NCBI GenBank assembly: GCA_033127725.1
Contig: AP026798.1
Span: 868,001 to 932,000 of the forward strand
DNA from: Bombiscardovia nodaiensis
GTDB lineage: Bacteria; Actinomycetota; Actinomycetes; Actinomycetales; Bifidobacteriaceae
DNA length: 64,000 nucleotides
Reading direction: 5' to 3'
Shown here: in pieces, positions 1 to 64,000 of the stretch
Numbering within the stretch: position 1 is the stretch's first letter
Layout of the letters: each line of letters starts with the position of its first letter
The notes under the pieces: generated by a model
The model's input: only the letters and a program-made list of their open reading frames with translations
Told to the model about the DNA's origin: nothing
Databases searched by the model: none
Made by a program: the position numbers and the translations under genes

Positions 1-2
1 TG

Positions 3-785
3 GGCCTACAGAATTTCGGCAAGATTTTCAGCTCCACCAGCGGCGACATCAACGGCGGCTTGTTCCTCTCTGTGCTGACTTGGTCGCTGGTCTGGGCCTT
101 CTTCGCCACCTTCCTGAACTTCTTCTTGGGCATGTTCATGGCCATGATTATCAACCGCAAGACCACCCGTTTCAAGGGCTTCTGGCGCACCTGCTTCTCT
201 ATGTCGGTAGCAGTGCCTCAGTTCGTCTCCTTGCTCGTGATGAACACCATGCTCCAGCACGACGGGGCCATCAACCGGCTCCTGGTCAACAGCGGCTTAG
301 TCTCCGGCCCCCTGCCCTTCTTGACCGACGCCACTTGGGCTAGGGTCACGGTCATCGTCATCAACCTGTGGGTGGGCATTCCCTTCACCATTATGCAGGT
401 GACGGGCATCTTGCAGAACGTGCCGGCCGACCTGTACGAGGCGGCAATTTTGGACGGTGCTAACTGGTGGCAGCGCTACATGAACGTCACCATGCCCTAC
501 ATTATGTTCATTCTGACGCCTTACCTGATTACCACCTTTACCGGCAACATCAACAACTTCAACGTCATCTACCTGCTCTCGGGCGGCGGGCCGACCCCTG
601 TGGGCTCCTCCGCTGGTAAGACTGACTTGCTGATTACCTGGCTCTACAAGCTGACCGTGGACAAGTCCCAGTACAACATCGGCGCTGTGGTTGGCATTAT
701 GACCTTCATCGTGCTGGCTATTATTTCTCTGATTACCTATCGCAGCTCTGGCTCCTACAAGAATGAGGAGGCCTTCAATGACTAA
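3..785 (+). CDS. Sugar ABC transporter permease, MalF-like (5' partial)
   Basis: This is an inner-membrane permease subunit of a carbohydrate ABC importer. The reading frame is open from the first bases of the window, so the N-terminus lies upstream and about 260 residues are visible. Several hydrophobic segments are present. A binding-protein-dependent transport EAA loop (YEAAILDGANWWQRY, near nt 436-480) is the site that docks on the ATPase. The neighbouring permease overlaps it by 8 nt and a pullulanase follows, which suggests maltodextrin or starch-breakdown products as substrate; that substrate is inferred. The solute-binding protein is probably just upstream of the window. No ATPase gene is visible here, and bifidobacteria commonly use a shared MsmK-type ATPase. 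Confidence 0.9.
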   Translation, partial: GLQNFGKIFSSTSGDINGGLFLSVLTWSLVWAFFATFLNFFLGMFMAMIINRKTTRFKGFWRTCFSMSVAVPQFVSLLVMNTMLQHDGAINRLLVNSGLVSGPLPFLTDATWARVTVIVINLWVGIPFTIMQVTGILQNVPADLYEAAILDGANWWQRYMNVTMPYIMFILTPYLITTFTGNINNFNVIYLLSGGGPTPVGSSAGKTDLLITWLYKLTVDKSQYNIGAVVGIMTFIVLAIISLITYRSSGSYKNEEAFND

Positions 786-1701
786 AGCAACGAGTGTGAG
801 CGCCCAAAGCCAGGCAGTCCAGTCTTCCGGGCACGTCTCCTTCTGGCACGACCAGCACAAGCGCCGAATTCTGGCAGATGCAGTGACTTACGTGTTCTTG
901 ACCGTCATGGCTATCATCTGGCTGACTCCCATTGTCTGGGTCTTTATGGAGTCCTTCAACAAGGACACTTCGCCCTACCAGGCCACCTTCTTCCCGCGCG
1001 AATATACGCTCAATAACTTCAAGCAGCTCTTTGCGGAGCGGGACGTGATGAACTTCCCCCGCATGTTTGCGAACACCTTCTTCATCGCTTGCTGCTCTTG
1101 CATCATTTCCCTCTTCCTCCTCCTGTGCGTGGCCTTCTGTATGTCTCGTCTGCGCTTTAGGGGGAGGCGGACCTTTATGAATATCAACTTGATTCTGGGT
1201 ATGTTCCCCGGCATTATGTCGGTGGTGGCCATCTACTTCATCTTGAAGTCTTTCGGTCTGACCTCTGGCCGGTTCGTGATTCTGGCGCTGATTCTGGTCT
1301 ACTCGGCGGGCGCTGGAGCCGGTTTCTACGTGATGAAGGGCTACATGGACACGATTCCTAAGTCGCTGGATGAGGCGGCTTACTTGGACGGTTGCACCCG
1401 CTGGCAGGTGTTCTTCAAGATTGTGCTGCCCCTGTGCAAGCCTATGATCGTCTATCAGGCGATTTCAAGCTTCCTGGCTCCCTGGCTGGATTTCGTGATG
1501 GTCAAAGCCATCGCCCGCACGCAAGACAACTACACGGTGGCCCTGGGCCTGTGGCAGATGCTCCAGAAGGAGTATATCAACCAGTGGTACGCGCGGTTCG
1601 CCGCCGGCGCTGTGTGCGTCTCCATCCCCATTGCCATTCTCTTTATTATTATGCAGCGTTTCTATCAGGAGTCGGTGGCTTCCGGCTCGGTGAAAGGCTG
1701 A
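778..1701 (+). CDS. Sugar ABC transporter permease, MalG-like
   Basis: This is the second permease of the carbohydrate importer, about 307 residues with a cytosolic N-terminal tail and six predicted membrane segments. The EAA loop reads DEAAYLDGCTRWQVFFKI near residue 200. I chose ATG 778 because a GAGGAG Shine-Dalgarno lies about 8 nt upstream, within the end of the MalF-like gene. An upstream in-frame start at 763 would precede that site. The 8-nt overlap implies translational coupling and a heterodimeric permease. The pullulanase gene begins about 70 nt downstream on the same strand, consistent with one alpha-glucan utilisation unit. Confidence 0.92.
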   Translation: MTKATSVSAQSQAVQSSGHVSFWHDQHKRRILADAVTYVFLTVMAIIWLTPIVWVFMESFNKDTSPYQATFFPREYTLNNFKQLFAERDVMNFPRMFANTFFIACCSCIISLFLLLCVAFCMSRLRFRGRRTFMNINLILGMFPGIMSVVAIYFILKSFGLTSGRFVILALILVYSAGAGAGFYVMKGYMDTIPKSLDEAAYLDGCTRWQVFFKIVLPLCKPMIVYQAISSFLAPWLDFVMVKAIARTQDNYTVALGLWQMLQKEYINQWYARFAAGAVCVSIPIAILFIIMQRFYQESVASGSVKG

Positions 1702-1770
1702 CCCCACTACTCGCTACTCGTCATTCGCCACCCCCTGCGAATCAGTGGAACCCACTGTGAAGGATGAACT

Positions 1771-3710
1771 ATGCCTATCGACACCGCTGACCTGGCTGCT
1801 TTGCCTACTTATTCCGGCCCTCTGGGGGCAAGCTTGGGCGAGCGGTCCACCAACTTTTCGCTCTGGGCCCCCAGGCGGGCAGCGTGCAGGTCAGACTTTT
1901 TGCGGACGGCAGCAGTGCCAGTCAGCCGATTCGCATACTGTCTTTAAATCCGGGCGAGAACGGGTCTTGGAAGTGTGAACTCCCGGAGCGATTAGCAGGG
2001 CTCTACTATGACTATCTCATCTGCGACGACCAGGGGGAGCGGACCACGCCCGACCCTTGGGCCAAGGCCAGCGGGGTCAATGGGACCCGTAGTATGGTGG
2101 TTGATCTTGAGCAAACGAACCCAATCGGTTGGGCACAGGACCAATCGCCACAGGTTGACCTAGCCTCAAGCGTTATCTGGGAGACGCATGTTCAGGATTT
2201 CAGCTGGGACGAACAGGCTACTTTCCCCAGGGAGCACCGGGGCAAGTACCAGGCTTTGACCGACCGCGGCGTTGGCCTGGTTACCGGCGATGGGGGCACT
2301 TTCCCCGTGGGCATTGACTACCTGCGCCAGCTGGGCGTGACCCATGTGGAGATTATGCCCTTCTACGACTTCGGTTCAGTGGATGAGGCAGCTGGCCAGG
2401 GCTACAACTGGGGGTACGACCCGGTCGCTTTTAACCTGCCCGATGGGTCTTACAGCACGGATCCTTACGACGGGGCCTGCCGTATTCGCGAGGCTAAGGC
2501 TATGATTGCGAGCTTGCACCAGGCTGGTTTCCGCGTGATTATGGACGTGGTCTACAACCACATGTACAGGGCTGACAACGCTTTTGAACGGGTGGTACCT
2601 GGATACTTTTGCCGGCGGGACCAGCGCGGGCAGCTCACGAACGCTTCTGGCTGCGGCAACGATATGGCTAGCGAGCGCCCCATGTTTTCCAGATTCATAG
2701 TGGATTCGCTGGTCTACTGGGCCCAGGAGTACCACATCGACGGTTTCCGCTTTGACCTGATGGGGTTAATCGACGTGGACACCATGAACCGGGCGCGCGC
2801 AGCCTTGGATGGGCTGCCGGGCGGACGGGATATTCTCATGTTCGGCGAGCCCTGGTCGGCTGACCCCTCGCAGGCTCCGCAAGACGTACCTTTGGCCGAC
2901 AAGGACGGTGCTCAGTACTTGGACAGCCGCATCGGCTGGTTCTGCGACCGGGGGCGGGATGCCATTAAGGGCAGTACCTGGAAGCCTAAGCAGGCGGGAT
3001 TCGCCAGCGGCAGGGCACCCTCCTGCGGCTTGGAAGTGGCCCGGGCCATGGACGCCTGGCGGGGCGAGCACTCCTTCGGCCCGCAGCCAGGCCAGCTCAT
3101 CCAGTACGTCTCCTCGCATGACGATTTAACCCTCTGGGACAAGCTGTGCATGAGTATGCGTCAGGAACCCACCCGCGACGACTTTTTGGCCAGGAAAGAG
3201 GTAGAAGACTTGCTGGCGGCCAACGCGATTGCCGCCGGACTCGTGTTCACCTCGGCCGGCATTCCCTTCATGCTGGGTGGCGAAGAGTTCGCCCGCACCA
3301 AGCTCGGCTGCGGCAACTCCTTCGATGCTAGCCCCGAGCTCAACCAGTTGGACTGGCAGCGGGCCAGTCGTATGCAGCCGCTGGTCAGCTGGTATCAGCA
3401 GCTGATCAATTTGAGAAAAACCCACCACGAGCTCTTCGACGCCCGCCGCAGTGTGATGCCCAGCGACGACTTCATGCTGGCTGTGAGCGTAGGAAATGTG
3501 CTGGTGGGCGCCAATCCTACGGACAACATGGGGCATGTGAACCTGCCTGCTGGGCAGTCCGCCAGCTCCTGGCACCTACTCCTGGACTCCTATCAGACGC
3601 TTTTTGGGCGCAGGCAAGGCTCGAAAGTCCTGCCTGGGCGAGGGCAGGAGGACAGTAACGAATTGCTCCTTGAACCCCAGTCGTGCATGATCTGGCAGTT
3701 AGAGCAGTAA
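1771..3710 (+). CDS. pulA: Type I pullulanase (GH13), frameshifted in this sequence
   Basis: This is a debranching enzyme that hydrolyses alpha-1,6 bonds in pullulan, starch or glycogen. The N-terminal part from ATG 1771 reads as a CBM48-like start (NFSLWAP). It loses frame at a C5 run (1868-1872), and the rest continues in another frame as QAGSVQVRLF. One additional C restores a 646-residue protein. The type I pullulanase signature YNWGYDP is at about nt 2403. Catalytic residues are the Asp in GFRFDLMG (about nt 2745), the Glu in MFGEPW (about nt 2840) and the Asp in SSHDD (about nt 3115). No signal peptide is seen, so it probably acts inside the cell on imported oligosaccharides. The frameshift is more likely a sequencing error than a real pseudogene. 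Confidence 0.88.
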
Positions 3711-3881
3711 TCGAGCCAAGGCTCCGCCATGTACGCAAGCGGCTGAAAGCGAGGGCAGCTTTGGGCGTATATTGCACACAGGTATGCCCACAGGTAAAGG
3801 CTTGCCCGCCAGCCAGTGCCTTCCCAAGCTGGCCCTTGGGATACACTGACTGAAGGTGCAAACAATGATGTGGGAGTAATC

Positions 3882-5617
3882 ATGACAGCAGATGAAAGCG
3901 GTAAGAGCCCGGTGGCCCAGTCTCGCCCCTTGCTCAAGTCCAAGCTCTTCTTGTATGTGACCGAGTTCTTCTCCGGCATGGCCGTCATGGCTGCTGAGCT
4001 AGGCGCCTCCCGCCTCCTGGCCCCCTACTTTTCGAGCTCGCAAATTGTGTGGACCATTATTATCGGCACCATCATGATTGCTATGGCCCTAGGCAGCGTC
4101 TGGGGCGGGCGCAAGGCTGACCAGGACCCTAACCCCGACAAGCTCTACCTGCGCATCATGCTGGCCGCGGCGTGGATAGCGCTCATTCCCCTGGTGGGCA
4201 AGTACCTGATTGTGCTGATTTCCGGCGCGCTCATCGTCACTGTCTCCACGAATTTCCTGGCGCTCGCCGCCTTTATCTCCTGCATGGTCATTTTCGTGCC
4301 GCCCCTCTTTCTGCTGGGCACCATTACGCCCGGGCTGGTGAAGTTCGCCACTGACTCCCTGGACGACAATGCCTCGGTGGTGGGCCGACTGTCTGCCTGC
4401 AACACGATTGGCTCGATTCTGGGCACCTTCCTGCCCACATTCGTGACGATTCCGGCCGTGGGCACCTTCGTTACTTTCTTGATTTTCTCGGGCGCCCTCC
4501 TTCTCCTGCCGCTCATCTACTTCCTGGCGGCCAGGGTCAAGCTGGTCACCAGCGCTGTGTCCGTGGTCATTTTCGTCCTTTCGGCCATCGCCTCGCCTAT
4601 GAGTGGCTTCGCCTTCTGGGAAAAGCGGGGTATTGCCTACGAGGGGGAGTCGATCTACAACTACTTGCAGGTCAAAACGTTTGCAGACAGGACTATTTTG
4701 TCCACCAATGTGCTCTTCGGTGTCCAATCAGTGACCATGAATAAGCCGGGTATGACGGGCATGTATTACGACACGGCACTCGCGGCCCCAGCCATGGCTG
4801 ACCACGCGGATTCGGCCCTGATTTTGGGCATGGGCACGGGTACCTACGCCCGCCAGCTCAGGCAGTACTATCCGCAGATGACAATACAAGGCGTGGAAAT
4901 TGACCAGAAGATCAGCGATTTAGCCCTGCAATACTTTAAGGAACCGCGTAATATTCCGGTCTCAACCTACGACGGCAGGGCTTGGCTGGCTGCCGACAAA
5001 CGCACCTACGACCTGATTATGGTCGATGCTTACCAGGACATCACCATACCCTTCCAAATGAGTTCGGTTGAGTTTTTCCGCATGGTGCGAGACCACTTGA
5101 AGCCCGGCGGGGTCATGGTGGTCAACATGAACATGATTGATGACGGGGCCGGTTCCATCAACGAGGCCTTGACCGGCACCATCAGCAGCGTGTTCGGCTC
5201 GGCGAACCTGCTCACCGCCGATGTGCCGGACAGCACCAACCGCGAGCTCTTCGCCAAGAACAGTGCGGGCGGCGGCGGGGCCAGCCAGGCGCAAAAGTCT
5301 CATTCCAGCCAAGAGGGAGCGCGAACTCGGCTAGGCGCTCGGAGCTCCTTGCAAGACTTTGCCGGGGGGATCATGCGCTCGCTACCGCGGCTCAAAGACT
5401 CAATCCTGACCAGGATTTGGCTGAGCAGATGGACCAGGTGGCAGACCAGCTCAAGCCCGTGAGCGCGAATCACTCTGCGGCCCTGACCGATGACAAAGCT
5501 CCTGTTGAGCTGCTGGGCATGCACGCCATCGACAAGCTCATCGCCGACCAGGCCGGCCCCTACCGGCAGATCCTCAAAGAGCACGGCATACAAGGGCTGA
5601 TGGAGGAGCTGGACTGA
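3882..5617 (+). CDS. Membrane-fused spermidine synthase-like protein, frameshifted near the 3' end
   Basis: The N-terminal half has about seven hydrophobic segments. The C-terminal half is a spermidine-synthase/SAM-methyltransferase-like Rossmann domain with GMGTGTYARQL (about nt 4828), an acidic GVEIDQ strand end and MVDAYQD. This matches the fused-MFS/spermidine-synthase family; actual polyamine synthesis is not established. I chose ATG 3882, preceded by GGGAG, over upstream GTG 3816. The initial frame stops at 5462 after a low-complexity tail. One additional G in the G6 run near 5363-5369 restores frame and gives the C-terminus ending at 5617 (LAEQMDQVADQL ... GLMEELD), about 578 residues. 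This is probably another homopolymer error. Confidence 0.78.
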
Positions 5618-5787
5618 TACCGGCTGCGGTCGAGCTCAGCGGATGGTGCTGCCGCGCCAGGAGGGTGCAACATGTTCATCTGTGAGTGTACGGGCTTAGG
5701 CTAGACTAAGAAATACAGCACAAGGGGCTGCGGATGAGTGCGCCCATGTGCAGGTCGAACAGTCGAGATAGATGAGGGAGTACGAAC

Positions 5788-6177
5788 ATGCCTAGCGGGA
5801 AAGTGCGTTGGTACGATGCCAAGCGTGGCTTTGGTTTCATCACCGGTGACGAGGGTGAAGACGTGTTCTTACCTGCTTCGGCGCTGCCTGCGGGAGTTTC
5901 GACCCTGCGCAAGGGCGCAAAAGTAGAATTTTCGATGGCGGCCGGCCGCAAGGGTCCGCAGGCCCTGGACGTGCAGCTCGTGGGCCCGGCTCCTTCGATT
6001 GTGAAGGCCACGCGCCCTGAGCCAGACGACATGGCGGCTATAGTGGAAGACCTGATTAAGCTCTTGGATTCGGCGGGTGGGCACCTGCGTCGGCATCGCT
6101 ATCCCTCGGATACTGAGTCCCGCAAGCTCGCCACCCTCTTGCGCGCTGTGGCCGACGACTTCGACGTACAGGTGTGA
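5788..6177 (+). CDS. Cold-shock domain protein with C-terminal extension
   Basis: This 129-residue protein begins with a cold-shock domain, an OB fold that binds single-stranded RNA or DNA. RNP1-like GFGFIT and RNP2-like VFLPAS are visible at residues 14-33. The domain occupies about residues 1-66. An extra C-terminal part of roughly 60 residues (DDMAAIVEDLIKLLD...RKLATLLRAVADDFDVQV) looks alpha-helical and is not part of classical 67-residue CspA. Such extended forms are known in actinobacteria. ATG 5788 follows a GAGGGAG site. The gene is probably monocistronic and its role would be as an RNA chaperone. Confidence 0.9.
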   Translation: MPSGKVRWYDAKRGFGFITGDEGEDVFLPASALPAGVSTLRKGAKVEFSMAAGRKGPQALDVQLVGPAPSIVKATRPEPDDMAAIVEDLIKLLDSAGGHLRRHRYPSDTESRKLATLLRAVADDFDVQV

Positions 6178-6289
6178 GACGACTGCTGGCCTGCGTTTCC
6201 CGAGCATATCGAGCTGTTAAGGCTGCAAGCGGCAGGAACAATAACTTGCTCCAGATGCAAATCTGGGGCGCAAGATGTAAGGTGAGGTA

Positions 6290-7303
6290 ATGCCCAAAGA
6301 TCAGCAAAAACCCGAAGATCTAGCCAGAAGTGTGGCCCTGAGCGTGGCATCTGAACCCAGCGAGGTGGGGGAGTTCATTGGGCAAACCCAGCTCGAAGAC
6401 GGGGTCAGCGAGTTCCGCTTTACCTCCCGCATCCAGGGCTACGAGGGCTGGCTGTGGCTGGTGACCCTCTACCATGACAGCGCCGCAGACCAGTGGACCG
6501 TAGACGAGTCCTCACTCGTGCCAGGCCCTGACGCTCTGCTGCCAGCCAAGTGGATACCGTGGAAGGACCGCCTCCTGCCCTCCGATCTGTCGGTCACAGA
6601 CGCGATGGGCACTGAGGATGACGACCCGCGTCTCGAGGCCGGGTTTGTGGCTGATAAGGCCGACACATCCAGTAAAGCCCACTCTGCGCAAGCTGAGGGC
6701 CAGCAGCAGGAGAGCGGAGCTGAAAGCAGCGAGCAGGGCGGTGCCGTTTTCAAACGGGCCGAAGCCCAACATGGTGAGTCTCAAAGCCCAGCACAGTCAA
6801 GTGTTGCTGAGCAAGAGAGCGGCAGGCAGGACCAGGAGGACGAGCGGGAGAGCTCCTGGATTCGCACCTCCCAGGAAGACTTGCAGGATGCCGTGGAAGA
6901 GTTCGCGCTCTCCAGACGTCATGTCTTGAGCCCCCTGGGCCGCGAGCAGACCGCCAAGCGCTGGTATGAGGGCCAGCACGGGCCCAAGTCGCTTTCCACA
7001 CGCACAGCGAGGGGCAAAACCTGCCAAACGTGCGGCTTTCTGATTCCCCTCCAGGGTGAGTTGGGCACGATGTTTGGCGTCTGCAGCAACCGCTGGAGCC
7101 CAGATGACGGGCGTGTGGTCTCCTTTGACCACGGCTGTGGCGAGCACTCGGAGATTGAACCTCCTGAGGCCAGTCACCTGTGGGTACAGTCCAAGCCCGC
7201 CTTTGACGACCTCCATATCGACGTGGTCGAGCAGGCTCCCCGCGAGGAGCGGCCCGAGGTTGAACTCATCGAACAGTTGAGTGATGACGGAGACGAGCCG
7301 TAG
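6290..7303 (+). CDS. DUF3027 family protein
   Basis: This 337-residue actinobacterial protein is of unknown function. The N-terminal part (about residues 1-100; YEGWLWLVTLYHDS, SLVPGPDALLPAKWIPWKDRL) matches the DUF3027 family as I remember it. A low-complexity Glu/Ser/Gln-rich linker follows (about residues 120-185). The C-terminal part has a CQTCG pair and further cysteines (GVCSN, DHGCGEH), suggesting a zinc-binding site. No membrane segment is seen. ATG 6290 follows GGTGAGG. The last 136 bp of the gene lie inside the upstream copy of a 200-bp tandem duplication; the gene itself remains intact. Confidence 0.82.
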   Translation: MPKDQQKPEDLARSVALSVASEPSEVGEFIGQTQLEDGVSEFRFTSRIQGYEGWLWLVTLYHDSAADQWTVDESSLVPGPDALLPAKWIPWKDRLLPSDLSVTDAMGTEDDDPRLEAGFVADKADTSSKAHSAQAEGQQQESGAESSEQGGAVFKRAEAQHGESQSPAQSSVAEQESGRQDQEDERESSWIRTSQEDLQDAVEEFALSRRHVLSPLGREQTAKRWYEGQHGPKSLSTRTARGKTCQTCGFLIPLQGELGTMFGVCSNRWSPDDGRVVSFDHGCGEHSEIEPPEASHLWVQSKPAFDDLHIDVVEQAPREERPEVELIEQLSDDGDEP

Positions 7304-7367
7304 TCTGGCGAGGAGGAGTAAGCGCTGCCTGAAAGGCTAGTCGCCTGTCAGCAGCAGTAAGAACGAA
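7168..7367. repeat. 200-bp tandem direct repeat, copy 1
   Basis: Positions 7168-7367 and 7368-7567 are identical as far as I can read, with a period of exactly 200 bp. Copy 1 holds the last 136 bp of the DUF3027 gene and 64 bp of downstream sequence. Confidence 0.97.
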
Positions 7368-7567
7368 GGCCAGTCACCTGTGGGTACAGTCCAAGCCCGC
7401 CTTTGACGACCTCCATATCGACGTGGTCGAGCAGGCTCCCCGCGAGGAGCGGCCCGAGGTTGAACTCATCGAACAGTTGAGTGATGACGGAGACGAGCCG
7501 TAGTCTGGCGAGGAGGAGTAAGCGCTGCCTGAAAGGCTAGTCGCCTGTCAGCAGCAGTAAGAACGAA
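7368..7567. repeat. 200-bp tandem direct repeat, copy 2
   Basis: This second exact copy carries a promoterless and startless duplicate of the 3' end of the DUF3027 gene, with stop codon at 7501-7503. It separates the DUF3027 gene from the clpC promoter region. Perfect identity means a very recent duplication or an assembly artefact. Confidence 0.97.
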
Positions 7568-7568
7568 T

Positions 7569-7585
7569 TTGCGTCAAGAGCGCAA
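7569..7585. promoter_or_regulatory. Inverted repeat upstream of clpC (candidate operator)
   Basis: TTGCG (7569-7573) and CGCAA (7581-7585) form an inverted repeat with a 7-nt spacer about 80 nt before clpC. Actinobacterial clp genes are commonly controlled by ClgR or HspR, but this repeat does not fit either consensus well, so the regulator is left open. Confidence 0.3.
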
Positions 7586-7661
7586 TAGGAGGGGTCCGGC
7601 GAATATTCGTCAGCTCAAATCGGTAGAGTAAGTAGCAGATATCTTCCAGGGAAGGACATGT

Positions 7662-10280
7662 ATGTTTGAGCGGTTTACTGACCGTGCGCGGCGCGTCATT
7701 GTGTTGGCGCAGGAAGAGGCCCGGTCCCTTCAACACAACTATATTGGTACCGAGCACCTCCTGCTCGGCTTGATTCGCGAAGGCGACGGGGTAGCAGCGA
7801 AGGCGCTCGCCTCCAAGGGCGTGGAGCTGGACGCGACTCGCAAGCAGGTGGAGGAGATGATTGGCAAGGGCAATGCGGCTCCCAACGGGCACATTCCCTT
7901 TACCCCTCATGCCAAGCAAGTTTTGGAGCTCTCCCTGCGGGAAGCCCTGCAGCTGGGGCACTCCTACATTGGCACCGAGCACATCCTCTTGGGTCTCATC
8001 CGCGAGGGTGAAGGCGTGGGCACTCAGGTACTCATCAAGATGGGCGTGGACTTGGGCGAGCTGCGCACGGCTACGATCGACATGATTCGTGGCAACCATG
8101 AGGGCGCTGCTGACAGCAAGGGCGACTTGGCCAACGCTGGTGGCGTGCAAGACAAGCGCGGGCAGACTGGCTCGGCCATCCTTGACCAGTTCGGACGCAA
8201 CCTGACTCAGGAAGCAGCGGAGGGCAAGCTGGACCCGGTCATCGGGCGCTCCAAGGAAATTGAGCGCGTGATGGTGGTGCTCTCTAGGCGCACCAAGAAC
8301 AACCCTGTGCTGATTGGCGAGCCCGGCGTGGGCAAGACCGCCGTAGTTGAGGGCCTGGCCGAAAAGATTCATTCGGGAGACGTGCCCGAGACCTTGAAAG
8401 ATAAGCAGGTCTACTCGCTGGACTTGGGTTCGATGGTGGCCGGCTCGCGTTACCGCGGCGACTTTGAAGAGCGCCTGAAGAAGGTCTTGAAGGAGATTAA
8501 GACCCGCGGCGATGTGATCCTCTTCATCGACGAGATTCATACGATTGTGGGCGCTGGCTCTGCTGACGGTGCCCTGGGCGCTTCCGACATGTTGAAGCCC
8601 CTCCTGGCCCGCGGTGAGCTCCAGACCATTGGCGCGACCACGACCGACGAGTACCGTAAGTACATTGAGAAGGATGCAGCCCTGGAGCGGCGCTTCCAAC
8701 CCATCCAGGTGCCCGAGCCTACGATTGCAGAGACCATTGAGATTTTGAAGGGTCTGCGCGAACGCTACGAGAACCACCACCATGTGACTATCACGGACGG
8801 TGCCCTCCAGTCGGCTGCTGAGCTTTCGGCCCGCTATATTCAGGACCGGAACCTGCCCGACAAGGCCATCGACCTGGTGGATGAGGCTGGTGCCCGCCTG
8901 CGCATTAAGCGCTTGACCGCCCCGCCCGAGCTCAAGGAGCTGGACGCGAAGATTTCCAAGGTCAACGACGCGAAGGACCAGGCCATTAAGGACCAGGACT
9001 TCGAGAAGGCGGCCGAGCTGCGCGACAAGCAGGAGAAGCTGGAAGCTGAGCGCAAGGAGAAGGAACAGGCTTGGCACGAGGGTGAGTCCGACGTCAAGAT
9101 GGTGGTGAATGAGGACGTGATTGCTGAGGTAGTCTCGTCTACCACCGGCATCCCCGTCTTCAAGCTCACACAGGCTGAGTCCAAGAAGCTCCTCAACATG
9201 GAGTCTGAGCTCCACAAGCGCATTATCGGTCAGGATGAGGCTGTTTCGGCCCTGTCCCGCTCGATTCGTCGCACGCGCGTTGGCCTGAAAGACCCCAAGC
9301 GTCCGGCGGGTTCCTTCATCTTCGCTGGTCCTACCGGCGTAGGCAAGACCGAACTGGCCAAGGCTCTAGCCCAGTTCCTCTTTGACGATGAGGATGCGCT
9401 GATTCGCGTCGACATGTCCGAGTTCTCGGAGAAGTACGCGGCTTCGCGGCTCTTTGGTGCGCCTCCGGGGTATGTGGGCTACGAAGAGGGTGGCGAGCTG
9501 ACCGAGAAGGTCCGTCGCAAGCCCTTCTCAGTGGTGCTGTTCGATGAGATTGAAAAGGCTCACCCCGACATCTTCAACACGCTCTTGCAGGTGCTGGATG
9601 ACGGCCACCTGACCGACGGCCAGGGCCGGACCGTGGACTTCAAGAACACGATTATCATTCTGACCACCAACCTGGGTACGCGAGACATCGCCAAGGCCGC
9701 CAACACTGGCTTCAACGTGGGCGGCAACACGGAGACCTCCTACCAGCGGATGAAGGACCAGGTGACCAGCGAACTCAAGCAGCAGTTCCGGCCCGAGTTC
9801 CTGAACCGCTTGGACGACATCATCGTCTTCCAGCAGCTGACTGAGCCTCAGGTTCGGCAGATTGTGGACCTGGACATTGCCCAGCTCAACGACCGTCTCT
9901 TCGAGCGCCATATGTCCCTGGAGCTGACCGACAAGGCCAAGGACCTGCTGGCTGAGAAGGGCTTCGATCCGCTCTTGGGTGCCCGCCCCCTGCGCCGCGT
10001 GATTCAGCGCGACATTGAGGACGCGGTCTCGGAGAAGATCCTCATGGGCGACCTGACTGACAATGAGTCCGTGCAGGTGGATGCCGAAGGCGAGGGTATC
10101 CTGGGCGAGTTCGTCTTCAAGGGCAAGCCCTTCGAAGGGCCTAAGCACGCGGCTGCTGCGGCTGAACGCGAGCCAGAGCTCGTGGGAGCTACGGCGAGCC
10201 CGGCTGAGAGCGACAGCACCGATCAGGCTGAAGCAGAAGGGCATTTGCCTGACGAGGGAGCTGCTCAAACTCAGGAGTGA
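7662..10280 (+). CDS. clpC: ATP-dependent Clp protease ATPase subunit ClpC
   Basis: This 872-residue AAA+ unfoldase feeds substrates to ClpP in the cytosol. Two Clp_N repeats occupy about residues 1-150 ([15 protein letters not shown] and [15 protein letters not shown]). The first Walker A is GEPGVGKT near residue 220. A UVR-type coiled middle region lies around residues 435-470 ([16 protein letters not shown]). The second Walker A is [10 protein letters not shown] near residue 555, with [16 protein letters not shown] following, typical of ClpC. The C-terminal tail of about 50 residues is Ala/Glu-rich and probably disordered. ATG 7662 follows a GGGAAGG site. A strong hairpin terminator follows the gene. 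Confidence 0.97.
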
Positions 10281-10330
10281 GCTGAGCCAGGCTGGCAGCC
10301 CTGCAAGGGACGCTAGCGGCTGTGACCCAA

Positions 10331-10369
10331 GTAGCGGGGTGTGATGCGCAGAGCGTCACACCCCGCTAC
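10331..10369. terminator. Terminator hairpin after clpC (convergent genes)
   Basis: A perfect 14-bp stem (GTAGCGGGGTGTGA at 10331-10344 with its complement at 10356-10369) encloses an 11-nt loop. It lies between convergent clpC and the ECF transporter gene and may serve both strands, although only a weak T-rich tail (CTCTT) follows. Confidence 0.8.
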
Positions 10370-10437
10370 TCTTACATCTCGGGCGGCTCTAAGTTGGATG
10401 CGGGCGGGCGCGATGAGTGCGCGGTAAGGCTGCTCTT

Positions 10438-13148
10438 TTAGATGAAGTTGATGAGAACCAGCGCCAGCAGGTAGATGACCATCAGGGAGACGAAAGCGAA
10501 GTCTAGGCCCTTGAATTGCAGGAGACGGTAGTGGGTGCGGCGCTGTCCACTGCCCTCGTAGCAGCGGGCATCCAGGGCCTGGCTCAGGTTGTCGGCGTGA
10601 CGCAGGGCCCCCGCAAAGACCGGGACGGTGACGGCGAGAGCGGCGTGCAGGCGCTGGGAGAGGCTGCCCGACTCAATTGAGCCTCCGCGGGCGGCCTGGG
10701 CTTCTACAATCGCCTTGACTTCCTGACCCAGGGTGGGGATGAAGCGCAGGGCCAGCGAGAGCACCAGGGCAATTTCGTTGGTGTGGACACCCAGCTTGCC
10801 CAAGGGCCGTAGGAGGGATTCGAAGGCATCGGTCATCTGCGTGGGCGTGGTCGTCTCCACCAGGAGTGCCCCCAGGAAAATAATCAGCATAAAGCGGCAG
10901 GAGTAGAGGACGGCAACCCAGATGCCGCCGGTGGTGAGCACGAGCGGACCCCAGCTGGCCAGGGTGGAGCCGGAGCGGGTGACGAAGAGGTTGAGGACGG
11001 CGAGGAGGAACATGAGCACCAGGAAGCCCTTGACTGACTTGAACATGGAGCGCAGGGGAGCGCGGGCCGCCACAAACAGGCCAGCAGTGACGACCAGGGC
11101 CAGGAGGAGCTGGCGGGGGGTGGAGATAGTAAAAGCTGTGAACATAGCCAGGAGGAAGGTTACCATCTTGGCCCGGGGGTCCAAGCGCGCGAGCAGGGAG
11201 GTGTGCTTGCTCGGGGGCTGAGTGGTGTCCTGGGCTGGGCTTTTGGCTGGCTGTCGAGCTGAGGCCTGGGCTGGAGTCTGGGCTGGGTCCTGAGCTGGGT
11301 TCTGAGCTGGAGTCTGGTTCTGGTTCTGTGGCTGGTTCTGTGTCTGAACTGACACCTGGCTAGTGGTGGACTGTGAATCCGTGGTTTGCTGGGGTGCCGG
11401 GTGGGCGGCTGCCTTGCTCGTCTGGGGTCTGGGGACTTGGTCTGCCAACTGCCCGGCTGGGTCTGATTCGCTCGCCAGCAGCTGGTGATATGTTTCTACC
11501 ACGCTGGAAGCTGGTCCATAGGCCAGGACCTTGCCTCGCTCGAGAAGGAGGGTCTGATCAGCCAGGCTCAGTGCCTCGCGGTCGGCGTGCGTGTTCATCA
11601 CGATGGTGACTCCGCGTTGGTGGAGCCGCTGGAGGAGGGCCATAATGCGGGCGCTGGCCTGGGGGTCCAGGCTGGCCGTGACCTCGTCTAACACTAAGAG
11701 CTGGGGGTGCAGGCCACCACTCCGGCGATAGCCACCAGGCGCTGCTGGCCGCCTGACAGGTCGAAGGGGGAGCGGTCGGCCAGGTCGATAATACCGAGCA
11801 AGTCCATGGCATCGTCCACCCTCTGCTGCACTTGCGAGGGAGTGTAACCCAGGTTGTTGGGACCGTAGGCTATGTCTTGGGCGACCGTCTCGGCGAAGAG
11901 CTGGTGCTCGGGGTACTGCATCACATAGCCCACCCGCTGGCGCAGGAGCTTCAAGAGCCGCCGCCGTTCGCGCTTGGCCTTGGGCTGGTCCGGGCCAGCG
12001 AGGGGGATGCCTGCCACTTGGAGGGAACCGCTGGTGGGCTGGGCCAGGGCGCAGATGAGCTTGGCCAGTGTGGATTTGCCGGACCCATTGCGGCCGATAA
12101 TTGCCAGGGTCTGCCCGGCTCTCACTTCCAGGCTCACCTGGCTGAGCGTCTCCCGGCTGGCATCGGGGAAGCGGTAGGAGAGGTCGGCGAGCTTGAGGAT
12201 GGGGGCGGCATGGTCGCCGCTTTGGGCGCTGTCTGCGGCCAAAGAAGCAGCGCTCTCGTCTAGAAGGTCTGCTGCTGGCTTGCTGTGCTGTGCCCAGTCA
12301 CTGGCCTGGCGGTGGGCCTGGCTGATAGCCGGTAAATCCTGTCTTGCCAGCACTTGCTCAGGGCTGCCGGATGCAACTATCCGCCCGTGGTCGAGTACGA
12401 TGACTCTGTCGGCCTGCTGGGCCTGCTCTAGCAGGTGGGTGATGTGGACCACGGCCGTGCCCTGGGAGGTCGAGCGGCGGAGGATGGCCTGGATGTCCTG
12501 GCGCCCGGCCGCGTCGAGCATGGCTCCAGGCTCGTCTAAGACCAACATTTCGGGCCCCATGGCCAGGCTGCCAGCTAGGGTCAGGCGCTGCTGCTGACCG
12601 CCCGACATGCGTGTGGGGTCGCTGTCCGAGTGAGAAAGCAAGCCCACTTGCTCAAGGGCTGCGGGCACACTGGCGAGCATGGCCTGCCGGGGTGCCCCCA
12701 AATTTTCTGGACCGAAAGCCACGTCGTCCTGAACAACAGTGGTGACAATCTGGTCCTCGGGGTTTTGAAAGACCATGCCAATATGCTGCCGGGCCTGCCG
12801 ATAGGCGTGCACGTCCACCCGCTGGCCCTGTCCCGAGTCCTTACTCGAACAGACTACCTGCCCTAGGAGCTCCACCTGCCCCCGGTCAGGTGCCACCGCG
12901 CCCGAGAGAATCCTGCCGAGCGTGGACTTGCCGGAGCCGTTGGCGCCCAGGATGCACAGGTGCTCGCCGGGGTAGACGGTCAGGCAGAGCTGGTCGAGTG
13001 CCCAAGTCTGCCCGCCGTCGTAGGAGAAGGAGATGTCGGCCAGCCGGGCGCTGGGCGCTGGCTTGCCTGCTTTATCTGCCGGGCTCGCTGTATTGGCCTG
13101 GCCTGCTGCCGAAGAAGGCGAAGGCTGGAAATGTTGCGACTGACTCAT
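10438..13148 (-). CDS. Fused ECF transporter EcfA-EcfA'-EcfT, frameshifted
   Basis: This is one polypeptide carrying both ATPases and the transmembrane coupling subunit of an energy-coupling-factor vitamin importer. ATPase 1 has Walker A GANGSGKST (about residue 70) and MSGGQQQRL. ATPase 2 has GRNGSGKST (about residue 350) and LSGGQQRLVAIAG. The frame then breaks at a G5 run on the plus strand (11703-11707). One added base gives TPQLLVLDEVTASLD and continuity into the downstream part, making about 903 residues. A repetitive Gln/Asn/Pro-Ala-Gln linker (about nt 11215-11345) joins the ATPases to an EcfT domain with five or six hydrophobic segments and conserved ALRFIPTL and EAQAARG motifs. It lies 33 nt after the RibU-like gene, so riboflavin uptake is the likely job. 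Confidence 0.88.
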
Positions 13149-13181
13149 AAGTGCTACTGCGTCTACCTGATCTGCCTCACG

Positions 13182-13784
13182 TTACTTGTTAATTAAAGTC
13201 GAAATCGGCTTGTAAATCAGGAAGGTGACGACTCCGTGGATGACGAACTTCATCAGGTTGAAGGGCAAAAGAATGGGCACAATCATGGCTACGACCTTAG
13301 CCATGGACATGTGCGCGTAGAAAGGGGTGATAATCACATTGCACACGATGGCAGCAATGACGGCCAGGAGCGCGCCCACGATGATGCCGACCAGCGCGCC
13401 CTTGCGCGAGTGCATCTTGCGGTAGACCAGGGCTGCAGGCACGCTCAGGGCCAGGGCCACAATCATCGAAATCAGCGCGCCGAAGGGGTTCGTAAAGAGG
13501 TGGGGGAGGAAGCCGAGGATGGAGATAATTGCGGCCGCGGACGGGCCGAAAGCAAAGCCGCAGACCAGGACCACAATGCCCGAGGGGTCGTACTTGAGCC
13601 AGGGTGCCAGTGGGAAAATGGGGAAGGAGAGGAAGCTCAAGACCATGGTCAAGGCCACGAAGAGCGCGTAGACGGCGATGCGTTTGGTAGACCAGCGCCC
13701 CGAGCCGCCTGCGCCAGTCGAGTGGACGTCGGCAAAGCGGGAGCCTTTGGCCGAAGCGTTGGGGGTATGCGAAGACATGCTCAT
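13182..13784 (-). CDS. ribU: Riboflavin ECF transporter S component, RibU-like
   Basis: This 200-residue membrane protein has six predicted membrane segments after a hydrophilic N-terminus. It shows the substrate-specific component pattern (FPIFPLAPWLKYDPSGIVVL, GFAFGP, NPFGA), which resembles RibU. An FMN riboswitch directly upstream makes riboflavin the expected ligand. I chose ATG 13784 because GAGG lies 6 nt upstream; an upstream ATG at 13805 falls inside the riboswitch core, and ATG 13778 is also possible. The fused ECF module follows 33 nt downstream in the same direction. Confidence 0.9.
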   Translation of the reverse strand: MSMSSHTPNASAKGSRFADVHSTGAGGSGRWSTKRIAVYALFVALTMVLSFLSFPIFPLAPWLKYDPSGIVVLVCGFAFGPSAAAIISILGFLPHLFTNPFGALISMIVALALSVPAALVYRKMHSRKGALVGIIVGALLAVIAAIVCNVIITPFYAHMSMAKVVAMIVPILLPFNLMKFVIHGVVTFLIYKPISTLINK

Positions 13785-13797
13785 AGAGAGCCTCGTT

Positions 13798-13914
13798 TCT
13801 TCCATCCGGACTGTACCGTTGGCTCCGGCTTCTCACCGGAATCAGCCGCTTGCGCGGGTCGCGGGCTCCTGGACGCGCCAGATACCGCCAGTAAGGAATT
13901 GCACCTTCCCTGAA
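13798..13914 (-). promoter_or_regulatory. FMN riboswitch (RFN element)
   Basis: The minus strand shows the RFN core in order: AGGGAAGGTGCAATTCCTTA, GGCGGTA, AGCCCGCGA, then GATTCCGGTGAGAAGCCGGA, GCCAACGGTACAGTCCGGAT. It sits directly before the RibU-like gene, and its 3' end lies about 14 nt before the start codon. It probably represses riboflavin uptake when FMN is abundant. The closeness of the start codon favours control of translation initiation, but this is inference. Confidence 0.96.
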
Positions 13915-14039
13915 ACATAGACACTTCCAACTTACCAGCCTGCCTATAGCCCGTCAATAGCCAATATGGGCCAGTTGCAGCAAAGGTCCGGCAAGCGGTC
14001 TGCACGTTCGATAAAAAAATAAAAAATGTTTGCAACTAT

Positions 14040-14660
14040 ATGCCGCTCTCCTGCGAATATAGCTATGTGAGTAAACGAGAGAGTAGCCCGGAGCAGCGGT
14101 GGATCAGGTCGATCCTCCTGTGGGGTTCTGAGCGCGCAGCTGAGCAGCTGGTGGGTGCCCACTACGACGGGCTACTCGCCTACATCAGCTCTCAGGTGGC
14201 AGACCGGCAGGAGGCGCAGAACTTGACTCAAGAGACTTTCATTGGCGCCCTGCGTTCGCTAGCTTCCTACGACCCAGCCAAGGCGGGCTTCCGCACTTGG
14301 CTCTACCGGATTGCCACCTACAAAATTATCGACTACTGGCGGCGGACTCCGCCACAGATGCTCTCCCTGAGCGCTCCGGAGCCAGGCGAGTCATCTGATA
14401 GCCAGGGGGATTGGCTCAATCTGGCCGACCCCAAGCAGGGCGACATGCTCCAGGGCGAGGTCAACCGCGACCTGCTGGAGCGAATCTTGCTGCAGGTGTC
14501 GGCTGCGGCTCCCCAGGCCCAGGAAGCCTTCCGCCTGCACCTCTACGGCTACAGTTTCGCGCAAATTGCCTCCATGACTGGCGAGAGCGAAAACACGGTG
14601 AAAGCCCGCTACTACCGACTGCTGGGCGAATTGAGAAAGGACTTCAGCGATGGCATCTGA
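14040..14660 (+). CDS. ECF-family RNA polymerase sigma factor
   Basis: This protein of about 206 residues has sigma region 2 (DGLLAYISSQVADRQEAQNLTQETFIGAL...FRTWLYRIATYKIIDYWRR, about residues 42-100) and region 4 (LHLYGYSFAQIASMTGESENTVKARYYRLL, about residues 165-195). It lacks region 3, as expected for group 4 sigma factors. Start ATG 14040 or GTG 14067 are both in frame; no strong Shine-Dalgarno decides between them. The next gene, encoding a membrane protein, overlaps it by 11 nt, an arrangement often seen for a sigma factor and its regulator. Two ABC systems follow and may be its regulon. It is transcribed away from the FMN riboswitch. Confidence 0.92.
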   Translation: MPLSCEYSYVSKRESSPEQRWIRSILLWGSERAAEQLVGAHYDGLLAYISSQVADRQEAQNLTQETFIGALRSLASYDPAKAGFRTWLYRIATYKIIDYWRRTPPQMLSLSAPEPGESSDSQGDWLNLADPKQGDMLQGEVNRDLLERILLQVSAAAPQAQEAFRLHLYGYSFAQIASMTGESENTVKARYYRLLGELRKDFSDGI

Positions 14661-15609
14661 TCATTTTGATATGGGACCTATTCTGGCGGCCATCCGAGAG
14701 AGCGAAAAAGTTGATGCTGAGCCCATACCTGCTCAGGCTAATCAGGTCACACAACCTATGCAGGCCGAGCAATCCAGGCGGCAAGCGGCAGGGCCTACTG
14801 TTCAACTGTCGGCCCAGAACTCTGCTGGTCGGCAGGAGGCTATTGCCGCGATCGTGAGCAAGGGCCTGCCCAAGCGTCAAGGGCTGTGGGCCACACTCGT
14901 CGATATGTCCCGCAGTCTTGGCTTCAAGCACCTGCTCTTTGGGGTCTGGGATTGTGTCTTTCTGGGGCTAGTGGGTTCTGCCTTGGCCTGGCTGATTTTA
15001 GTCGTTCTGATCGAGCAGGACTTAGGAGTGAACTCGGTTGGACTTGTCAAAGCCAGTGCCATATCGATTTTCGTCTTGTCTCCAGCCACCTATCAGGCCA
15101 TTTTGCTGCTGGTGCATTGGAAGGAGCGCAGCCTGCGAGTCTCCTACTTAACGGGGACCTCCCGTTGGTCCATCAGGCAGATTACTTCCGTCCGCATGTT
15201 GTGCTTCGGCCTAGTATCTATGGTGGGCTCGGCCCTAGTCTCCTGGATATTGGCCGCTGCGACCAGGGGAGCGCTCGACGGGCTCAAACTCCTCGGCATA
15301 TCCTTCGCCTCCCTCTTCCTCTATGCCTGCTTGCAAGTCTGCCTAGACATGTTCGGGCGCTCGCGTCTGGCTCTCCTCCTGCCGACGGCCCTGTGGTTGG
15401 CGGTGGGAGTGGGGCTCTGGCTGGGGCGGACCTGGTCGGTGGCCTTCCTCCTGGGGCTGCCGGCGGCTCTGAGTCTGGGCGTGGGTGGGCTGGCTGCCTT
15501 GCTCTTCTTGGGTCTCCTGGGCTTCAAGTGTGCGGCCAATCCTGCCCTACAAGACTGGCTTTTCCATGGCCCGGCGAAGGTCGCGGCGGGTCTAGGAAGG
15601 GCTCTCTGA
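14650..15609 (+). CDS. Membrane protein overlapping the sigma factor gene (possible sigma regulator)
   Basis: This 319-residue protein has a hydrophilic Gln-rich N-terminal region (about residues 1-95), followed by about six hydrophobic segments. I recognise no family. The start codon at 14650 overlaps the sigma gene stop by 11 nt, implying translational coupling. A cytosolic N-terminus plus a membrane part would suit an anti-sigma role, but no zinc-binding HxxxCxxC motif is visible. It could equally be an accessory part of the downstream ABC exporter. Confidence 0.8.
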   Translation: MASDHFDMGPILAAIRESEKVDAEPIPAQANQVTQPMQAEQSRRQAAGPTVQLSAQNSAGRQEAIAAIVSKGLPKRQGLWATLVDMSRSLGFKHLLFGVWDCVFLGLVGSALAWLILVVLIEQDLGVNSVGLVKASAISIFVLSPATYQAILLLVHWKERSLRVSYLTGTSRWSIRQITSVRMLCFGLVSMVGSALVSWILAAATRGALDGLKLLGISFASLFLYACLQVCLDMFGRSRLALLLPTALWLAVGVGLWLGRTWSVAFLLGLPAALSLGVGGLAALLFLGLLGFKCAANPALQDWLFHGPAKVAAGLGRAL

Positions 15610-15722
15610 TGGGCAAAGCCAGAGTGAATTGAATGATGTACCTACTGCTGTCAACCAGGTCCGCTGGCCTGACATGAATCCACGCTGTACCCATACCTAT
15701 GAGCTATGAGAGAAGGAAACTT

Positions 15723-16565
15723 ATGCTGCAACTTGAACACGTCTACAAGAGCTTCGGCTCCAAGACAGTAACCAACGATATGAATCTATCCTTCGGCCAG
15801 GGGGTCTACGGGCTCCTGGCTCCCAACGGGGCAGGCAAGTCCACGCTCATGAAAATGATGACCACGCTGCTCAAGCCCGACCGCGGTTCCATCACCTGGG
15901 ACGGGGAGGACATCATCGCCCTGGACGAGGACTACCGGGCCATTTTGGGCTACTTGCCCCAAGATTTTGGCTACTATCCCTCCTACACGCCCCGGCAGTT
16001 CCTGGGCTATATCGCGGCCCTGCAAGGCCTGCCGAAAAAAGCCAGCCAGGAGCGGGTGATGAGCCTGCTGAAAACTGTGGGCTTGGAAGACGCGGCCAAC
16101 AAGAAGATGAAGGCTCTCTCCGGCGGCATGGTGCAGCGGGTGGGGATTGCTCAGAGCCTCCTGAACGACCCCCAGCTCTTGATTTTGGACGAGCCGACCG
16201 CCGGGCTGGACCCCAAGGAGCGGGTGCGTTTCCGCAATATTATCCACGCCCTGGCCGCCGACCGCACGGTGATTTTGTCCACCCACATCGTCTCCGACCT
16301 GGAGACCATCGCCTCCCAGGTCATCATGATTAAGGACGGGAGCCTCTACAAGCAGGCTGATCCGGCAGGCCTGTGCGCTGACTACCAGGGGCATATCTTC
16401 GAGGTGCCCATGGACTTGCCGTTGGGCCCGGGCCAGCGTCTGCTCGACGAAGTGCAGGAGGGCGCCCAAACCCTCCAGCGCATCTATTCTGAGGAGCCCC
16501 TGCCCGGCTTCGAGCCCGTCCAGGCCAACCTGGAAGACGCCTTCCTCATGGTCTACGGAGGCTAA
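15723..16565 (+). CDS. ABC exporter ATP-binding protein
   Basis: This 280-residue ATPase is of the BcrA/NatA type. It has Walker A APNGAGKST, Q-loop LPQDFGYYPSYT, signature LSGGMVQRVG, Walker B LLILDEPTAGLDP and an H-loop histidine in STHIVSDL. The Q-loop form LPQDFGYYP and the C-terminal extra domain ending FLMVYGG fit exporters for antimicrobial peptides or lipids rather than importers. ATG 15723 follows GAGAAGGAAAC; ATG 15699 is a weaker alternative. The next gene starts 1 nt after its stop codon, and two permease genes complete the transporter. Confidence 0.93.
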   Translation: MLQLEHVYKSFGSKTVTNDMNLSFGQGVYGLLAPNGAGKSTLMKMMTTLLKPDRGSITWDGEDIIALDEDYRAILGYLPQDFGYYPSYTPRQFLGYIAALQGLPKKASQERVMSLLKTVGLEDAANKKMKALSGGMVQRVGIAQSLLNDPQLLILDEPTAGLDPKERVRFRNIIHALAADRTVILSTHIVSDLETIASQVIMIKDGSLYKQADPAGLCADYQGHIFEVPMDLPLGPGQRLLDEVQEGAQTLQRIYSEEPLPGFEPVQANLEDAFLMVYGG

Positions 16566-16566
16566 C

Positions 16567-17793
16567 ATGAGCCGCAAGCACAGTAAACAGGCGGGCTCCG
16601 GACACATCAAAGCTCGACCCGCCCTCCTTTTAAGCCACGAGCTGCGCAAGCTCCTAGCCTCGCCCCTCATCTGGGCAATTTTCCTCGGTATGGTGCTGGT
16701 GAATTTCGGCATTGTGGCCCTGACCACGAGCGATATTCGCGCCCCCTACAATCTCGCTTCCAAGGCCCAGCAATCCGCGGGGCACCGGGCCAGCTCCGAG
16801 CTCAAGCGGGCCGTGGACGCACAGCCCCAGAGTGACCAGCAGGAGCGGTTGAGCAAGGCCCTGGATGAGGCCCAAGACCCCTACAGCTCCTTTGATTCGG
16901 CCCGGCTCGGCCGCAATGCAGTCCGCGCGCTCCAGGGGGATCGCCACGAAAATCTGGGGCCTATCCAGCGCTCTATGGACTCCGATATGCAGGCCAAGTA
17001 TGACCGCCTCGGCCAGCGGGCCCAGCACTTGTCCTCCACCGGCGCTGGCATGGACATCTACGCGGGCACCGCTACGGCCGACGCCCAGCATGAGCTCTTC
17101 GGCTCGCAGGGCCAGGCTGTGCTCTGGGAGTCCATCCTCCTGACCCTACTCATTATGGTGGTCCTCCTGGGCTACGAGCGCCAGCAGGGGGTGGAGCCGG
17201 TCATCGCCTCCACGCGCACGGGCCGTCATCTGATGCGCTGGAAGGTGCTGGCCGGTGTCGGTGCCTCCCTGCTGGCCTGCATCCTGCTCAACCTGGTCAC
17301 GACCGGCATTTTCGCCGCCTTCGTTGACACCCGCGGAGTCTGGGGCTCGTCGGTCTCCTCCGGCTTCAACCAGCTGACCACTGCCTTCGGCACCGAGCCG
17401 TTCGTCACCTGGTTCGACTGCACGGTGGGCGGCTACTGGCTGGCCAGCATGGGCCTTGAGCTTCTGGCCGTGCTGGGCTTGGGCCTCCTGACCGCTGCCA
17501 TTCACACCGCAGTCTCCTCAACTATGGCCGCCGCCGGCTTGAGCTTCTTGCTAGTGATTGCTGGCTACTTTATTGAGTTCTTCGCTGCCTCCAAGGGTTC
17601 TTGGGCCCTCTTCCACGCCTTCAGCCTGACCCCCGGCTACCTCATCCTCACCCAGGGCTCCTGGTTCACGGGCATGGGCCTGCAAGCGCTCTTCCCCTGG
17701 CAGGAGACCATCTCCAGCCTCATCGCCCTAGCCATAGGCACCATCCTTCTGGTCCTGGGCCTGCATTACTACCAACGAAAGGACCTGTCATGA
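16567..17793 (+). CDS. ABC exporter permease 1
   Basis: This 408-residue protein has an N-terminal membrane segment (LIWAIFLGMVLVNFGIVALT), then an extracytoplasmic region of about 130 residues and five more hydrophobic segments in the C-terminal half. This is the ABC-2-like layout of the permeases that partner BcrA-type ATPases. It starts directly after the ATPase gene and overlaps the next permease by 4 nt (ATGA), so all three are translated together. No substrate can be read from the sequence. Confidence 0.85.
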   Translation: MSRKHSKQAGSGHIKARPALLLSHELRKLLASPLIWAIFLGMVLVNFGIVALTTSDIRAPYNLASKAQQSAGHRASSELKRAVDAQPQSDQQERLSKALDEAQDPYSSFDSARLGRNAVRALQGDRHENLGPIQRSMDSDMQAKYDRLGQRAQHLSSTGAGMDIYAGTATADAQHELFGSQGQAVLWESILLTLLIMVVLLGYERQQGVEPVIASTRTGRHLMRWKVLAGVGASLLACILLNLVTTGIFAAFVDTRGVWGSSVSSGFNQLTTAFGTEPFVTWFDCTVGGYWLASMGLELLAVLGLGLLTAAIHTAVSSTMAAAGLSFLLVIAGYFIEFFAASKGSWALFHAFSLTPGYLILTQGSWFTGMGLQALFPWQETISSLIALAIGTILLVLGLHYYQRKDLS

Positions 17794-19058
17794 CCTGGAA
17801 AGTATTCACCGCGGAGGTCAAGGCCATCCTGCGCCCCTGGCCCACAATCATCACCGCCGTTCTGGCTCTGGGCACTATGTTCCTGCTCTCCCCGGTCATG
17901 GCCTCGACCATGGAGCCTTCTACTGCTCAGATGATTGAGCAGTACGGCCCTAAGGCCACGCCCGCCCTCATTTCGGGCAGCGAGCGGCATAACGCCAGTC
18001 TGGAGCAAGACTTCCAATCTGACCTGGCCAAACTTCAACCCCAGGCAGGTAAGGAAGGCGTCAAGGATTATCGCACCGCCAGGGCTTTTACCGACAAGAT
18101 CCAGCAGCAGGTTTGGCAGGACGCCTCAGTGGCGGACAGCCCGGATGGCAAGCTGGCCGACCAGATCACAGGCCTCAAGAGCTACCAGGACCTCCTGTCT
18201 GGCCACCGGATAGTGGACAATTACCAGGGTTGCAACCGGCAGAGCCTGACGATTCGGGCCGCCGATCGGCTGGGATTGCTGCCGCGAGCCGACCGGCAGA
18301 TGCACTACCAGTATCTGAGCGACCTGGACGCCGGTAAGAAATCCAATCCGCCCCAGTTGCCCGCGCAAGCCCAGCAGCGGGTGGAGGAGCTGGCAGGCCA
18401 GTGCCAGGCGGGCATGGGTCTCACCCGCCCCGACGACGTGTTCGACCTGACGCAAGCCTACCTGCGCATGGCCTTCTTCGTCGTCCTGCTGGCCACACTG
18501 GGCCTGTGCGCGCCGCTGCTGACCCGCAACCGGATGTGCCGGATGCGCCAGACCCAGTGGGTCACAAGAACTGGCCGCCGGGTGCAGGGCATCGAGATGG
18601 CCAGCGCCTGCTGTGTCTCCCTCCTGGTCACCCTAGCTGTCTATGGCTTCTCCATGATTTTGTGGCTGCCCAAGTTTTCGGCCTACCTGGACACGCCGGT
18701 CTTCGACGGCTCCTACCTGCCCTGGTTTGACTGGACCCTGGGCACTTACATACTGGTCTTCCTACTGACCAGCATCGCGCTCAACATGGGTTGCGCCCTG
18801 CTCATGGTCTGGGTATCGGCCCACTGCGGCTCCTATATCAGCCTGCTCCTGATCCTCGTTCCCTTCGTGGTTGTGGCCTTCATCTTGGAGGCGGAATGGC
18901 TCATGGTCTCGCCTTTCATTATCGGCAACGTGGTCAACAACCTCCTCCCCGTCAAAGGCATAGAAGGCTACATCGACCTAGCAGTCTTGGTTCTCGGCGC
19001 TCTCCTGTGCTGGGCCAGCGCCCACCGAATCAAGCACCAGCAGCTCGCCACAGCTTAG
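17790..19058 (+). CDS. ABC exporter permease 2
   Basis: This 422-residue protein repeats the plan of the preceding permease: one N-terminal hydrophobic segment (IITAVLALGTMFLLSPVMAS), a long polar outer domain of about 200 residues and five or six C-terminal hydrophobic segments. The start at 17790 forms an ATGA overlap with permease 1. A second in-frame start further upstream lies deep inside the previous gene and is unlikely. The two permeases probably form a heterodimer with the ATPase at 15723. Confidence 0.85.
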   Translation: MTWKVFTAEVKAILRPWPTIITAVLALGTMFLLSPVMASTMEPSTAQMIEQYGPKATPALISGSERHNASLEQDFQSDLAKLQPQAGKEGVKDYRTARAFTDKIQQQVWQDASVADSPDGKLADQITGLKSYQDLLSGHRIVDNYQGCNRQSLTIRAADRLGLLPRADRQMHYQYLSDLDAGKKSNPPQLPAQAQQRVEELAGQCQAGMGLTRPDDVFDLTQAYLRMAFFVVLLATLGLCAPLLTRNRMCRMRQTQWVTRTGRRVQGIEMASACCVSLLVTLAVYGFSMILWLPKFSAYLDTPVFDGSYLPWFDWTLGTYILVFLLTSIALNMGCALLMVWVSAHCGSYISLLLILVPFVVVAFILEAEWLMVSPFIIGNVVNNLLPVKGIEGYIDLAVLVLGALLCWASAHRIKHQQLATA

Positions 19059-19125
19059 GCGTGGTTGTTGGTGTTGAAATCTTATGGAATAGGAAGCGTA
19101 CGGTCGCTGCCAGGGGAGAGGTCTG

Positions 19126-19878
19126 ATGGATACTGCAGTTGAACATGCCGTGCCCTTAATGCTCAGCGGAGTTTCCTACCACTATGAGGCTGACGGACCC
19201 GGTATTGACGACGTGAGTCTGAGCTGCTCGGAGGGCTCCTGGACCGCAGTCATGGGTCCTTCGGGTGCGGGTAAATCTACCCTGCTCTACTGCGCTTCTG
19301 GTCTGCTGCCAGTCTCAAGTGGCTCAGTATGCGTGGGTGGGCAAGAGCTGACGGCGATGAATGAGCAGAAACTCACCCGCCTGCGCAGGGACCATATTGG
19401 GTTTATTTTTCAAGATTACAACCTGGTTGAGGCCTTCTCCTGCCTACAAAATGTGATGCTTTCAGACTTGTTTGGGGGCAGACGAATCGAACTGAGTCAG
19501 GCCTTGGCGGCGCTGGCTCAGGTGGGATTGGAAGAGAGCGCCAACCTCTTTCCTGGGCACTTGTCTGGCGGCCAGCGGCAGCGGGTGGCTATCGCGCGGG
19601 CGCTGGCCGCTCAGCCAGACATGATTTTCGCTGATGAACCGACGGGTGCCTTGGACTCCAAAAGTAGCCGTATGGTGTTGACATCTTTGCGCGCGGTAGT
19701 CAACGAAGGGCGCGCGGTCCTTATGGTCACTCACGATCCCAGTGTGGCGGCGGAAGCTGACCGGGTTATCTTCGTGGAAGATGGGCGGGTGCGCTCTGTA
19801 TTGCCCGGAGGAGACCCGCACATGATAGCGCAAGAACTCACGGCTCTGGCTCACAGTCCGGAAGAAGATCGGTTATGA
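19126..19878 (+). CDS. ABC transporter ATP-binding protein, MacB/LolD-like
   Basis: This 250-residue ATPase has Walker A GPSGAGKST, Q-loop FQDYNLVEAFS, signature HLSGGQRQRVAIARAL, Walker B MIFADEPTGALD and H-loop VTHDPSV. These features place it in the MacB/LolD/BceA group, which works with FtsX-type permeases. Its stop overlaps the start of such a permease by 4 nt (ATGA). ATG 19126 follows GGGGAGAGG. BceAB-like pairs pump antimicrobial peptides or detach lipoproteins; which applies here is unknown. Confidence 0.93.
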   Translation: MDTAVEHAVPLMLSGVSYHYEADGPGIDDVSLSCSEGSWTAVMGPSGAGKSTLLYCASGLLPVSSGSVCVGGQELTAMNEQKLTRLRRDHIGFIFQDYNLVEAFSCLQNVMLSDLFGGRRIELSQALAALAQVGLEESANLFPGHLSGGQRQRVAIARALAAQPDMIFADEPTGALDSKSSRMVLTSLRAVVNEGRAVLMVTHDPSVAAEADRVIFVEDGRVRSVLPGGDPHMIAQELTALAHSPEEDRL

Positions 19879-21871
19879 GAAGTGGTGGGCAAGGGGTATC
19901 GGACACAGGGTCTGTGGTAGCACGCCTGCCCCTGTCCTCCCGGCATTTCAAGCGGCCGAGTAAGCGTTCCCTACTGGTGTCACTTTTCAAGTACCATCGT
20001 CGCTCGTACGCGATTATGAGTCTGGCCATGCTGGCGAGTTCGGCTCTTGTGGGCGCTCTGGCTCAGATTGTCCTTGCTGCTGCCTTCTGGGACGGCAGCC
20101 CGGGGCGTCAGCAGATGAGTGCCTATGAGAGCAATATGGCGGCTCAAAACTTTTCCTTTATGGTCTCGGCCGCTGCCCTTCCGCTGATTTCATGTGTGAT
20201 TATTAGTATCTTTCTGATTCTGTCGTCGGTAGCCTTTCTGCTGGAGGAGCGCCGCCGCGAATACGCTCTCTTGCGCCTGTCTGGAGCCTCCACCAGGCGG
20301 GTGAGGCGGATGGCGGTGGGCGACCTGGTTGGCGGGCTGTTGAGTATTCCACTTATCTGGCTCGTCCTGCGTTTTTTGGAGTGGCTTTTTGCTCAAGACA
20401 GCGTGATCCGGCCGCATCCGCGCTGGTGGTGCACTCTAGCCTCTTGCGCCGGTGTCCTGCTCACTGGCCTGATTGGTGCCTGGCTGGCTTCCAAGCGTCT
20501 AGCGGCGGTCAGCCCACTGGAAGCCCTGGGCCCCTTGCAAACTCAGCAGGCCAAGCTCACTCTCTTCCGCATAGGACTCGCTCTGGTGGCCCTAGTCTTG
20601 GGATGCGCGCTGATGACTCCGCTGTGGACCATGAACGAGCTGGCTAGAGCCAGCCTCATTGGTTTGTGCTTGCTGACCGCTGCCGATGCCGCAGCCCCCT
20701 GGCTCTTGACCCGGCTGGGTGCCTTGATAGGTCTCCTCCTGCGAGCTTTCGGGCGCGGCCCAGGTTTGCTGGCTGCCCGGCGAGCAACGTTTGGCAGTCG
20801 AGCCACAACTGCCATCGCCCTTCCCGTCATGCTGATGCTGGTCATTGTCTTTTCTCTCCAGACGGTGATGCTCACCTTTACCAACACATACATCATCGCC
20901 CCGCTCAAGTCAGTGCGGGCAGATTTTGTAATCTCTGCCGATGCCTCGCAGGAGGCAACGGTGGGGGAGAAGTTGAGAAGGGCGGATACCTATATTTCAA
21001 GCGCGGAGACATACCGGCTCACAAACTGGGCTAGGCCTGACGGCGACACTACAGCGCAGGTGGCCGAGGCCAGTTTGGATCAGTTGCAGCAAGCCGGTGG
21101 GCCTCAGAGCACCTTACGATTCGTGCAGGGCTCGCCAGCTGACCTGGGCCGGGCCGGGTAGCGATGCAAACCCAAGGCAGCGGCGTCAAACTGGGCCAGC
21201 GCATCCAGCTAGCTGACCGGCATGACAAGATGCAGACCGTCACCGTTGTGGCTTCTTTTGCTAGCGAGCACTCGCCCTTCGAGCTCTATCTTTTGGGTCT
21301 GCCTGGAACTGTTGAGGGGTCGGGCGTAGATAAGCCGCAGCTGTCCACGTCGGTTGTTGCCCGGTCAGACCAAGTTGAGCACCTGGGCCGGGCTCTCAAA
21401 GGCTTGAGAGGCCAGCCTGGAACGAGTCTGTTGACCAAGGAAGAATTCATTCGTCAGCAGTCGCGCTCGCGCTCGCAAGAGATGGACAGTTTCTTGATCT
21501 TTATGCTGGCTTCCGCTGCGCTCGCAGGCATATTTTTACTGCAATCCTGCGCTATTGCAGTTCACGAGCGGCGGCGAGAAAATATTCGCCTAATGGCCTT
21601 GGGTATTTCGCGGCTGCAGCTGACCGCAGTCATGGCGCTTGAGGCTGCGCTTGACGTATTGAGTGCGCTGGTCGTGTCTGCCCTTATCCTGGTTGGAGTC
21701 CTCCTGCCGCAAGTGCTGGAACTGGCCCAGCTCAAGCTCCCCGCTGGCCTGGTAACGCTGCCATTCGGCTCTTTTGCTGCTGTCAGTGTCGGCCTGCTCC
21801 TTCTAGCGGCGGTCTCCTCTGGCATCTTTACCCACATCAGCCTACGCCGTCAGCCTTCCGTCGCTGCATGA
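19875..21871 (+). CDS. FtsX-like ABC permease, frameshifted
   Basis: Two adjoining frames together encode one FtsX-family permease of about 665 residues. The first frame holds the N-terminal membrane segment, a first FtsX core (EERRREYALLRLSGASTRRVRR) and three more segments. It stops at 21161 just after SPADLGRAG. The second frame continues with VAMQTQGSGVKLGQRIQL and the second FtsX core (HERRRENIRLMALGISRLQL). One additional base in the GC-rich run near 21147-21159 restores a single frame. It is coupled to the ATPase at 19126 by an ATGA overlap. A sequencing error is the simplest explanation; a true pseudogene cannot be excluded. Confidence 0.82.
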
Positions 21872-21988
21872 ACCTGCGATACCGCTGCTTGCGAAGAAGT
21901 CGGTGCAATACTTTTCGCCTTGTCTGTGGAGGTGAGATTGGTATGATAGAGGGTAAGAGTTTGGCGGGCGATGGGGTAGGAGGATACT

Positions 21989-22168
21989 GTGGAGAGTGGG
22001 GAGCGCAGGCGGCGTTTGATGAGCGCGGCTGGGGCTATTCATTCTGCACGCATGGAGGGCGGAGATGTGAGCCCGCAGTTCTACCGCGATGCCCAAGACT
22101 TCATCGACGGCCGCATCGATTCGCACACTCTAGTCAGCATCACTCGCGCCCGCTACGGTCTGGAGTAG
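21989..22168 (+). CDS. Small VbhA-like antitoxin-type protein (59 aa)
   Basis: GTG 21989 is preceded by AGGAGG with a 5-nt spacer. The 59-residue product starts VESGERRRRLMSAAGAIHSA and ends FIDGRIDSHTLVSITRARYG followed by LE and a stop. An Arg-rich N-terminal helix, a middle E/G motif and a C-terminal G-x-I-rich helix resemble the VbhA family, antitoxins that block Fic AMP-transferases. In canonical pairs the Fic toxin gene overlaps or directly follows; here a terminator follows and no Fic motif (HPFxxGNG) is seen nearby. It may be an orphan antitoxin or a solitary regulator. The family call is from memory of the pattern. Confidence 0.6.
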   Translation: MESGERRRRLMSAAGAIHSARMEGGDVSPQFYRDAQDFIDGRIDSHTLVSITRARYGLE

Positions 22169-22197
22169 GCGAGGCGTGCCTGTCTAAGGTAAAAGAG

Positions 22198-22233
22198 TTT
22201 GGGGCTTCACCCGCATACGAGTGAAGCCCCAAA
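22198..22233. terminator. Terminator hairpin between VbhA-like gene and RCC1 gene
   Basis: A perfect 13-bp stem (TTTGGGGCTTCAC at 22198-22210, complement at 22221-22233) with a 10-nt loop lies between convergent genes. The A-rich left flank (AAAAGAG) gives a T-rich tail on the minus strand, so it suits the RCC1 gene best and may act in both directions. Confidence 0.82.
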
Positions 22234-22238
22234 CTGCT

Positions 22239-25200
22239 TTAGGCGGAGATGGTGGCGTGCTTGCCTGGGTGCTGGCGTCTGTGACTGAGCTGGTAGCCTG
22301 CGTAGGTGAGGGCAGACAGCGTGGTCAGGCCCAGCAGGGTGCCGCCAGTCAGGCGGTGAAGGGGGATGGCCCCGGCCTTGGGGAGGGTGAGAAAATCGTT
22401 GTATGTGTATGGGAGCGGGTAATCGGATTGGGCCGTGCCGTCTAAGGTCCAATGGATGTTTGCGGTGACTTGGCCAGAGCTGTGAGCGGGGGCGGACACG
22501 TTCCAAGTGCTGCTGCCAGCGTCCCAGACAGGTGCAGGCGCGGCTTCGGTCTGGTCGAACTTGATGCCCGTTACTGTGATCTCGTGCTTTTTGCCAACTC
22601 TCACTGGTGTGGATCTACTGGCAGTATTACCGGTACCAAGCTCACCTGCACCATTGTCGCCCCATGCGTAGATGGTGCTGTCATTCCCGAGTGCAAGAGC
22701 GTGGGCATATCCTGCGCTTATAGCAGTGATGTCTGTACCGGAAGGTATGTCTCCAGAGATTATCTTTCCAGGTGTATTCCTGCCAAGCGTGGTGCCATTA
22801 CCAAGCACGCCTCGCCAGTTATCTCCCCACATGTAGACAGCATGGTCATCGGTAAGTGCCATAGTGTAGCCTGGTCCTGTCTTAAGGGTGGTGATGTATG
22901 TGCCTGGTGTAATTTCGCCCGGGAGGATTTTGACTGGTGTATTTTTATTAGTGTTACTGCCGTCGCCGAGCTGCCCTGAGTAATTGTTTCCCCATGCATA
23001 GACGGTGTGATCGTTGGCTATTGCTAGGTTGAAATCCCCATTACCCGTGTTAAGGGTGGTGATGTATGTGCCTGGTGTAATTTCGCCCGGGAGGATTTTA
23101 ACTGGTGTACTTTTATTAGTGTTACTGCCGTCGCCGAGCTGCCCGTAATTGTTGAGTCCCCACGAATAAAGTGCGTGATTACTGCCAAGCGCTATGCTGT
23201 GCTGGTATCCCGCAATTATAGCAGTAATATATGTGCCAGCTGCGATGGCCCCCTCTTTAACTTTGACGGGCACATATTTATTAGTGAGACTGTCATCGCC
23301 GAGCTGCCCATATAGGTTTTGTCCCCAAGCGTAGAGCCCTCCGTCATTACTGAGAGCCAAAATGAAATTGCCGCCCGCACTTATGGTGGTTATGTATGTG
23401 CCTCGTGTGATAGCGCCAATACTGGCTTTGATCGGCACATTACTTTGAAGATAACCCTCGCCATTGGCCAGCTGCCCGTGGACACCGTCTCCCCAAGTGT
23501 AAACGTTCCCATCGGTAGCCAGCGCTATTGCGCTATCATGGCCTGCGCCGACCTCAATGAAGTGAATACCCTTGGGTGCACGAACACGTACTGGAGTGGT
23601 ACTGTAGCTACTGATTCCAACGGGTGTGACGCCATCCCCGAGTTGCCCGTAGATGTTGGTTCCCCACGCATAGGTGTTGCCGTCGTTGCCTATAGCTAGA
23701 CTGAGCTGTCCTCCTCCACTGATTTGGGTGTACTTGACGCCCTCTGGAGGTTCCGGTGGCGTGATACGAACGGTGTTTCCTCCGCTGACGGGTCCTTTAT
23801 TAGGGTTGAGTTTGAATTGATTTGGTCTCCACTTGGCGGTGAGTGTCATATTGCTAGAGACCGGTGTGTTGAAATCCCAGCGATCACCGCTGGCGGTAAA
23901 CCACCCCTTGAATTCGTGTCCAGCCCAAGTAGGCGTGGGATCGGGGCTATCGATAAGGCCTCCCGTCATTGGGTATTGATTGTCGGGTGCTGTACCTGGG
24001 GCCCCTGCAAGATCGAATTGAACAGTTTGCGTGGTTTTGTATTCGTAGTGGAGTGTAAGGCTACCAGTTTGGACATTGGGAAAAACTTTGTTGGACGTGT
24101 CAATACCGTCGATGCTGTAGCTGACTGCAACGTCGACTAATCCGACGGGATGTTGAGGCACTTGCAGGTTCCAAGCTCTAGTGTTGGTATTCTCTGTTTT
24201 TTGGTTGACCGGTGAGCTGCCGAAACTGACAGCGGTGATGGTGTACTGCCAGCGAATAATAGGGGGAATGGCCTGGTAGGGTGACAAATGCGGCCCACCG
24301 TCGAAGAGGACGCACTTGCCCCATCCGTAGACAGTGTTATCGCTGGCGAGACCAGCTGTTTGGTCTCCGCCTAATGATGCTGAGATAGCGGTGAAATGCG
24401 TGCCTGCGGTGAGGGTGGTGTTACTGGTTTTTACTGGCGACATTCTGTCGTATCTGGTGCCGTCACCGAGTTGTCCGTTGTCGTTGAGACCCCACCCGTA
24501 GACGGTGTTATCGTTGCCGATTGCTACGGAGTGATAGCGTCCTGCGGAAATGGCGGTGATGTAAGTATTGGGAACCATAGCGGCACGGAGTACTTTGGTT
24601 GGAGTAGACTTGTTCGCTCTGTTACCGGTGCCGAGTGAGTAGAAAGTGTTGCTTCCCCATCCATATACGGTGTGGTCGCTGCCGATTGCTAGGGAATGCC
24701 AGCCTCCTGCGGAGATAGCGATGATGGTGCTGCCGGGTGTCATTTCTCCGGGTAGGACTTTAACTGGGGTGAGTTTGTCGACAGTTGTGCCGTCACCGAC
24801 TTGGCCCATGTCGTTGCGCCCCCAGGCGTAAGCGGTGCCGGTGCTGCTCAGGGCCATGGCGTGGTCAGTGCCGGCGCTAATGCTGGTAATTTGTGTGCCG
24901 CTTGGGATGGCTCCTGGCAGAATTCTGACTGGGGTGGTGCTGCCTGCTGTGGCGGAACCATTGGCTAAGCGGCCTCGGAAGTTAGCGCCCCACATGTAGA
25001 TGGCGTTGTCGCTGGTGAGAACCATGGAGTAGTAAAAACCTGCGCACACTTGCACAGGGCGAGCGCTTGTTCCTAGGCTTATTTTCGTGGGAACGAGCCT
25101 ATTGGTTTTGGTGCCGTCGCCGATTTGTCCCTCGCTGTTGTCACCCCAAGCGTAGACATTGCCGTCGCTGCCAATGGCCATGGAGTTGCCGCCCGAAGAG

Positions 25201-25638
25201 CCTCCTCCTGCGCTGATTTGGGTGAAATGCACGCCTGCTGGATTGGTTATGTGGATAGGTTCATAGCGCGTAACAGTGGTGCCGTCGCCGACTTCGCCTG
25301 TGTAGTTGGCGCCCCAGCCATAGGTCTCTCCGTCATCGGTGAGAGCGAGAACATGGCTTGTACCTGCGCTGATTTTGACAAATTTTGCGTTGGTCGCTGG
25401 CGGTGCTTTGGGGGGAGTGATGGTGGCCAGGTTATCTTGGTTGGCGGGGCCTTTGGTGGGGTTGAGGGTGAATCCGTTTACTGTTTCGGAGGTGTAGTCA
25501 ATAGAGCGTAAGAGGGGGTTTGTGTTGCCTTGCGGTGTTGGGCCAGCGGTGGCCGACTTGGCTAGGCTAAGTCCCCCCCCCCAGGACAATGAGAGTAAGT
25601 GCGAGCAATGTTGCACTGGTTGCACGAAAACTGCGCAT
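22239..25638 (-). CDS. RCC1-repeat surface protein with sortase anchor, frame set by a G10 tract
   Basis: ATG 25638 follows GAGGAG and encodes a signal peptide (MRSFRATSATLLALTLIVLG). The frame is lost at G10 (25573-25582) and, as written, translation stops immediately. G9 would give LGGGLSLAKSATAG and a 1132-residue protein. Fourteen RCC1 blades are readable as YxWGxNxxGQLGDG motifs in two sets of seven, so two seven-bladed propellers are likely. Between them are Ig-like stretches and an InlB B-repeat-like domain ending WDFNTPVSSNMTLTAKW. The C-terminus has LPKAG (22371-22385), a hydrophobic segment and RRQHPGKH, a sortase signal. The gene uses more A/T than its neighbours. Cell adhesion is plausible but unproven. 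Confidence 0.88.
22882..23146 (-). repeat. Internal near-identical RCC1 blade repeats (168-bp period)
   Basis: The stretch starting at 22882 recurs at 23050, 168 bp (56 residues) later. About 95 nt are almost identical, with two differences visible. It encodes consecutive RCC1 blades and offers a substrate for gain or loss of blades by recombination. Confidence 0.85.
25573..25582 (-). repeat. Poly-G (G10) tract inside the signal peptide
   Basis: Ten consecutive C on the plus strand encode the Gly stretch at the signal peptide end of the RCC1 protein. Length changes of one base would switch the frame on or off. In the given sequence the frame is off. Confidence 0.9.
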
Positions 25639-25639
25639 T

Positions 25640-25757
25640 GGTGAAAGCTCCTCAACCAAAATGTTAAGCGTAAGCTACGGCCCACCGCCGTACTTTGCTG
25701 GATTCCCTTTACCGTCCGGACCAGGTCCCCCAACCCTTAAGTCCACGAACACAAACT
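25640..25757 (-). promoter_or_regulatory. Structured 5' leader of the RCC1 gene
   Basis: Between the likely -10 box and the start codon lie about 115 nt with several self-complementary segments, including ACGGC (25677-25681) with GCCGT (25687-25691). I could not match this convincingly to a known riboswitch class. No coding sequence is seen between the RCC1 start and the glycosyltransferase start at 25969. Confidence 0.35.
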
Positions 25758-25764
25758 TCACACA

Positions 25765-25770
25765 AGTATA
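25765..25770 (-). promoter_or_regulatory. Candidate -10 box for the RCC1 gene
   Basis: The minus strand reads TATACT here, close to the sigma-70 consensus. A TTGCAA lies upstream but at a short spacing of 14 nt, so the -35 assignment is uncertain. Confidence 0.45.
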
Positions 25771-25968
25771 GCAGCAGGGGGGTGTTGCAATGTTCCAGCG
25801 GCTACGTTGACCTTGCACACACTTGCAAACTCGACAGACATATAGGACCTGTACCATCGCGCCTTACTGTATTTCAAAGCGACGGATGAATGGGACGAGC
25901 AGTCTGTTTCTGGGTGTGTGCCAGGCGGGCTGCTGCCGGGAGCGGAAAAGTTGCGGGGCGGTGCCACA

Positions 25969-26973
25969 ATGGGGGGTATGGGAAAAAGCTTGAATAAGGC
26001 GGCCATGGTTGTCGTCACTTATAAGCGCCAGGAACTGCTGGCGGGATTGTTTGATTCGATTCTGCAGCTCACGCAAGCGCCCTGGCGGATTGTGGTAGTG
26101 GACAACGAGAACTCGGCCGACACGCAGGCTATGGTTCAGCAGTTTTCTGAGCGCGTGACCGGGCGCTGGGGCAAGACCATTATCGACGGCTCCGGCCAGC
26201 AGGAGCGCGTGGTGTACTGCCCGCAGGATCACAACAGCGGGGGAGCGGGCGGCTTCTCGGCAGGAGTAAAGAAGGCCTACGACCTGGGTGCCAACTGGTT
26301 CTGGGTCATGGACGACGACGTGGCCGTGGAGCCTAAGGGCTTGGACCTGCTGACCAAGTGGACCGACCGCTACCAGGTGATTCAGGGCTCGCGCCTGGAC
26401 TACGACGGCGGCCCCTTCTACTGGCAGTACCATTTCCTGACTTCGCTGGGCATACCAGACCCCATCGCGCCTTCAGCTTTCGGGCCTTCGGGGCGCAAGA
26501 CCATGAATACCATGTGCTTCGAGGGCGCCTTCTTCTCCCGGCAGATTGTGGAGAAAATCGGCCTGCCCGACCCGCGCTTCTTCATCTACTGGGACGACAC
26601 CATCTACGGTTATTTGGCTTCCAAGGTGACGCAGCCGGTCATCGTCTCCGACGTGGTCATGCGCCGCACCCGCGAGATCGGCAACTGGGATATTGCCGGC
26701 CTGCGCCAGCTCAACTCCACGTCCGACATGAACCGCTACCACATTATGCGCAACCGCGGCTACATGGCCCGCTACTTCATGGTCCACGGCGACTACCGGC
26801 CAGCCCTCTTCGCTCTGGGCACCCTGGCCACCGCCGCCAAGGAGCTGATTCGCCTGGTAGCCGTGGACCGCAAGCACATCTTCTCTGGCATCCCTCAGCT
26901 CTTCCGGGGCTGGGTGGACTCCCGCCAGCTCATGCACGACCCAGCTTGGAAGCCCATGCAGCCGCTTAAGTGA
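25969..26973 (+). CDS. Family 2 glycosyltransferase (GlfT-like)
   Basis: This protein of about 334 residues has a GT-A fold. It starts with VVVTYKRQELLAGLFDSI, carries a triple-Asp metal/sugar-nucleotide motif (WFWVMDDDVAVEP, about residues 115-127) and later FFIYWDDTIYGY. The pattern resembles galactofuranosyl- and rhamnosyl-type GT2 enzymes that build cell-wall or capsular polysaccharide. ATG 25969 and ATG 25978 are both possible; neither has an ideal Shine-Dalgarno. No membrane segment is seen, so it likely works at the inner face of the membrane. It stands alone, ended by a long hairpin. Confidence 0.85.
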   Translation: MGGMGKSLNKAAMVVVTYKRQELLAGLFDSILQLTQAPWRIVVVDNENSADTQAMVQQFSERVTGRWGKTIIDGSGQQERVVYCPQDHNSGGAGGFSAGVKKAYDLGANWFWVMDDDVAVEPKGLDLLTKWTDRYQVIQGSRLDYDGGPFYWQYHFLTSLGIPDPIAPSAFGPSGRKTMNTMCFEGAFFSRQIVEKIGLPDPRFFIYWDDTIYGYLASKVTQPVIVSDVVMRRTREIGNWDIAGLRQLNSTSDMNRYHIMRNRGYMARYFMVHGDYRPALFALGTLATAAKELIRLVAVDRKHIFSGIPQLFRGWVDSRQLMHDPAWKPMQPLK

Positions 26974-26997
26974 GCCCAGCAGCTGTATTTGGCCTGT

Positions 26998-27059
26998 ATG
27001 CAGAACGCTCTGGTTGACTACCTACCTACTTGGAGGGCAGCAACCAGAGCGTTCTGCAT
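26998..27059. terminator. Long inverted repeat between convergent genes
   Basis: ATGCAGAACGCTCTGGTTG (26998-27016) is perfectly complementary to 27041-27059, with a 24-nt loop. It separates the convergent glycosyltransferase and phosphatase genes. No T run follows, so it could be a bidirectional terminator or another palindromic element. Confidence 0.65.
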
Positions 27060-27117
27060 GTCGCGCAATACTTATGCCTTTGAGTCGAGGGTACGCGAGG
27101 GTCGCGCGAGGGGGAGC

Positions 27118-27858
27118 TCAGGCCAGCCCGCGCTCAAAGTACTCAGTGGAGGCAATCGGTCCGTCGACGCTAAAGGAACCCGCTTCGTAGACCAGGCGCG
27201 TCACTGAGTTGTTGTGGAAGGCAGGCATGGGCACATGCTCGCGCTGGAGGGTGAGTAGGAAGAGCTCAATGGCCGAGCCCGAGCTGACGACCAGTACATT
27301 GCCGCCGCCATCGCAGGAAGTCTGCACGCCAATCTCTTGCAGGGCCTTCTTCATGCGCTGGGCCACCTGCTGACTGCTCTCGGCCCGGTCTTTCAAGTCC
27401 AGCAGGGTGTGAAGGGCGTTATCTTGGTCAAGCTCGCAAATCCTGTCTTGCAGCTGGGCCACGGCATCCCAGCCCAACTCGTCGTGGACTTGGGCCAGGC
27501 GGGAGAAGTGGTTGCCGCCGAAGAGGGAGCCCATGAGTTCGGCGGACACATAACCCTCGTAGGATCCAAAGTTGGCTTCGCGCAGGTCTGGGTTAATCTG
27601 GACCTCCACCTGCTCGTTGCCAGAGTAGTCCAGGGCGTTACGGGCCGTCTGGTACTGTCGGGTTAAGCTGCCAGCGTAGGCCGCAGTGAAGTGGATGCCC
27701 TTGAGTCCGCGCCCGAGCTGCTTGGTGCCTTCTACGCCCTGCTGAGTCAGGGGAAAATCGGACCAGCCCTGCATAAGGTGCATGACGTTGGCCGTGGTTT
27801 CGCCGTGGCGGGTCAGGTAGATCGTAACTGGTGAAATATTGTCATTGCGTTCTGTCAT
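27118..27858 (-). CDS. Histidine phosphatase superfamily protein (phosphoglycerate mutase-like)
   Basis: This 246-residue protein begins with the branch 1 signature YLTRHGETTANVMHLMQGWSD, whose His is the phosphorylated residue. A further catalytic arginine lies in GSLTRQYQTA, and the second His position of this family corresponds to VVSSGSAI, where the usual His of SHG is replaced by Ser. That replacement suggests altered chemistry or a non-canonical second base. The substrate is unknown. It is divergent from the glucokinase gene, with about 120 bp between. Confidence 0.85.
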   Translation of the reverse strand: MTERNDNISPVTIYLTRHGETTANVMHLMQGWSDFPLTQQGVEGTKQLGRGLKGIHFTAAYAGSLTRQYQTARNALDYSGNEQVEVQINPDLREANFGSYEGYVSAELMGSLFGGNHFSRLAQVHDELGWDAVAQLQDRICELDQDNALHTLLDLKDRAESSQQVAQRMKKALQEIGVQTSCDGGGNVLVVSSGSAIELFLLTLQREHVPMPAFHNNSVTRLVYEAGSFSVDGPIASTEYFERGLA

Positions 27859-27934
27859 ATGGCCATTTTCTCCTTTTGCGGCGACGAATGCAAAAGTCCG
27901 ACGTGCATCTTGACCTCCTGGTGCGGTACAATGC

Positions 27935-27954
27935 GTATCGTACCGGTTCGATAC
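27935..27954. promoter_or_regulatory. Inverted repeat upstream of the glucokinase gene
   Basis: GTATCG (27935-27940) and CGATAC (27949-27954) form a palindrome with an 8-nt centre in the divergent intergenic region. It is a candidate repressor site for either or both genes. Confidence 0.4.
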
Positions 27955-27979
27955 TCTGAGCTAAGCAAAGGAGCAGTAG

Positions 27980-28774
27980 ATGATTGAGACAGCCCAGGCG
28001 TTCGGTGTAGACATTGGTGGCTCAGGCATTAAAGCTGCCCCCGTAGATTTGGTCGCCGGAGATTTTGCCGAGCCGCGTAAGAAAATTTTGACGCCAGAGC
28101 ACTCCACACCTGAAGCGGTAGGCAAGGTTGTGCACCAGCTACTAGACATGTTCGAGGTGCCAGACAGTGTGCCCGTCGGAGTCGCTTTCCCTGCCCCTGT
28201 GCGCCCGGGGCATCCCATTGAATTCATTGCCAACCTGGATCAGGCTTGGGTGGGGCAAGATGTGTGGCAGGTGCTCTCACAGGCTTGCGGACGGCCAGTT
28301 TCCGTGGTCAACGACGCCGACGCGGCGGGCCTGGCGGAAGTGCGCTACGGTGCGGCCAAAGGGCAAGACGGCCTGGTCATAGCAACCACGCTGGGCACGG
28401 GCATCGGTTCCGCCATTATTTACAATGGCGAGTTGGTCCCTAATTCCGAGCTCGGGCATTTGATACTCGACGGCAAGGATGCTGAGCGTTACGCGGCCTC
28501 CTCGGTGCGCGACCGCAAGAAGCTCTCCTACAAAAAGTGGGCCAAGCGCTTAACCAAGTACTACGCCATGCTTGAAAGATATTTCAGCCCAGATATGTTC
28601 GTGGTAGGCGGCGGTGTGAGCCGTTTGAGCGAGAAGTTCCTGCCCTATATTGAGGTGAAAACCCCGATTGTGCCTGCTGCCCTGCGCAACCAGGCTGGAA
28701 TTGTGGGCGCGGCCTATTACGCCTCCTACATTGACCAGAAAGTTGAGCCAAAACTGAATCCGGTCGCCCGGTAG
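27980..28774 (+). CDS. ppgK: Polyphosphate glucokinase (ROK family)
   Basis: This 264-residue enzyme phosphorylates glucose with polyphosphate, often also with ATP. The N-terminal phosphate-binding loop is GVDIGGSGIKAAPVD. NDADAAGLAEVRYG carries the catalytic Asp, and TTLGTGIGSA with ELGHL completes the glucose-binding ROK pattern. Length and the NSELGHL variant agree with actinobacterial PpgK. ATG 27980 follows AAAGGAG. It would feed glucose, including that released from alpha-glucans, into the bifid shunt. Confidence 0.94.
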   Translation: MIETAQAFGVDIGGSGIKAAPVDLVAGDFAEPRKKILTPEHSTPEAVGKVVHQLLDMFEVPDSVPVGVAFPAPVRPGHPIEFIANLDQAWVGQDVWQVLSQACGRPVSVVNDADAAGLAEVRYGAAKGQDGLVIATTLGTGIGSAIIYNGELVPNSELGHLILDGKDAERYAASSVRDRKKLSYKKWAKRLTKYYAMLERYFSPDMFVVGGGVSRLSEKFLPYIEVKTPIVPAALRNQAGIVGAAYYASYIDQKVEPKLNPVAR

Positions 28775-28819
28775 AGGCAAGCTAAAAGCGTCAATAGGGC
28801 GGCTGGCAGCGGGAGATGA

Positions 28820-29989
28820 GTGAAGATGCAGTTTTCGGATCGGACGGGTTCTCGGGCCTTGAACCCCATCGCTCAGGCCCAGGAAGAGGCCCGGCGAGTC
28901 GGCCGCAAGCCCATCTCCCTGAACGATTCGAACCCCACCCGCCACGGGCTGGGGCTGCCAGAGCTGGGAGTTTATGCTGCTGAGCCCAGAGGACCCTTAC
29001 AGGCCCGGCAGGCGCTGGCAGAGTTTTTGAGCACAGACGGCAGCAGTGTTGACCCAGATGACCTCTACCTCTTGAGTTCTACCTCTCAGGCATACTCCTG
29101 GCTCATTAAACTCATGTGTAACCCCTCGGACATCGTTTTGGAACCCCGGCCCGGTTACCCCCTTATCGAGTCCATAGCCCAGCTCGAGTGCGCCCAGGTG
29201 CGCTCCTACCAGCTCCACTACGACGGATCGTGGACCCTTGACCTGGCGCAAATTCGCTCCATTCTTGAAGGGCCTCAAGGCGAGCGGGTGCGTCTGCTGG
29301 TGCTGATTAACCCCAACAACCCCACCGGCTCCTACATTCACCCCGGCGAGCGCGAGCAGCTGCTGGACTTGTGCCGGGAGCATGACCTGGCCATTATTGC
29401 CGACGAGGTCTTCTTTGACTACCCGCTTGAGCCCTTGCCTGGCCGGAAGCGGCTATCTGGCGAGAGCAGGGTTCTCACCTTTGCCCTGGATGGCTTCTCA
29501 AAAATGCTGGCAGCCCCGCAGGCGAAAGTCGGCTGGATTCGAGTCTCTGGGCCAGGCGAATCCGTACAAGAGGCTAAGAGTCGGCTCGATCTCATTGCCG
29601 ACGACTACCTGCCCATGAGCCAGCTGATTGCCCAGCAGATACCGGAGCTTTTAGCCGCCGTGCCAGCGCAGACAGCCAAGGTGGGGGCCCGCTGCCAGAG
29701 CAATTTGCGGGTACTGACCCAGGCGCTGGCGGCCCAGGGCTGCCCGGTCTCCCTGCTGAGGCCGGAGGGCGGGTGGAACGTGCTCCTGCGCTTTCCGTCG
29801 GTCATTGACGAAAACGAGCTCGTGGAGCGGCTGATTCGCCAGTATGGTTACACCGGCCAGCCCGGCTACTTCTTCGACATGACCTCCAACGGCTATATGG
29901 CGCTCTCCCTCCTGCCAGAGCCCGTTGCCTTCAAGGCTGGTCTGGATGCCTTCTTGGCCGCTGTGGACTCTTTCCTGGGCGCACAATAG
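28820..29989 (+). CDS. PLP-dependent class I/II aminotransferase
   Basis: This protein of about 389 residues has a fold type I layout: INPNNPTGS (about residue 170), ADEVFFDYP (about residue 195) and the PLP-binding lysine in DGFSKMLAAPQAKVGW (about residue 230). The C-terminal arginine expected for carboxylate binding is probably in the MALSLLPEP region, but I cannot assign it. The amino acid substrate is unknown; tyrosine/alanine-type enzymes are closest in pattern. GTG 28820 follows GGGAGATGAG, and ATG 28826 is an alternative. The gene is convergent with the membrane protein gene downstream. Confidence 0.88.
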   Translation: MKMQFSDRTGSRALNPIAQAQEEARRVGRKPISLNDSNPTRHGLGLPELGVYAAEPRGPLQARQALAEFLSTDGSSVDPDDLYLLSSTSQAYSWLIKLMCNPSDIVLEPRPGYPLIESIAQLECAQVRSYQLHYDGSWTLDLAQIRSILEGPQGERVRLLVLINPNNPTGSYIHPGEREQLLDLCREHDLAIIADEVFFDYPLEPLPGRKRLSGESRVLTFALDGFSKMLAAPQAKVGWIRVSGPGESVQEAKSRLDLIADDYLPMSQLIAQQIPELLAAVPAQTAKVGARCQSNLRVLTQALAAQGCPVSLLRPEGGWNVLLRFPSVIDENELVERLIRQYGYTGQPGYFFDMTSNGYMALSLLPEPVAFKAGLDAFLAAVDSFLGAQ

Positions 29990-30049
29990 GATACTTTTGC
30001 CTTGTTTGAGCACCCAGGTGCCTGCGAGCCAGGAGCGTTTGGCCAGCTC

Positions 30050-32443
30050 CTACAGAATCGTAAACCAGGCTTGCATGTGTCTAAATACATCCTCTGTCTT
30101 GAGCTGCATGAGGCTGGTCTCTAGGGCCATTGCCAGCGTAGCCAAGAGTGCCAGGAGAAGTATGCAGCGCAGGACCAGTAGGCGCTTGCTCTCGTGCCCA
30201 TATTTCCCCTGGCCAATGGCGTTCGGTGACTGTCGAGCCAAGTTTTGCTCTGTGCTCTCACCGGCAGCGGCGGCTAGAGGCAAGGCGGCAGCGATAGCGA
30301 CCAGCCAGGAGAAGTCGAGCAAGTAGCGGGCATCAAAACCGGCGATATAGCTCGTGAATAGTAGCAGGACAGAGGCGAGGGCCAAAAAACTAGCCAGGAG
30401 AGGCAGGCTATGTGCCCGCCGCAAGAGCTGCCGCACGCGCGGTAGGACGAGCAGAAGGAAAGCCAAGGTCAGCACGGGGGCCAGCACGAACAGTCCTCCT
30501 AATCCTGGCTCCGTATACTGCCAGACTGGCAGGGGGGCTGGAGAGTTCTGCAGGTAGGGGAAGGCAGCCGACCGAGTCAGAGGCAGGAAGAGGTAGTAAA
30601 AAAGCAAGTAGGCAATGTTGATTTTGGGCGGCTTGTAAGTGTTTAAGTTCACAACGGTAATTTGGTAGGTGTTCCCAAAGTCCCAGGGCGAACCGAACCG
30701 CCAGGCGTTGTAGGCCAGGAGTGGGGCGATTACGGGCACAAGGGGGAGCGTGGCGGCCAGAAGGATAGCCAGCGAACGCCTGCGGTTGAAAGGCTCGTAG
30801 GGGCCCGACTGCTTGGCTGTTGCAGGCTGCGGGGAGGTGGAAACTGGCTCTCTTGCAGATTCTGCAAGCCTTTTGGACTTTGTGGGCGCTTTCGTTCGTT
30901 GCTTGGTCCAGGAGTTCCAGATGGCTTTGAGCTCGTCAGCGAAGATGGGGAAGGCCAAAAGGCCCGCTGCAATGAAGGTCTGCCGACAGCCGAGGGTAGC
31001 GGCTATAGCCAGCGAACCAGCGGCCAGGCGGGGCAGGGAAAGGTAGACTTGCGCGGGAGCAAGCGGCTGTTTTTCGTCCCTGGCATCGGCTTGAGTCCAG
31101 AGGCGAGAAGTCTTGCCAGTGCCCGTCCGCACCCGCCGGGCCCCCAACCAAAACCACAGGCCCAAGCTCGCCAGCAGGAGGGAAGCGTTGAAGGGGACCG
31201 TGTAGAAGTTGTTGCGGAAGTACAGGTAGACCACCTGAGAGCCAGTCAGGAAAGCGAGCACGGCTAGAATGGCGGCCCCCAGGCTGGCCTTGGGTAGAAA
31301 GCGGCGGAGCAGGCGGATGATCAGCAGGCTGCAGGTCAGGGTAAAACCTGCCGCCAGGAGCGCGCAGGCCGCAGGAGTGGGCAGCATGAGCCCGCCCGGT
31401 ACGAACAGTGAGGTGAGTAGGCGGTAGGGAGCGAAGATAAGGAGGGCTGGCAGGGGGCCAAAATAAGAGTACCAATGGCCCTGATAGAACACATGATCCC
31501 AAAAAATGGGACCTTTGTCGGCAGCCAGCAGGCGCTCGCGGGCGTACACGTCGTAAGGATTGGGGCTCTGGGCGAACTCTGTGGACACGGGCAGGTCCAG
31601 CCAGGGGTGTCCAGATAGGAAGGCATCGGCCAGGTGGCCATATTGGTTGAAATCGTAGGTGTAGGCGCCTGGCTGATGGTAGGTTCTTACCGTGAAACCG
31701 GGTATTTGGACGGCTATGGCGCAAGCGGCCCAAACACCCACCAGGGCCATGGCCAACCAGAAGAGGGCCCGCTGGCCCCGGCTTTGAGTGTCCAGCCTGA
31801 CCCGCCAGAGCGGCGAACGAGGGCCAAGGGCAATGACCAGAGCGGCCAGGAGTGCCATTAGAGCCAGGCGGACTGGGTTGAACCGGAGGGGGATGACCGG
31901 ACTGCTGTCCAGACCCTGAATGGCCACAACAGCCTTGCGTTCTTCGCTAATCCACAGCCTAGCCGTGCTTGCGCTGGTGATTCGACTGCGATTTTTGGCG
32001 TAGAGGGAGCCGTCTATTGCGGGATTGACGATGGTAGAACCGGCTTGAATCCAAGGCTTACCAGGCTGTTCTCGTAGGTCTAAGCGCACATGAACGGACC
32101 AAACCGCATGCTTGGCCTCGTCCTTGCCCAGCTGGGCAAGTCCGCCGTCCGGCCCCTTGGCCGCCAGTACCTGTACGTATGGCAAGCTGCCCTGGGCCGG
32201 CACTTCTAAGTAGGCCTGCGTGGGGTCGCTGACTATGAGCGCGCCGCTCTCCAACCTGACCAGCCCCTTACCCAGCCTTGTCGGAGGCTGTGCGCTGCTG
32301 GCTTGAGTCTGGCTGTTGGTGAGCGTGCGCCAGTGGGGAAGGTTGAACAGGCAACATTCGATGAGCACTATCAACACTAAGGCGATAGGAGCCCACTTGG
32401 CCCACGCGGGCAGGGGGCGACGTATAGATATAGCTTTGAACAC
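30050..32443 (-). CDS. Large polytopic membrane protein, possibly GT-C-like
   Basis: This 797-residue protein has an N-terminal hydrophobic segment, an extracytoplasmic region of about 130 residues and then roughly ten to twelve membrane segments. A loop with polar aromatic motifs (YTYDFNQYGHLADAFLSGHPWLDLP, about nt 31650-31590) recalls the first outer loop of GT-C glycosyltransferases, but a definite DxD or ExD pair is not identified. A Lys/Ser-rich cytosolic loop (about residues 505-545) interrupts the membrane part. The function is unknown; transfer of lipid-linked sugars is a guess. It is divergent from the TPR gene, with 49 bp between. Confidence 0.75.
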   Translation of the reverse strand: MFKAISIRRPLPAWAKWAPIALVLIVLIECCLFNLPHWRTLTNSQTQASSAQPPTRLGKGLVRLESGALIVSDPTQAYLEVPAQGSLPYVQVLAAKGPDGGLAQLGKDEAKHAVWSVHVRLDLREQPGKPWIQAGSTIVNPAIDGSLYAKNRSRITSASTARLWISEERKAVVAIQGLDSSPVIPLRFNPVRLALMALLAALVIALGPRSPLWRVRLDTQSRGQRALFWLAMALVGVWAACAIAVQIPGFTVRTYHQPGAYTYDFNQYGHLADAFLSGHPWLDLPVSTEFAQSPNPYDVYARERLLAADKGPIFWDHVFYQGHWYSYFGPLPALLIFAPYRLLTSLFVPGGLMLPTPAACALLAAGFTLTCSLLIIRLLRRFLPKASLGAAILAVLAFLTGSQVVYLYFRNNFYTVPFNASLLLASLGLWFWLGARRVRTGTGKTSRLWTQADARDEKQPLAPAQVYLSLPRLAAGSLAIAATLGCRQTFIAAGLLAFPIFADELKAIWNSWTKQRTKAPTKSKRLAESAREPVSTSPQPATAKQSGPYEPFNRRRSLAILLAATLPLVPVIAPLLAYNAWRFGSPWDFGNTYQITVVNLNTYKPPKINIAYLLFYYLFLPLTRSAAFPYLQNSPAPLPVWQYTEPGLGGLFVLAPVLTLAFLLLVLPRVRQLLRRAHSLPLLASFLALASVLLLFTSYIAGFDARYLLDFSWLVAIAAALPLAAAAGESTEQNLARQSPNAIGQGKYGHESKRLLVLRCILLLALLATLAMALETSLMQLKTEDVFRHMQAWFTIL

Positions 32444-32492
32444 CCCTTTATTCTATAAGCTGTATGTCTGGATTGGCGGGGAGAATGGAGAC

Positions 32493-38709
<6,217 letters not shown>

Positions 38710-38788
38710 TTGGTGTTGGCTTAGGATTTGCCCTAATCGCTGCTGCTCATGACCGCGCAGGCGCAAAGCCTAACCTTGGGTGCGATCT

Positions 38789-38823
38789 GCCCGCCGAACT
38801 TTTACGAAAACGTTCTGGCGGGC
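38789..38823. terminator. Hairpin downstream of ligA
   Basis: GCCCGCCGAACTTTT (from 38789) pairs with AAAAcGTTCtGGCGGGC (to 38823) with two single-base bulges and a tight loop. It may terminate ligA, though no T run follows. Confidence 0.55.
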
Positions 38824-38890
38824 CGCGGCGAGCCAGGCTAGGCTAGTGGGGCAAGGCACTCGTACCAGCTCGAACGTGGAAGGGGAGCGC

Positions 38891-38944
38891 ATGAACCGGC
38901 GCACCCACCCATCTGCATTGGGCGCAGCGCTCAGGCAAGGCTAG
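38891..38944 (+). CDS. Possible 17-aa leader peptide before mrp
   Basis: ATG 38891 follows GGAAGGGGAG at good spacing and encodes MNRRTHPSALGAALRQG before TAG 38942-38944, 9 nt before the mrp start. The strong ribosome site and position suggest a translated leader, but such short frames arise by chance. The role is unknown. Confidence 0.3.
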   Translation: MNRRTHPSALGAALRQG

Positions 38945-38953
38945 AGGAGAAAT

Positions 38954-40128
38954 ATGCTCGCAGACTCTGAGATAGAAGCTCTGACTAGGCGAATTAAGTC
39001 CGACGTGTTCGCGCGCCTGAGCCGGGTGATTGACCCGGAGTTGGGCCGGTCGGTCACTGACCTGGGCATGATTACCGAGATTGAAGTGCGGCCTGCGCCC
39101 GGCAGCCCCACCAGCATTGCTGGGTCCGGCAAGCCCGTGTTCGACGTCATTATTTACGTGGAGCTCACGATCGAGGGCTGCCCGCTCACGCAGACGATTG
39201 CGGACCGGATTGACGCAGCCGTGGCCTCATATCCTACTGCCGTCCTGCGGCCCCATCAGGAGGTCTCCTCCATGAGCCAGGACAAGCTCCAGGCCCTGGT
39301 CGAGCAGCTCAAGGCTGAGCGACGCTCCAATCCCTTCAACAAGGTGGGTGTCAAAACCCGCATTTTCGCTGTCGCCTCCGGCAAGGGGGGCGTGGGCAAG
39401 TCGTCCGTGGCGGCCAATCTGGCTGCCACTTTTGCGGCCCTGGGCTATGACACGGCCGCCATCGATGCGGACATCTACGGCTTCTCTCTGCCTGGCCTCT
39501 TTGGAGTCAAGGGCCAGCCAACAAATCTGAACGGGATGTTGATGCCGGTCACCGCCTGGGGGGTCAAGCTCATCTCTATCGGCATGTTTGCGGGCTCGGA
39601 GCGGGCCATTTTGTGGCGCGGACCCCGCCTGCAGCGTTCGCTTGAGCAGTTCCTGACCGACGTGTGGTGGGGGAGCCCGACGTGCTGGTGCTCGACCTGG
39701 CTCCCGGCACCGGCGACATGGCTATATCGGTGGCCCAGGCCCTGCCCAACGCTGAACTGGTGATTGTGACCACCCCCCAGCCCTCGGCTTCCGACGTGGC
39801 CGTGCGCTCGGGACTGGTGGCCCTGCAAGTGCCCACGAAAGTGCGCGGCGTGGTGGAGAACATGTCCTGGTATGACCACGCAGGGGAGCGTCTGCGCATC
39901 TTCGGCCAGGGCGGCGGCCAGCGGGTAGCTGACCAGCTCAGCCAGGCCCTGGACTATCCGGTTCCCCTCCTGGCCCAACTGCCCCTGGACCCCGACATCC
40001 GCCAGGTGGGGGAGGCAGGTCGGCCCGCTGTGCTCCAAGCTGATGGCAGCCTGGCTCAGACTCCATTGGCAGAGCAGTTCACGGTCCTGGCCCGCAGGCT
40101 CATGGGAGGCCCAACCGGAAAGGCCTGA
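38954..40128 (+). CDS. mrp: Mrp/ApbC-type iron-sulfur carrier ATPase, frameshifted
   Basis: This P-loop protein is of the Mrp/NBP35 family, which loads Fe-S clusters onto target proteins. An N-terminal DUF59 (MIP18-like) domain covers about residues 8-100, followed by the deviant Walker A SGKGGVGKSSVAAN and DADIYGFSLPGLFG. The frame breaks at a G5 run (39669-39673); G6 gives VWWGEPDVLVLDLAPGTGDMAIS, and the full protein has about 391 residues. The CxxC pair of many Mrp proteins is not visible; NMSWYDHAGERLRIFG stands in its place, as I recall for other actinobacterial members. ATG 38954 follows AGAGGAG. Confidence 0.9.
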
Positions 40129-40240
40129 TATTTGCAGGAATTGCAGGGGAGTGAGCGGGAAGTCGGGTGCTTGCTGGGCAGTGCCCTAGACTTGGAACCA
40201 ACAGCAGTGTTGGGCGCGGGGCCAGAGAGGCGGAGCAGAA

Positions 40241-40939
40241 ATGACAGATCCAGAAGGCGGCAATCACAAGGATTCTGGCGAGAGCATGACCCAGTCCCGC
40301 AAGCGCACACTCATCATCGTGCTGGTCGTCGCACTAGCGGTGACCTTGCTGGGCTGCGGGACAGCCGTGGCCGTGGCGGTGCGGCAATCGGGCCAGCAGG
40401 AGCAGACGCAGGCCAGCGCGAGTACAAGGACCAACTCCAGCAAGCCAGCCACCCGCTCTTCCTCCAGCTCACCCAAGTCTTCTGCGTCACCGACAACTTC
40501 TCCCTCGCCCACAGCTAGTTCTCCGTCTAGCAGTCAAGCTCCCCAGCCCGACCCAGGAGCCCCTCAGCCTGACCCCGGCGCTCCCCAGCCCAATCCGGCA
40601 GGAAACTGTGCCCAGTATCAGGGCACCTATACCAACCGGCAAGGGCAGCAGGCCCGCCTGGCGGTGGATTGCTCGGTGGAAGCACCCGATTTCGGCAGCC
40701 ACATCGTCAGTGTGCAAGCTGGCGCTGCGGGCGCCCAGGGGCAGGTGGCCGGTGCCTTAGAGTTGACCCTGGAGCCGCATATGGGCAACGCTGTGGCTTA
40801 CACCCTCTTCCCCAAGGGTGTGGCAGCGGGCTATCCTGGCGAAGACACAAGCCAAAACCGGCTGATCAACCACTCGGGTGGCCCCATCTCCGCATATTCC
40901 TACCAGGACTTCCTCCAGCAGGTCTATACGCTCAAGTAA
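40241..40939 (+). CDS. Anchored extracytoplasmic protein with Ser/Pro-rich linker
   Basis: This 232-residue protein has a basic start, a hydrophobic segment (TLIIVLVVALAVTLLGCGTAVA, about residues 24-45) and a Ser/Thr/Pro linker with a repeated PQPDPGA unit. A C-terminal domain of about 115 residues begins NCAQYQGTYTNRQGQQARL and has two cysteines that could form a disulfide. LLGC resembles a lipobox, but the hydrophobic stretch continues past it, so a membrane anchor is as likely as a lipoprotein. The function is unknown. Confidence 0.75.
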   Translation: MTDPEGGNHKDSGESMTQSRKRTLIIVLVVALAVTLLGCGTAVAVAVRQSGQQEQTQASASTRTNSSKPATRSSSSSPKSSASPTTSPSPTASSPSSSQAPQPDPGAPQPDPGAPQPNPAGNCAQYQGTYTNRQGQQARLAVDCSVEAPDFGSHIVSVQAGAAGAQGQVAGALELTLEPHMGNAVAYTLFPKGVAAGYPGEDTSQNRLINHSGGPISAYSYQDFLQQVYTLK

Positions 40940-41155
40940 GGCGCGGGCTGCAGGCGGGTGTCTATGTCGCTGCGGGCTCGAAGCTCGGCAGGTTCGCATG
41001 AGTGCAGCGCCGACCACACATGTTCGCTCTCAGGAAACTTATAGGAAGATTCCAGCCGGCTTGCGGCTGCCTGCAAGCAAACGCTCCGTTCCCTCCCATA
41101 GTGTCGAAGTTGTCAAGTTTGTTGACGACTTCACCAAAGATGAAGGGGACATGAA

Positions 41156-42607
41156 TTGTATATCTTTAGCAACGCACTCAAAAATTTATGGAGGAATAAG
41201 GGCAAGACCCTGCTCTACGCTCTTATTGTCCTCGCCATTATCGCCATAGCTACGATGGGTGTGCTTACCCGTACTGCTTCCAGCGATTTAATCGGCCAGT
41301 ACCGCAGCCAGTATGGCTCCAAGGTCACGCTTTCGCCGGACTTTGACAAGGTGGGACCGGGCAAACCCAATTCGGGAGGACCGCCTTCGCCCGGGCAGGT
41401 GGTGAGCTTTGGCAAGTCTAGCCTCTTGCAAAAGTCCGTTTACACTGCGCACGCTCCGGTGGTTCCTGACGGGATCAAGATGGTGGATCAGGATGCCGAC
41501 AACGGCCAAGGGCAGACCATTTTGCAGGGTGGGCCGGGCACTGGCGACAAGATTGACAGCACAGGCGGCGGGACCACCGACAAGAAGGGCAGCGTGGGCG
41601 GCGAAATGGCGATGCCTACGGCCAAGATTGTGGGCTACGACAGTCCTTCAATCAGCGAAGATTTTACCTCCGGTAAGCGCCAAATCCGCCAGGGTAAGGT
41701 CTATTCCGGTAAGGACGACTGCCTGATTAGCCAAGACGTGGCCGAGCTGAACAAACTCAAGGTGGGCGACCAGATAAAGGTCAAAGGCATGAGTAAAGAC
41801 TCGCCAACGTCCACCCTACGTATCTCCGGCATCTATGCGGACGGCACCAAAAGTGACCAGACCATGCCCTTCAAAGACGCTTTCAGCAACCGCAAGAACG
41901 AAATCTTGACCTCGAAAGACACGGCCCTGGCCTTGGGTGTCTTCAAGGACTCGGGAACCTTAGACGCTGAATACTACCTGAAGGACCCGGATCAGCTGGA
42001 GGACTTCCGTAAGGAAATCGTCAAGAAGGGCCTGTCCGAGAACTACAAGGTGACGACCGACGAAGCCTCCTACCGGAAGGCGACCGCTCCCCTGGAGAGC
42101 CTGCAAAAGCTGACGACTATCTTCCTAGCGCTGGTAGTGGGCCTGGGCGCTATCGTCCTCCTCCTACTCTCCATTATGTCTATGCGCTCACGCCGGTACG
42201 AAATTGGCGTCCTACGAGCCATCGGTATGAAGAAGGGGAAAGTGGCTCTGGGCTTGGTCAGCGAAGTGGTGGCGATTGTGGCCATCTGCTTAGCCGCAGG
42301 CTTGGCGATTGGTACGGCAGCCACCCAGCCGGTCGCCGAGTCCATGCTCTCCAGCCAGCAGGCCTCCTATGAGGCTGATGAAAAGGCTAAGTCCAAGCAG
42401 CCGGGCGAAGGTGGCATGGTCATTATGGACTCGCATGGCTCAGCTCCAGCCGAAGTGGATCCGGCAAAAATCCGCACGAAACTGGACGGCCGGTCAGCTG
42501 GACAAATTGTGGCCGTTTCGCTCGGTATCGTCCTCCTCTCCAGCCTGGTGAGTGTGGCCGCCACCACCCGCCTTGAGCCCAGAAGCATTCTCACAGAAGG
42601 AAACTAG
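41156..42607 (+). CDS. FtsX/MacB-type ABC permease
   Basis: This 483-residue permease has an N-terminal membrane segment (TLLYALIVLAIIAIATMGVL), a large outer domain of about 260 residues, a cluster of membrane segments with the FtsX core RSRRYEIGVLRAIGMKKGKV, and a last segment ending EPRSILTEG. Glycine-rich stretches (about nt 41530-41610) lie in the outer domain. TTG 41156 gives the family-typical start (MYIFSNALKNLWRNKGK) and follows AGGGGAC. The ATPase gene follows after 10 nt, completing the transporter. Confidence 0.9.
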   Translation: MYIFSNALKNLWRNKGKTLLYALIVLAIIAIATMGVLTRTASSDLIGQYRSQYGSKVTLSPDFDKVGPGKPNSGGPPSPGQVVSFGKSSLLQKSVYTAHAPVVPDGIKMVDQDADNGQGQTILQGGPGTGDKIDSTGGGTTDKKGSVGGEMAMPTAKIVGYDSPSISEDFTSGKRQIRQGKVYSGKDDCLISQDVAELNKLKVGDQIKVKGMSKDSPTSTLRISGIYADGTKSDQTMPFKDAFSNRKNEILTSKDTALALGVFKDSGTLDAEYYLKDPDQLEDFRKEIVKKGLSENYKVTTDEASYRKATAPLESLQKLTTIFLALVVGLGAIVLLLLSIMSMRSRRYEIGVLRAIGMKKGKVALGLVSEVVAIVAICLAAGLAIGTAATQPVAESMLSSQQASYEADEKAKSKQPGEGGMVIMDSHGSAPAEVDPAKIRTKLDGRSAGQIVAVSLGIVLLSSLVSVAATTRLEPRSILTEGN

Positions 42608-42617
42608 AGGTACTCTC

Positions 42618-43313
42618 ATGAGCGTTCTCGAATTAGATAAACTCACCTACCATTACGGCAAGTACAACCACCAGGTGCTCAAGGGCATCACGGCCGCCTT
42701 TGAAGAGGGGCAGATGGCCTCGATTATGGGCAGGTCGGGCGCAGGCAAAACCACCTTGCTTTCCCTGGTCTCCGGCCTGGACACCGCGTCGGGCGGCCGA
42801 GTCCTCTACCGGGGGCAGGATGTGGCTAAGCTGGACCGCGACAACTACCGGGCCAGGAGCGTGGGGCTGGTTTTCCAGGGTTACAACCTGCTGACCAATG
42901 CCAGCGCTCTGGACAACATTGTGCTCTCCATGCAGATTTCCGGCGTCAAGAGCTCCCACAAGAAGGCGGATGCCCTGGCCCTGCTGGCCAAGCTGGGCAT
43001 TGATGAGGAGACTGCCAAGCGCAAGGTGCTGCGGATGTCGGGCGGCGAGCAACAGCGGGTGGGTATAGCCCGCGCCCTGGCCCACGACCCGGACGTGATT
43101 ATTGCCGACGAGCCCACCGGGAATCTGGACGAGGAGTCAGAGCAGATCATTATGGAGATTCTGACCGGCTTGGCCCACCAGGAGGGCAAGTGCGTCCTGG
43201 TGGTCACCCACTCCCAGGCTGTGGCCAACTATGCTGACCAGGTCTGGCGGCTGCGAGACGGCAAGTTGGAGGGCAAAAAGCGACCGCCGAAGGTGTCGGT
43301 GGTTCAAGGCTAA
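42618..43313 (+). CDS. ABC transporter ATP-binding protein, MacB/LolD-like
   Basis: This 231-residue ATPase partners the upstream FtsX-type permease. It has Walker [12 protein letters not shown]-loop [11 protein letters not shown], signature [16 protein letters not shown], Walker [14 protein letters not shown] and H-loop [10 protein letters not shown] 42618 follows AGAGG and starts [14 protein letters not shown], the normal family N-terminus; an upstream in-frame start lies in the permease gene. Exported substrate is unknown. Confidence 0.93.
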
Positions 43314-43340
43314 ACCTTCGCTAGACGTGGCAGGTTGTAC

Positions 43341-43385
43341 AGGGTCCGCTGGCAGGGGGTGTATTTACACCTTCTGCTGGACCCT
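43341..43385. terminator. Bidirectional hairpin between convergent genes
   Basis: AGGGTCC (43341-43347) pairs with GGACCCT (43379-43385) and GGTGTA (43358-43363) with TACACC (43366-43371). The right arm overlaps the end of the MFS gene. It lies between convergent genes, so it may act on both. Confidence 0.55.
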
Positions 43386-44657
43386 GGCCTGGCGCGGTAG
43401 GCGAATGGCGAACAGCCAGGGCAGAGAGGTGAGTAGGAGCGCAATTGCAGAGAGGGTCAGCAGAGGGATTGGTCGGGGAGCAGTCAGGACCCAGGCGGCG
43501 AACATAGGACCCAGAACGTAGCCCAAGGACTGAGCCATGTTGAGCAAGCCAAACATTCTGCCGCTGAAACGGGGGCCAGCCAGACGGGCGGCCACGACGG
43601 GCTGGGAGATGCCCAGCATGACTTCGCCAAAGCCGAAGACGGTGATGCCGATGGAGGCTACGGTGAGGGCAGCTAGGGATGAGTTGCAGGTCAGGCCTAA
43701 ATCAATCAGGAACCAGGCGGCGGCCCAGCAGATGGGGACGGTTCTGAGCATGACCATGTGCCGACCGTTCTTGAGTCGGGGCAGGAGGATGACGTTCAAG
43801 ACGACGACGGCGAAGGTATTTACCACGTCTATCAGCGATAGGGACCAGCGGGGGATACGGTCATTGGAAATCAATGTGGTGACTACGCCAGAGTCGAATT
43901 GTGAGTATCCAAAAATATTCATAAAGAGCGTGGCAGTCGTCAGGAGAGCCATGGCCACAAGAGCAGAGCGAGGATTGTTGAGGGTGCTGTGCTCACCCGA
44001 TTCGTTGCTGCTGGAGGGGGCTGTGACCTGTACTTCGCGGGCCTGAACACTCAGACGGCGGGTCAGGGCGCGTAAGGCAAAGTGGCGTTCGATGAGAATG
44101 AGGGCTATGGACACAAAGACGAAGCCCGCTCCACGAGCTGCAAAGCTGAGCCGGAAGAGAAAGTCGCTGCGGGAGGCTGCAACAATGCCGCCGACTGCTG
44201 CTCCTAAGCCAACGCCCAGGTTCATTTCAGCCTGATTGATGCCGTAGACAATGTTCTTCTGTTCGGAGGTGGAGATTTGCGTTAGAATGCTGGTCCAAGC
44301 TGTGGTTGTTCCCATGCCCAGGCCAGAGACAAAAGCGGCCAGTAGGGCCATGGGGAAGGTCAGTGAGACGGCGAAGAGCACCGGGCCGAGGATGGCGAAG
44401 ACCAAGCCCAGGTGCATGGCCAGCCAGGAGGAGCGCTTGTCTGAGAGCCAACCGATGGCGGGGTGACTGATCAAGGAGCCGATTGAGCTGACGGTCACGG
44501 TCAGGGTGGCCTGGCTCATGCTAGCACCCAAGGAGTGGGTGGCGAAGAGGAGCTCAATAGGCCAAACTAGGCCGTTGCCAAAGTTGCAGACCAGGTCCAC
44601 GGCCAGCATCCAGCGCAGGTAGATTGGCAGACTCATGAATTCCCGTAACCAGCGCAC
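43365..44657 (-). CDS. Major facilitator superfamily transporter
   Basis: This 430-residue membrane protein has about twelve hydrophobic segments. The MFS loop 2-3 motif appears as GWLSDKRSSW near residue 68, and a longer central loop separates the two halves. The substrate cannot be read; drug or metabolite export is typical of such stand-alone proteins. GTG 44657 is supported by AGGAGG 6 nt upstream. Confidence 0.88.
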   Translation of the reverse strand: MRWLREFMSLPIYLRWMLAVDLVCNFGNGLVWPIELLFATHSLGASMSQATLTVTVSSIGSLISHPAIGWLSDKRSSWLAMHLGLVFAILGPVLFAVSLTFPMALLAAFVSGLGMGTTTAWTSILTQISTSEQKNIVYGINQAEMNLGVGLGAAVGGIVAASRSDFLFRLSFAARGAGFVFVSIALILIERHFALRALTRRLSVQAREVQVTAPSSSNESGEHSTLNNPRSALVAMALLTTATLFMNIFGYSQFDSGVVTTLISNDRIPRWSLSLIDVVNTFAVVVLNVILLPRLKNGRHMVMLRTVPICWAAAWFLIDLGLTCNSSLAALTVASIGITVFGFGEVMLGISQPVVAARLAGPRFSGRMFGLLNMAQSLGYVLGPMFAAWVLTAPRPIPLLTLSAIALLLTSLPWLFAIRLPRQARVQQKV

Positions 44658-44700
44658 GCATGCCCTCCTTCGTTTCCCATGAGCTGCCCAACAATGAAGA

Positions 44701-44731
44701 AAGCCCTAGGTTCAGCTTAGACCTAGGGCTT
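44701..44731. terminator. Terminator hairpin after glnA
   Basis: AAGCCCTAGGT (44701-44711) is complementary to ACCTAGGGCTT (44721-44731), with a 9-nt loop. It follows glnA on the minus strand, with a moderately T-rich tail, and precedes the MFS gene. Confidence 0.75.
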
Positions 44732-44751
44732 ACATTGGTTATGGTGTGAGC

Positions 44752-46188
44752 CTAAATCTGGAAGTAGAGCTCGTACTCCAGGGGGGTGGGAGCCAGGCGA
44801 GCCTGCTCAATCTCGCCGCGCTTCAGGTCGATCCAGGTTTCAATCAGGTCTTCGGTGAACACGTCGCCCTCGGTCAAAAAGTCGTGATCCTCCTCCAGGG
44901 CCTGCATCGCCTCTTCCAGGGAAGCGGGTACCTGCTTAATCTGGTCGTGCTCCTCGGGGGGCAGCTCGTAGAGGTCCTTGTCGATGGGTGCCGGGGGCTC
45001 AATGTGGTTCAAAATGCCATCTAAACCGGCCATGAGTTGAGCGGAGAAGGCCAGGTAGGGGTTGCAGGAGGGGTCTGGCGCGCGGAACTCAATACGCTTA
45101 GCGGCGGGCGACGTGCCAGCTAGGGGGATGCGGATGGCGGCCGAGCGGTTGCGGGCTGAGTAGACCAGGTTGACTGGGGCCTCATAGCCGGGAACCAGGC
45201 GCTTGTATGAGTTGAGCGTGGGGTTGGTGAAGGCCAGCACGGACGAGGAGTGCTCAATCAGGCCGCCCACATACCAGCGGGCGATGTCGGAGAGGCCGCC
45301 GTAGCCCTTCTCGTCGTAGAAGAGGGGGGAGCCGGAGCGCCAGAGGGACTGGTGGCAGTGCATGCCAGTGCCGTTGTCGCCGGCGATGGGCTTGGGCATA
45401 AAGGTGGCCGCTTTGCCGGCTAGGGCAGCGGTTTCGTGGACTACGTACTTGTACTTCATCAGGTCGTCTGCCGCATGGGTCAGCGTGTTGTAGCGGTAGT
45501 TGATCTCCTGCTGGCCGGCGCCACCCACTTCGTGATGGGAGCGTTCCAAAATCAGCCCTACCTGCTGCAGGTTGGCTACCATATCGTCGCGCAAGTCCTG
45601 GTAGTGGTCCACGGGCGGAACCGGGAAATAGCCGCGCTTGACCCGGTTTTTAAAGCCAATATTGGGGGAGCCGTCGTCCTCGGTGTCGATGCCGGAGTTC
45701 CAGGGGGCTTCGATTGAATCCACCTCGTAGAAGGAGCGGCGCATGGAATTTTCAAAACGCACCTTGTCGAAGAGGAAGAACTCGGCTTCGGGAGCGAAAG
45801 AAGCGGTGTCGGCAATGCCGGTAGATTTCAAGTAGGCCTCGGCCTTAGCTGCTACCTGCCTGGGGTCGCGCGAGTAGGGCTCGTCTGTAATGGGGTCCAC
45901 GATGGAGAAGACCACATCCAGGGTCTTGTGCTTGCGGAAGGGGTCGATGTAGGCGGTTTGCGGGTCGGGGACCAGCTTCATGTCAGACTCGTTGATAGCC
46001 TGGAAACCCTCCATGGAGGAGCCGTCGAAGGCCATGCCGTCCGTAAAGGCGTTGTCGATAAATTCGCTGGCCGGAACGGTGATGTGCTGGAGTACCCCTA
46101 TAAGGTCAGTAAAGCAGATGGAGACATACTCGACGCCTTCTTGGTCAATGAGCGCCTGGCAGTCTTCTCGTGAGTTCAGTTCCTTCAA
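44752..46188 (-). CDS. glnA: Glutamine synthetase type I
   Basis: This enzyme makes glutamine from glutamate, ammonia and ATP. Signatures include FDGSSMEGF, the glutamate-site [28 protein letters not shown], the ATP-site region [21 protein letters not shown] and [18 protein letters not shown] carries the Tyr that is adenylylated in GSI-beta enzymes. I prefer TTG 46188 (LKELNSRED), with GGAG 8 nt upstream, over GTG 46224, because a promoter seems to overlap the latter. The product would have 478 residues. It ends in a hairpin terminator. Confidence 0.96.
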
Positions 46189-46213
46189 GCGAACCGCTCC
46201 TTTCGTAGCAAAA

Positions 46214-46241
46214 GTAATAGCCACTAGTGTAGGAGGGTCAA
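46214..46241 (-). promoter_or_regulatory. Candidate glnA promoter
   Basis: On the minus strand TTGACC (46236-46241) and TATTAC (46214-46219) are 16 nt apart. Transcription would begin near 46207, downstream of the GTG 46224 start, which supports the TTG 46188 start. Confidence 0.5.
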
Positions 46242-46343
46242 GGACACATACACGCGACTGGCAGGTTACGAAAGTGTTTCCTACCGGCTGCGCAGCGCCT
46301 GCCTCCTGAAACCAGTGGCTACTGTGGTGCTACGAAACGCGCT

Positions 46344-47078
46344 TTACTTGCCTCGCAGGGCCCGGCGGGACATATGCATCTTGGTGGGATCCATACCCTT
46401 GGGCATGTTGAGCGCGTTGTTGCGCATTTGCAAAGTTTTTAGGCGGGCCTTGAGCTGGTCGAGCTCAGTTGGGGTCAGTTTGACCTTCTTGCGGATGACG
46501 GTCTTTTGCAGCTTCTCCAGAGGTACTTGCTTGTCGCCGCGCCCTACGCTAATTTTGTAAATAGGAATGGCTGAACCGCGAGTGATCCGGTGAATCTCGT
46601 CCTCTTGGCGGTCCATGGCCTTCATCACGCGCCCGTAGTCGCCCTCGCCAATGAGATAGATGCCGGAGCGACCAGTGCCGCGCCAGACCGCATCCTTCGT
46701 CTTCGGGTCGAGCCAGACCGGGTCTTGCGGGAAGTCGAAGCCAGCCTTGGAGATGTTGGAGAGCACAGCGGCGCTGGCACCAGGACGACCGTCCATCTTC
46801 TTATAGCCCACAGTGTCGGAACGCCGGGTCAGGGTGATGGTAGCTAGGAGCAGACCGACCATAATGCCCAGGAGCATGGTCATGATCCACGAGAGCCAGC
46901 CGAACTTGAAGACTAAGCAGCAGATCAGCGCTACAAGAACTGGCAGGAAGAAAGCGCCAGCCATATACCAGGGCAGGGCCTTATCTTCGGTATAGGTGAA
47001 GGCAAAGATCTGCTTAATCTGGGAGATCGTGCTGGTCTTTTTCTTCTTCTTGCTGTCTTTCTTCGTATTTTGAGCCAT
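46344..47078 (-). CDS. DUF4191 family membrane protein
   Basis: This 244-residue actinobacterial protein has a Lys-rich N-terminus, two adjacent membrane segments (AGAFFLPVLVALICCLVF and MTMLLGIMVGLLLATI, about residues 40-85) and a cytosolic C-terminal part with KKMDGRPGA and GRSGIYLIGEG. The pattern matches DUF4191, of unknown function. It lies between lpdA and glnA on the same strand, a neighbourhood also familiar from other actinobacteria. Confidence 0.85.
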   Translation of the reverse strand: MAQNTKKDSKKKKKTSTISQIKQIFAFTYTEDKALPWYMAGAFFLPVLVALICCLVFKFGWLSWIMTMLLGIMVGLLLATITLTRRSDTVGYKKMDGRPGASAAVLSNISKAGFDFPQDPVWLDPKTKDAVWRGTGRSGIYLIGEGDYGRVMKAMDRQEDEIHRITRGSAIPIYKISVGRGDKQVPLEKLQKTVIRKKVKLTPTELDQLKARLKTLQMRNNALNMPKGMDPTKMHMSRRALRGK

Positions 47079-47128
47079 GCCAATCCTTACATTCTCTGTG
47101 GGTTTCCAGGAGACCAGTCTAGCGCATA

Positions 47129-48622
47129 CTAGCGCATATTGAGCGGGCGACCGTCGGCCTTCAAGAGTGCCTCGCCCAGGGTTTCGCTGAAGGTGGGGTG
47201 GGGGTGGATGAGACGGGCCGCCTGGCTCAGGGGTAGGCGGTTGCCCACAATCTGCTCAGCTTCCGCTATGAGCTCGGCGGCCTCGGGTGCCACTAGGTTC
47301 ACGCCTACCACGATGCGCGTGTCTGGTTGGTCGCTAGCGCAGGCAGTCACTAGACTCAAGGAGCCACCCTGGCCGCTCATGCGCATACGGGCGTTGGAGA
47401 GCATGGGGTAGACTGTCTCTTGCACTTGGTTCAAGTCTTCCCTCTCTTGGGCGGCCTGCTTGCTGTAGCCAACGCAAGCGGCCTGCGGGGTGGAGAAGAC
47501 CACCTGGGGGATGGTGGCCTCGTTCACCGGTTGGGGGTTAAGGCCTGCGATAGTTTCGGCAATGACGATGCCCTGCTCAAAGGCGCGGTGGGCAAAGTGG
47601 TAGCCAGCGGTGATGTCGCCCAGGGCCCAGATGCGGTCGGCGCTGGTACGGCCCCAGGGGTCGATGGTCACCAGGCCGTGTGCGTCAAGTTCCACACCTG
47701 CCTGGGTCAGCCAGCTGGCATCGGTATTCGGGCTGCGGCCAATGGCTACGAGTACCGCGTCGGTTTCAAGGCTAGCGGAGCTGCCGCGTCCAGAGGCGGC
47801 GTCAACCGGCTCATAGGAGACCTTCATATCCGCGTTCTCGTCTGCCTGCTCGAGGGAGGAGAACTGGGAGCCAGTGACTACGCTGATGCCCTGCTTGCCT
47901 AGCTCGCGGGTCAGTGTCAGGCTGGTGCGCCTGTCCCAGCTGGAGAGCACACGGTCCTTGCGGATGACCAGGGTCACCTGTGAACCAGCGGCCTGCCAGA
48001 TGGAGGCGAACTCCACAGCTACCGCTCCGGCGCCGAAAATCACGGGCCGCTGGGGGAAGCGCTCAAGATTGAGGGCGCGGTCCGAATCCAAGACCCGATT
48101 GCTAAAGGGCAGACCGGCCAGGGGGGTGGAGCGGGCACCAGTAGCGAGAACGATATGGCGGGCGCTGAGCTGGCGGCTGGACCCTGCCAGGGTCTCGACA
48201 GTGACTTGCCCAGGGCCGCTAATAGCTGCCTGGCCTTGAATGAGCGTGACCTTGCGGGCCTGCAGGAGCTGGTGCAGGCCGCCAGTCATAGCGTCAATGC
48301 TCTCCTGCTTGAAAGCGTTGAGGCGGTCAAAATCAATGCCTTCGAAGGTAGATTGAATGCCGAGCTGCCGGGCGTGAGCGGCCTGGGTAATCGTTGAGGT
48401 GGCGGTCATGAGCGCCTTGGTGGGGATGCACCCCCGGTTCAGGCAGGTGCCACCGACGACGGCATCGCGTTCAACGACCGCCACGCTCAGTCCCAGTTGG
48501 GCCGCCCTCAGGGCCGTAGAATAGCCGCCGGGGCCGGATCCAATAATGACCAAGTCGAAAGAGCTTTCGGCTTGGTCATGTTGTGTGCTTGAAATGGTTT
48601 GCTCGCTCGCCTGTGCTGTCAT
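47129..48622 (-). CDS. lpdA: Dihydrolipoamide dehydrogenase-like flavoprotein
   Basis: This 497-residue FAD-dependent disulfide oxidoreductase has GSGPGGYSTALRAAQLG (FAD), the redox-active disulfide in GGTCLNRGCIPTKAL, an NAD-binding GAGAVAVEFASIW, the FAD site ALGDIT and the C-terminal catalytic pair HPHPTFSE. These are typical of E3. Bifidobacteria usually lack complete 2-oxoacid dehydrogenases, so it may serve another disulfide reaction. ATG 48622 gives a sensible N-terminus, but its Shine-Dalgarno is too close; ATG 48634 and TTG 48652 are alternatives. Confidence 0.9.
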   Translation of the reverse strand: MTAQASEQTISSTQHDQAESSFDLVIIGSGPGGYSTALRAAQLGLSVAVVERDAVVGGTCLNRGCIPTKALMTATSTITQAAHARQLGIQSTFEGIDFDRLNAFKQESIDAMTGGLHQLLQARKVTLIQGQAAISGPGQVTVETLAGSSRQLSARHIVLATGARSTPLAGLPFSNRVLDSDRALNLERFPQRPVIFGAGAVAVEFASIWQAAGSQVTLVIRKDRVLSSWDRRTSLTLTRELGKQGISVVTGSQFSSLEQADENADMKVSYEPVDAASGRGSSASLETDAVLVAIGRSPNTDASWLTQAGVELDAHGLVTIDPWGRTSADRIWALGDITAGYHFAHRAFEQGIVIAETIAGLNPQPVNEATIPQVVFSTPQAACVGYSKQAAQEREDLNQVQETVYPMLSNARMRMSGQGGSLSLVTACASDQPDTRIVVGVNLVAPEAAELIAEAEQIVGNRLPLSQAARLIHPHPTFSETLGEALLKADGRPLNMR

Positions 48623-48662
48623 ACCCTCTATCATAGGCAGAGCGAGCGGCAAAAGCGAGGGC

Positions 48663-49286
48663 TTATTCGGGCCAGTGGCCGCGCTTGGGGTAGCGGGGCT
48701 TGGGAATACGCCAGCGGCGTAGCTGCCAGGCGCGCATCCAGGCGTAGGAGGCCGAGCGGGAGCCGCGGGCTACCGAGCGCTCGCCATATTTTTCAATCAG
48801 CTGTTTTTTGAGCTTGTGCCACATGAGCGCCAAATCGACCACCACGGCGATAGCGAAGACGTAGATGACTACGGTTGCAGCGATGTAGAGCGTCTGCGAG
48901 AAGAAAGCGGCGAACATAGTGGCTACAAAGAAGACCAGGATGATGGGCATAGTCAATTCCGAGATGCCGAAGCGGGCATCTACGTAGTCGCGGATGTAGA
49001 CGCGCCAGGGCAGGCGCTCGGCCTTGGGCATGTGGGTGATGTCGCCGGTGCGCATGGCCTCATACTGGGCATCTTCTTTGGCCCTCATACGGGCCTTGGC
49101 AGCCTTGCGGCTGGCCTTACGATCCTTGGGAACCAGGGGGCGTAAATTCTTCTGTTCAGCCTCTTTACGCTTGGGGGTCGGCCGGCCCTTGCCAACCGTT
49201 TCTGGATTCACTTGATCGACTTGATCCTGGCCCTGCTGGTCAGATGAATCCTGGGAATTTCGGCCCTTAAATAGCTTCCATGTCAT
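48663..49286 (-). CDS. DUF3043 family membrane protein
   Basis: This 207-residue protein has a highly charged N-terminal half (GRPTPKRKEAEQKNLRPLV, KAARKARMRAKEDAQYEAM-like), then two hydrophobic segments (TMPIILVFFVATMFAAF and LYIAATVVIYVFAIAVVVDLALM, about residues 105-160) and a basic tail. The PTPKRKEAE motif is the hallmark of DUF3043, of unknown function. It lies immediately upstream of lpdA on the same strand, separated by about 40 nt. Confidence 0.87.
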   Translation of the reverse strand: MTWKLFKGRNSQDSSDQQGQDQVDQVNPETVGKGRPTPKRKEAEQKNLRPLVPKDRKASRKAAKARMRAKEDAQYEAMRTGDITHMPKAERLPWRVYIRDYVDARFGISELTMPIILVFFVATMFAAFFSQTLYIAATVVIYVFAIAVVVDLALMWHKLKKQLIEKYGERSVARGSRSASYAWMRAWQLRRWRIPKPRYPKRGHWPE

Positions 49287-49361
49287 GCGAACAGGTTACG
49301 GTGACGCCTAGACGCAAGTGGGCATTTGGGGCCCGTGCGAGACCACTATGGGGAGGTAACC

Positions 49362-50732
49362 ATGGCAGCAATATCTATTGAGCAAGTGCGTGCGCGGGTC
49401 GACCAAGACTGGCAGCGCATTGTTGAGCTACTCAGCCAAAAAGTAGCCCTGCGCTCTATTTCGGCCCAGGGTATTACCCGCGAGCACATGCGGCGCTCGG
49501 CCGAGTTCGTGGCCCAGGAGCTGCGCAAGGTGGGCGTGGACGCGCGGGTGGTCCAGTCCAGCAATCCCGACGGAACGCCAGGGGCCTATGAAGTCGTTGG
49601 CTCAAAAATTGTGGACCCCGTGGCTCCTACTGTCCTGCTCTACGCCCACCACGATGTGCAGCCGGTGCCCGACGCTAGCCAGTGGGAGAGTGACCCCTTC
49701 GTAGCCACCCAGAAGGGCGATCGGCTCTACGGGCGAGGCTCAGCTGACGACGGGGGCGGTATCGCCATCCACTCCGGTGCCCTCCAAGCGCTCGGTCAGG
49801 ACCTGCCAGTCAACATTAAGGTCTTTATCGAGGGCGAAGAGGAGATGGGCTCTCCCTCCTTCATTCCCTTTATTGAGGCCCACCGCAGCGAGTTTGAGTC
49901 GGACGTCATTATTGTGGCTGACTCTGGCAACTGGGCGGCGGACGTGCCCAGCCTGACCACCTCCCTGCGCGGCAACTTGGACCTGGATGTGACTGTAAAA
50001 GTCCTGGAGCACCCGGTCCATTCCGGCCAGTTTGGCGGGCCAATCCTCGATGCCAACACGCTGGCGGCCATGCTCATCGCCTCCATGTACGACGAGCAGG
50101 GCGATCTGGCGGTTCCCGGCGTGAAGGCCGAACAGCCAGTTGGTGGTCTCCAGCGTGACTTAGATGAGGCCCAAGTACGCGCCGACGCTGGCATCGTAGA
50201 CTCCTACCGGCTCGCTGGTACAGGCTCCCTGGCTGAGCGTATGTGGACCAAGCCATCGGCTTCAATTATCGGCTTCGATGCCCACCCAGTAGATGGCTCC
50301 TTTAACGTGATTGCCGACGCTACTCGCTTCCGCATTTCCCTGCGCACCGCGCCCACGCAAGAGCCCGGCGAAGCCCAGCAGGCCCTGACCGATTTTCTGC
50401 TGGCCCACGCTCCCTTCGGCGCTCAGGTGAGCGTAGAGCCGCTCGACACGGGCATGGGTTGGGCTATGGATGCCGACTCGACCGCGGTCATTGACGCGCA
50501 AGAGGCCATGGAAGCGGCCTTTGGTCTGCCGCCGGTCAACAAGGGAGAAGGCGGGTCCATCCCCTTCATCCCCGAGCTCAAGCGCATATTCCCAGCCGCC
50601 CAGGTGCTGGTCACCGGCCCGGAAGACCCGCAGACCAACGCTCACAGCCCCAACGAGTCCATCTCCTTGAGCGGTTTGCGCAAGAATATTGTCACCGAAG
50701 CCCTTCTGCTGAGCAAGCTCGGCCAAAAGTAA
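49362..50732 (+). CDS. M20 family dipeptidase/peptidase
   Basis: This 456-residue zinc metallopeptidase has metal-site motifs YAHHDVQPVPD (His and catalytic Asp), GRGSADDGGG (bridging Asp) and EGEEEMGS (general base and ligand Glu). PVHSGQFGG is the dimerisation-domain histidine region, and HSPNESISL holds the last ligand. The set matches the CNDP-like dipeptidases. ATG 49362 follows GGGGAGG; an upstream frame extension lacks a site. It would release amino acids from imported peptides in the cytosol. Confidence 0.93.
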   Translation: MAAISIEQVRARVDQDWQRIVELLSQKVALRSISAQGITREHMRRSAEFVAQELRKVGVDARVVQSSNPDGTPGAYEVVGSKIVDPVAPTVLLYAHHDVQPVPDASQWESDPFVATQKGDRLYGRGSADDGGGIAIHSGALQALGQDLPVNIKVFIEGEEEMGSPSFIPFIEAHRSEFESDVIIVADSGNWAADVPSLTTSLRGNLDLDVTVKVLEHPVHSGQFGGPILDANTLAAMLIASMYDEQGDLAVPGVKAEQPVGGLQRDLDEAQVRADAGIVDSYRLAGTGSLAERMWTKPSASIIGFDAHPVDGSFNVIADATRFRISLRTAPTQEPGEAQQALTDFLLAHAPFGAQVSVEPLDTGMGWAMDADSTAVIDAQEAMEAAFGLPPVNKGEGGSIPFIPELKRIFPAAQVLVTGPEDPQTNAHSPNESISLSGLRKNIVTEALLLSKLGQK

Positions 50733-50785
50733 AGCTGAGTCGACGGGGCTGCAAGTCCTTTGACTCGGGGCCCCGCTAGAATAAA

Positions 50786-50909
50786 AAGTGACACGGGGGC
50801 TGCGTGCTCAGGTGCGGAAATATTTCCGCCCTGGGCGTGCGGCTGAGATGAGGCTTAGCCTCAACCGGACGAACGTATACCGGGTAATGCCGGCGCACGG
50901 ATGTCACTT
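50786..50909 (+). promoter_or_regulatory. TPP riboswitch (THI element)
   Basis: The core GGCTGAGATGAGGC, ACCGGACGAAC, CCGGGTAATGCCGGCG is complete. Stem P1 is AAGTGACA (50786-50793) with TGTCACTT (50902-50909). It lies about 60 nt before ykoE and should lower uptake gene expression when thiamine pyrophosphate is high. A TAGAAT at 50777 is a candidate -10 box. Confidence 0.97.
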
Positions 50910-50969
50910 TCCCGTGCCTGATTCAGGCGTATTGGATTGGCCAGTGCGCAAGAAGGAAAGGCACATATT

Positions 50970-51629
50970 ATGGCAGAACAATATCTATCTGGCAGCGCAT
51001 CTGACGCTCCTCAAACCGCTCAAGTCAAGCACCGCTTCCGCTGGCGGGTGGCCGACATAGCAGTCGCCTCAGTCATCGGCGTGGCTTCGGCACTGATTTA
51101 CTGGCTGGTGGCTATGCTCACGGCCGCTCCCTGGCCCATCCTCGAAGGTATCGTCCCCGGCTTGGGAGGTCTCTTCAATGGTTTGTGGCTCTTTGCAGGC
51201 CCTCTGGCCCTGATTATCGTGCGCAAACCAGGCGCCGGAGTGTACGCCGAAGTAGTAGCCGCTGTCTTGGAAGCGCTCTGGGGCAGCCAGTGGGTGCCGG
51301 TGGAGACCTTCCTCATCGGCCTGCTCCAAGGAGCCATGGCTGAGTTGGCCTTCCTCATCTTCGCCTACCGCAAGTGGAACCTGGGGACCACGGTGCTCTC
51401 CGGCGTGCTCTCCGCGATTGGCTGCTGGCTTTACTCCTTCCTCACCCACCTGCAAGCCATCAACATTGTGGGTCCTTACGGCATCATCTATGTGATTACT
51501 ACGGCCATCTCCGGGGCTCTCATAGCTGGCGTTCTTGTCTGGTACCTCTACCTAGCAATTGCCAAGACTGGCGCCCTTGACCACTTTGAATCCGGCCGCC
51601 TGCTCAGGGCCGACAAGCGTCAGGGCTGA
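50970..51629 (+). CDS. ykoE: Thiamine-precursor ECF transporter S component, YkoE-like
   Basis: This 219-residue membrane protein has about six hydrophobic segments and motifs typical of YkoE (RWRVADIAVASVIGVASALIYW, KPGAGVYAEVVAAVLEALWGSQW). YkoE is the substrate subunit of the YkoCDE importer for hydroxymethylpyrimidine or thiamine. The TPP riboswitch upstream supports this. ATG 50970 follows AAGAAGGAAAG. The fused ATPase/T gene starts 13 nt after its stop. Confidence 0.94.
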   Translation: MAEQYLSGSASDAPQTAQVKHRFRWRVADIAVASVIGVASALIYWLVAMLTAAPWPILEGIVPGLGGLFNGLWLFAGPLALIIVRKPGAGVYAEVVAAVLEALWGSQWVPVETFLIGLLQGAMAELAFLIFAYRKWNLGTTVLSGVLSAIGCWLYSFLTHLQAINIVGPYGIIYVITTAISGALIAGVLVWYLYLAIAKTGALDHFESGRLLRADKRQG

Positions 51630-51642
51630 GCTGAAGGTGAAT

Positions 51643-54218
51643 GTGAACGAAACAACTGACCCGGGACAGGCGCGCTCGCTGGAATTCCGCCATTGGGGTT
51701 ACAAGCGCGCCTCCCGGTCTCACTTTGCTGTCGACAATTTGAGCTTGACCATCCCTGCTGGCCAGCGCGTCCTACTCTTGGGGCCTCAGGCATTGGCAAG
51801 TCAACCCTCCTGCAGGGGGCTGCTGGCTTGCTGGGTGCGGATGCTGGTGAGGTCGGCACCGAGGGTGACGCGCAGCTGGTGGAAGACGCTGACGGCGGTA
51901 CGAGCCGGGGGCAGATTCTAGTGGGCGGTAGGCCCGTCAGCCAGGCCATCGGGCAGGTGGGATTAGTTTTACAAGATCCGGATGCTCAGGCCATCTTTCA
52001 GAGGGTGGGCGACAACGTAGCCTTTGGACCGGAGAATATGGATCTGCCCAGGAGCGAGATTTGGCCGCGGGTGAAAGACTGCCTGGGGGCTGTGGGCTTG
52101 AGCGACCTGCAGCTGCACCGGTCAATCACCCACTTGAGTGGCGGGCAGATGCAGCGCTTGGCCCTGGCCGGTGCCCTGGCTATGCGCCCGGGAGTGCTCC
52201 TGCTTGACGAGCCGACCGCTAACTTAGACCCCCAGGGCGTTGAGCAAATTGTCAGCGCCGTGGGTCATGTCTTGGATACTCAGGGGTCAACCATGGTCCT
52301 GGTGGAGCACCGTGCCCAGCCTTGGATTGACCTGATTGATCGGGTGGTGGTTCTGGGGCTGGACCGCAGCGGTGACCAGAAGGACTTCCGGCAGACCCTT
52401 ATTGTGGCGGACGGAAGCCCCGAGGAAGTTTTTCAGGACCAGAGCCTAGATTTTGGGGCCCTCGGCATCTGGGTGCCGGAGCGTTTTGCGCGCCCGAGCG
52501 ACCATATTGTGCCCATACACCTGCCCGGCGAGCCGGCCTACCCAGCTGACCAGGGGACCGGCCAGCCCCTGCTCTCCGCACGTTCGTTGGCTGTAGGGCA
52601 TGGCAGCAGCCCGATTGCCCAAAATGTGGATTTGGACTTCAAGGCGGGGCAAATTACGGCCTTAGTGGGAGACAACGGTGCTGGTAAGTCGACTTTGGCG
52701 CTGACTCTGGCAGGTTTGCTCAAGCCCTTAGGCGGCCAGGTGAGCGCATCTCCAGCCCTTATCGACGGCGGTTTGGAGCACCCCAGCAGTCCTGAACCTT
52801 ATACCTGGAATTCCAAGCAGTTGGCCAGTCGTATCTCGTACGTGTTTCAAAATCCTGAGCACCAGTTTGCCAGGGCCTCAGTTGAGGAGGAGGTCATGCT
52901 GGCCCCCCTGCGCACAGGGCTGGACCACGACAAAGCGCAGGAGCGGGCCACAGACTTGCTCAAGCGCTTCCACTTGCAGCAGTACGCCCATGCCAACCCC
53001 TACACGCTTTCGGGCGGAGAAAAGCGCCGTTTAACGGTGGCTGCTGCGCTCGCCGCTTCGCCGCAGGTGCTGATTTTAGATGAACCGACCTTTGGACAAG
53101 ACCGGGTCACCTGGCTGAGCATGGCTCAGCTTATTGCCAGCTTGCGGGCTGAGGGTGTCGCCATCATCGTGGTCACTCATGATCATCAGCTAGTGCAGGC
53201 TCTTGGCGCGCGTGTGGTTGAGCTCCTGCCGCAGGGTTCGAATGGGGGTTGGCAGCCGCAAAGTTCAGCCCAGCTAGCGGTGAAGACTCCTCCTGAGGTT
53301 GCTGAGCCTGAGTCTGATCTTGGGTCGTTGCCTGCTGGAGGAGAGTCCTCGTCTGCCCAAGCAGCTCAAGGTTCGAGAGGTGATCGTGCTCAGGAGCCAG
53401 ACCTGCGTCTGTCTGTCAAAGCCATGGGCGAGCGATTGGAGGACCCGCGGCAGTCTAGTCGGTCGGCTTATATTGCCTCCATCAACCCTTCATTCCGTCT
53501 GATTGGGGCTTTCCTGCTGGCTCTGCCCTTGTTTTTCAGTCTGGATTGGCTCTCAGCCCTCACAGCTCTGGTCATTGAAGTGCTTCTGCTGCTGGCGGCT
53601 GGCTTCACCCCCTGGCGGATTGTGCGCTCCACCTGGCCCATCTTCGTAGGGGCTCCCGGCTCTGCCATCGCCGTCCTGCTCTACGGCAAATCCGGCGGGG
53701 CAGTCCTCTGGCAGTGGGGGCTCATGTTGGTCACCGAGCGTTCGGCCCTGCTTGCCGGTGCTACAGCCCTGCGCGTGCTTGCTATCGGCATACCGGCCAT
53801 CATTATGATGCTGGGAGTCGATGCCACTGATTTAGCTGATTCCTTTAGTCAAATTCTCCACCTGCCCGACCGCTTCGTCTATGGGGGGCTGGCTGGTTTA
53901 CGACTCTTCTCGGTGCTCCAGGACGATTGGGCTGCTCTGGCTGCCTCCCGGCGATCGCGGGGTCTGGGAGACGAAAATAAATTCAAGGCCTTTTTGCCCC
54001 AGGCTTTTGCCCTGCTGGTGCTCTCTATCCGGCGGTCGACCGGGTTGGCGGTGGCCATGGAAGCGCGCGGTTTCGGCGGTACGGGCCCTCGCTCACACGC
54101 TCGTGTGTCGCTGGTGAGAGCGCGCGACTACGGCTTCTTGAGCCTGTGCCTGGCGGTGCCTGTTATTGCCCTGAGCGTGGCCGTGTGGGCTGGAACTTTC
54201 GCCTTCTTTGGCAATTAG
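51643..54218 (+). CDS. Fused ECF transporter ATPases and T subunit (YkoD-YkoC), frameshifted
   Basis: This polypeptide of about 858 residues contains two ATPases and a T component. ATPase 1 starts in one frame and breaks within Walker A: a G4 run (51779-51782) should be G5 to give LLLGASGIGKSTLLQ. It continues with HLSGGQMQRLALAGAL and LLLDEPTANLDP. ATPase 2 has GDNGAGKST, FQNPEHQFA and LSGGEKRRLTVAAAL. The T domain, about residues 605-858, has five or six hydrophobic segments with ARRSRGLGDE and AMEARGFGG, the two coupling motifs. GTG 51643, preceded by GAAGG, starts VNETTDPGQ. A terminator follows. Confidence 0.9.
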
Positions 54219-54261
54219 CCTGACGCAATCAACGTTCACCAGCAATCTGCTCACGCACAAC

Positions 54262-54303
54262 AAAAGCCTGCCAACCCAGCAAGGTACTGGGCGGCAGGCT
54301 TTT
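54262..54303. terminator. Terminator hairpin after the YkoDC module
   Basis: AAAAGCCTGCC (54262-54272) pairs with GGCAGGCTTTT (54293-54303), and an inner CCCAG/CTGGG helix (54275-54279 with 54287-54291) is present. T and A runs on both sides make it a good bidirectional terminator between convergent genes. Confidence 0.9.
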
Positions 54304-54355
54304 GCCGGAGTTATAACAATGACAGAATAGTTCTAGCTCAAAGCGCTAGAAGTCC

Positions 54356-54976
54356 TTACTTGACGAGCACCGTGTTCAGGGCGCGAACTTCGTCGAAGCG
54401 CTTGGCTGCATCTTCCCAGTTGACGATGTGCCACCAGGCCTTGACGTAGTCGGCGCGCACATTTTGGTAATCCAGGTAGTAAGCGTGCTCCCACAGGTCC
54501 AGCATGACCAGCGGGAAGATGGTGACAGGCAGGTTGCCCTGGTGATCGTACATCTGCAAGGTCACGAGACGCTCGCCAAGCGCATCCCAAGCCAGCACGG
54601 CCCAGCCGGAGCCTTGGATGCCTGCGCACATGGACTCGAAGTAGGTCTGGAAGCCTTGGAAGGAGCCAAACTGCTCTTCAATGGCGGCCTTGAGCTCGCC
54701 TGTGGGCTCCTGGTCGTTGGCCGGGGCCATATTCTTCCAGAAGATCGTGTGGTTCTTGTGACCGGCCAAGTTGAAGGCTAGGTTCTTCTCTAGCAGGTTC
54801 GACTGAGCGACGTTGCCGGACTCGGCTGCGTCGTGAATCTGCTCCAGGGCCTGATTGGCACCGTTGACATAGGCCTGGTGGTGCTTGTCATGATGAAGTT
54901 CCATGATCTTGCCGGAGATGAAGGGCTCGAGAGCCGAGTAGTCATAGGGCAAGTCAGGCAAAGTATAAACAGGCAT
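54356..54976 (-). CDS. sodA: Superoxide dismutase, Fe/Mn family
   Basis: This 206-residue enzyme dismutates superoxide in the cytosol. The metal ligands are the His in MELHHDKHH, the His in HKNHTIFW, and Asp and His in MLDLWEHAYYLDYQN. AGIQGSGWAVLAW is the conserved active-site support. The metal, iron or manganese, cannot be fixed from sequence alone. ATG 54976 follows AGAGGAGG. About 267 bp without coding content separate it from the divergent methyltransferase gene. Gut bifidobacteria mostly lack this enzyme. Confidence 0.96.
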   Translation of the reverse strand: MPVYTLPDLPYDYSALEPFISGKIMELHHDKHHQAYVNGANQALEQIHDAAESGNVAQSNLLEKNLAFNLAGHKNHTIFWKNMAPANDQEPTGELKAAIEEQFGSFQGFQTYFESMCAGIQGSGWAVLAWDALGERLVTLQMYDHQGNLPVTIFPLVMLDLWEHAYYLDYQNVRADYVKAWWHIVNWEDAAKRFDEVRALNTVLVK

Positions 54977-55243
54977 GACGCCTCCTCTTTCTATTCAGAT
55001 GCCGTCTATGAGCGCCTTCGCTCGGCGCGCACAGAACACAGCATGTCTGCGTTACGCAAGTCGACTTGGCTTGTTCTTACAGCCTATCGGTCTTGAGTCT
55101 TTCTGCCAAGGCTTTTCTGGTTTTTCTTTCGTGAATTAGGGCACATTTGGCTTTTTTCTACATTGCTCGACCGGTGTGCAGGAGCAAGCTTGGCGCGTCC
55201 TTGGAGCGTTTCTCTTGGCCTACCTGCCCTCTAGAGTGGAGTT

Positions 55244-56143
55244 ATGCCCGAATATCGAGATTTGATAGACAATCCACGCTCAGAGCGTATTCGCCATCTT
55301 GCCGATCTGAAAGAGCGCTGCCAGCGACTGAAGTACGGCCGCTTCCTCATTGAAGGACCCCAGAGTGTGCGCGAAGCTGTGCGCTACCGCCCTGAGCTCC
55401 TGCTTGACCTGTACGTAGCGGTGTCGGCAGGCCAGGGAATTGAACCGACTTCTCCAGCGGTGGCCCAGATACGCAACCAGGCCTTGGCCCAGGCCCCGCA
55501 GGCCTATGTCCACTATGTGAGCGAACGCACTATGCAGGCCATCAGCAAGGACGCGCAGGGGATAGCGGCCGTGGGCAGGCTGGAAGATATGTCCGTCAAT
55601 CCGGCCCAGATACTGCCACTTGAGGAGCCTAGCGGGCAGCAGCGGTCCGCCAGGGGTGGACTTGCGGCCCTGTGGCAGGTACGAGACCCTGGCAATGCTG
55701 GCACGATTATTCGCACGGCTGATGCAGCAGGGTGCGCGGGAGTTGTGCTGGTGGACGAGTGCGTAGATCCCTTCAACCCCAAGGTGCTGCGGGCCACGGC
55801 GGGCTCAATCTTCCACATTCCTGTCATCCAACTGTCGACGCAAGCGTTCTTCAGCTTCTGCCAGGAGCGTCGACTGCCGGTGGTAGCGGCCGACGTGTAC
55901 GGCAGTCCCCAGAGGCCGCCGCAGTCCCTGCCCGACTTTGTAGCTGCCCTAGAGCCCCAATCGCCGCCACCTGCGGTGCTCTTTGGCAACGAGGCTCGCG
56001 GCCTGCCCGTGCAAGTCCTCAACCAGACCAGCGCAGCGGTCTCGATTCCCATTTACGGCCAGGCGGAGTCGCTGAATTTGGCAACCTCGGCTGCGGTGCT
56101 CTTGTACGCCCTGGCTATGTCGAGTCGTCTTGGAAGAATGTGA
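55244..56143 (+). CDS. TrmH/SpoU-family RNA 2'-O-methyltransferase
   Basis: This 299-residue SPOUT methyltransferase has an N-terminal substrate-binding domain (SERIRHLADLKERCQRLKYGRFLIEGPQSVREAV). Its catalytic domain carries the three family motifs: LWQVRDPGNAGTIIRTADAAG, VLFGNEARGLP and IPIYGQAESLNLATSAAVLLY. It methylates a ribose in rRNA or tRNA using S-adenosylmethionine; the exact site is unknown. It lies before pheS, as in many actinobacteria. ATG 55244 follows GAGTGGAG. Confidence 0.94.
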   Translation: MPEYRDLIDNPRSERIRHLADLKERCQRLKYGRFLIEGPQSVREAVRYRPELLLDLYVAVSAGQGIEPTSPAVAQIRNQALAQAPQAYVHYVSERTMQAISKDAQGIAAVGRLEDMSVNPAQILPLEEPSGQQRSARGGLAALWQVRDPGNAGTIIRTADAAGCAGVVLVDECVDPFNPKVLRATAGSIFHIPVIQLSTQAFFSFCQERRLPVVAADVYGSPQRPPQSLPDFVAALEPQSPPPAVLFGNEARGLPVQVLNQTSAAVSIPIYGQAESLNLATSAAVLLYALAMSSRLGRM

Positions 56144-56208
56144 AGGCAACGAAAAGACTGATAATCAGCAGTTTTTATGGGGTTGCCCCCGTGTAGAAAG
56201 GGCTCATA

Positions 56209-57273
56209 GTGGCAGATGCGCAATTCGATCCAGCGGCAGTGACAGACGAGGTAGCCGAAGGTATTGAGCAGATTCGCAACGCCTCCAGCCTGGAGGAGCT
56301 CAAGGCCCTGAAAACCGAGTACTCAGGTGGTGGTTCTGCTATGGCGCAGGCCAGCCGGGCCATAGGCTCCTTGCCAGCTCAAGACAAGAAGACCGCTGGC
56401 CAGCTGATGGGTAAGTTGAAGGCTGACTTTGGGCGGGCTTACGGCCTGATGGAGCGGGGCCTTCAAGAGCAGGCCGAGCATGAGCAGCTAGCTGCCGAAC
56501 GTGTAGACATGACCCTGCCTGTGGAGCGTAAGCCCCTGGGAGCCCGGCACCCGTTGGCCAAACTGATGGAAGACGTTGAAGACTTCTTCGTCTCCATGGG
56601 CTGGCAGATTTCTTCTGGACCGGAAGTGGAGAGCGAGTGGTACAACTTCGACGCGCTCAACTTGAGCCCTGACCACCCGGCTCGGCAGATGCAAGACACC
56701 TTCTATATCAAGGGCAACCAGGCCAAGGATGCGGCTGGATTTGTGGGCTCCAACCTGGTGATGCGCACCCAGACTTCTTCCGACCAGGTGCGGGGGCTGA
56801 TTGAGCGTGGCGTGCCCCTGTACATTGCCAGTCCAGGCCGGGTCTTCCGCACCGACGAGCTGGACGCTACCCACACGCCAGTCTTCCACCAGTGCGAGGC
56901 TCTGGCGGTTGACAAGGACCTGACCATGGCTGACCTCAAAGGCGTGCTCGACAAGCTGGCCGTTTCCATGTTCGGTGAAGGTGCCCGCACCCGCCTGCGG
57001 CCCTCCTATTTCCCCTTTACGGAGCCCTCTGCGGAGATGGACCTGTGGTTCCCTGACAAGAAGGGTGGGCCAGGTTGGATTGAGTGGGGCGGCTGCGGCA
57101 TGGTTAACCCGAACGTCTTGCGCTCGGCCGATATTGACCCAGACGTATACTCCGGTTTTGCCTTTGGAGTGGGCATGGAGCGCACCCTGCTTCTGCGCCA
57201 CGATATCAACGATATGCACGACCTGGTAGAGGGCGACGTGCGCTTCAGCAACCAGTTTGTGATGGGGGAGTGA
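56209..57273 (+). CDS. pheS: Phenylalanyl-tRNA synthetase alpha chain
   Basis: This 354-residue catalytic subunit has an N-terminal coiled-coil (about residues 1-95), motif 2 GRVFRTDELDATHTPVFHQCEAL, FTEPSAEMDLWF and motif 3 GFAFGVGMERTLLLRHDIND. It charges tRNA-Phe with PheT as an alpha2-beta2 tetramer. GTG 56209 is used; its Shine-Dalgarno is weak. The pheT gene follows after 6 nt. Confidence 0.97.
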   Translation: MADAQFDPAAVTDEVAEGIEQIRNASSLEELKALKTEYSGGGSAMAQASRAIGSLPAQDKKTAGQLMGKLKADFGRAYGLMERGLQEQAEHEQLAAERVDMTLPVERKPLGARHPLAKLMEDVEDFFVSMGWQISSGPEVESEWYNFDALNLSPDHPARQMQDTFYIKGNQAKDAAGFVGSNLVMRTQTSSDQVRGLIERGVPLYIASPGRVFRTDELDATHTPVFHQCEALAVDKDLTMADLKGVLDKLAVSMFGEGARTRLRPSYFPFTEPSAEMDLWFPDKKGGPGWIEWGGCGMVNPNVLRSADIDPDVYSGFAFGVGMERTLLLRHDINDMHDLVEGDVRFSNQFVMGE

Positions 57274-57279
57274 GAACCA

Positions 57280-59883
57280 ATGCCGATGGTAGATATTGAT
57301 TGGCTCAAGAGCCATGTAGCTGTGCCCGACGACCTGACCTACGAGCAACTGGCTCAAGACTTGGTCAAGGTGGGACTTGAGGAAGAGGAAATTCACCGCT
57401 CCGACGTGACGGGCCCGATTGTGGTGGGCTATGTGGTGGATGCTACCCCTGAGCCCCAGAAGAATGGGAAGACCATCAACTGGTGCCATGTGGACGTAGG
57501 GGAACAGTACAACGCCGTGGATGAGCAAGGTAATAAAGTCCCCCGCGGTATTGTCTGCGGCGCTCCAAACATGGCGGCTGGAGAAAAAGTAGTCGTCACC
57601 CTGCCGGGAGCTGTGCTGCCTGGCGACTTTAAGATTGAGCCCCGCAAGACCTACGGTCACATTTCAGACGGTATGTGCGCCTCCGAGCGTGAGCTGGGAC
57701 TAGGCAGCGACCACAACGGCATTATTCTGCTGCGCAAGTACGGATTTACGCCTGAAGAGTATGAGGCCATGCAGCCCGGCGACGACGCTATGAGCCTCTT
57801 GCACCTGAACAATCCGGTCCTAGAGATTAACGTTACGCCTGACCGCGGTTACGCCTTGTCCTACAGGGGTGTGGCCCGGGAATACCATCATGCCACCGGC
57901 GCGGACTATACGGACCCGGTGGTCGAGCTCAACGGTAAGCTCAGCGCTCGGCCAGATGCTGCTCAGGCCCCTATACAGGTCGAAATTGACGACCAGGCGC
58001 CTATCCACGGCAAACCTGGCTGTGACCGCTACTACCTGCGTGCTGTGCGCGGTTACAAGCCGGGCTCGCCTACTCCCAGCTGGATGCGCCGTCGGCTAAA
58101 TCGAGCAGGAATGCGTTCGGTGTCCTTGCCCGTAGACGTGGCCAACTATGTTATGCTCGACCTCGGCCAGCCTCTACACACTTACGACATGGATAAGCTG
58201 GAAGGCCCTATGGTGATTCGTAGGGCTAGAGTTGGCGAACGGCTGACCACCCTGGACGGTAAGGAGCGCGAGCTTAACCCCGAAGATATGGTCATCACCG
58301 ACTCCCCGGAGGGCAAGCGCGGCTCACGCGTCCTGAGTATCGCCGGTGTTATGGGCGGACTCTACAGCGAAGTGACCGATCAGACCCATAATATTCTGAT
58401 TGAGGCGGCCCACTTCGACACGGTTACTGTCGCTCGTTCTGCCCGCCGTCATAAGCTGCCGACCGAGGCCTCTAAGCGCTGCGAACGCGGAGTGGACTGG
58501 CAGATGCAGCCCGCTGCGGTCCAGATGGTCGCCGACCTTCTGGCCCAATACGGTTCGGGTCAGCCAGACAGTGTGGCGGTTGACATCAATGAGACTCAGG
58601 ACCCTGATCCCATTGACTTCCCCGTGGGCGAAGTCAAGCGCTTGGTTGACCTGGACACTCCTGCCGAGCAGATTGCGAATATCCTCACCGATGTGGGCTG
58701 CCAGGTGGAGCCCAAGGGTCAGGGGCATCTGATGGTCACTCCTCCCTCTTGGCGTCCCGATCTGACTCAGCCTTGTGACCTGGTGGAAGAAGTGGCTCGC
58801 CTGGTGGGTTATGACCAGATTCCAGTCTCCATTCCTTCACCCCATGTGGCTGGCAGAGTGGGCTTGACTGGTGAGCAGCAGCGGCAGCGCTGGGTGGCTG
58901 ATACGCTCGCCGAATATGGACTGACCGAAGTGCTCAACTACCCCTTCGTAGGCCCCGCTGATTTCAAGGCTTTTGACTACGACCTCGACGAGATTGAGCC
59001 GGTGAGCGTGGAGCTGGCCAACCCCATGGCTGCTGATCGTCCCTACCTGCGCAGGGAGCTCCTCCTGCCGTTGGCGAATACAGCCCAGCGCAACATTCGC
59101 CGGGGCAATGAGAACGTCTCCATATTCGAGATGGGTTCGGTGTTTAAGCGCGATCCCAAGGCACCGGCCATTCCCGCCCTGCCCGGTGGCCAGCGGCCTA
59201 GCGACGAGCAGTTGCGGCAGTTGGACGCAGGCTTGCCTGAGCAAAAACTGCACCTGGCTGCCCTCTTAACCGGCTTGGCTGAGCATGACGGCTGGCTGGG
59301 TGACCAGCGCCCTGTCGACTGGTCTGATGCTGTAGAAGCTGCCCGCCGGGTGATGGACCGCTTGGGTGCTCGCTACGAGTTCCAGCAGTCGGAGCCTTCG
59401 CATGTGCCATCCCAGTGGCACCCCGGTCGCATGGCGTATGTGGTCCTGGCTGATGGCGTGCGCGCTGGCCTGGTAGGAGAGCTGCACCCGCATGTGCTGC
59501 AAGCCCTAGACCTGCCCGAGCACAGCAGTGCTTTCGAGCTCGACCTTGATGCCATCTTCGCTTCGCTCGACTTTAAGCCCCTCCAGGCTCAGGCCATTTC
59601 CACCTTCCCACCGGTCAAGCAGGACCTGGCTTTCACGGTGCCGGACAGGGTGAGTGCCGGGCAATTGCAGGCCGTGATTGAGCAGGCCGCCGGTCCTATG
59701 CTCGAGAATATTGAGCTCTTCGACGTCTTTACTGGTGACCAAATCGGACAAGGTTCAAAGTCGCTCGCTTTCTCGGTCACCTTCCGTGCTCCAGACCGCA
59801 CCCTGACCAGTGAAGACAGTGACCTCCTGCGCCAGGCTATTGTGGAAGCAAGCTCCTCGCTGGGAGCGCAATTACGGGCATGA
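57280..59883 (+). CDS. pheT: Phenylalanyl-tRNA synthetase beta chain
   Basis: This 867-residue subunit has an N-terminal OB-fold tRNA-binding domain (about residues 40-150; GIVCGAPNMAAGEKVVVTLPGAVLPG), the B3/B4 editing region (VDVANYVMLDLGQPLHTYD), a B5 domain and a C-terminal anticodon-binding domain (ISTFPPVKQDLAFTVPD). Length fits the family. ATG 57280 lies 6 nt after the pheS stop, with GGGGGAG as ribosome site. Confidence 0.97.
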   Translation: MPMVDIDWLKSHVAVPDDLTYEQLAQDLVKVGLEEEEIHRSDVTGPIVVGYVVDATPEPQKNGKTINWCHVDVGEQYNAVDEQGNKVPRGIVCGAPNMAAGEKVVVTLPGAVLPGDFKIEPRKTYGHISDGMCASERELGLGSDHNGIILLRKYGFTPEEYEAMQPGDDAMSLLHLNNPVLEINVTPDRGYALSYRGVAREYHHATGADYTDPVVELNGKLSARPDAAQAPIQVEIDDQAPIHGKPGCDRYYLRAVRGYKPGSPTPSWMRRRLNRAGMRSVSLPVDVANYVMLDLGQPLHTYDMDKLEGPMVIRRARVGERLTTLDGKERELNPEDMVITDSPEGKRGSRVLSIAGVMGGLYSEVTDQTHNILIEAAHFDTVTVARSARRHKLPTEASKRCERGVDWQMQPAAVQMVADLLAQYGSGQPDSVAVDINETQDPDPIDFPVGEVKRLVDLDTPAEQIANILTDVGCQVEPKGQGHLMVTPPSWRPDLTQPCDLVEEVARLVGYDQIPVSIPSPHVAGRVGLTGEQQRQRWVADTLAEYGLTEVLNYPFVGPADFKAFDYDLDEIEPVSVELANPMAADRPYLRRELLLPLANTAQRNIRRGNENVSIFEMGSVFKRDPKAPAIPALPGGQRPSDEQLRQLDAGLPEQKLHLAALLTGLAEHDGWLGDQRPVDWSDAVEAARRVMDRLGARYEFQQSEPSHVPSQWHPGRMAYVVLADGVRAGLVGELHPHVLQALDLPEHSSAFELDLDAIFASLDFKPLQAQAISTFPPVKQDLAFTVPDRVSAGQLQAVIEQAAGPMLENIELFDVFTGDQIGQGSKSLAFSVTFRAPDRTLTSEDSDLLRQAIVEASSSLGAQLRA

Positions 59884-59924
59884 AGCGGGTATAGACTAGT
59901 CCATACCATACATAAGGAGTCACT

Positions 59925-60602
59925 ACGGATACTGACCAGCACACTAGCGCAACGAGCGGCGGGCAGACAACGCCACCCAGCCCAGCCTCGCAACCTGCTC
60001 CTGCCTACGGGCAGCAGGCACAACCTGAGTACGGTGCCCTTTCAAACCAGTACCCAGGCTGGAATCCATATGTTTTTGGCAAGCCTGAACCGGAGGTGCC
60101 CAGTCAACAGGAGGGGTCGGCAGCTGCAGCCGGCAACCAGCCTCTTGTGGCACCTTCTTACGGCCGGCCTGGGTACACAGGTCAGCCAGGGTACAACGGC
60201 CAGCCAGGATACACGCAGCCTCCGGTAAGCAACGCTCCAGGTGGCAGAGCCAACCAGCACGGTAAGCACATGCTCAACGGCATAGACTTGGACGATCCCC
60301 AGCAGAACCCGGCCTATGGGCACTGGGATCCCTACGCGATTGTTGCTTTCGTTATGTCCCTTTGTCTGCCGGTGCCGCTGATATCGGCGATTATGGGCGG
60401 TATTGCTATGTACCGCACGCGTACCTTCCACATGAAGGGATTTGGTCTAGCTCTGGCTGCTGTTATTATCAACGTGATTTATAGCCTGCTGGCGCTGTGG
60501 ATGCTCATGTCTGGCATGACAGCCGGTGACCTCTTCCAGCAGATGACGCAGTCGGTGGTGCCTAGCCCTTCGGATTCAGACGGTGGCAACCTTACGGCTT
60601 GA
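59925..60602 (+). CDS. DUF4190-like membrane protein, apparently with an ACG start
   Basis: The frame from ACG 59925 (TDTDQHTSATSGG) follows AAGGAG with a 5-nt gap and no in-frame ATG, GTG or TTG exists before GTG 60096. The product of about 225 residues has a long Gln/Pro/Gly/Tyr-rich disordered N-terminus with YTGQPGYNGQPGY repeats. Two membrane segments (YAIVAFVMSLCLPVPLISAIMGGIAMYRTR and GLALAAVIINVIYSLLALWM) follow, which is DUF4190-like. One T-to-C change from ATG, or a sequencing error, explains the start. The function is unknown. Confidence 0.75.
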   Translation, partial: TDTDQHTSATSGGQTTPPSPASQPAPAYGQQAQPEYGALSNQYPGWNPYVFGKPEPEVPSQQEGSAAAAGNQPLVAPSYGRPGYTGQPGYNGQPGYTQPPVSNAPGGRANQHGKHMLNGIDLDDPQQNPAYGHWDPYAIVAFVMSLCLPVPLISAIMGGIAMYRTRTFHMKGFGLALAAVIINVIYSLLALWMLMSGMTAGDLFQQMTQSVVPSPSDSDGGNLTA

Positions 60603-60670
60603 TTCTTGCTTGCCCTGCTGCCTGGGTCTAGTCTGCCTTAGCTTTCGGCCCTAGTTGCGCGTGTATACCT

Positions 60671-60686
60671 ATGCTTCTGCTAGCAT
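60671..60686. promoter_or_regulatory. Candidate operator upstream of argR
   Basis: ATGCT (60671-60675) and AGCAT (60682-60686) form an inverted repeat with 6-nt spacing, 39 nt before the argR start. ArgR genes are often autoregulated; the sequence does not clearly match the ARG box consensus. Confidence 0.3.
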
Positions 60687-60724
60687 GTGTATCAAGAGAT
60701 AGCAAGTATGGCGAAGGGGGATAT

Positions 60725-61258
60725 ATGCGTCCAGCAAGTAAAGCAGCTCGACTCGATGCAATCCGCCAGGCAGTCAGAGAAGGTCCGGTGACCTCTCAGC
60801 AACGTTTGGCTCAACTGCTGGCACAGCAGCAGATTGAAGTGACTCAGGCGACGCTGAGCCGTGACTTAGATGAGCTCCATGCGGCTAAGATTCGCTACCC
60901 AGACGGAACGATGGCCTATTGGATACCAGATGTCAACGATCAAAGCCTGATTGAGGTGGCTAGCATGACTGCGGTGGGCGCCGCAGAGCCCAGCAAGACC
61001 GACCAGTACTTGTCCAAAGTCCTCACTGGTCTCATTACCTCGGTCAAGCGCGCGGGGAACCTGTTGGTGGTGCGCACTCCTTCTGGGGCGGCCCAGTATG
61101 CGGCTAGTGCGCTGGACCGGCAGCCTATAGTGGGCATCGTGGGCACGATTGCTGGCGACGACACCGTGCTCATCATTACAAGCAACGAGGCGGAGGCGGC
61201 CCAACGGGCCGACTGGTTGCTCGCCATTACCTCCTCAGATGCCAGCGCTCACGCATGA
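60725..61258 (+). CDS. argR: Arginine repressor ArgR
   Basis: This 177-residue repressor has a winged helix (about residues 6-70; VTSQQRLAQLLAQQQIEVTQATLSRDLDEL) and a C-terminal oligomerisation/arginine-binding domain (VRTPSGAAQYAASALDRQ, GTIAGDDTVLIITSN). ATG 60725 follows a GAAGGGGGATAT site. It stands between the DUF4190-like gene and tyrS; no argC, argJ, argB, argD, argF, argG or argH is present in this window. Confidence 0.96.
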   Translation: MRPASKAARLDAIRQAVREGPVTSQQRLAQLLAQQQIEVTQATLSRDLDELHAAKIRYPDGTMAYWIPDVNDQSLIEVASMTAVGAAEPSKTDQYLSKVLTGLITSVKRAGNLLVVRTPSGAAQYAASALDRQPIVGIVGTIAGDDTVLIITSNEAEAAQRADWLLAITSSDASAHA

Positions 61259-61365
61259 GCTTGCTGGGGGGCACTCCCGCTGGGCATGAACAAGCCCCAA
61301 GTGTCGGCCATATCTGCGAGAATAGAGCCGTCTAGACTAGATCAATCGATAGGGAGTGCGCTCTT

Positions 61366-62685
61366 ATGACTACAGTCACTGATTTCAAGGAGGCGGGCTT
61401 CGATTCGCTCTTTGATGAGCTCAAGTGGCGGGGTCTCATAGCGCAGTGCACCGATGAGGACGAGCTCAAGCAACTCCTCCAAGGCCAGCCGGTCACCTAC
61501 TACTGCGGCTTCGACCCTACGGCAGCCTCCCTGCACGTAGGCAATCTGGTGCAGCTGCTCAACATGCGCCACCTGCAAGCAGCGGGCCACCATCCCATAG
61601 CGCTCGTTGGCGGTGCTACGGGCCTGATAGGAGACCCACGGCAGTCGGGGGAGCGCACGCTCAACCCCAAGGAGACGGTCGCGGCTTGGGCGCAGGAGCT
61701 CAAGAGCCAAATCGGCCGTTTTCTGCAGACTGAGGGCTCCAACCCTGTCCGCTTCGTCAGCAACTACGAGTGGACCGGTTCCATGAGCGTGATTGACTTC
61801 TTGCGGGATGTGGGCAAGAACTTCCGCATGGGCACGATGCTGGCCAAAGATACGGTGGCCCGCAGGCTCAACTCGGAGGAGGGCATTTCCTTTACCGAGT
61901 TCAGCTACCAGGTTTTGCAGGGCAATGACTTTTTGGAGCTGTTTGACCGCTACCAGTGCGTTTTGCAGCTGGGTGGCAACGACCAGTGGGGCAATCTGAC
62001 CAGTGGCCTAGATTTGATTCGTAAGGTGCGCGGCAAGGCTGTACAAGTCATGACGAGCCCGTTGATTACCGATGCCCAGGGCAAGAAGTTTGGCAAGTCG
62101 GAGGGCAACGCCGTCTGGCTCAATCCAGACATGTTCTCCCCCTACCGTTTCTACCAGTTCTGGTTCAACCAGGCCGATAACCAAGTGGTCAAGCTCTTGA
62201 AGACCTTTACCTTCCTGTCAAAAGCAGAGATTGAGCGCCTAGAGCAAGAGGTTGAAAACAATCCTGGTGCCCGCGAGGCTCAGCGGGTGTTGGCCTGGGA
62301 GGTTACCTCGTTTGTCCATGGCGAGCAGGCCGCTCAGGGGGCAGTAGACGCTTCGGGTGCCCTCTTTGGGCGAGGCGCTTTAAGTGACTTGGACGAGCAG
62401 ACCCTGGCTGGGGCCCTACAAGGCTTAAAGGTGGACGATGGCAAGGGTGGCAGGGCTTTCGCCCGCGCTCAGGCAGGTGACCGCCTGGTGGATGCCGCTG
62501 TTCAGGCTGGGCTCTTCAGCTCGGTTTCCGAAGCTCGCAAGACCATTAAGTCCGGCGGCGTGTATATGAACAACGAACGGGTCTCTGACTTCGGACAGAC
62601 CTTGCAGGAAGGCGATTTCTTGCAGGGCAGATTTGTGCTTGTCCGCCGTGGCAAGAAAGCTCTTGGTGCCTTAGAGCGCCAGTGA
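61366..62685 (+). CDS. tyrS: Tyrosyl-tRNA synthetase
   Basis: This 439-residue class I synthetase has the HIGH-like motif HVGN ([11 protein letters not shown]), the tyrosine pocket [19 protein letters not shown] and the KMSKS-like KFGKSEG. A C-terminal S4 domain ([28 protein letters not shown]) binds tRNA. ATG 61366 has a poor Shine-Dalgarno but matches the family N-terminus. It lies about 105 nt after argR. Confidence 0.97.
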
Positions 62686-62796
62686 AAAAGAGCGGTCGGC
62701 ATGTTCGTCGGCTGCTCGACGAGATGTAAAAAGACAATCAGTATAACCGCATAGTGCTGTTGTTGACGTTCCTGTGCCAATGTACACGGGGGAAAT

Positions 62797-64000
62797 ATGA
62801 GGATGGATATGGCAGACGAATCGAGAAATAGTCACGGGCACGGCGGCAGCAACCGTCAGGGCGGTGGCTATGGCCATTCTGGTGGTTTCCACCGGGGCAA
62901 GCAGGGTCAGGGTAACGGGTATGGGCACGGCTCAGGACGGGGTCACTACGGCAATTCTGGCTCCCAGTACCACTCCCATAGTCGGGATGGTGAGCAGGGC
63001 GAGGGAGGCAATTTCCATCGCGATGGTCACAGCAGCTACCGGGGTCGTCAGCAGGACGATCGTCGTGGCGGCTACCAGCAGCATGGTAACCAGGAGCATC
63101 GCTCTGGCTATCAGCAGCACGACCGTGACGACCGCCGTGGGGGCTTCCATCGCAGTCATGATGACCGCCGTGACGGCTTCCAGCGTCGTGATCATGACGA
63201 CAGGCGCGGTGGCTATCAGGGCCGTGACCGTGATGATCGCCGAGGTGGTTACCAGCATCGTGACCACGATGATCGTCGGGGCGGTTACCAGGGTCACAAT
63301 CGTGACGATAGACGGGGTGGCTATCAGGGCCGTGACCGTGATGATCGTCGGGGTGGTTACCAGCATCGTGATCATGACGATCGCCGTGGTGGCTATCAGC
63401 ATCGGGAGCACGATGACAGGCGTGGTGGCTACCAGAGTCGGGGCCGTGATGACCGCCGCAACCAGTATGGCCACGATGGGCGCAATGCCCACCAGGGCGA
63501 GCATGGGCGCTGGCAGGACCGGCGCGAGCAAGGTGGCCAGGAGCGCACCTACCGTGGTCATGACGACCGCCGTCAGGGAGGTAGCGGCTATGACCGCCGG
63601 GAGCACCAGGGTGGTTCCTACCGGCGTGATGACCGTCGTGGTGGTTACCAGGGTCGGGGTCGTGACGATAGGCGTGGCAGGGGCTTTGACCAGGGTCGTG
63701 GGGGTTTCCGTGGTGAGGCCTACCAAGATGGGCCCAGGAGAAACTCTGATGGCACCGTTTCCTACCCCTCGCAAAACCCGTACACGGACCCTCGCCCAGG
63801 CGAGCCGAGTATGCCCAAGGGCCTGGAGTGGTCAATGCTCTCCAAAGACGACAAGGAGCGCTTGCGGGGCTTGAGCAAGGAGCACGCCGAGAACATTGGC
63901 CTGCATATTCTGGCTGCTTATGCCTTGGAAGAGAGCGAACCAGACCGGGCCCTGGCCCATGCGCGCTGGGTAGCACGGCAGGCTTCTCGCGTCGACATCG
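62797..64000 (+). CDS. RGG-type repeat protein, 3' partial
   Basis: ATG 62797 (alternatives 62803 and 62809) follows GGGGGA and opens a frame to the window edge, 401 residues visible. Residues 1-90 are Gly/His/Ser-rich. Residues about 90-300 consist of at least ten copies of an Arg/Asp/Gly unit such as DDRRGGYQGRDR and DDRRGGYQHRDH. A folded part follows (MPKGLEWSMLSKDDKERLRGL, HAENIGLHILAAYALEE, ALAHARWVARQASR), possibly TPR-like helices. The repeat part is probably disordered and RNA-binding, by analogy with RGG boxes. I recall similar genes next to tyrS in other bifidobacteria. Confidence 0.8.
   Translation, partial: MRMDMADESRNSHGHGGSNRQGGGYGHSGGFHRGKQGQGNGYGHGSGRGHYGNSGSQYHSHSRDGEQGEGGNFHRDGHSSYRGRQQDDRRGGYQQHGNQEHRSGYQQHDRDDRRGGFHRSHDDRRDGFQRRDHDDRRGGYQGRDRDDRRGGYQHRDHDDRRGGYQGHNRDDRRGGYQGRDRDDRRGGYQHRDHDDRRGGYQHREHDDRRGGYQSRGRDDRRNQYGHDGRNAHQGEHGRWQDRREQGGQERTYRGHDDRRQGGSGYDRREHQGGSYRRDDRRGGYQGRGRDDRRGRGFDQGRGGFRGEAYQDGPRRNSDGTVSYPSQNPYTDPRPGEPSMPKGLEWSMLSKDDKERLRGLSKEHAENIGLHILAAYALEESEPDRALAHARWVARQASRVDI

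Follow-up and report, generated by a model that had tools for sequence, protein, structure and literature searches.

A poly-G tract within the signal-peptide codons of a Bombiscardovia nodaiensis surface-protein gene, one of a family of probable phase switches

A run of ten G lies within the signal-peptide codons of a gene for an RCC1-repeat surface protein of Bombiscardovia nodaiensis. With a probability of about 0.8 we regard it as a slipped-strand phase switch, one of about 27 in the genome, placed in the signal-peptide codons of mostly sortase-anchored surface proteins. One G gained or lost in replication would bring the ATG frame into register with the ectodomain or take it out of register. 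In the first case the protein would be exported and anchored, in the second translation would stop early, after 23 residues in the gene described here. The gene lies in a stretch of 64,000 nucleotides (contig AP026798.1, positions 868,001 to 932,000), referred to below as the window. The feature had been seen correctly in a first-pass annotation of this DNA, and its mechanism is of a known kind. The gene has the following features, in window coordinates:

25573..25582, minus strand: G10 homopolymer, the proposed switch, starting at the third base of codon 19 (CTG), 56 nt past the A of the ATG, and lying in codons 19-22
25567..25638, minus strand: short ATG frame with ten G, 23 aa, with the basic start and hydrophobic core of a signal peptide, Gly3-Thr and stop
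22239..25580, minus strand: main frame 3' of the tract (P0001), 1113 aa, with 13 RCC1 stretches, one Flg_new (Listeria-Bacteroides) repeat, an LPKAG motif, a hydrophobic segment and a basic tail
25639..25655, minus strand: ribosome-binding site GAGGAG directly 5' of the ATG, read by eye and by pattern match
22196..22235, minus strand: 18-pair terminator-like hairpin with a T-rich tail, immediately 3' of the stop codon

The ATG at 25638 (minus strand) opens MRSFRATSATLLALTLIVL, the G of its last codon being the first of the ten, and with ten G this frame ends at TAG 25569-25567. The frame after the tract, from 25580 to 22239, begins GGGLSLAKSATAGP and has no stop across its 1113 codons. A change of one G thus moves the open reading frame between full length and an early stop (23 aa, with the 1113-aa frame beyond). 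The earlier reading of ten consecutive G at these positions, of an open frame of 1132 residues with nine G and of an early stop with ten agrees with the sequence (19 + 1113 = 1132), and twelve G also joins the frames. It had further placed the tract at the end of the signal peptide, but LSLAKSATA follows the tract in the open frame, and in our reading by eye the tract lies inside the peptide. G10 is the sole single-base run of at least 8 in the window. At the assembled ten G, the long frame extends without a stop to 25736 on its 5' side, a stretch that offers six GTG or TTG codons but no ATG, and the database gene call P0002 starts it at TTG 25589 (MSWGGG...), without a signal peptide. Both P0002 and another gene call, P0011, begin MSWGGG... 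in the frame lacking the signal peptide, which is thereby hidden.

P0001 matches PF00415 (RCC1, E 3e-135) and has RCC1 repeats together with a Flg_new repeat, as have the RCC1 proteins of bee bifidobacteria. It ends in an LPxTG-type sorting signal in the variant LPKAG, followed by a hydrophobic stretch and a basic tail. Its sequence relatives in the PDB are UVR8, HERC2 and RCC1. An ectodomain structure model, built from P0001 and 28 of the at least 120 homologues listed, had a mean pLDDT of 85 and a pTM of 0.52, and its best Foldseek match was UVR8 (among the best 50 of 723 matches). The model adds only the predicted propeller of the RCC1 fold, as expected, and since repeats lie on both sides of the Flg_new part, there may be two propellers. 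As the hairpin follows directly on the stop codon, the gene may end its transcript; the terminator scan found 5 sites where 4.5 are expected by chance, this hairpin having the longest stem. The promoter scan gave nothing exceeding chance, the plasmid search gave no matches and the scan of genome contigs gave two distant relatives. A pilus operon was rejected as an identity for the locus: the gene stands alone, its cluster holds no dedicated sortase, and of the nine sortase-family matches in the genome the nearest is about 770 kb away. The parallel with bifidobacterial pili drawn in the first-pass annotation therefore holds for the mechanism and fails for the pilus cluster.

Long G or C runs form a separate class and are not the tail of the short ones. 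The window contains 1660, 338, 103 and 19 runs of 3, 4, 5 and 6, respectively, none of 7-9 and one of 10. Extrapolation from these run lengths (3-6) predicts about 2.3 runs of at least 10 per genome, and 44 were observed, while by the same decay about 35 runs of exactly 8 are expected versus 2 observed. The 53 runs of at least 8 in the genome comprise 2 of length 8, 7 of 9, 38 of 10, 2 of 11, 3 of 12 and 1 of 13. More than half (27/53) sit 50-64 nt past the ATG of a long open reading frame, for which the chance is 9e-45, assuming 2000 genes with 15 nt each. GGG makes up 9.7 % of the glycine codons in the bodies of the 27 tract genes (309/3192) and 301 of 3874 in the tract genes of Bombiscardovia apis, and the open frame at the tract carries two or three GGG in succession. 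Since GGG is rare in the gene bodies, the GGG runs are not a by-product of the protein. A need of the protein for the tract was rejected on the same rarity and on the mixed-codon paralogues described below. The tract is kept beyond chance and protein need, and is maintained at the DNA level.

The 27 genes were obtained by reading the DNA around all 53 runs of at least 8 in the genome to which the window belongs; to be counted as a tract gene, a locus needed an ATG 39-80 nt 5' of the run and 300 aa or more of open frame 3' of it. They are spread from 68 kb to 2.16 Mb, 26 with G10 and one with G11, and the tract lies 50-64 nt from the ATG, mostly 56 or 57, near codon 20. By Pfam, the ectodomains are RCC1 (PF00415) in 21 genes, leucine-rich repeats (LRR) in five and Flg_new repeats only in one, and LPxAG is present in 23 of the 27. 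This recurrence, together with tracts in surface genes of four other genomes, supports the original slipped-strand interpretation well. Modulo 3, the open length equals 1 in 21 of the genes and 0 in four, of which the window gene is one, i.e. most paralogues are open at 10 (or 13) and the window gene at 9 (or 12). At the assembled lengths 20 genes are in register and 7 out, the window gene among the latter. Two loci stand outside the count, at 1045800 (321-aa ORF, no start) and at 1598802 (no ATG within 39-80 nt). The latter is an RCC1/LPQAG gene with 798 aa past a G10 and with in-register ATG codons 101-167 nt upstream. Outside surface-gene starts, the G10 tracts at 1728654 and 1932317 have nearly identical flanks and represent a duplicated tract-bearing element.

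Some RCC1 genes have no tract. Seven of the 16 such loci listed in B. nodaiensis were read, six with a visible start and one beginning outside the stretch read. Three of the six starts have, at the same place, GGA GGT GGG GGG, GGA GGT GGA or GGA GCT GGC (Gly-Ala-Gly), and the other three have unrelated signal peptides. Judged by these codons, switchable and putatively locked, mixed-codon forms coexist. The sequence immediately behind the tract is partly shared between different ectodomain kinds. Over the 45 nt past the tract, pairs of RCC1 and LRR genes are up to 0.87 identical in both B. nodaiensis and B. apis (shuffled maximum 0.69-0.71), and a later 300-nt stretch of the same pairs does not exceed background (0.53-0.61 among the pairs listed). 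The median over all RCC1-LRR pairs, 0.67 (of 105) and 0.64 (of 260), is barely above the background of 0.60 and 0.59, and sharing of the 5' end is thus evident in some pairs but weak in the majority. In this comparison the B. apis genes 1700699 and 1522798 were labelled LRR and 'other', while Pfam gives Flg_new only and LRR, respectively.

The genomes compared include those of B. apis (G002), Bifidobacterium actinocoloniiforme (G001), Bombiscardovia coagulans (G013) and Bifidobacterium xylocopae (G026). The best protein pair between B. nodaiensis (G000) and B. apis is 92 % identical, and a bee is the likely host of B. nodaiensis. B. apis has 37 genes of the same design, eight with G10 and 29 with G11, of which 9 are in register and 28 out. 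Their ectodomains are RCC1 in 26 (by pattern), LRR in ten (nine by Pfam and 1702680 by reciprocal best hit) and Flg_new only in one; 470350, with a TTG start, is not counted. The six tract genes of B. actinocoloniiforme have G11 (four genes), G12 and G13; two are in register, and five have the RCC1 pattern, the sixth being cut by a contig end. Its locus 1130630 was left out, with the tract 95 nt past the ATG. In two further genomes, G007 (31 of 36 tracts of at least 9 read) and G019 (three hand-picked regions with RCC1 matches), the tract of most RCC1 tract genes lies about 111 nt past the ATG, just beyond the signal peptide. In both genomes, neighbouring RCC1 genes about 4 kb apart (L158 and L161 in G007, L172 and L174 in G019) have the tract at this second switch position.

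Tract lengths in G007 span 9-19, and its copies at 1072371 and 375159, with flanks identical at 107/110 and 90/90 positions, have G15 and G17 and opposite register. To judge from this pair, change in the tract is far more rapid than in the sequence around it, which is what slippage would predict. Similarly, 68483 in B. nodaiensis and 461214 in B. apis are identical at 110/110 upstream bases and have G10 and G11, respectively. Length polymorphism is thus seen between near-identical copies in G007, while lengths are bunched in B. nodaiensis (represented by one strain), B. apis and G019. Over 27 genomes the number of RCC1 matches correlates with the number of tracts of at least 9 (Spearman rho 0.58, P 0.0017, uncorrected for kinship). 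With 103 tracts of at least 9, 42 of them of at least 13, B. xylocopae leads the genus sample.

The first-pass annotation had described the gene as currently off. As a fact this was rejected, given the oddly uniform tract lengths in the assembly and the assembly indels indicated by two frameshifted genes in the same window:

35945-38709, plus strand: ligA split over two frames, adenylation-domain profile 2-95 then 102-253, near a G4 run
38954-40128, plus strand: Mrp/ParA-type iron-sulphur NTPase gene (mrp) split over two frames, profile 4-110 then 110-236, near a G5 run

The halves of each match successive parts of one Pfam model. They came from five ORF pairs of our own choice, tested with regard to the seven other frameshifts claimed; two pairs were ordinary neighbours and one matched no family. 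Because ligA is essential and a broken ligA is hardly compatible with life, its split is probably an assembly indel, indel errors are likely, and tract lengths are not to be taken at face value. Whether an assembly error also affects the tract itself, so that the tract has a true length other than ten and most cells have the gene open, we consider an even question, which concerns the state and is compatible with a switch. Besides ligA and mrp, with G4 and G5 runs at their junctions, the bunching of lengths at one value per assembly speaks for such an error. Exactly G10 is found in 26 of the 27 surface tracts of B. nodaiensis, G11 in 29 of 37 in B. apis and in 6 of 7 in the G019 regions. B. nodaiensis tracts outside surface genes also favour ten (12/26), and with 38 of 51 tracts of at least 9 at one length this genome is extreme among those with ten or more. 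A Bifidobacterium breve reference also listed G11 where 59 % of the molecules had G12 (PMC9187656). However, six further tract genes of B. nodaiensis are likewise out of register, and an error would leave unexplained the existence of the tracts, their shared place, their maintenance at the codon level and their head-on orientation. An alternative to indel errors is a sharp mutational balance at 10-11, as is suggested by analogy with a G10 locus of B. breve, which in culture had 93.4 % G10 and 6.5 % G9 (PMC9187656). If this is true, the genes of the set would mostly be on and off only in rare cells, with the opposite holding for the window gene. As 20 of 27 genes in register is far above the one third expected (P 2e-5), the set may be largely constitutive; B. 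apis has 9 of 37 in register. Fast independent switches should scatter more in length than is seen, which counts against a switch. The assembly is too error-prone to tell the on or off state of the window gene.

All tract genes counted are transcribed head-on to replication: 27/27 in B. nodaiensis, 37/37 in B. apis, 6/6 in B. actinocoloniiforme, 6/6 in G007 and 5/5 in G019, in total 81/81 in five genomes. P values for orientation treat paralogues as independent. The origin was placed from dnaA and the terminus was taken to be opposite. dnaA is at 1.7 kb in B. nodaiensis, at 1.5 kb in B. apis and G019, at 1.40 Mb in B. actinocoloniiforme and at 1.95 Mb in G007, and in the latter two the strand rule moves with it. 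The base skew of the stretches read also fits these shifted origins, and it changes sign at about 1.1-1.2 Mb in B. nodaiensis and about 0.9-1.0 Mb in B. apis. Other tracts are head-on in 12 of 26 cases in B. nodaiensis and 28 of 44 in B. apis, and other coding bases of the window in 26 % (one window, crude codon-usage model). The rule therefore belongs to the switch genes and not to G runs as such. With the genes head-on, by our derivation the leading strand would be copied from the G run and the lagging strand from the C run. This placement may raise slippage, or be kept for it.

It is quite conceivable, if somewhat short of an even chance, that orientation and tract are both passive, inherited from a head-on ancestor by duplication and by origin-symmetric inversions, which keep orientation. 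Tract-less RCC1 loci of B. nodaiensis are mostly head-on too (12/16 among the matches listed). Nevertheless, 4 of these 16 are co-directional versus 0 of the 27 tract genes (Fisher P 0.015; the 16 were compiled by eye from 150 of 535 candidates scored and may include broken halves of one gene), and the LRR and Flg_new tract genes follow the same rule. Slippage at expression, in which RNA polymerase or the ribosome slips on the G run so that the tract sets a level and not a state, is unlikely. Long homopolymers are slippage sites for polymerases, but the near-identical G007 copies differ in length, and therefore the DNA itself slips. Moreover, pili of B. breve appeared when the frame was fixed and were absent in the parent (PMC9187656). 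We would be surprised if the gene had two products, with an upstream or internal TTG or GTG start giving a cytoplasmic RCC1 protein when out of register; the upstream opening to 25736 and the TTG chosen by gene callers would allow it, but none of the six candidate codons has a convincing ribosome-binding site by eye, save a weak AAGGG before 25733. Hardest of all to credit is a decaying pseudogene frozen in the off state: the assembled gene is out of register and the GC3 of the long frame is only 0.59, but 1113 codons are free of stops, and the repeats and motif are intact.

A phase switch of this kind has close parallels. In B. breve UCC2003, replication slippage at poly-G switches sortase-dependent pilus clusters, and as here a G10 or G11 near the 5' end parts the secretion signal from an anchored surface protein, its length setting the register (PMC9187656). 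The B. breve strains listed there have one or two pilus clusters each, with a dedicated sortase, whereas here 27-37 stand-alone non-pilin genes have the tract, inside the codons for the signal peptide. In bee bifidobacteria, surface proteins with RCC1 repeats have been described at 7-24 per genome, 19 in Bifidobacterium asteroides PRL2011, and likewise combine RCC1 domains, a Flg_new repeat, a sortase signal and many diverging copies, with LPxTG in place of the LPxAG found here (PMC4449606, PMC3447821). The terms 'phase vari', 'homopolymer' and 'slippage' do not occur in the main texts of these two papers. Poly-G pilus switching and the RCC1 family are thus each already published. The open-licence literature (titles and abstract starts, among the matches listed) gave no paper on bee bifidobacteria with poly-G tracts in RCC1 or LRR genes, and for RCC1 with phase variation unrelated papers only.

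Gardnerella also belongs to the Bifidobacteriaceae. Its tracts lie by genes with InlB B-repeats and LPXTG, and one tract had 9 or 10 between colonies, but about 70 % of its G/C tracts are upstream of ORFs, and the sections considered mention no gene family whose tract sits at a set place within the signal peptide (PMC11287997). Neisseria has about 11 phase-variable opa genes (PMC3745409).

The Opa proteins of Neisseria and the Hop adhesins of Helicobacter are, like the proteins considered here, multi-gene surface families in which every member has its switching repeat among the codons for the signal peptide. They are Gram-negative outer-membrane proteins with CTCTT or CT repeats, unlike the present poly-G tracts in a Gram-positive with a sortase-type anchor and several ectodomain kinds.

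We tentatively propose a wider picture, with odds a little below even. A common 5' switch (start, signal peptide and G tract), always head-on, would front unrelated ectodomains (RCC1 propeller, leucine-rich repeat and Flg_new stalk), giving 6-37 independent on/off proteins per bee-gut symbiont genome. The orientation would be part of the device, in that slippage is set by a G run that faces the fork as leading-strand template; tracts would turn into locked mixed-codon forms, and a second site past the signal peptide would be used in the B. asteroides-type clade. What seems to be new is the scale, the location in the signal peptide, the presence of several kinds of ectodomain, the existence of locked copies and the head-on rule.

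For such surface proteins, the gene calls and 'frameshifts' of public genomes should not be relied on. According to a review, higher mutation of head-on genes was found in Bacillus subtilis, but the finding is contested and homopolymer runs may account for it (PMC10710837). A strict head-on rule in five genomes, with other tracts as a built-in control, bears on the open dispute over orientation kept for raised local mutation; no rule linking phase variation to head-on replication was found in the titles and abstract starts of the matching open-licence papers. Phase variation has mostly been studied in pathogens. The benefit of the switch may be that cells of one clone differ in their surface, which might serve adhesion or protect from phages or rivals, and dozens of alike switches in a probable bee-gut symbiont would point to selection other than immune escape, such as by phages, rival strains or gut niches.
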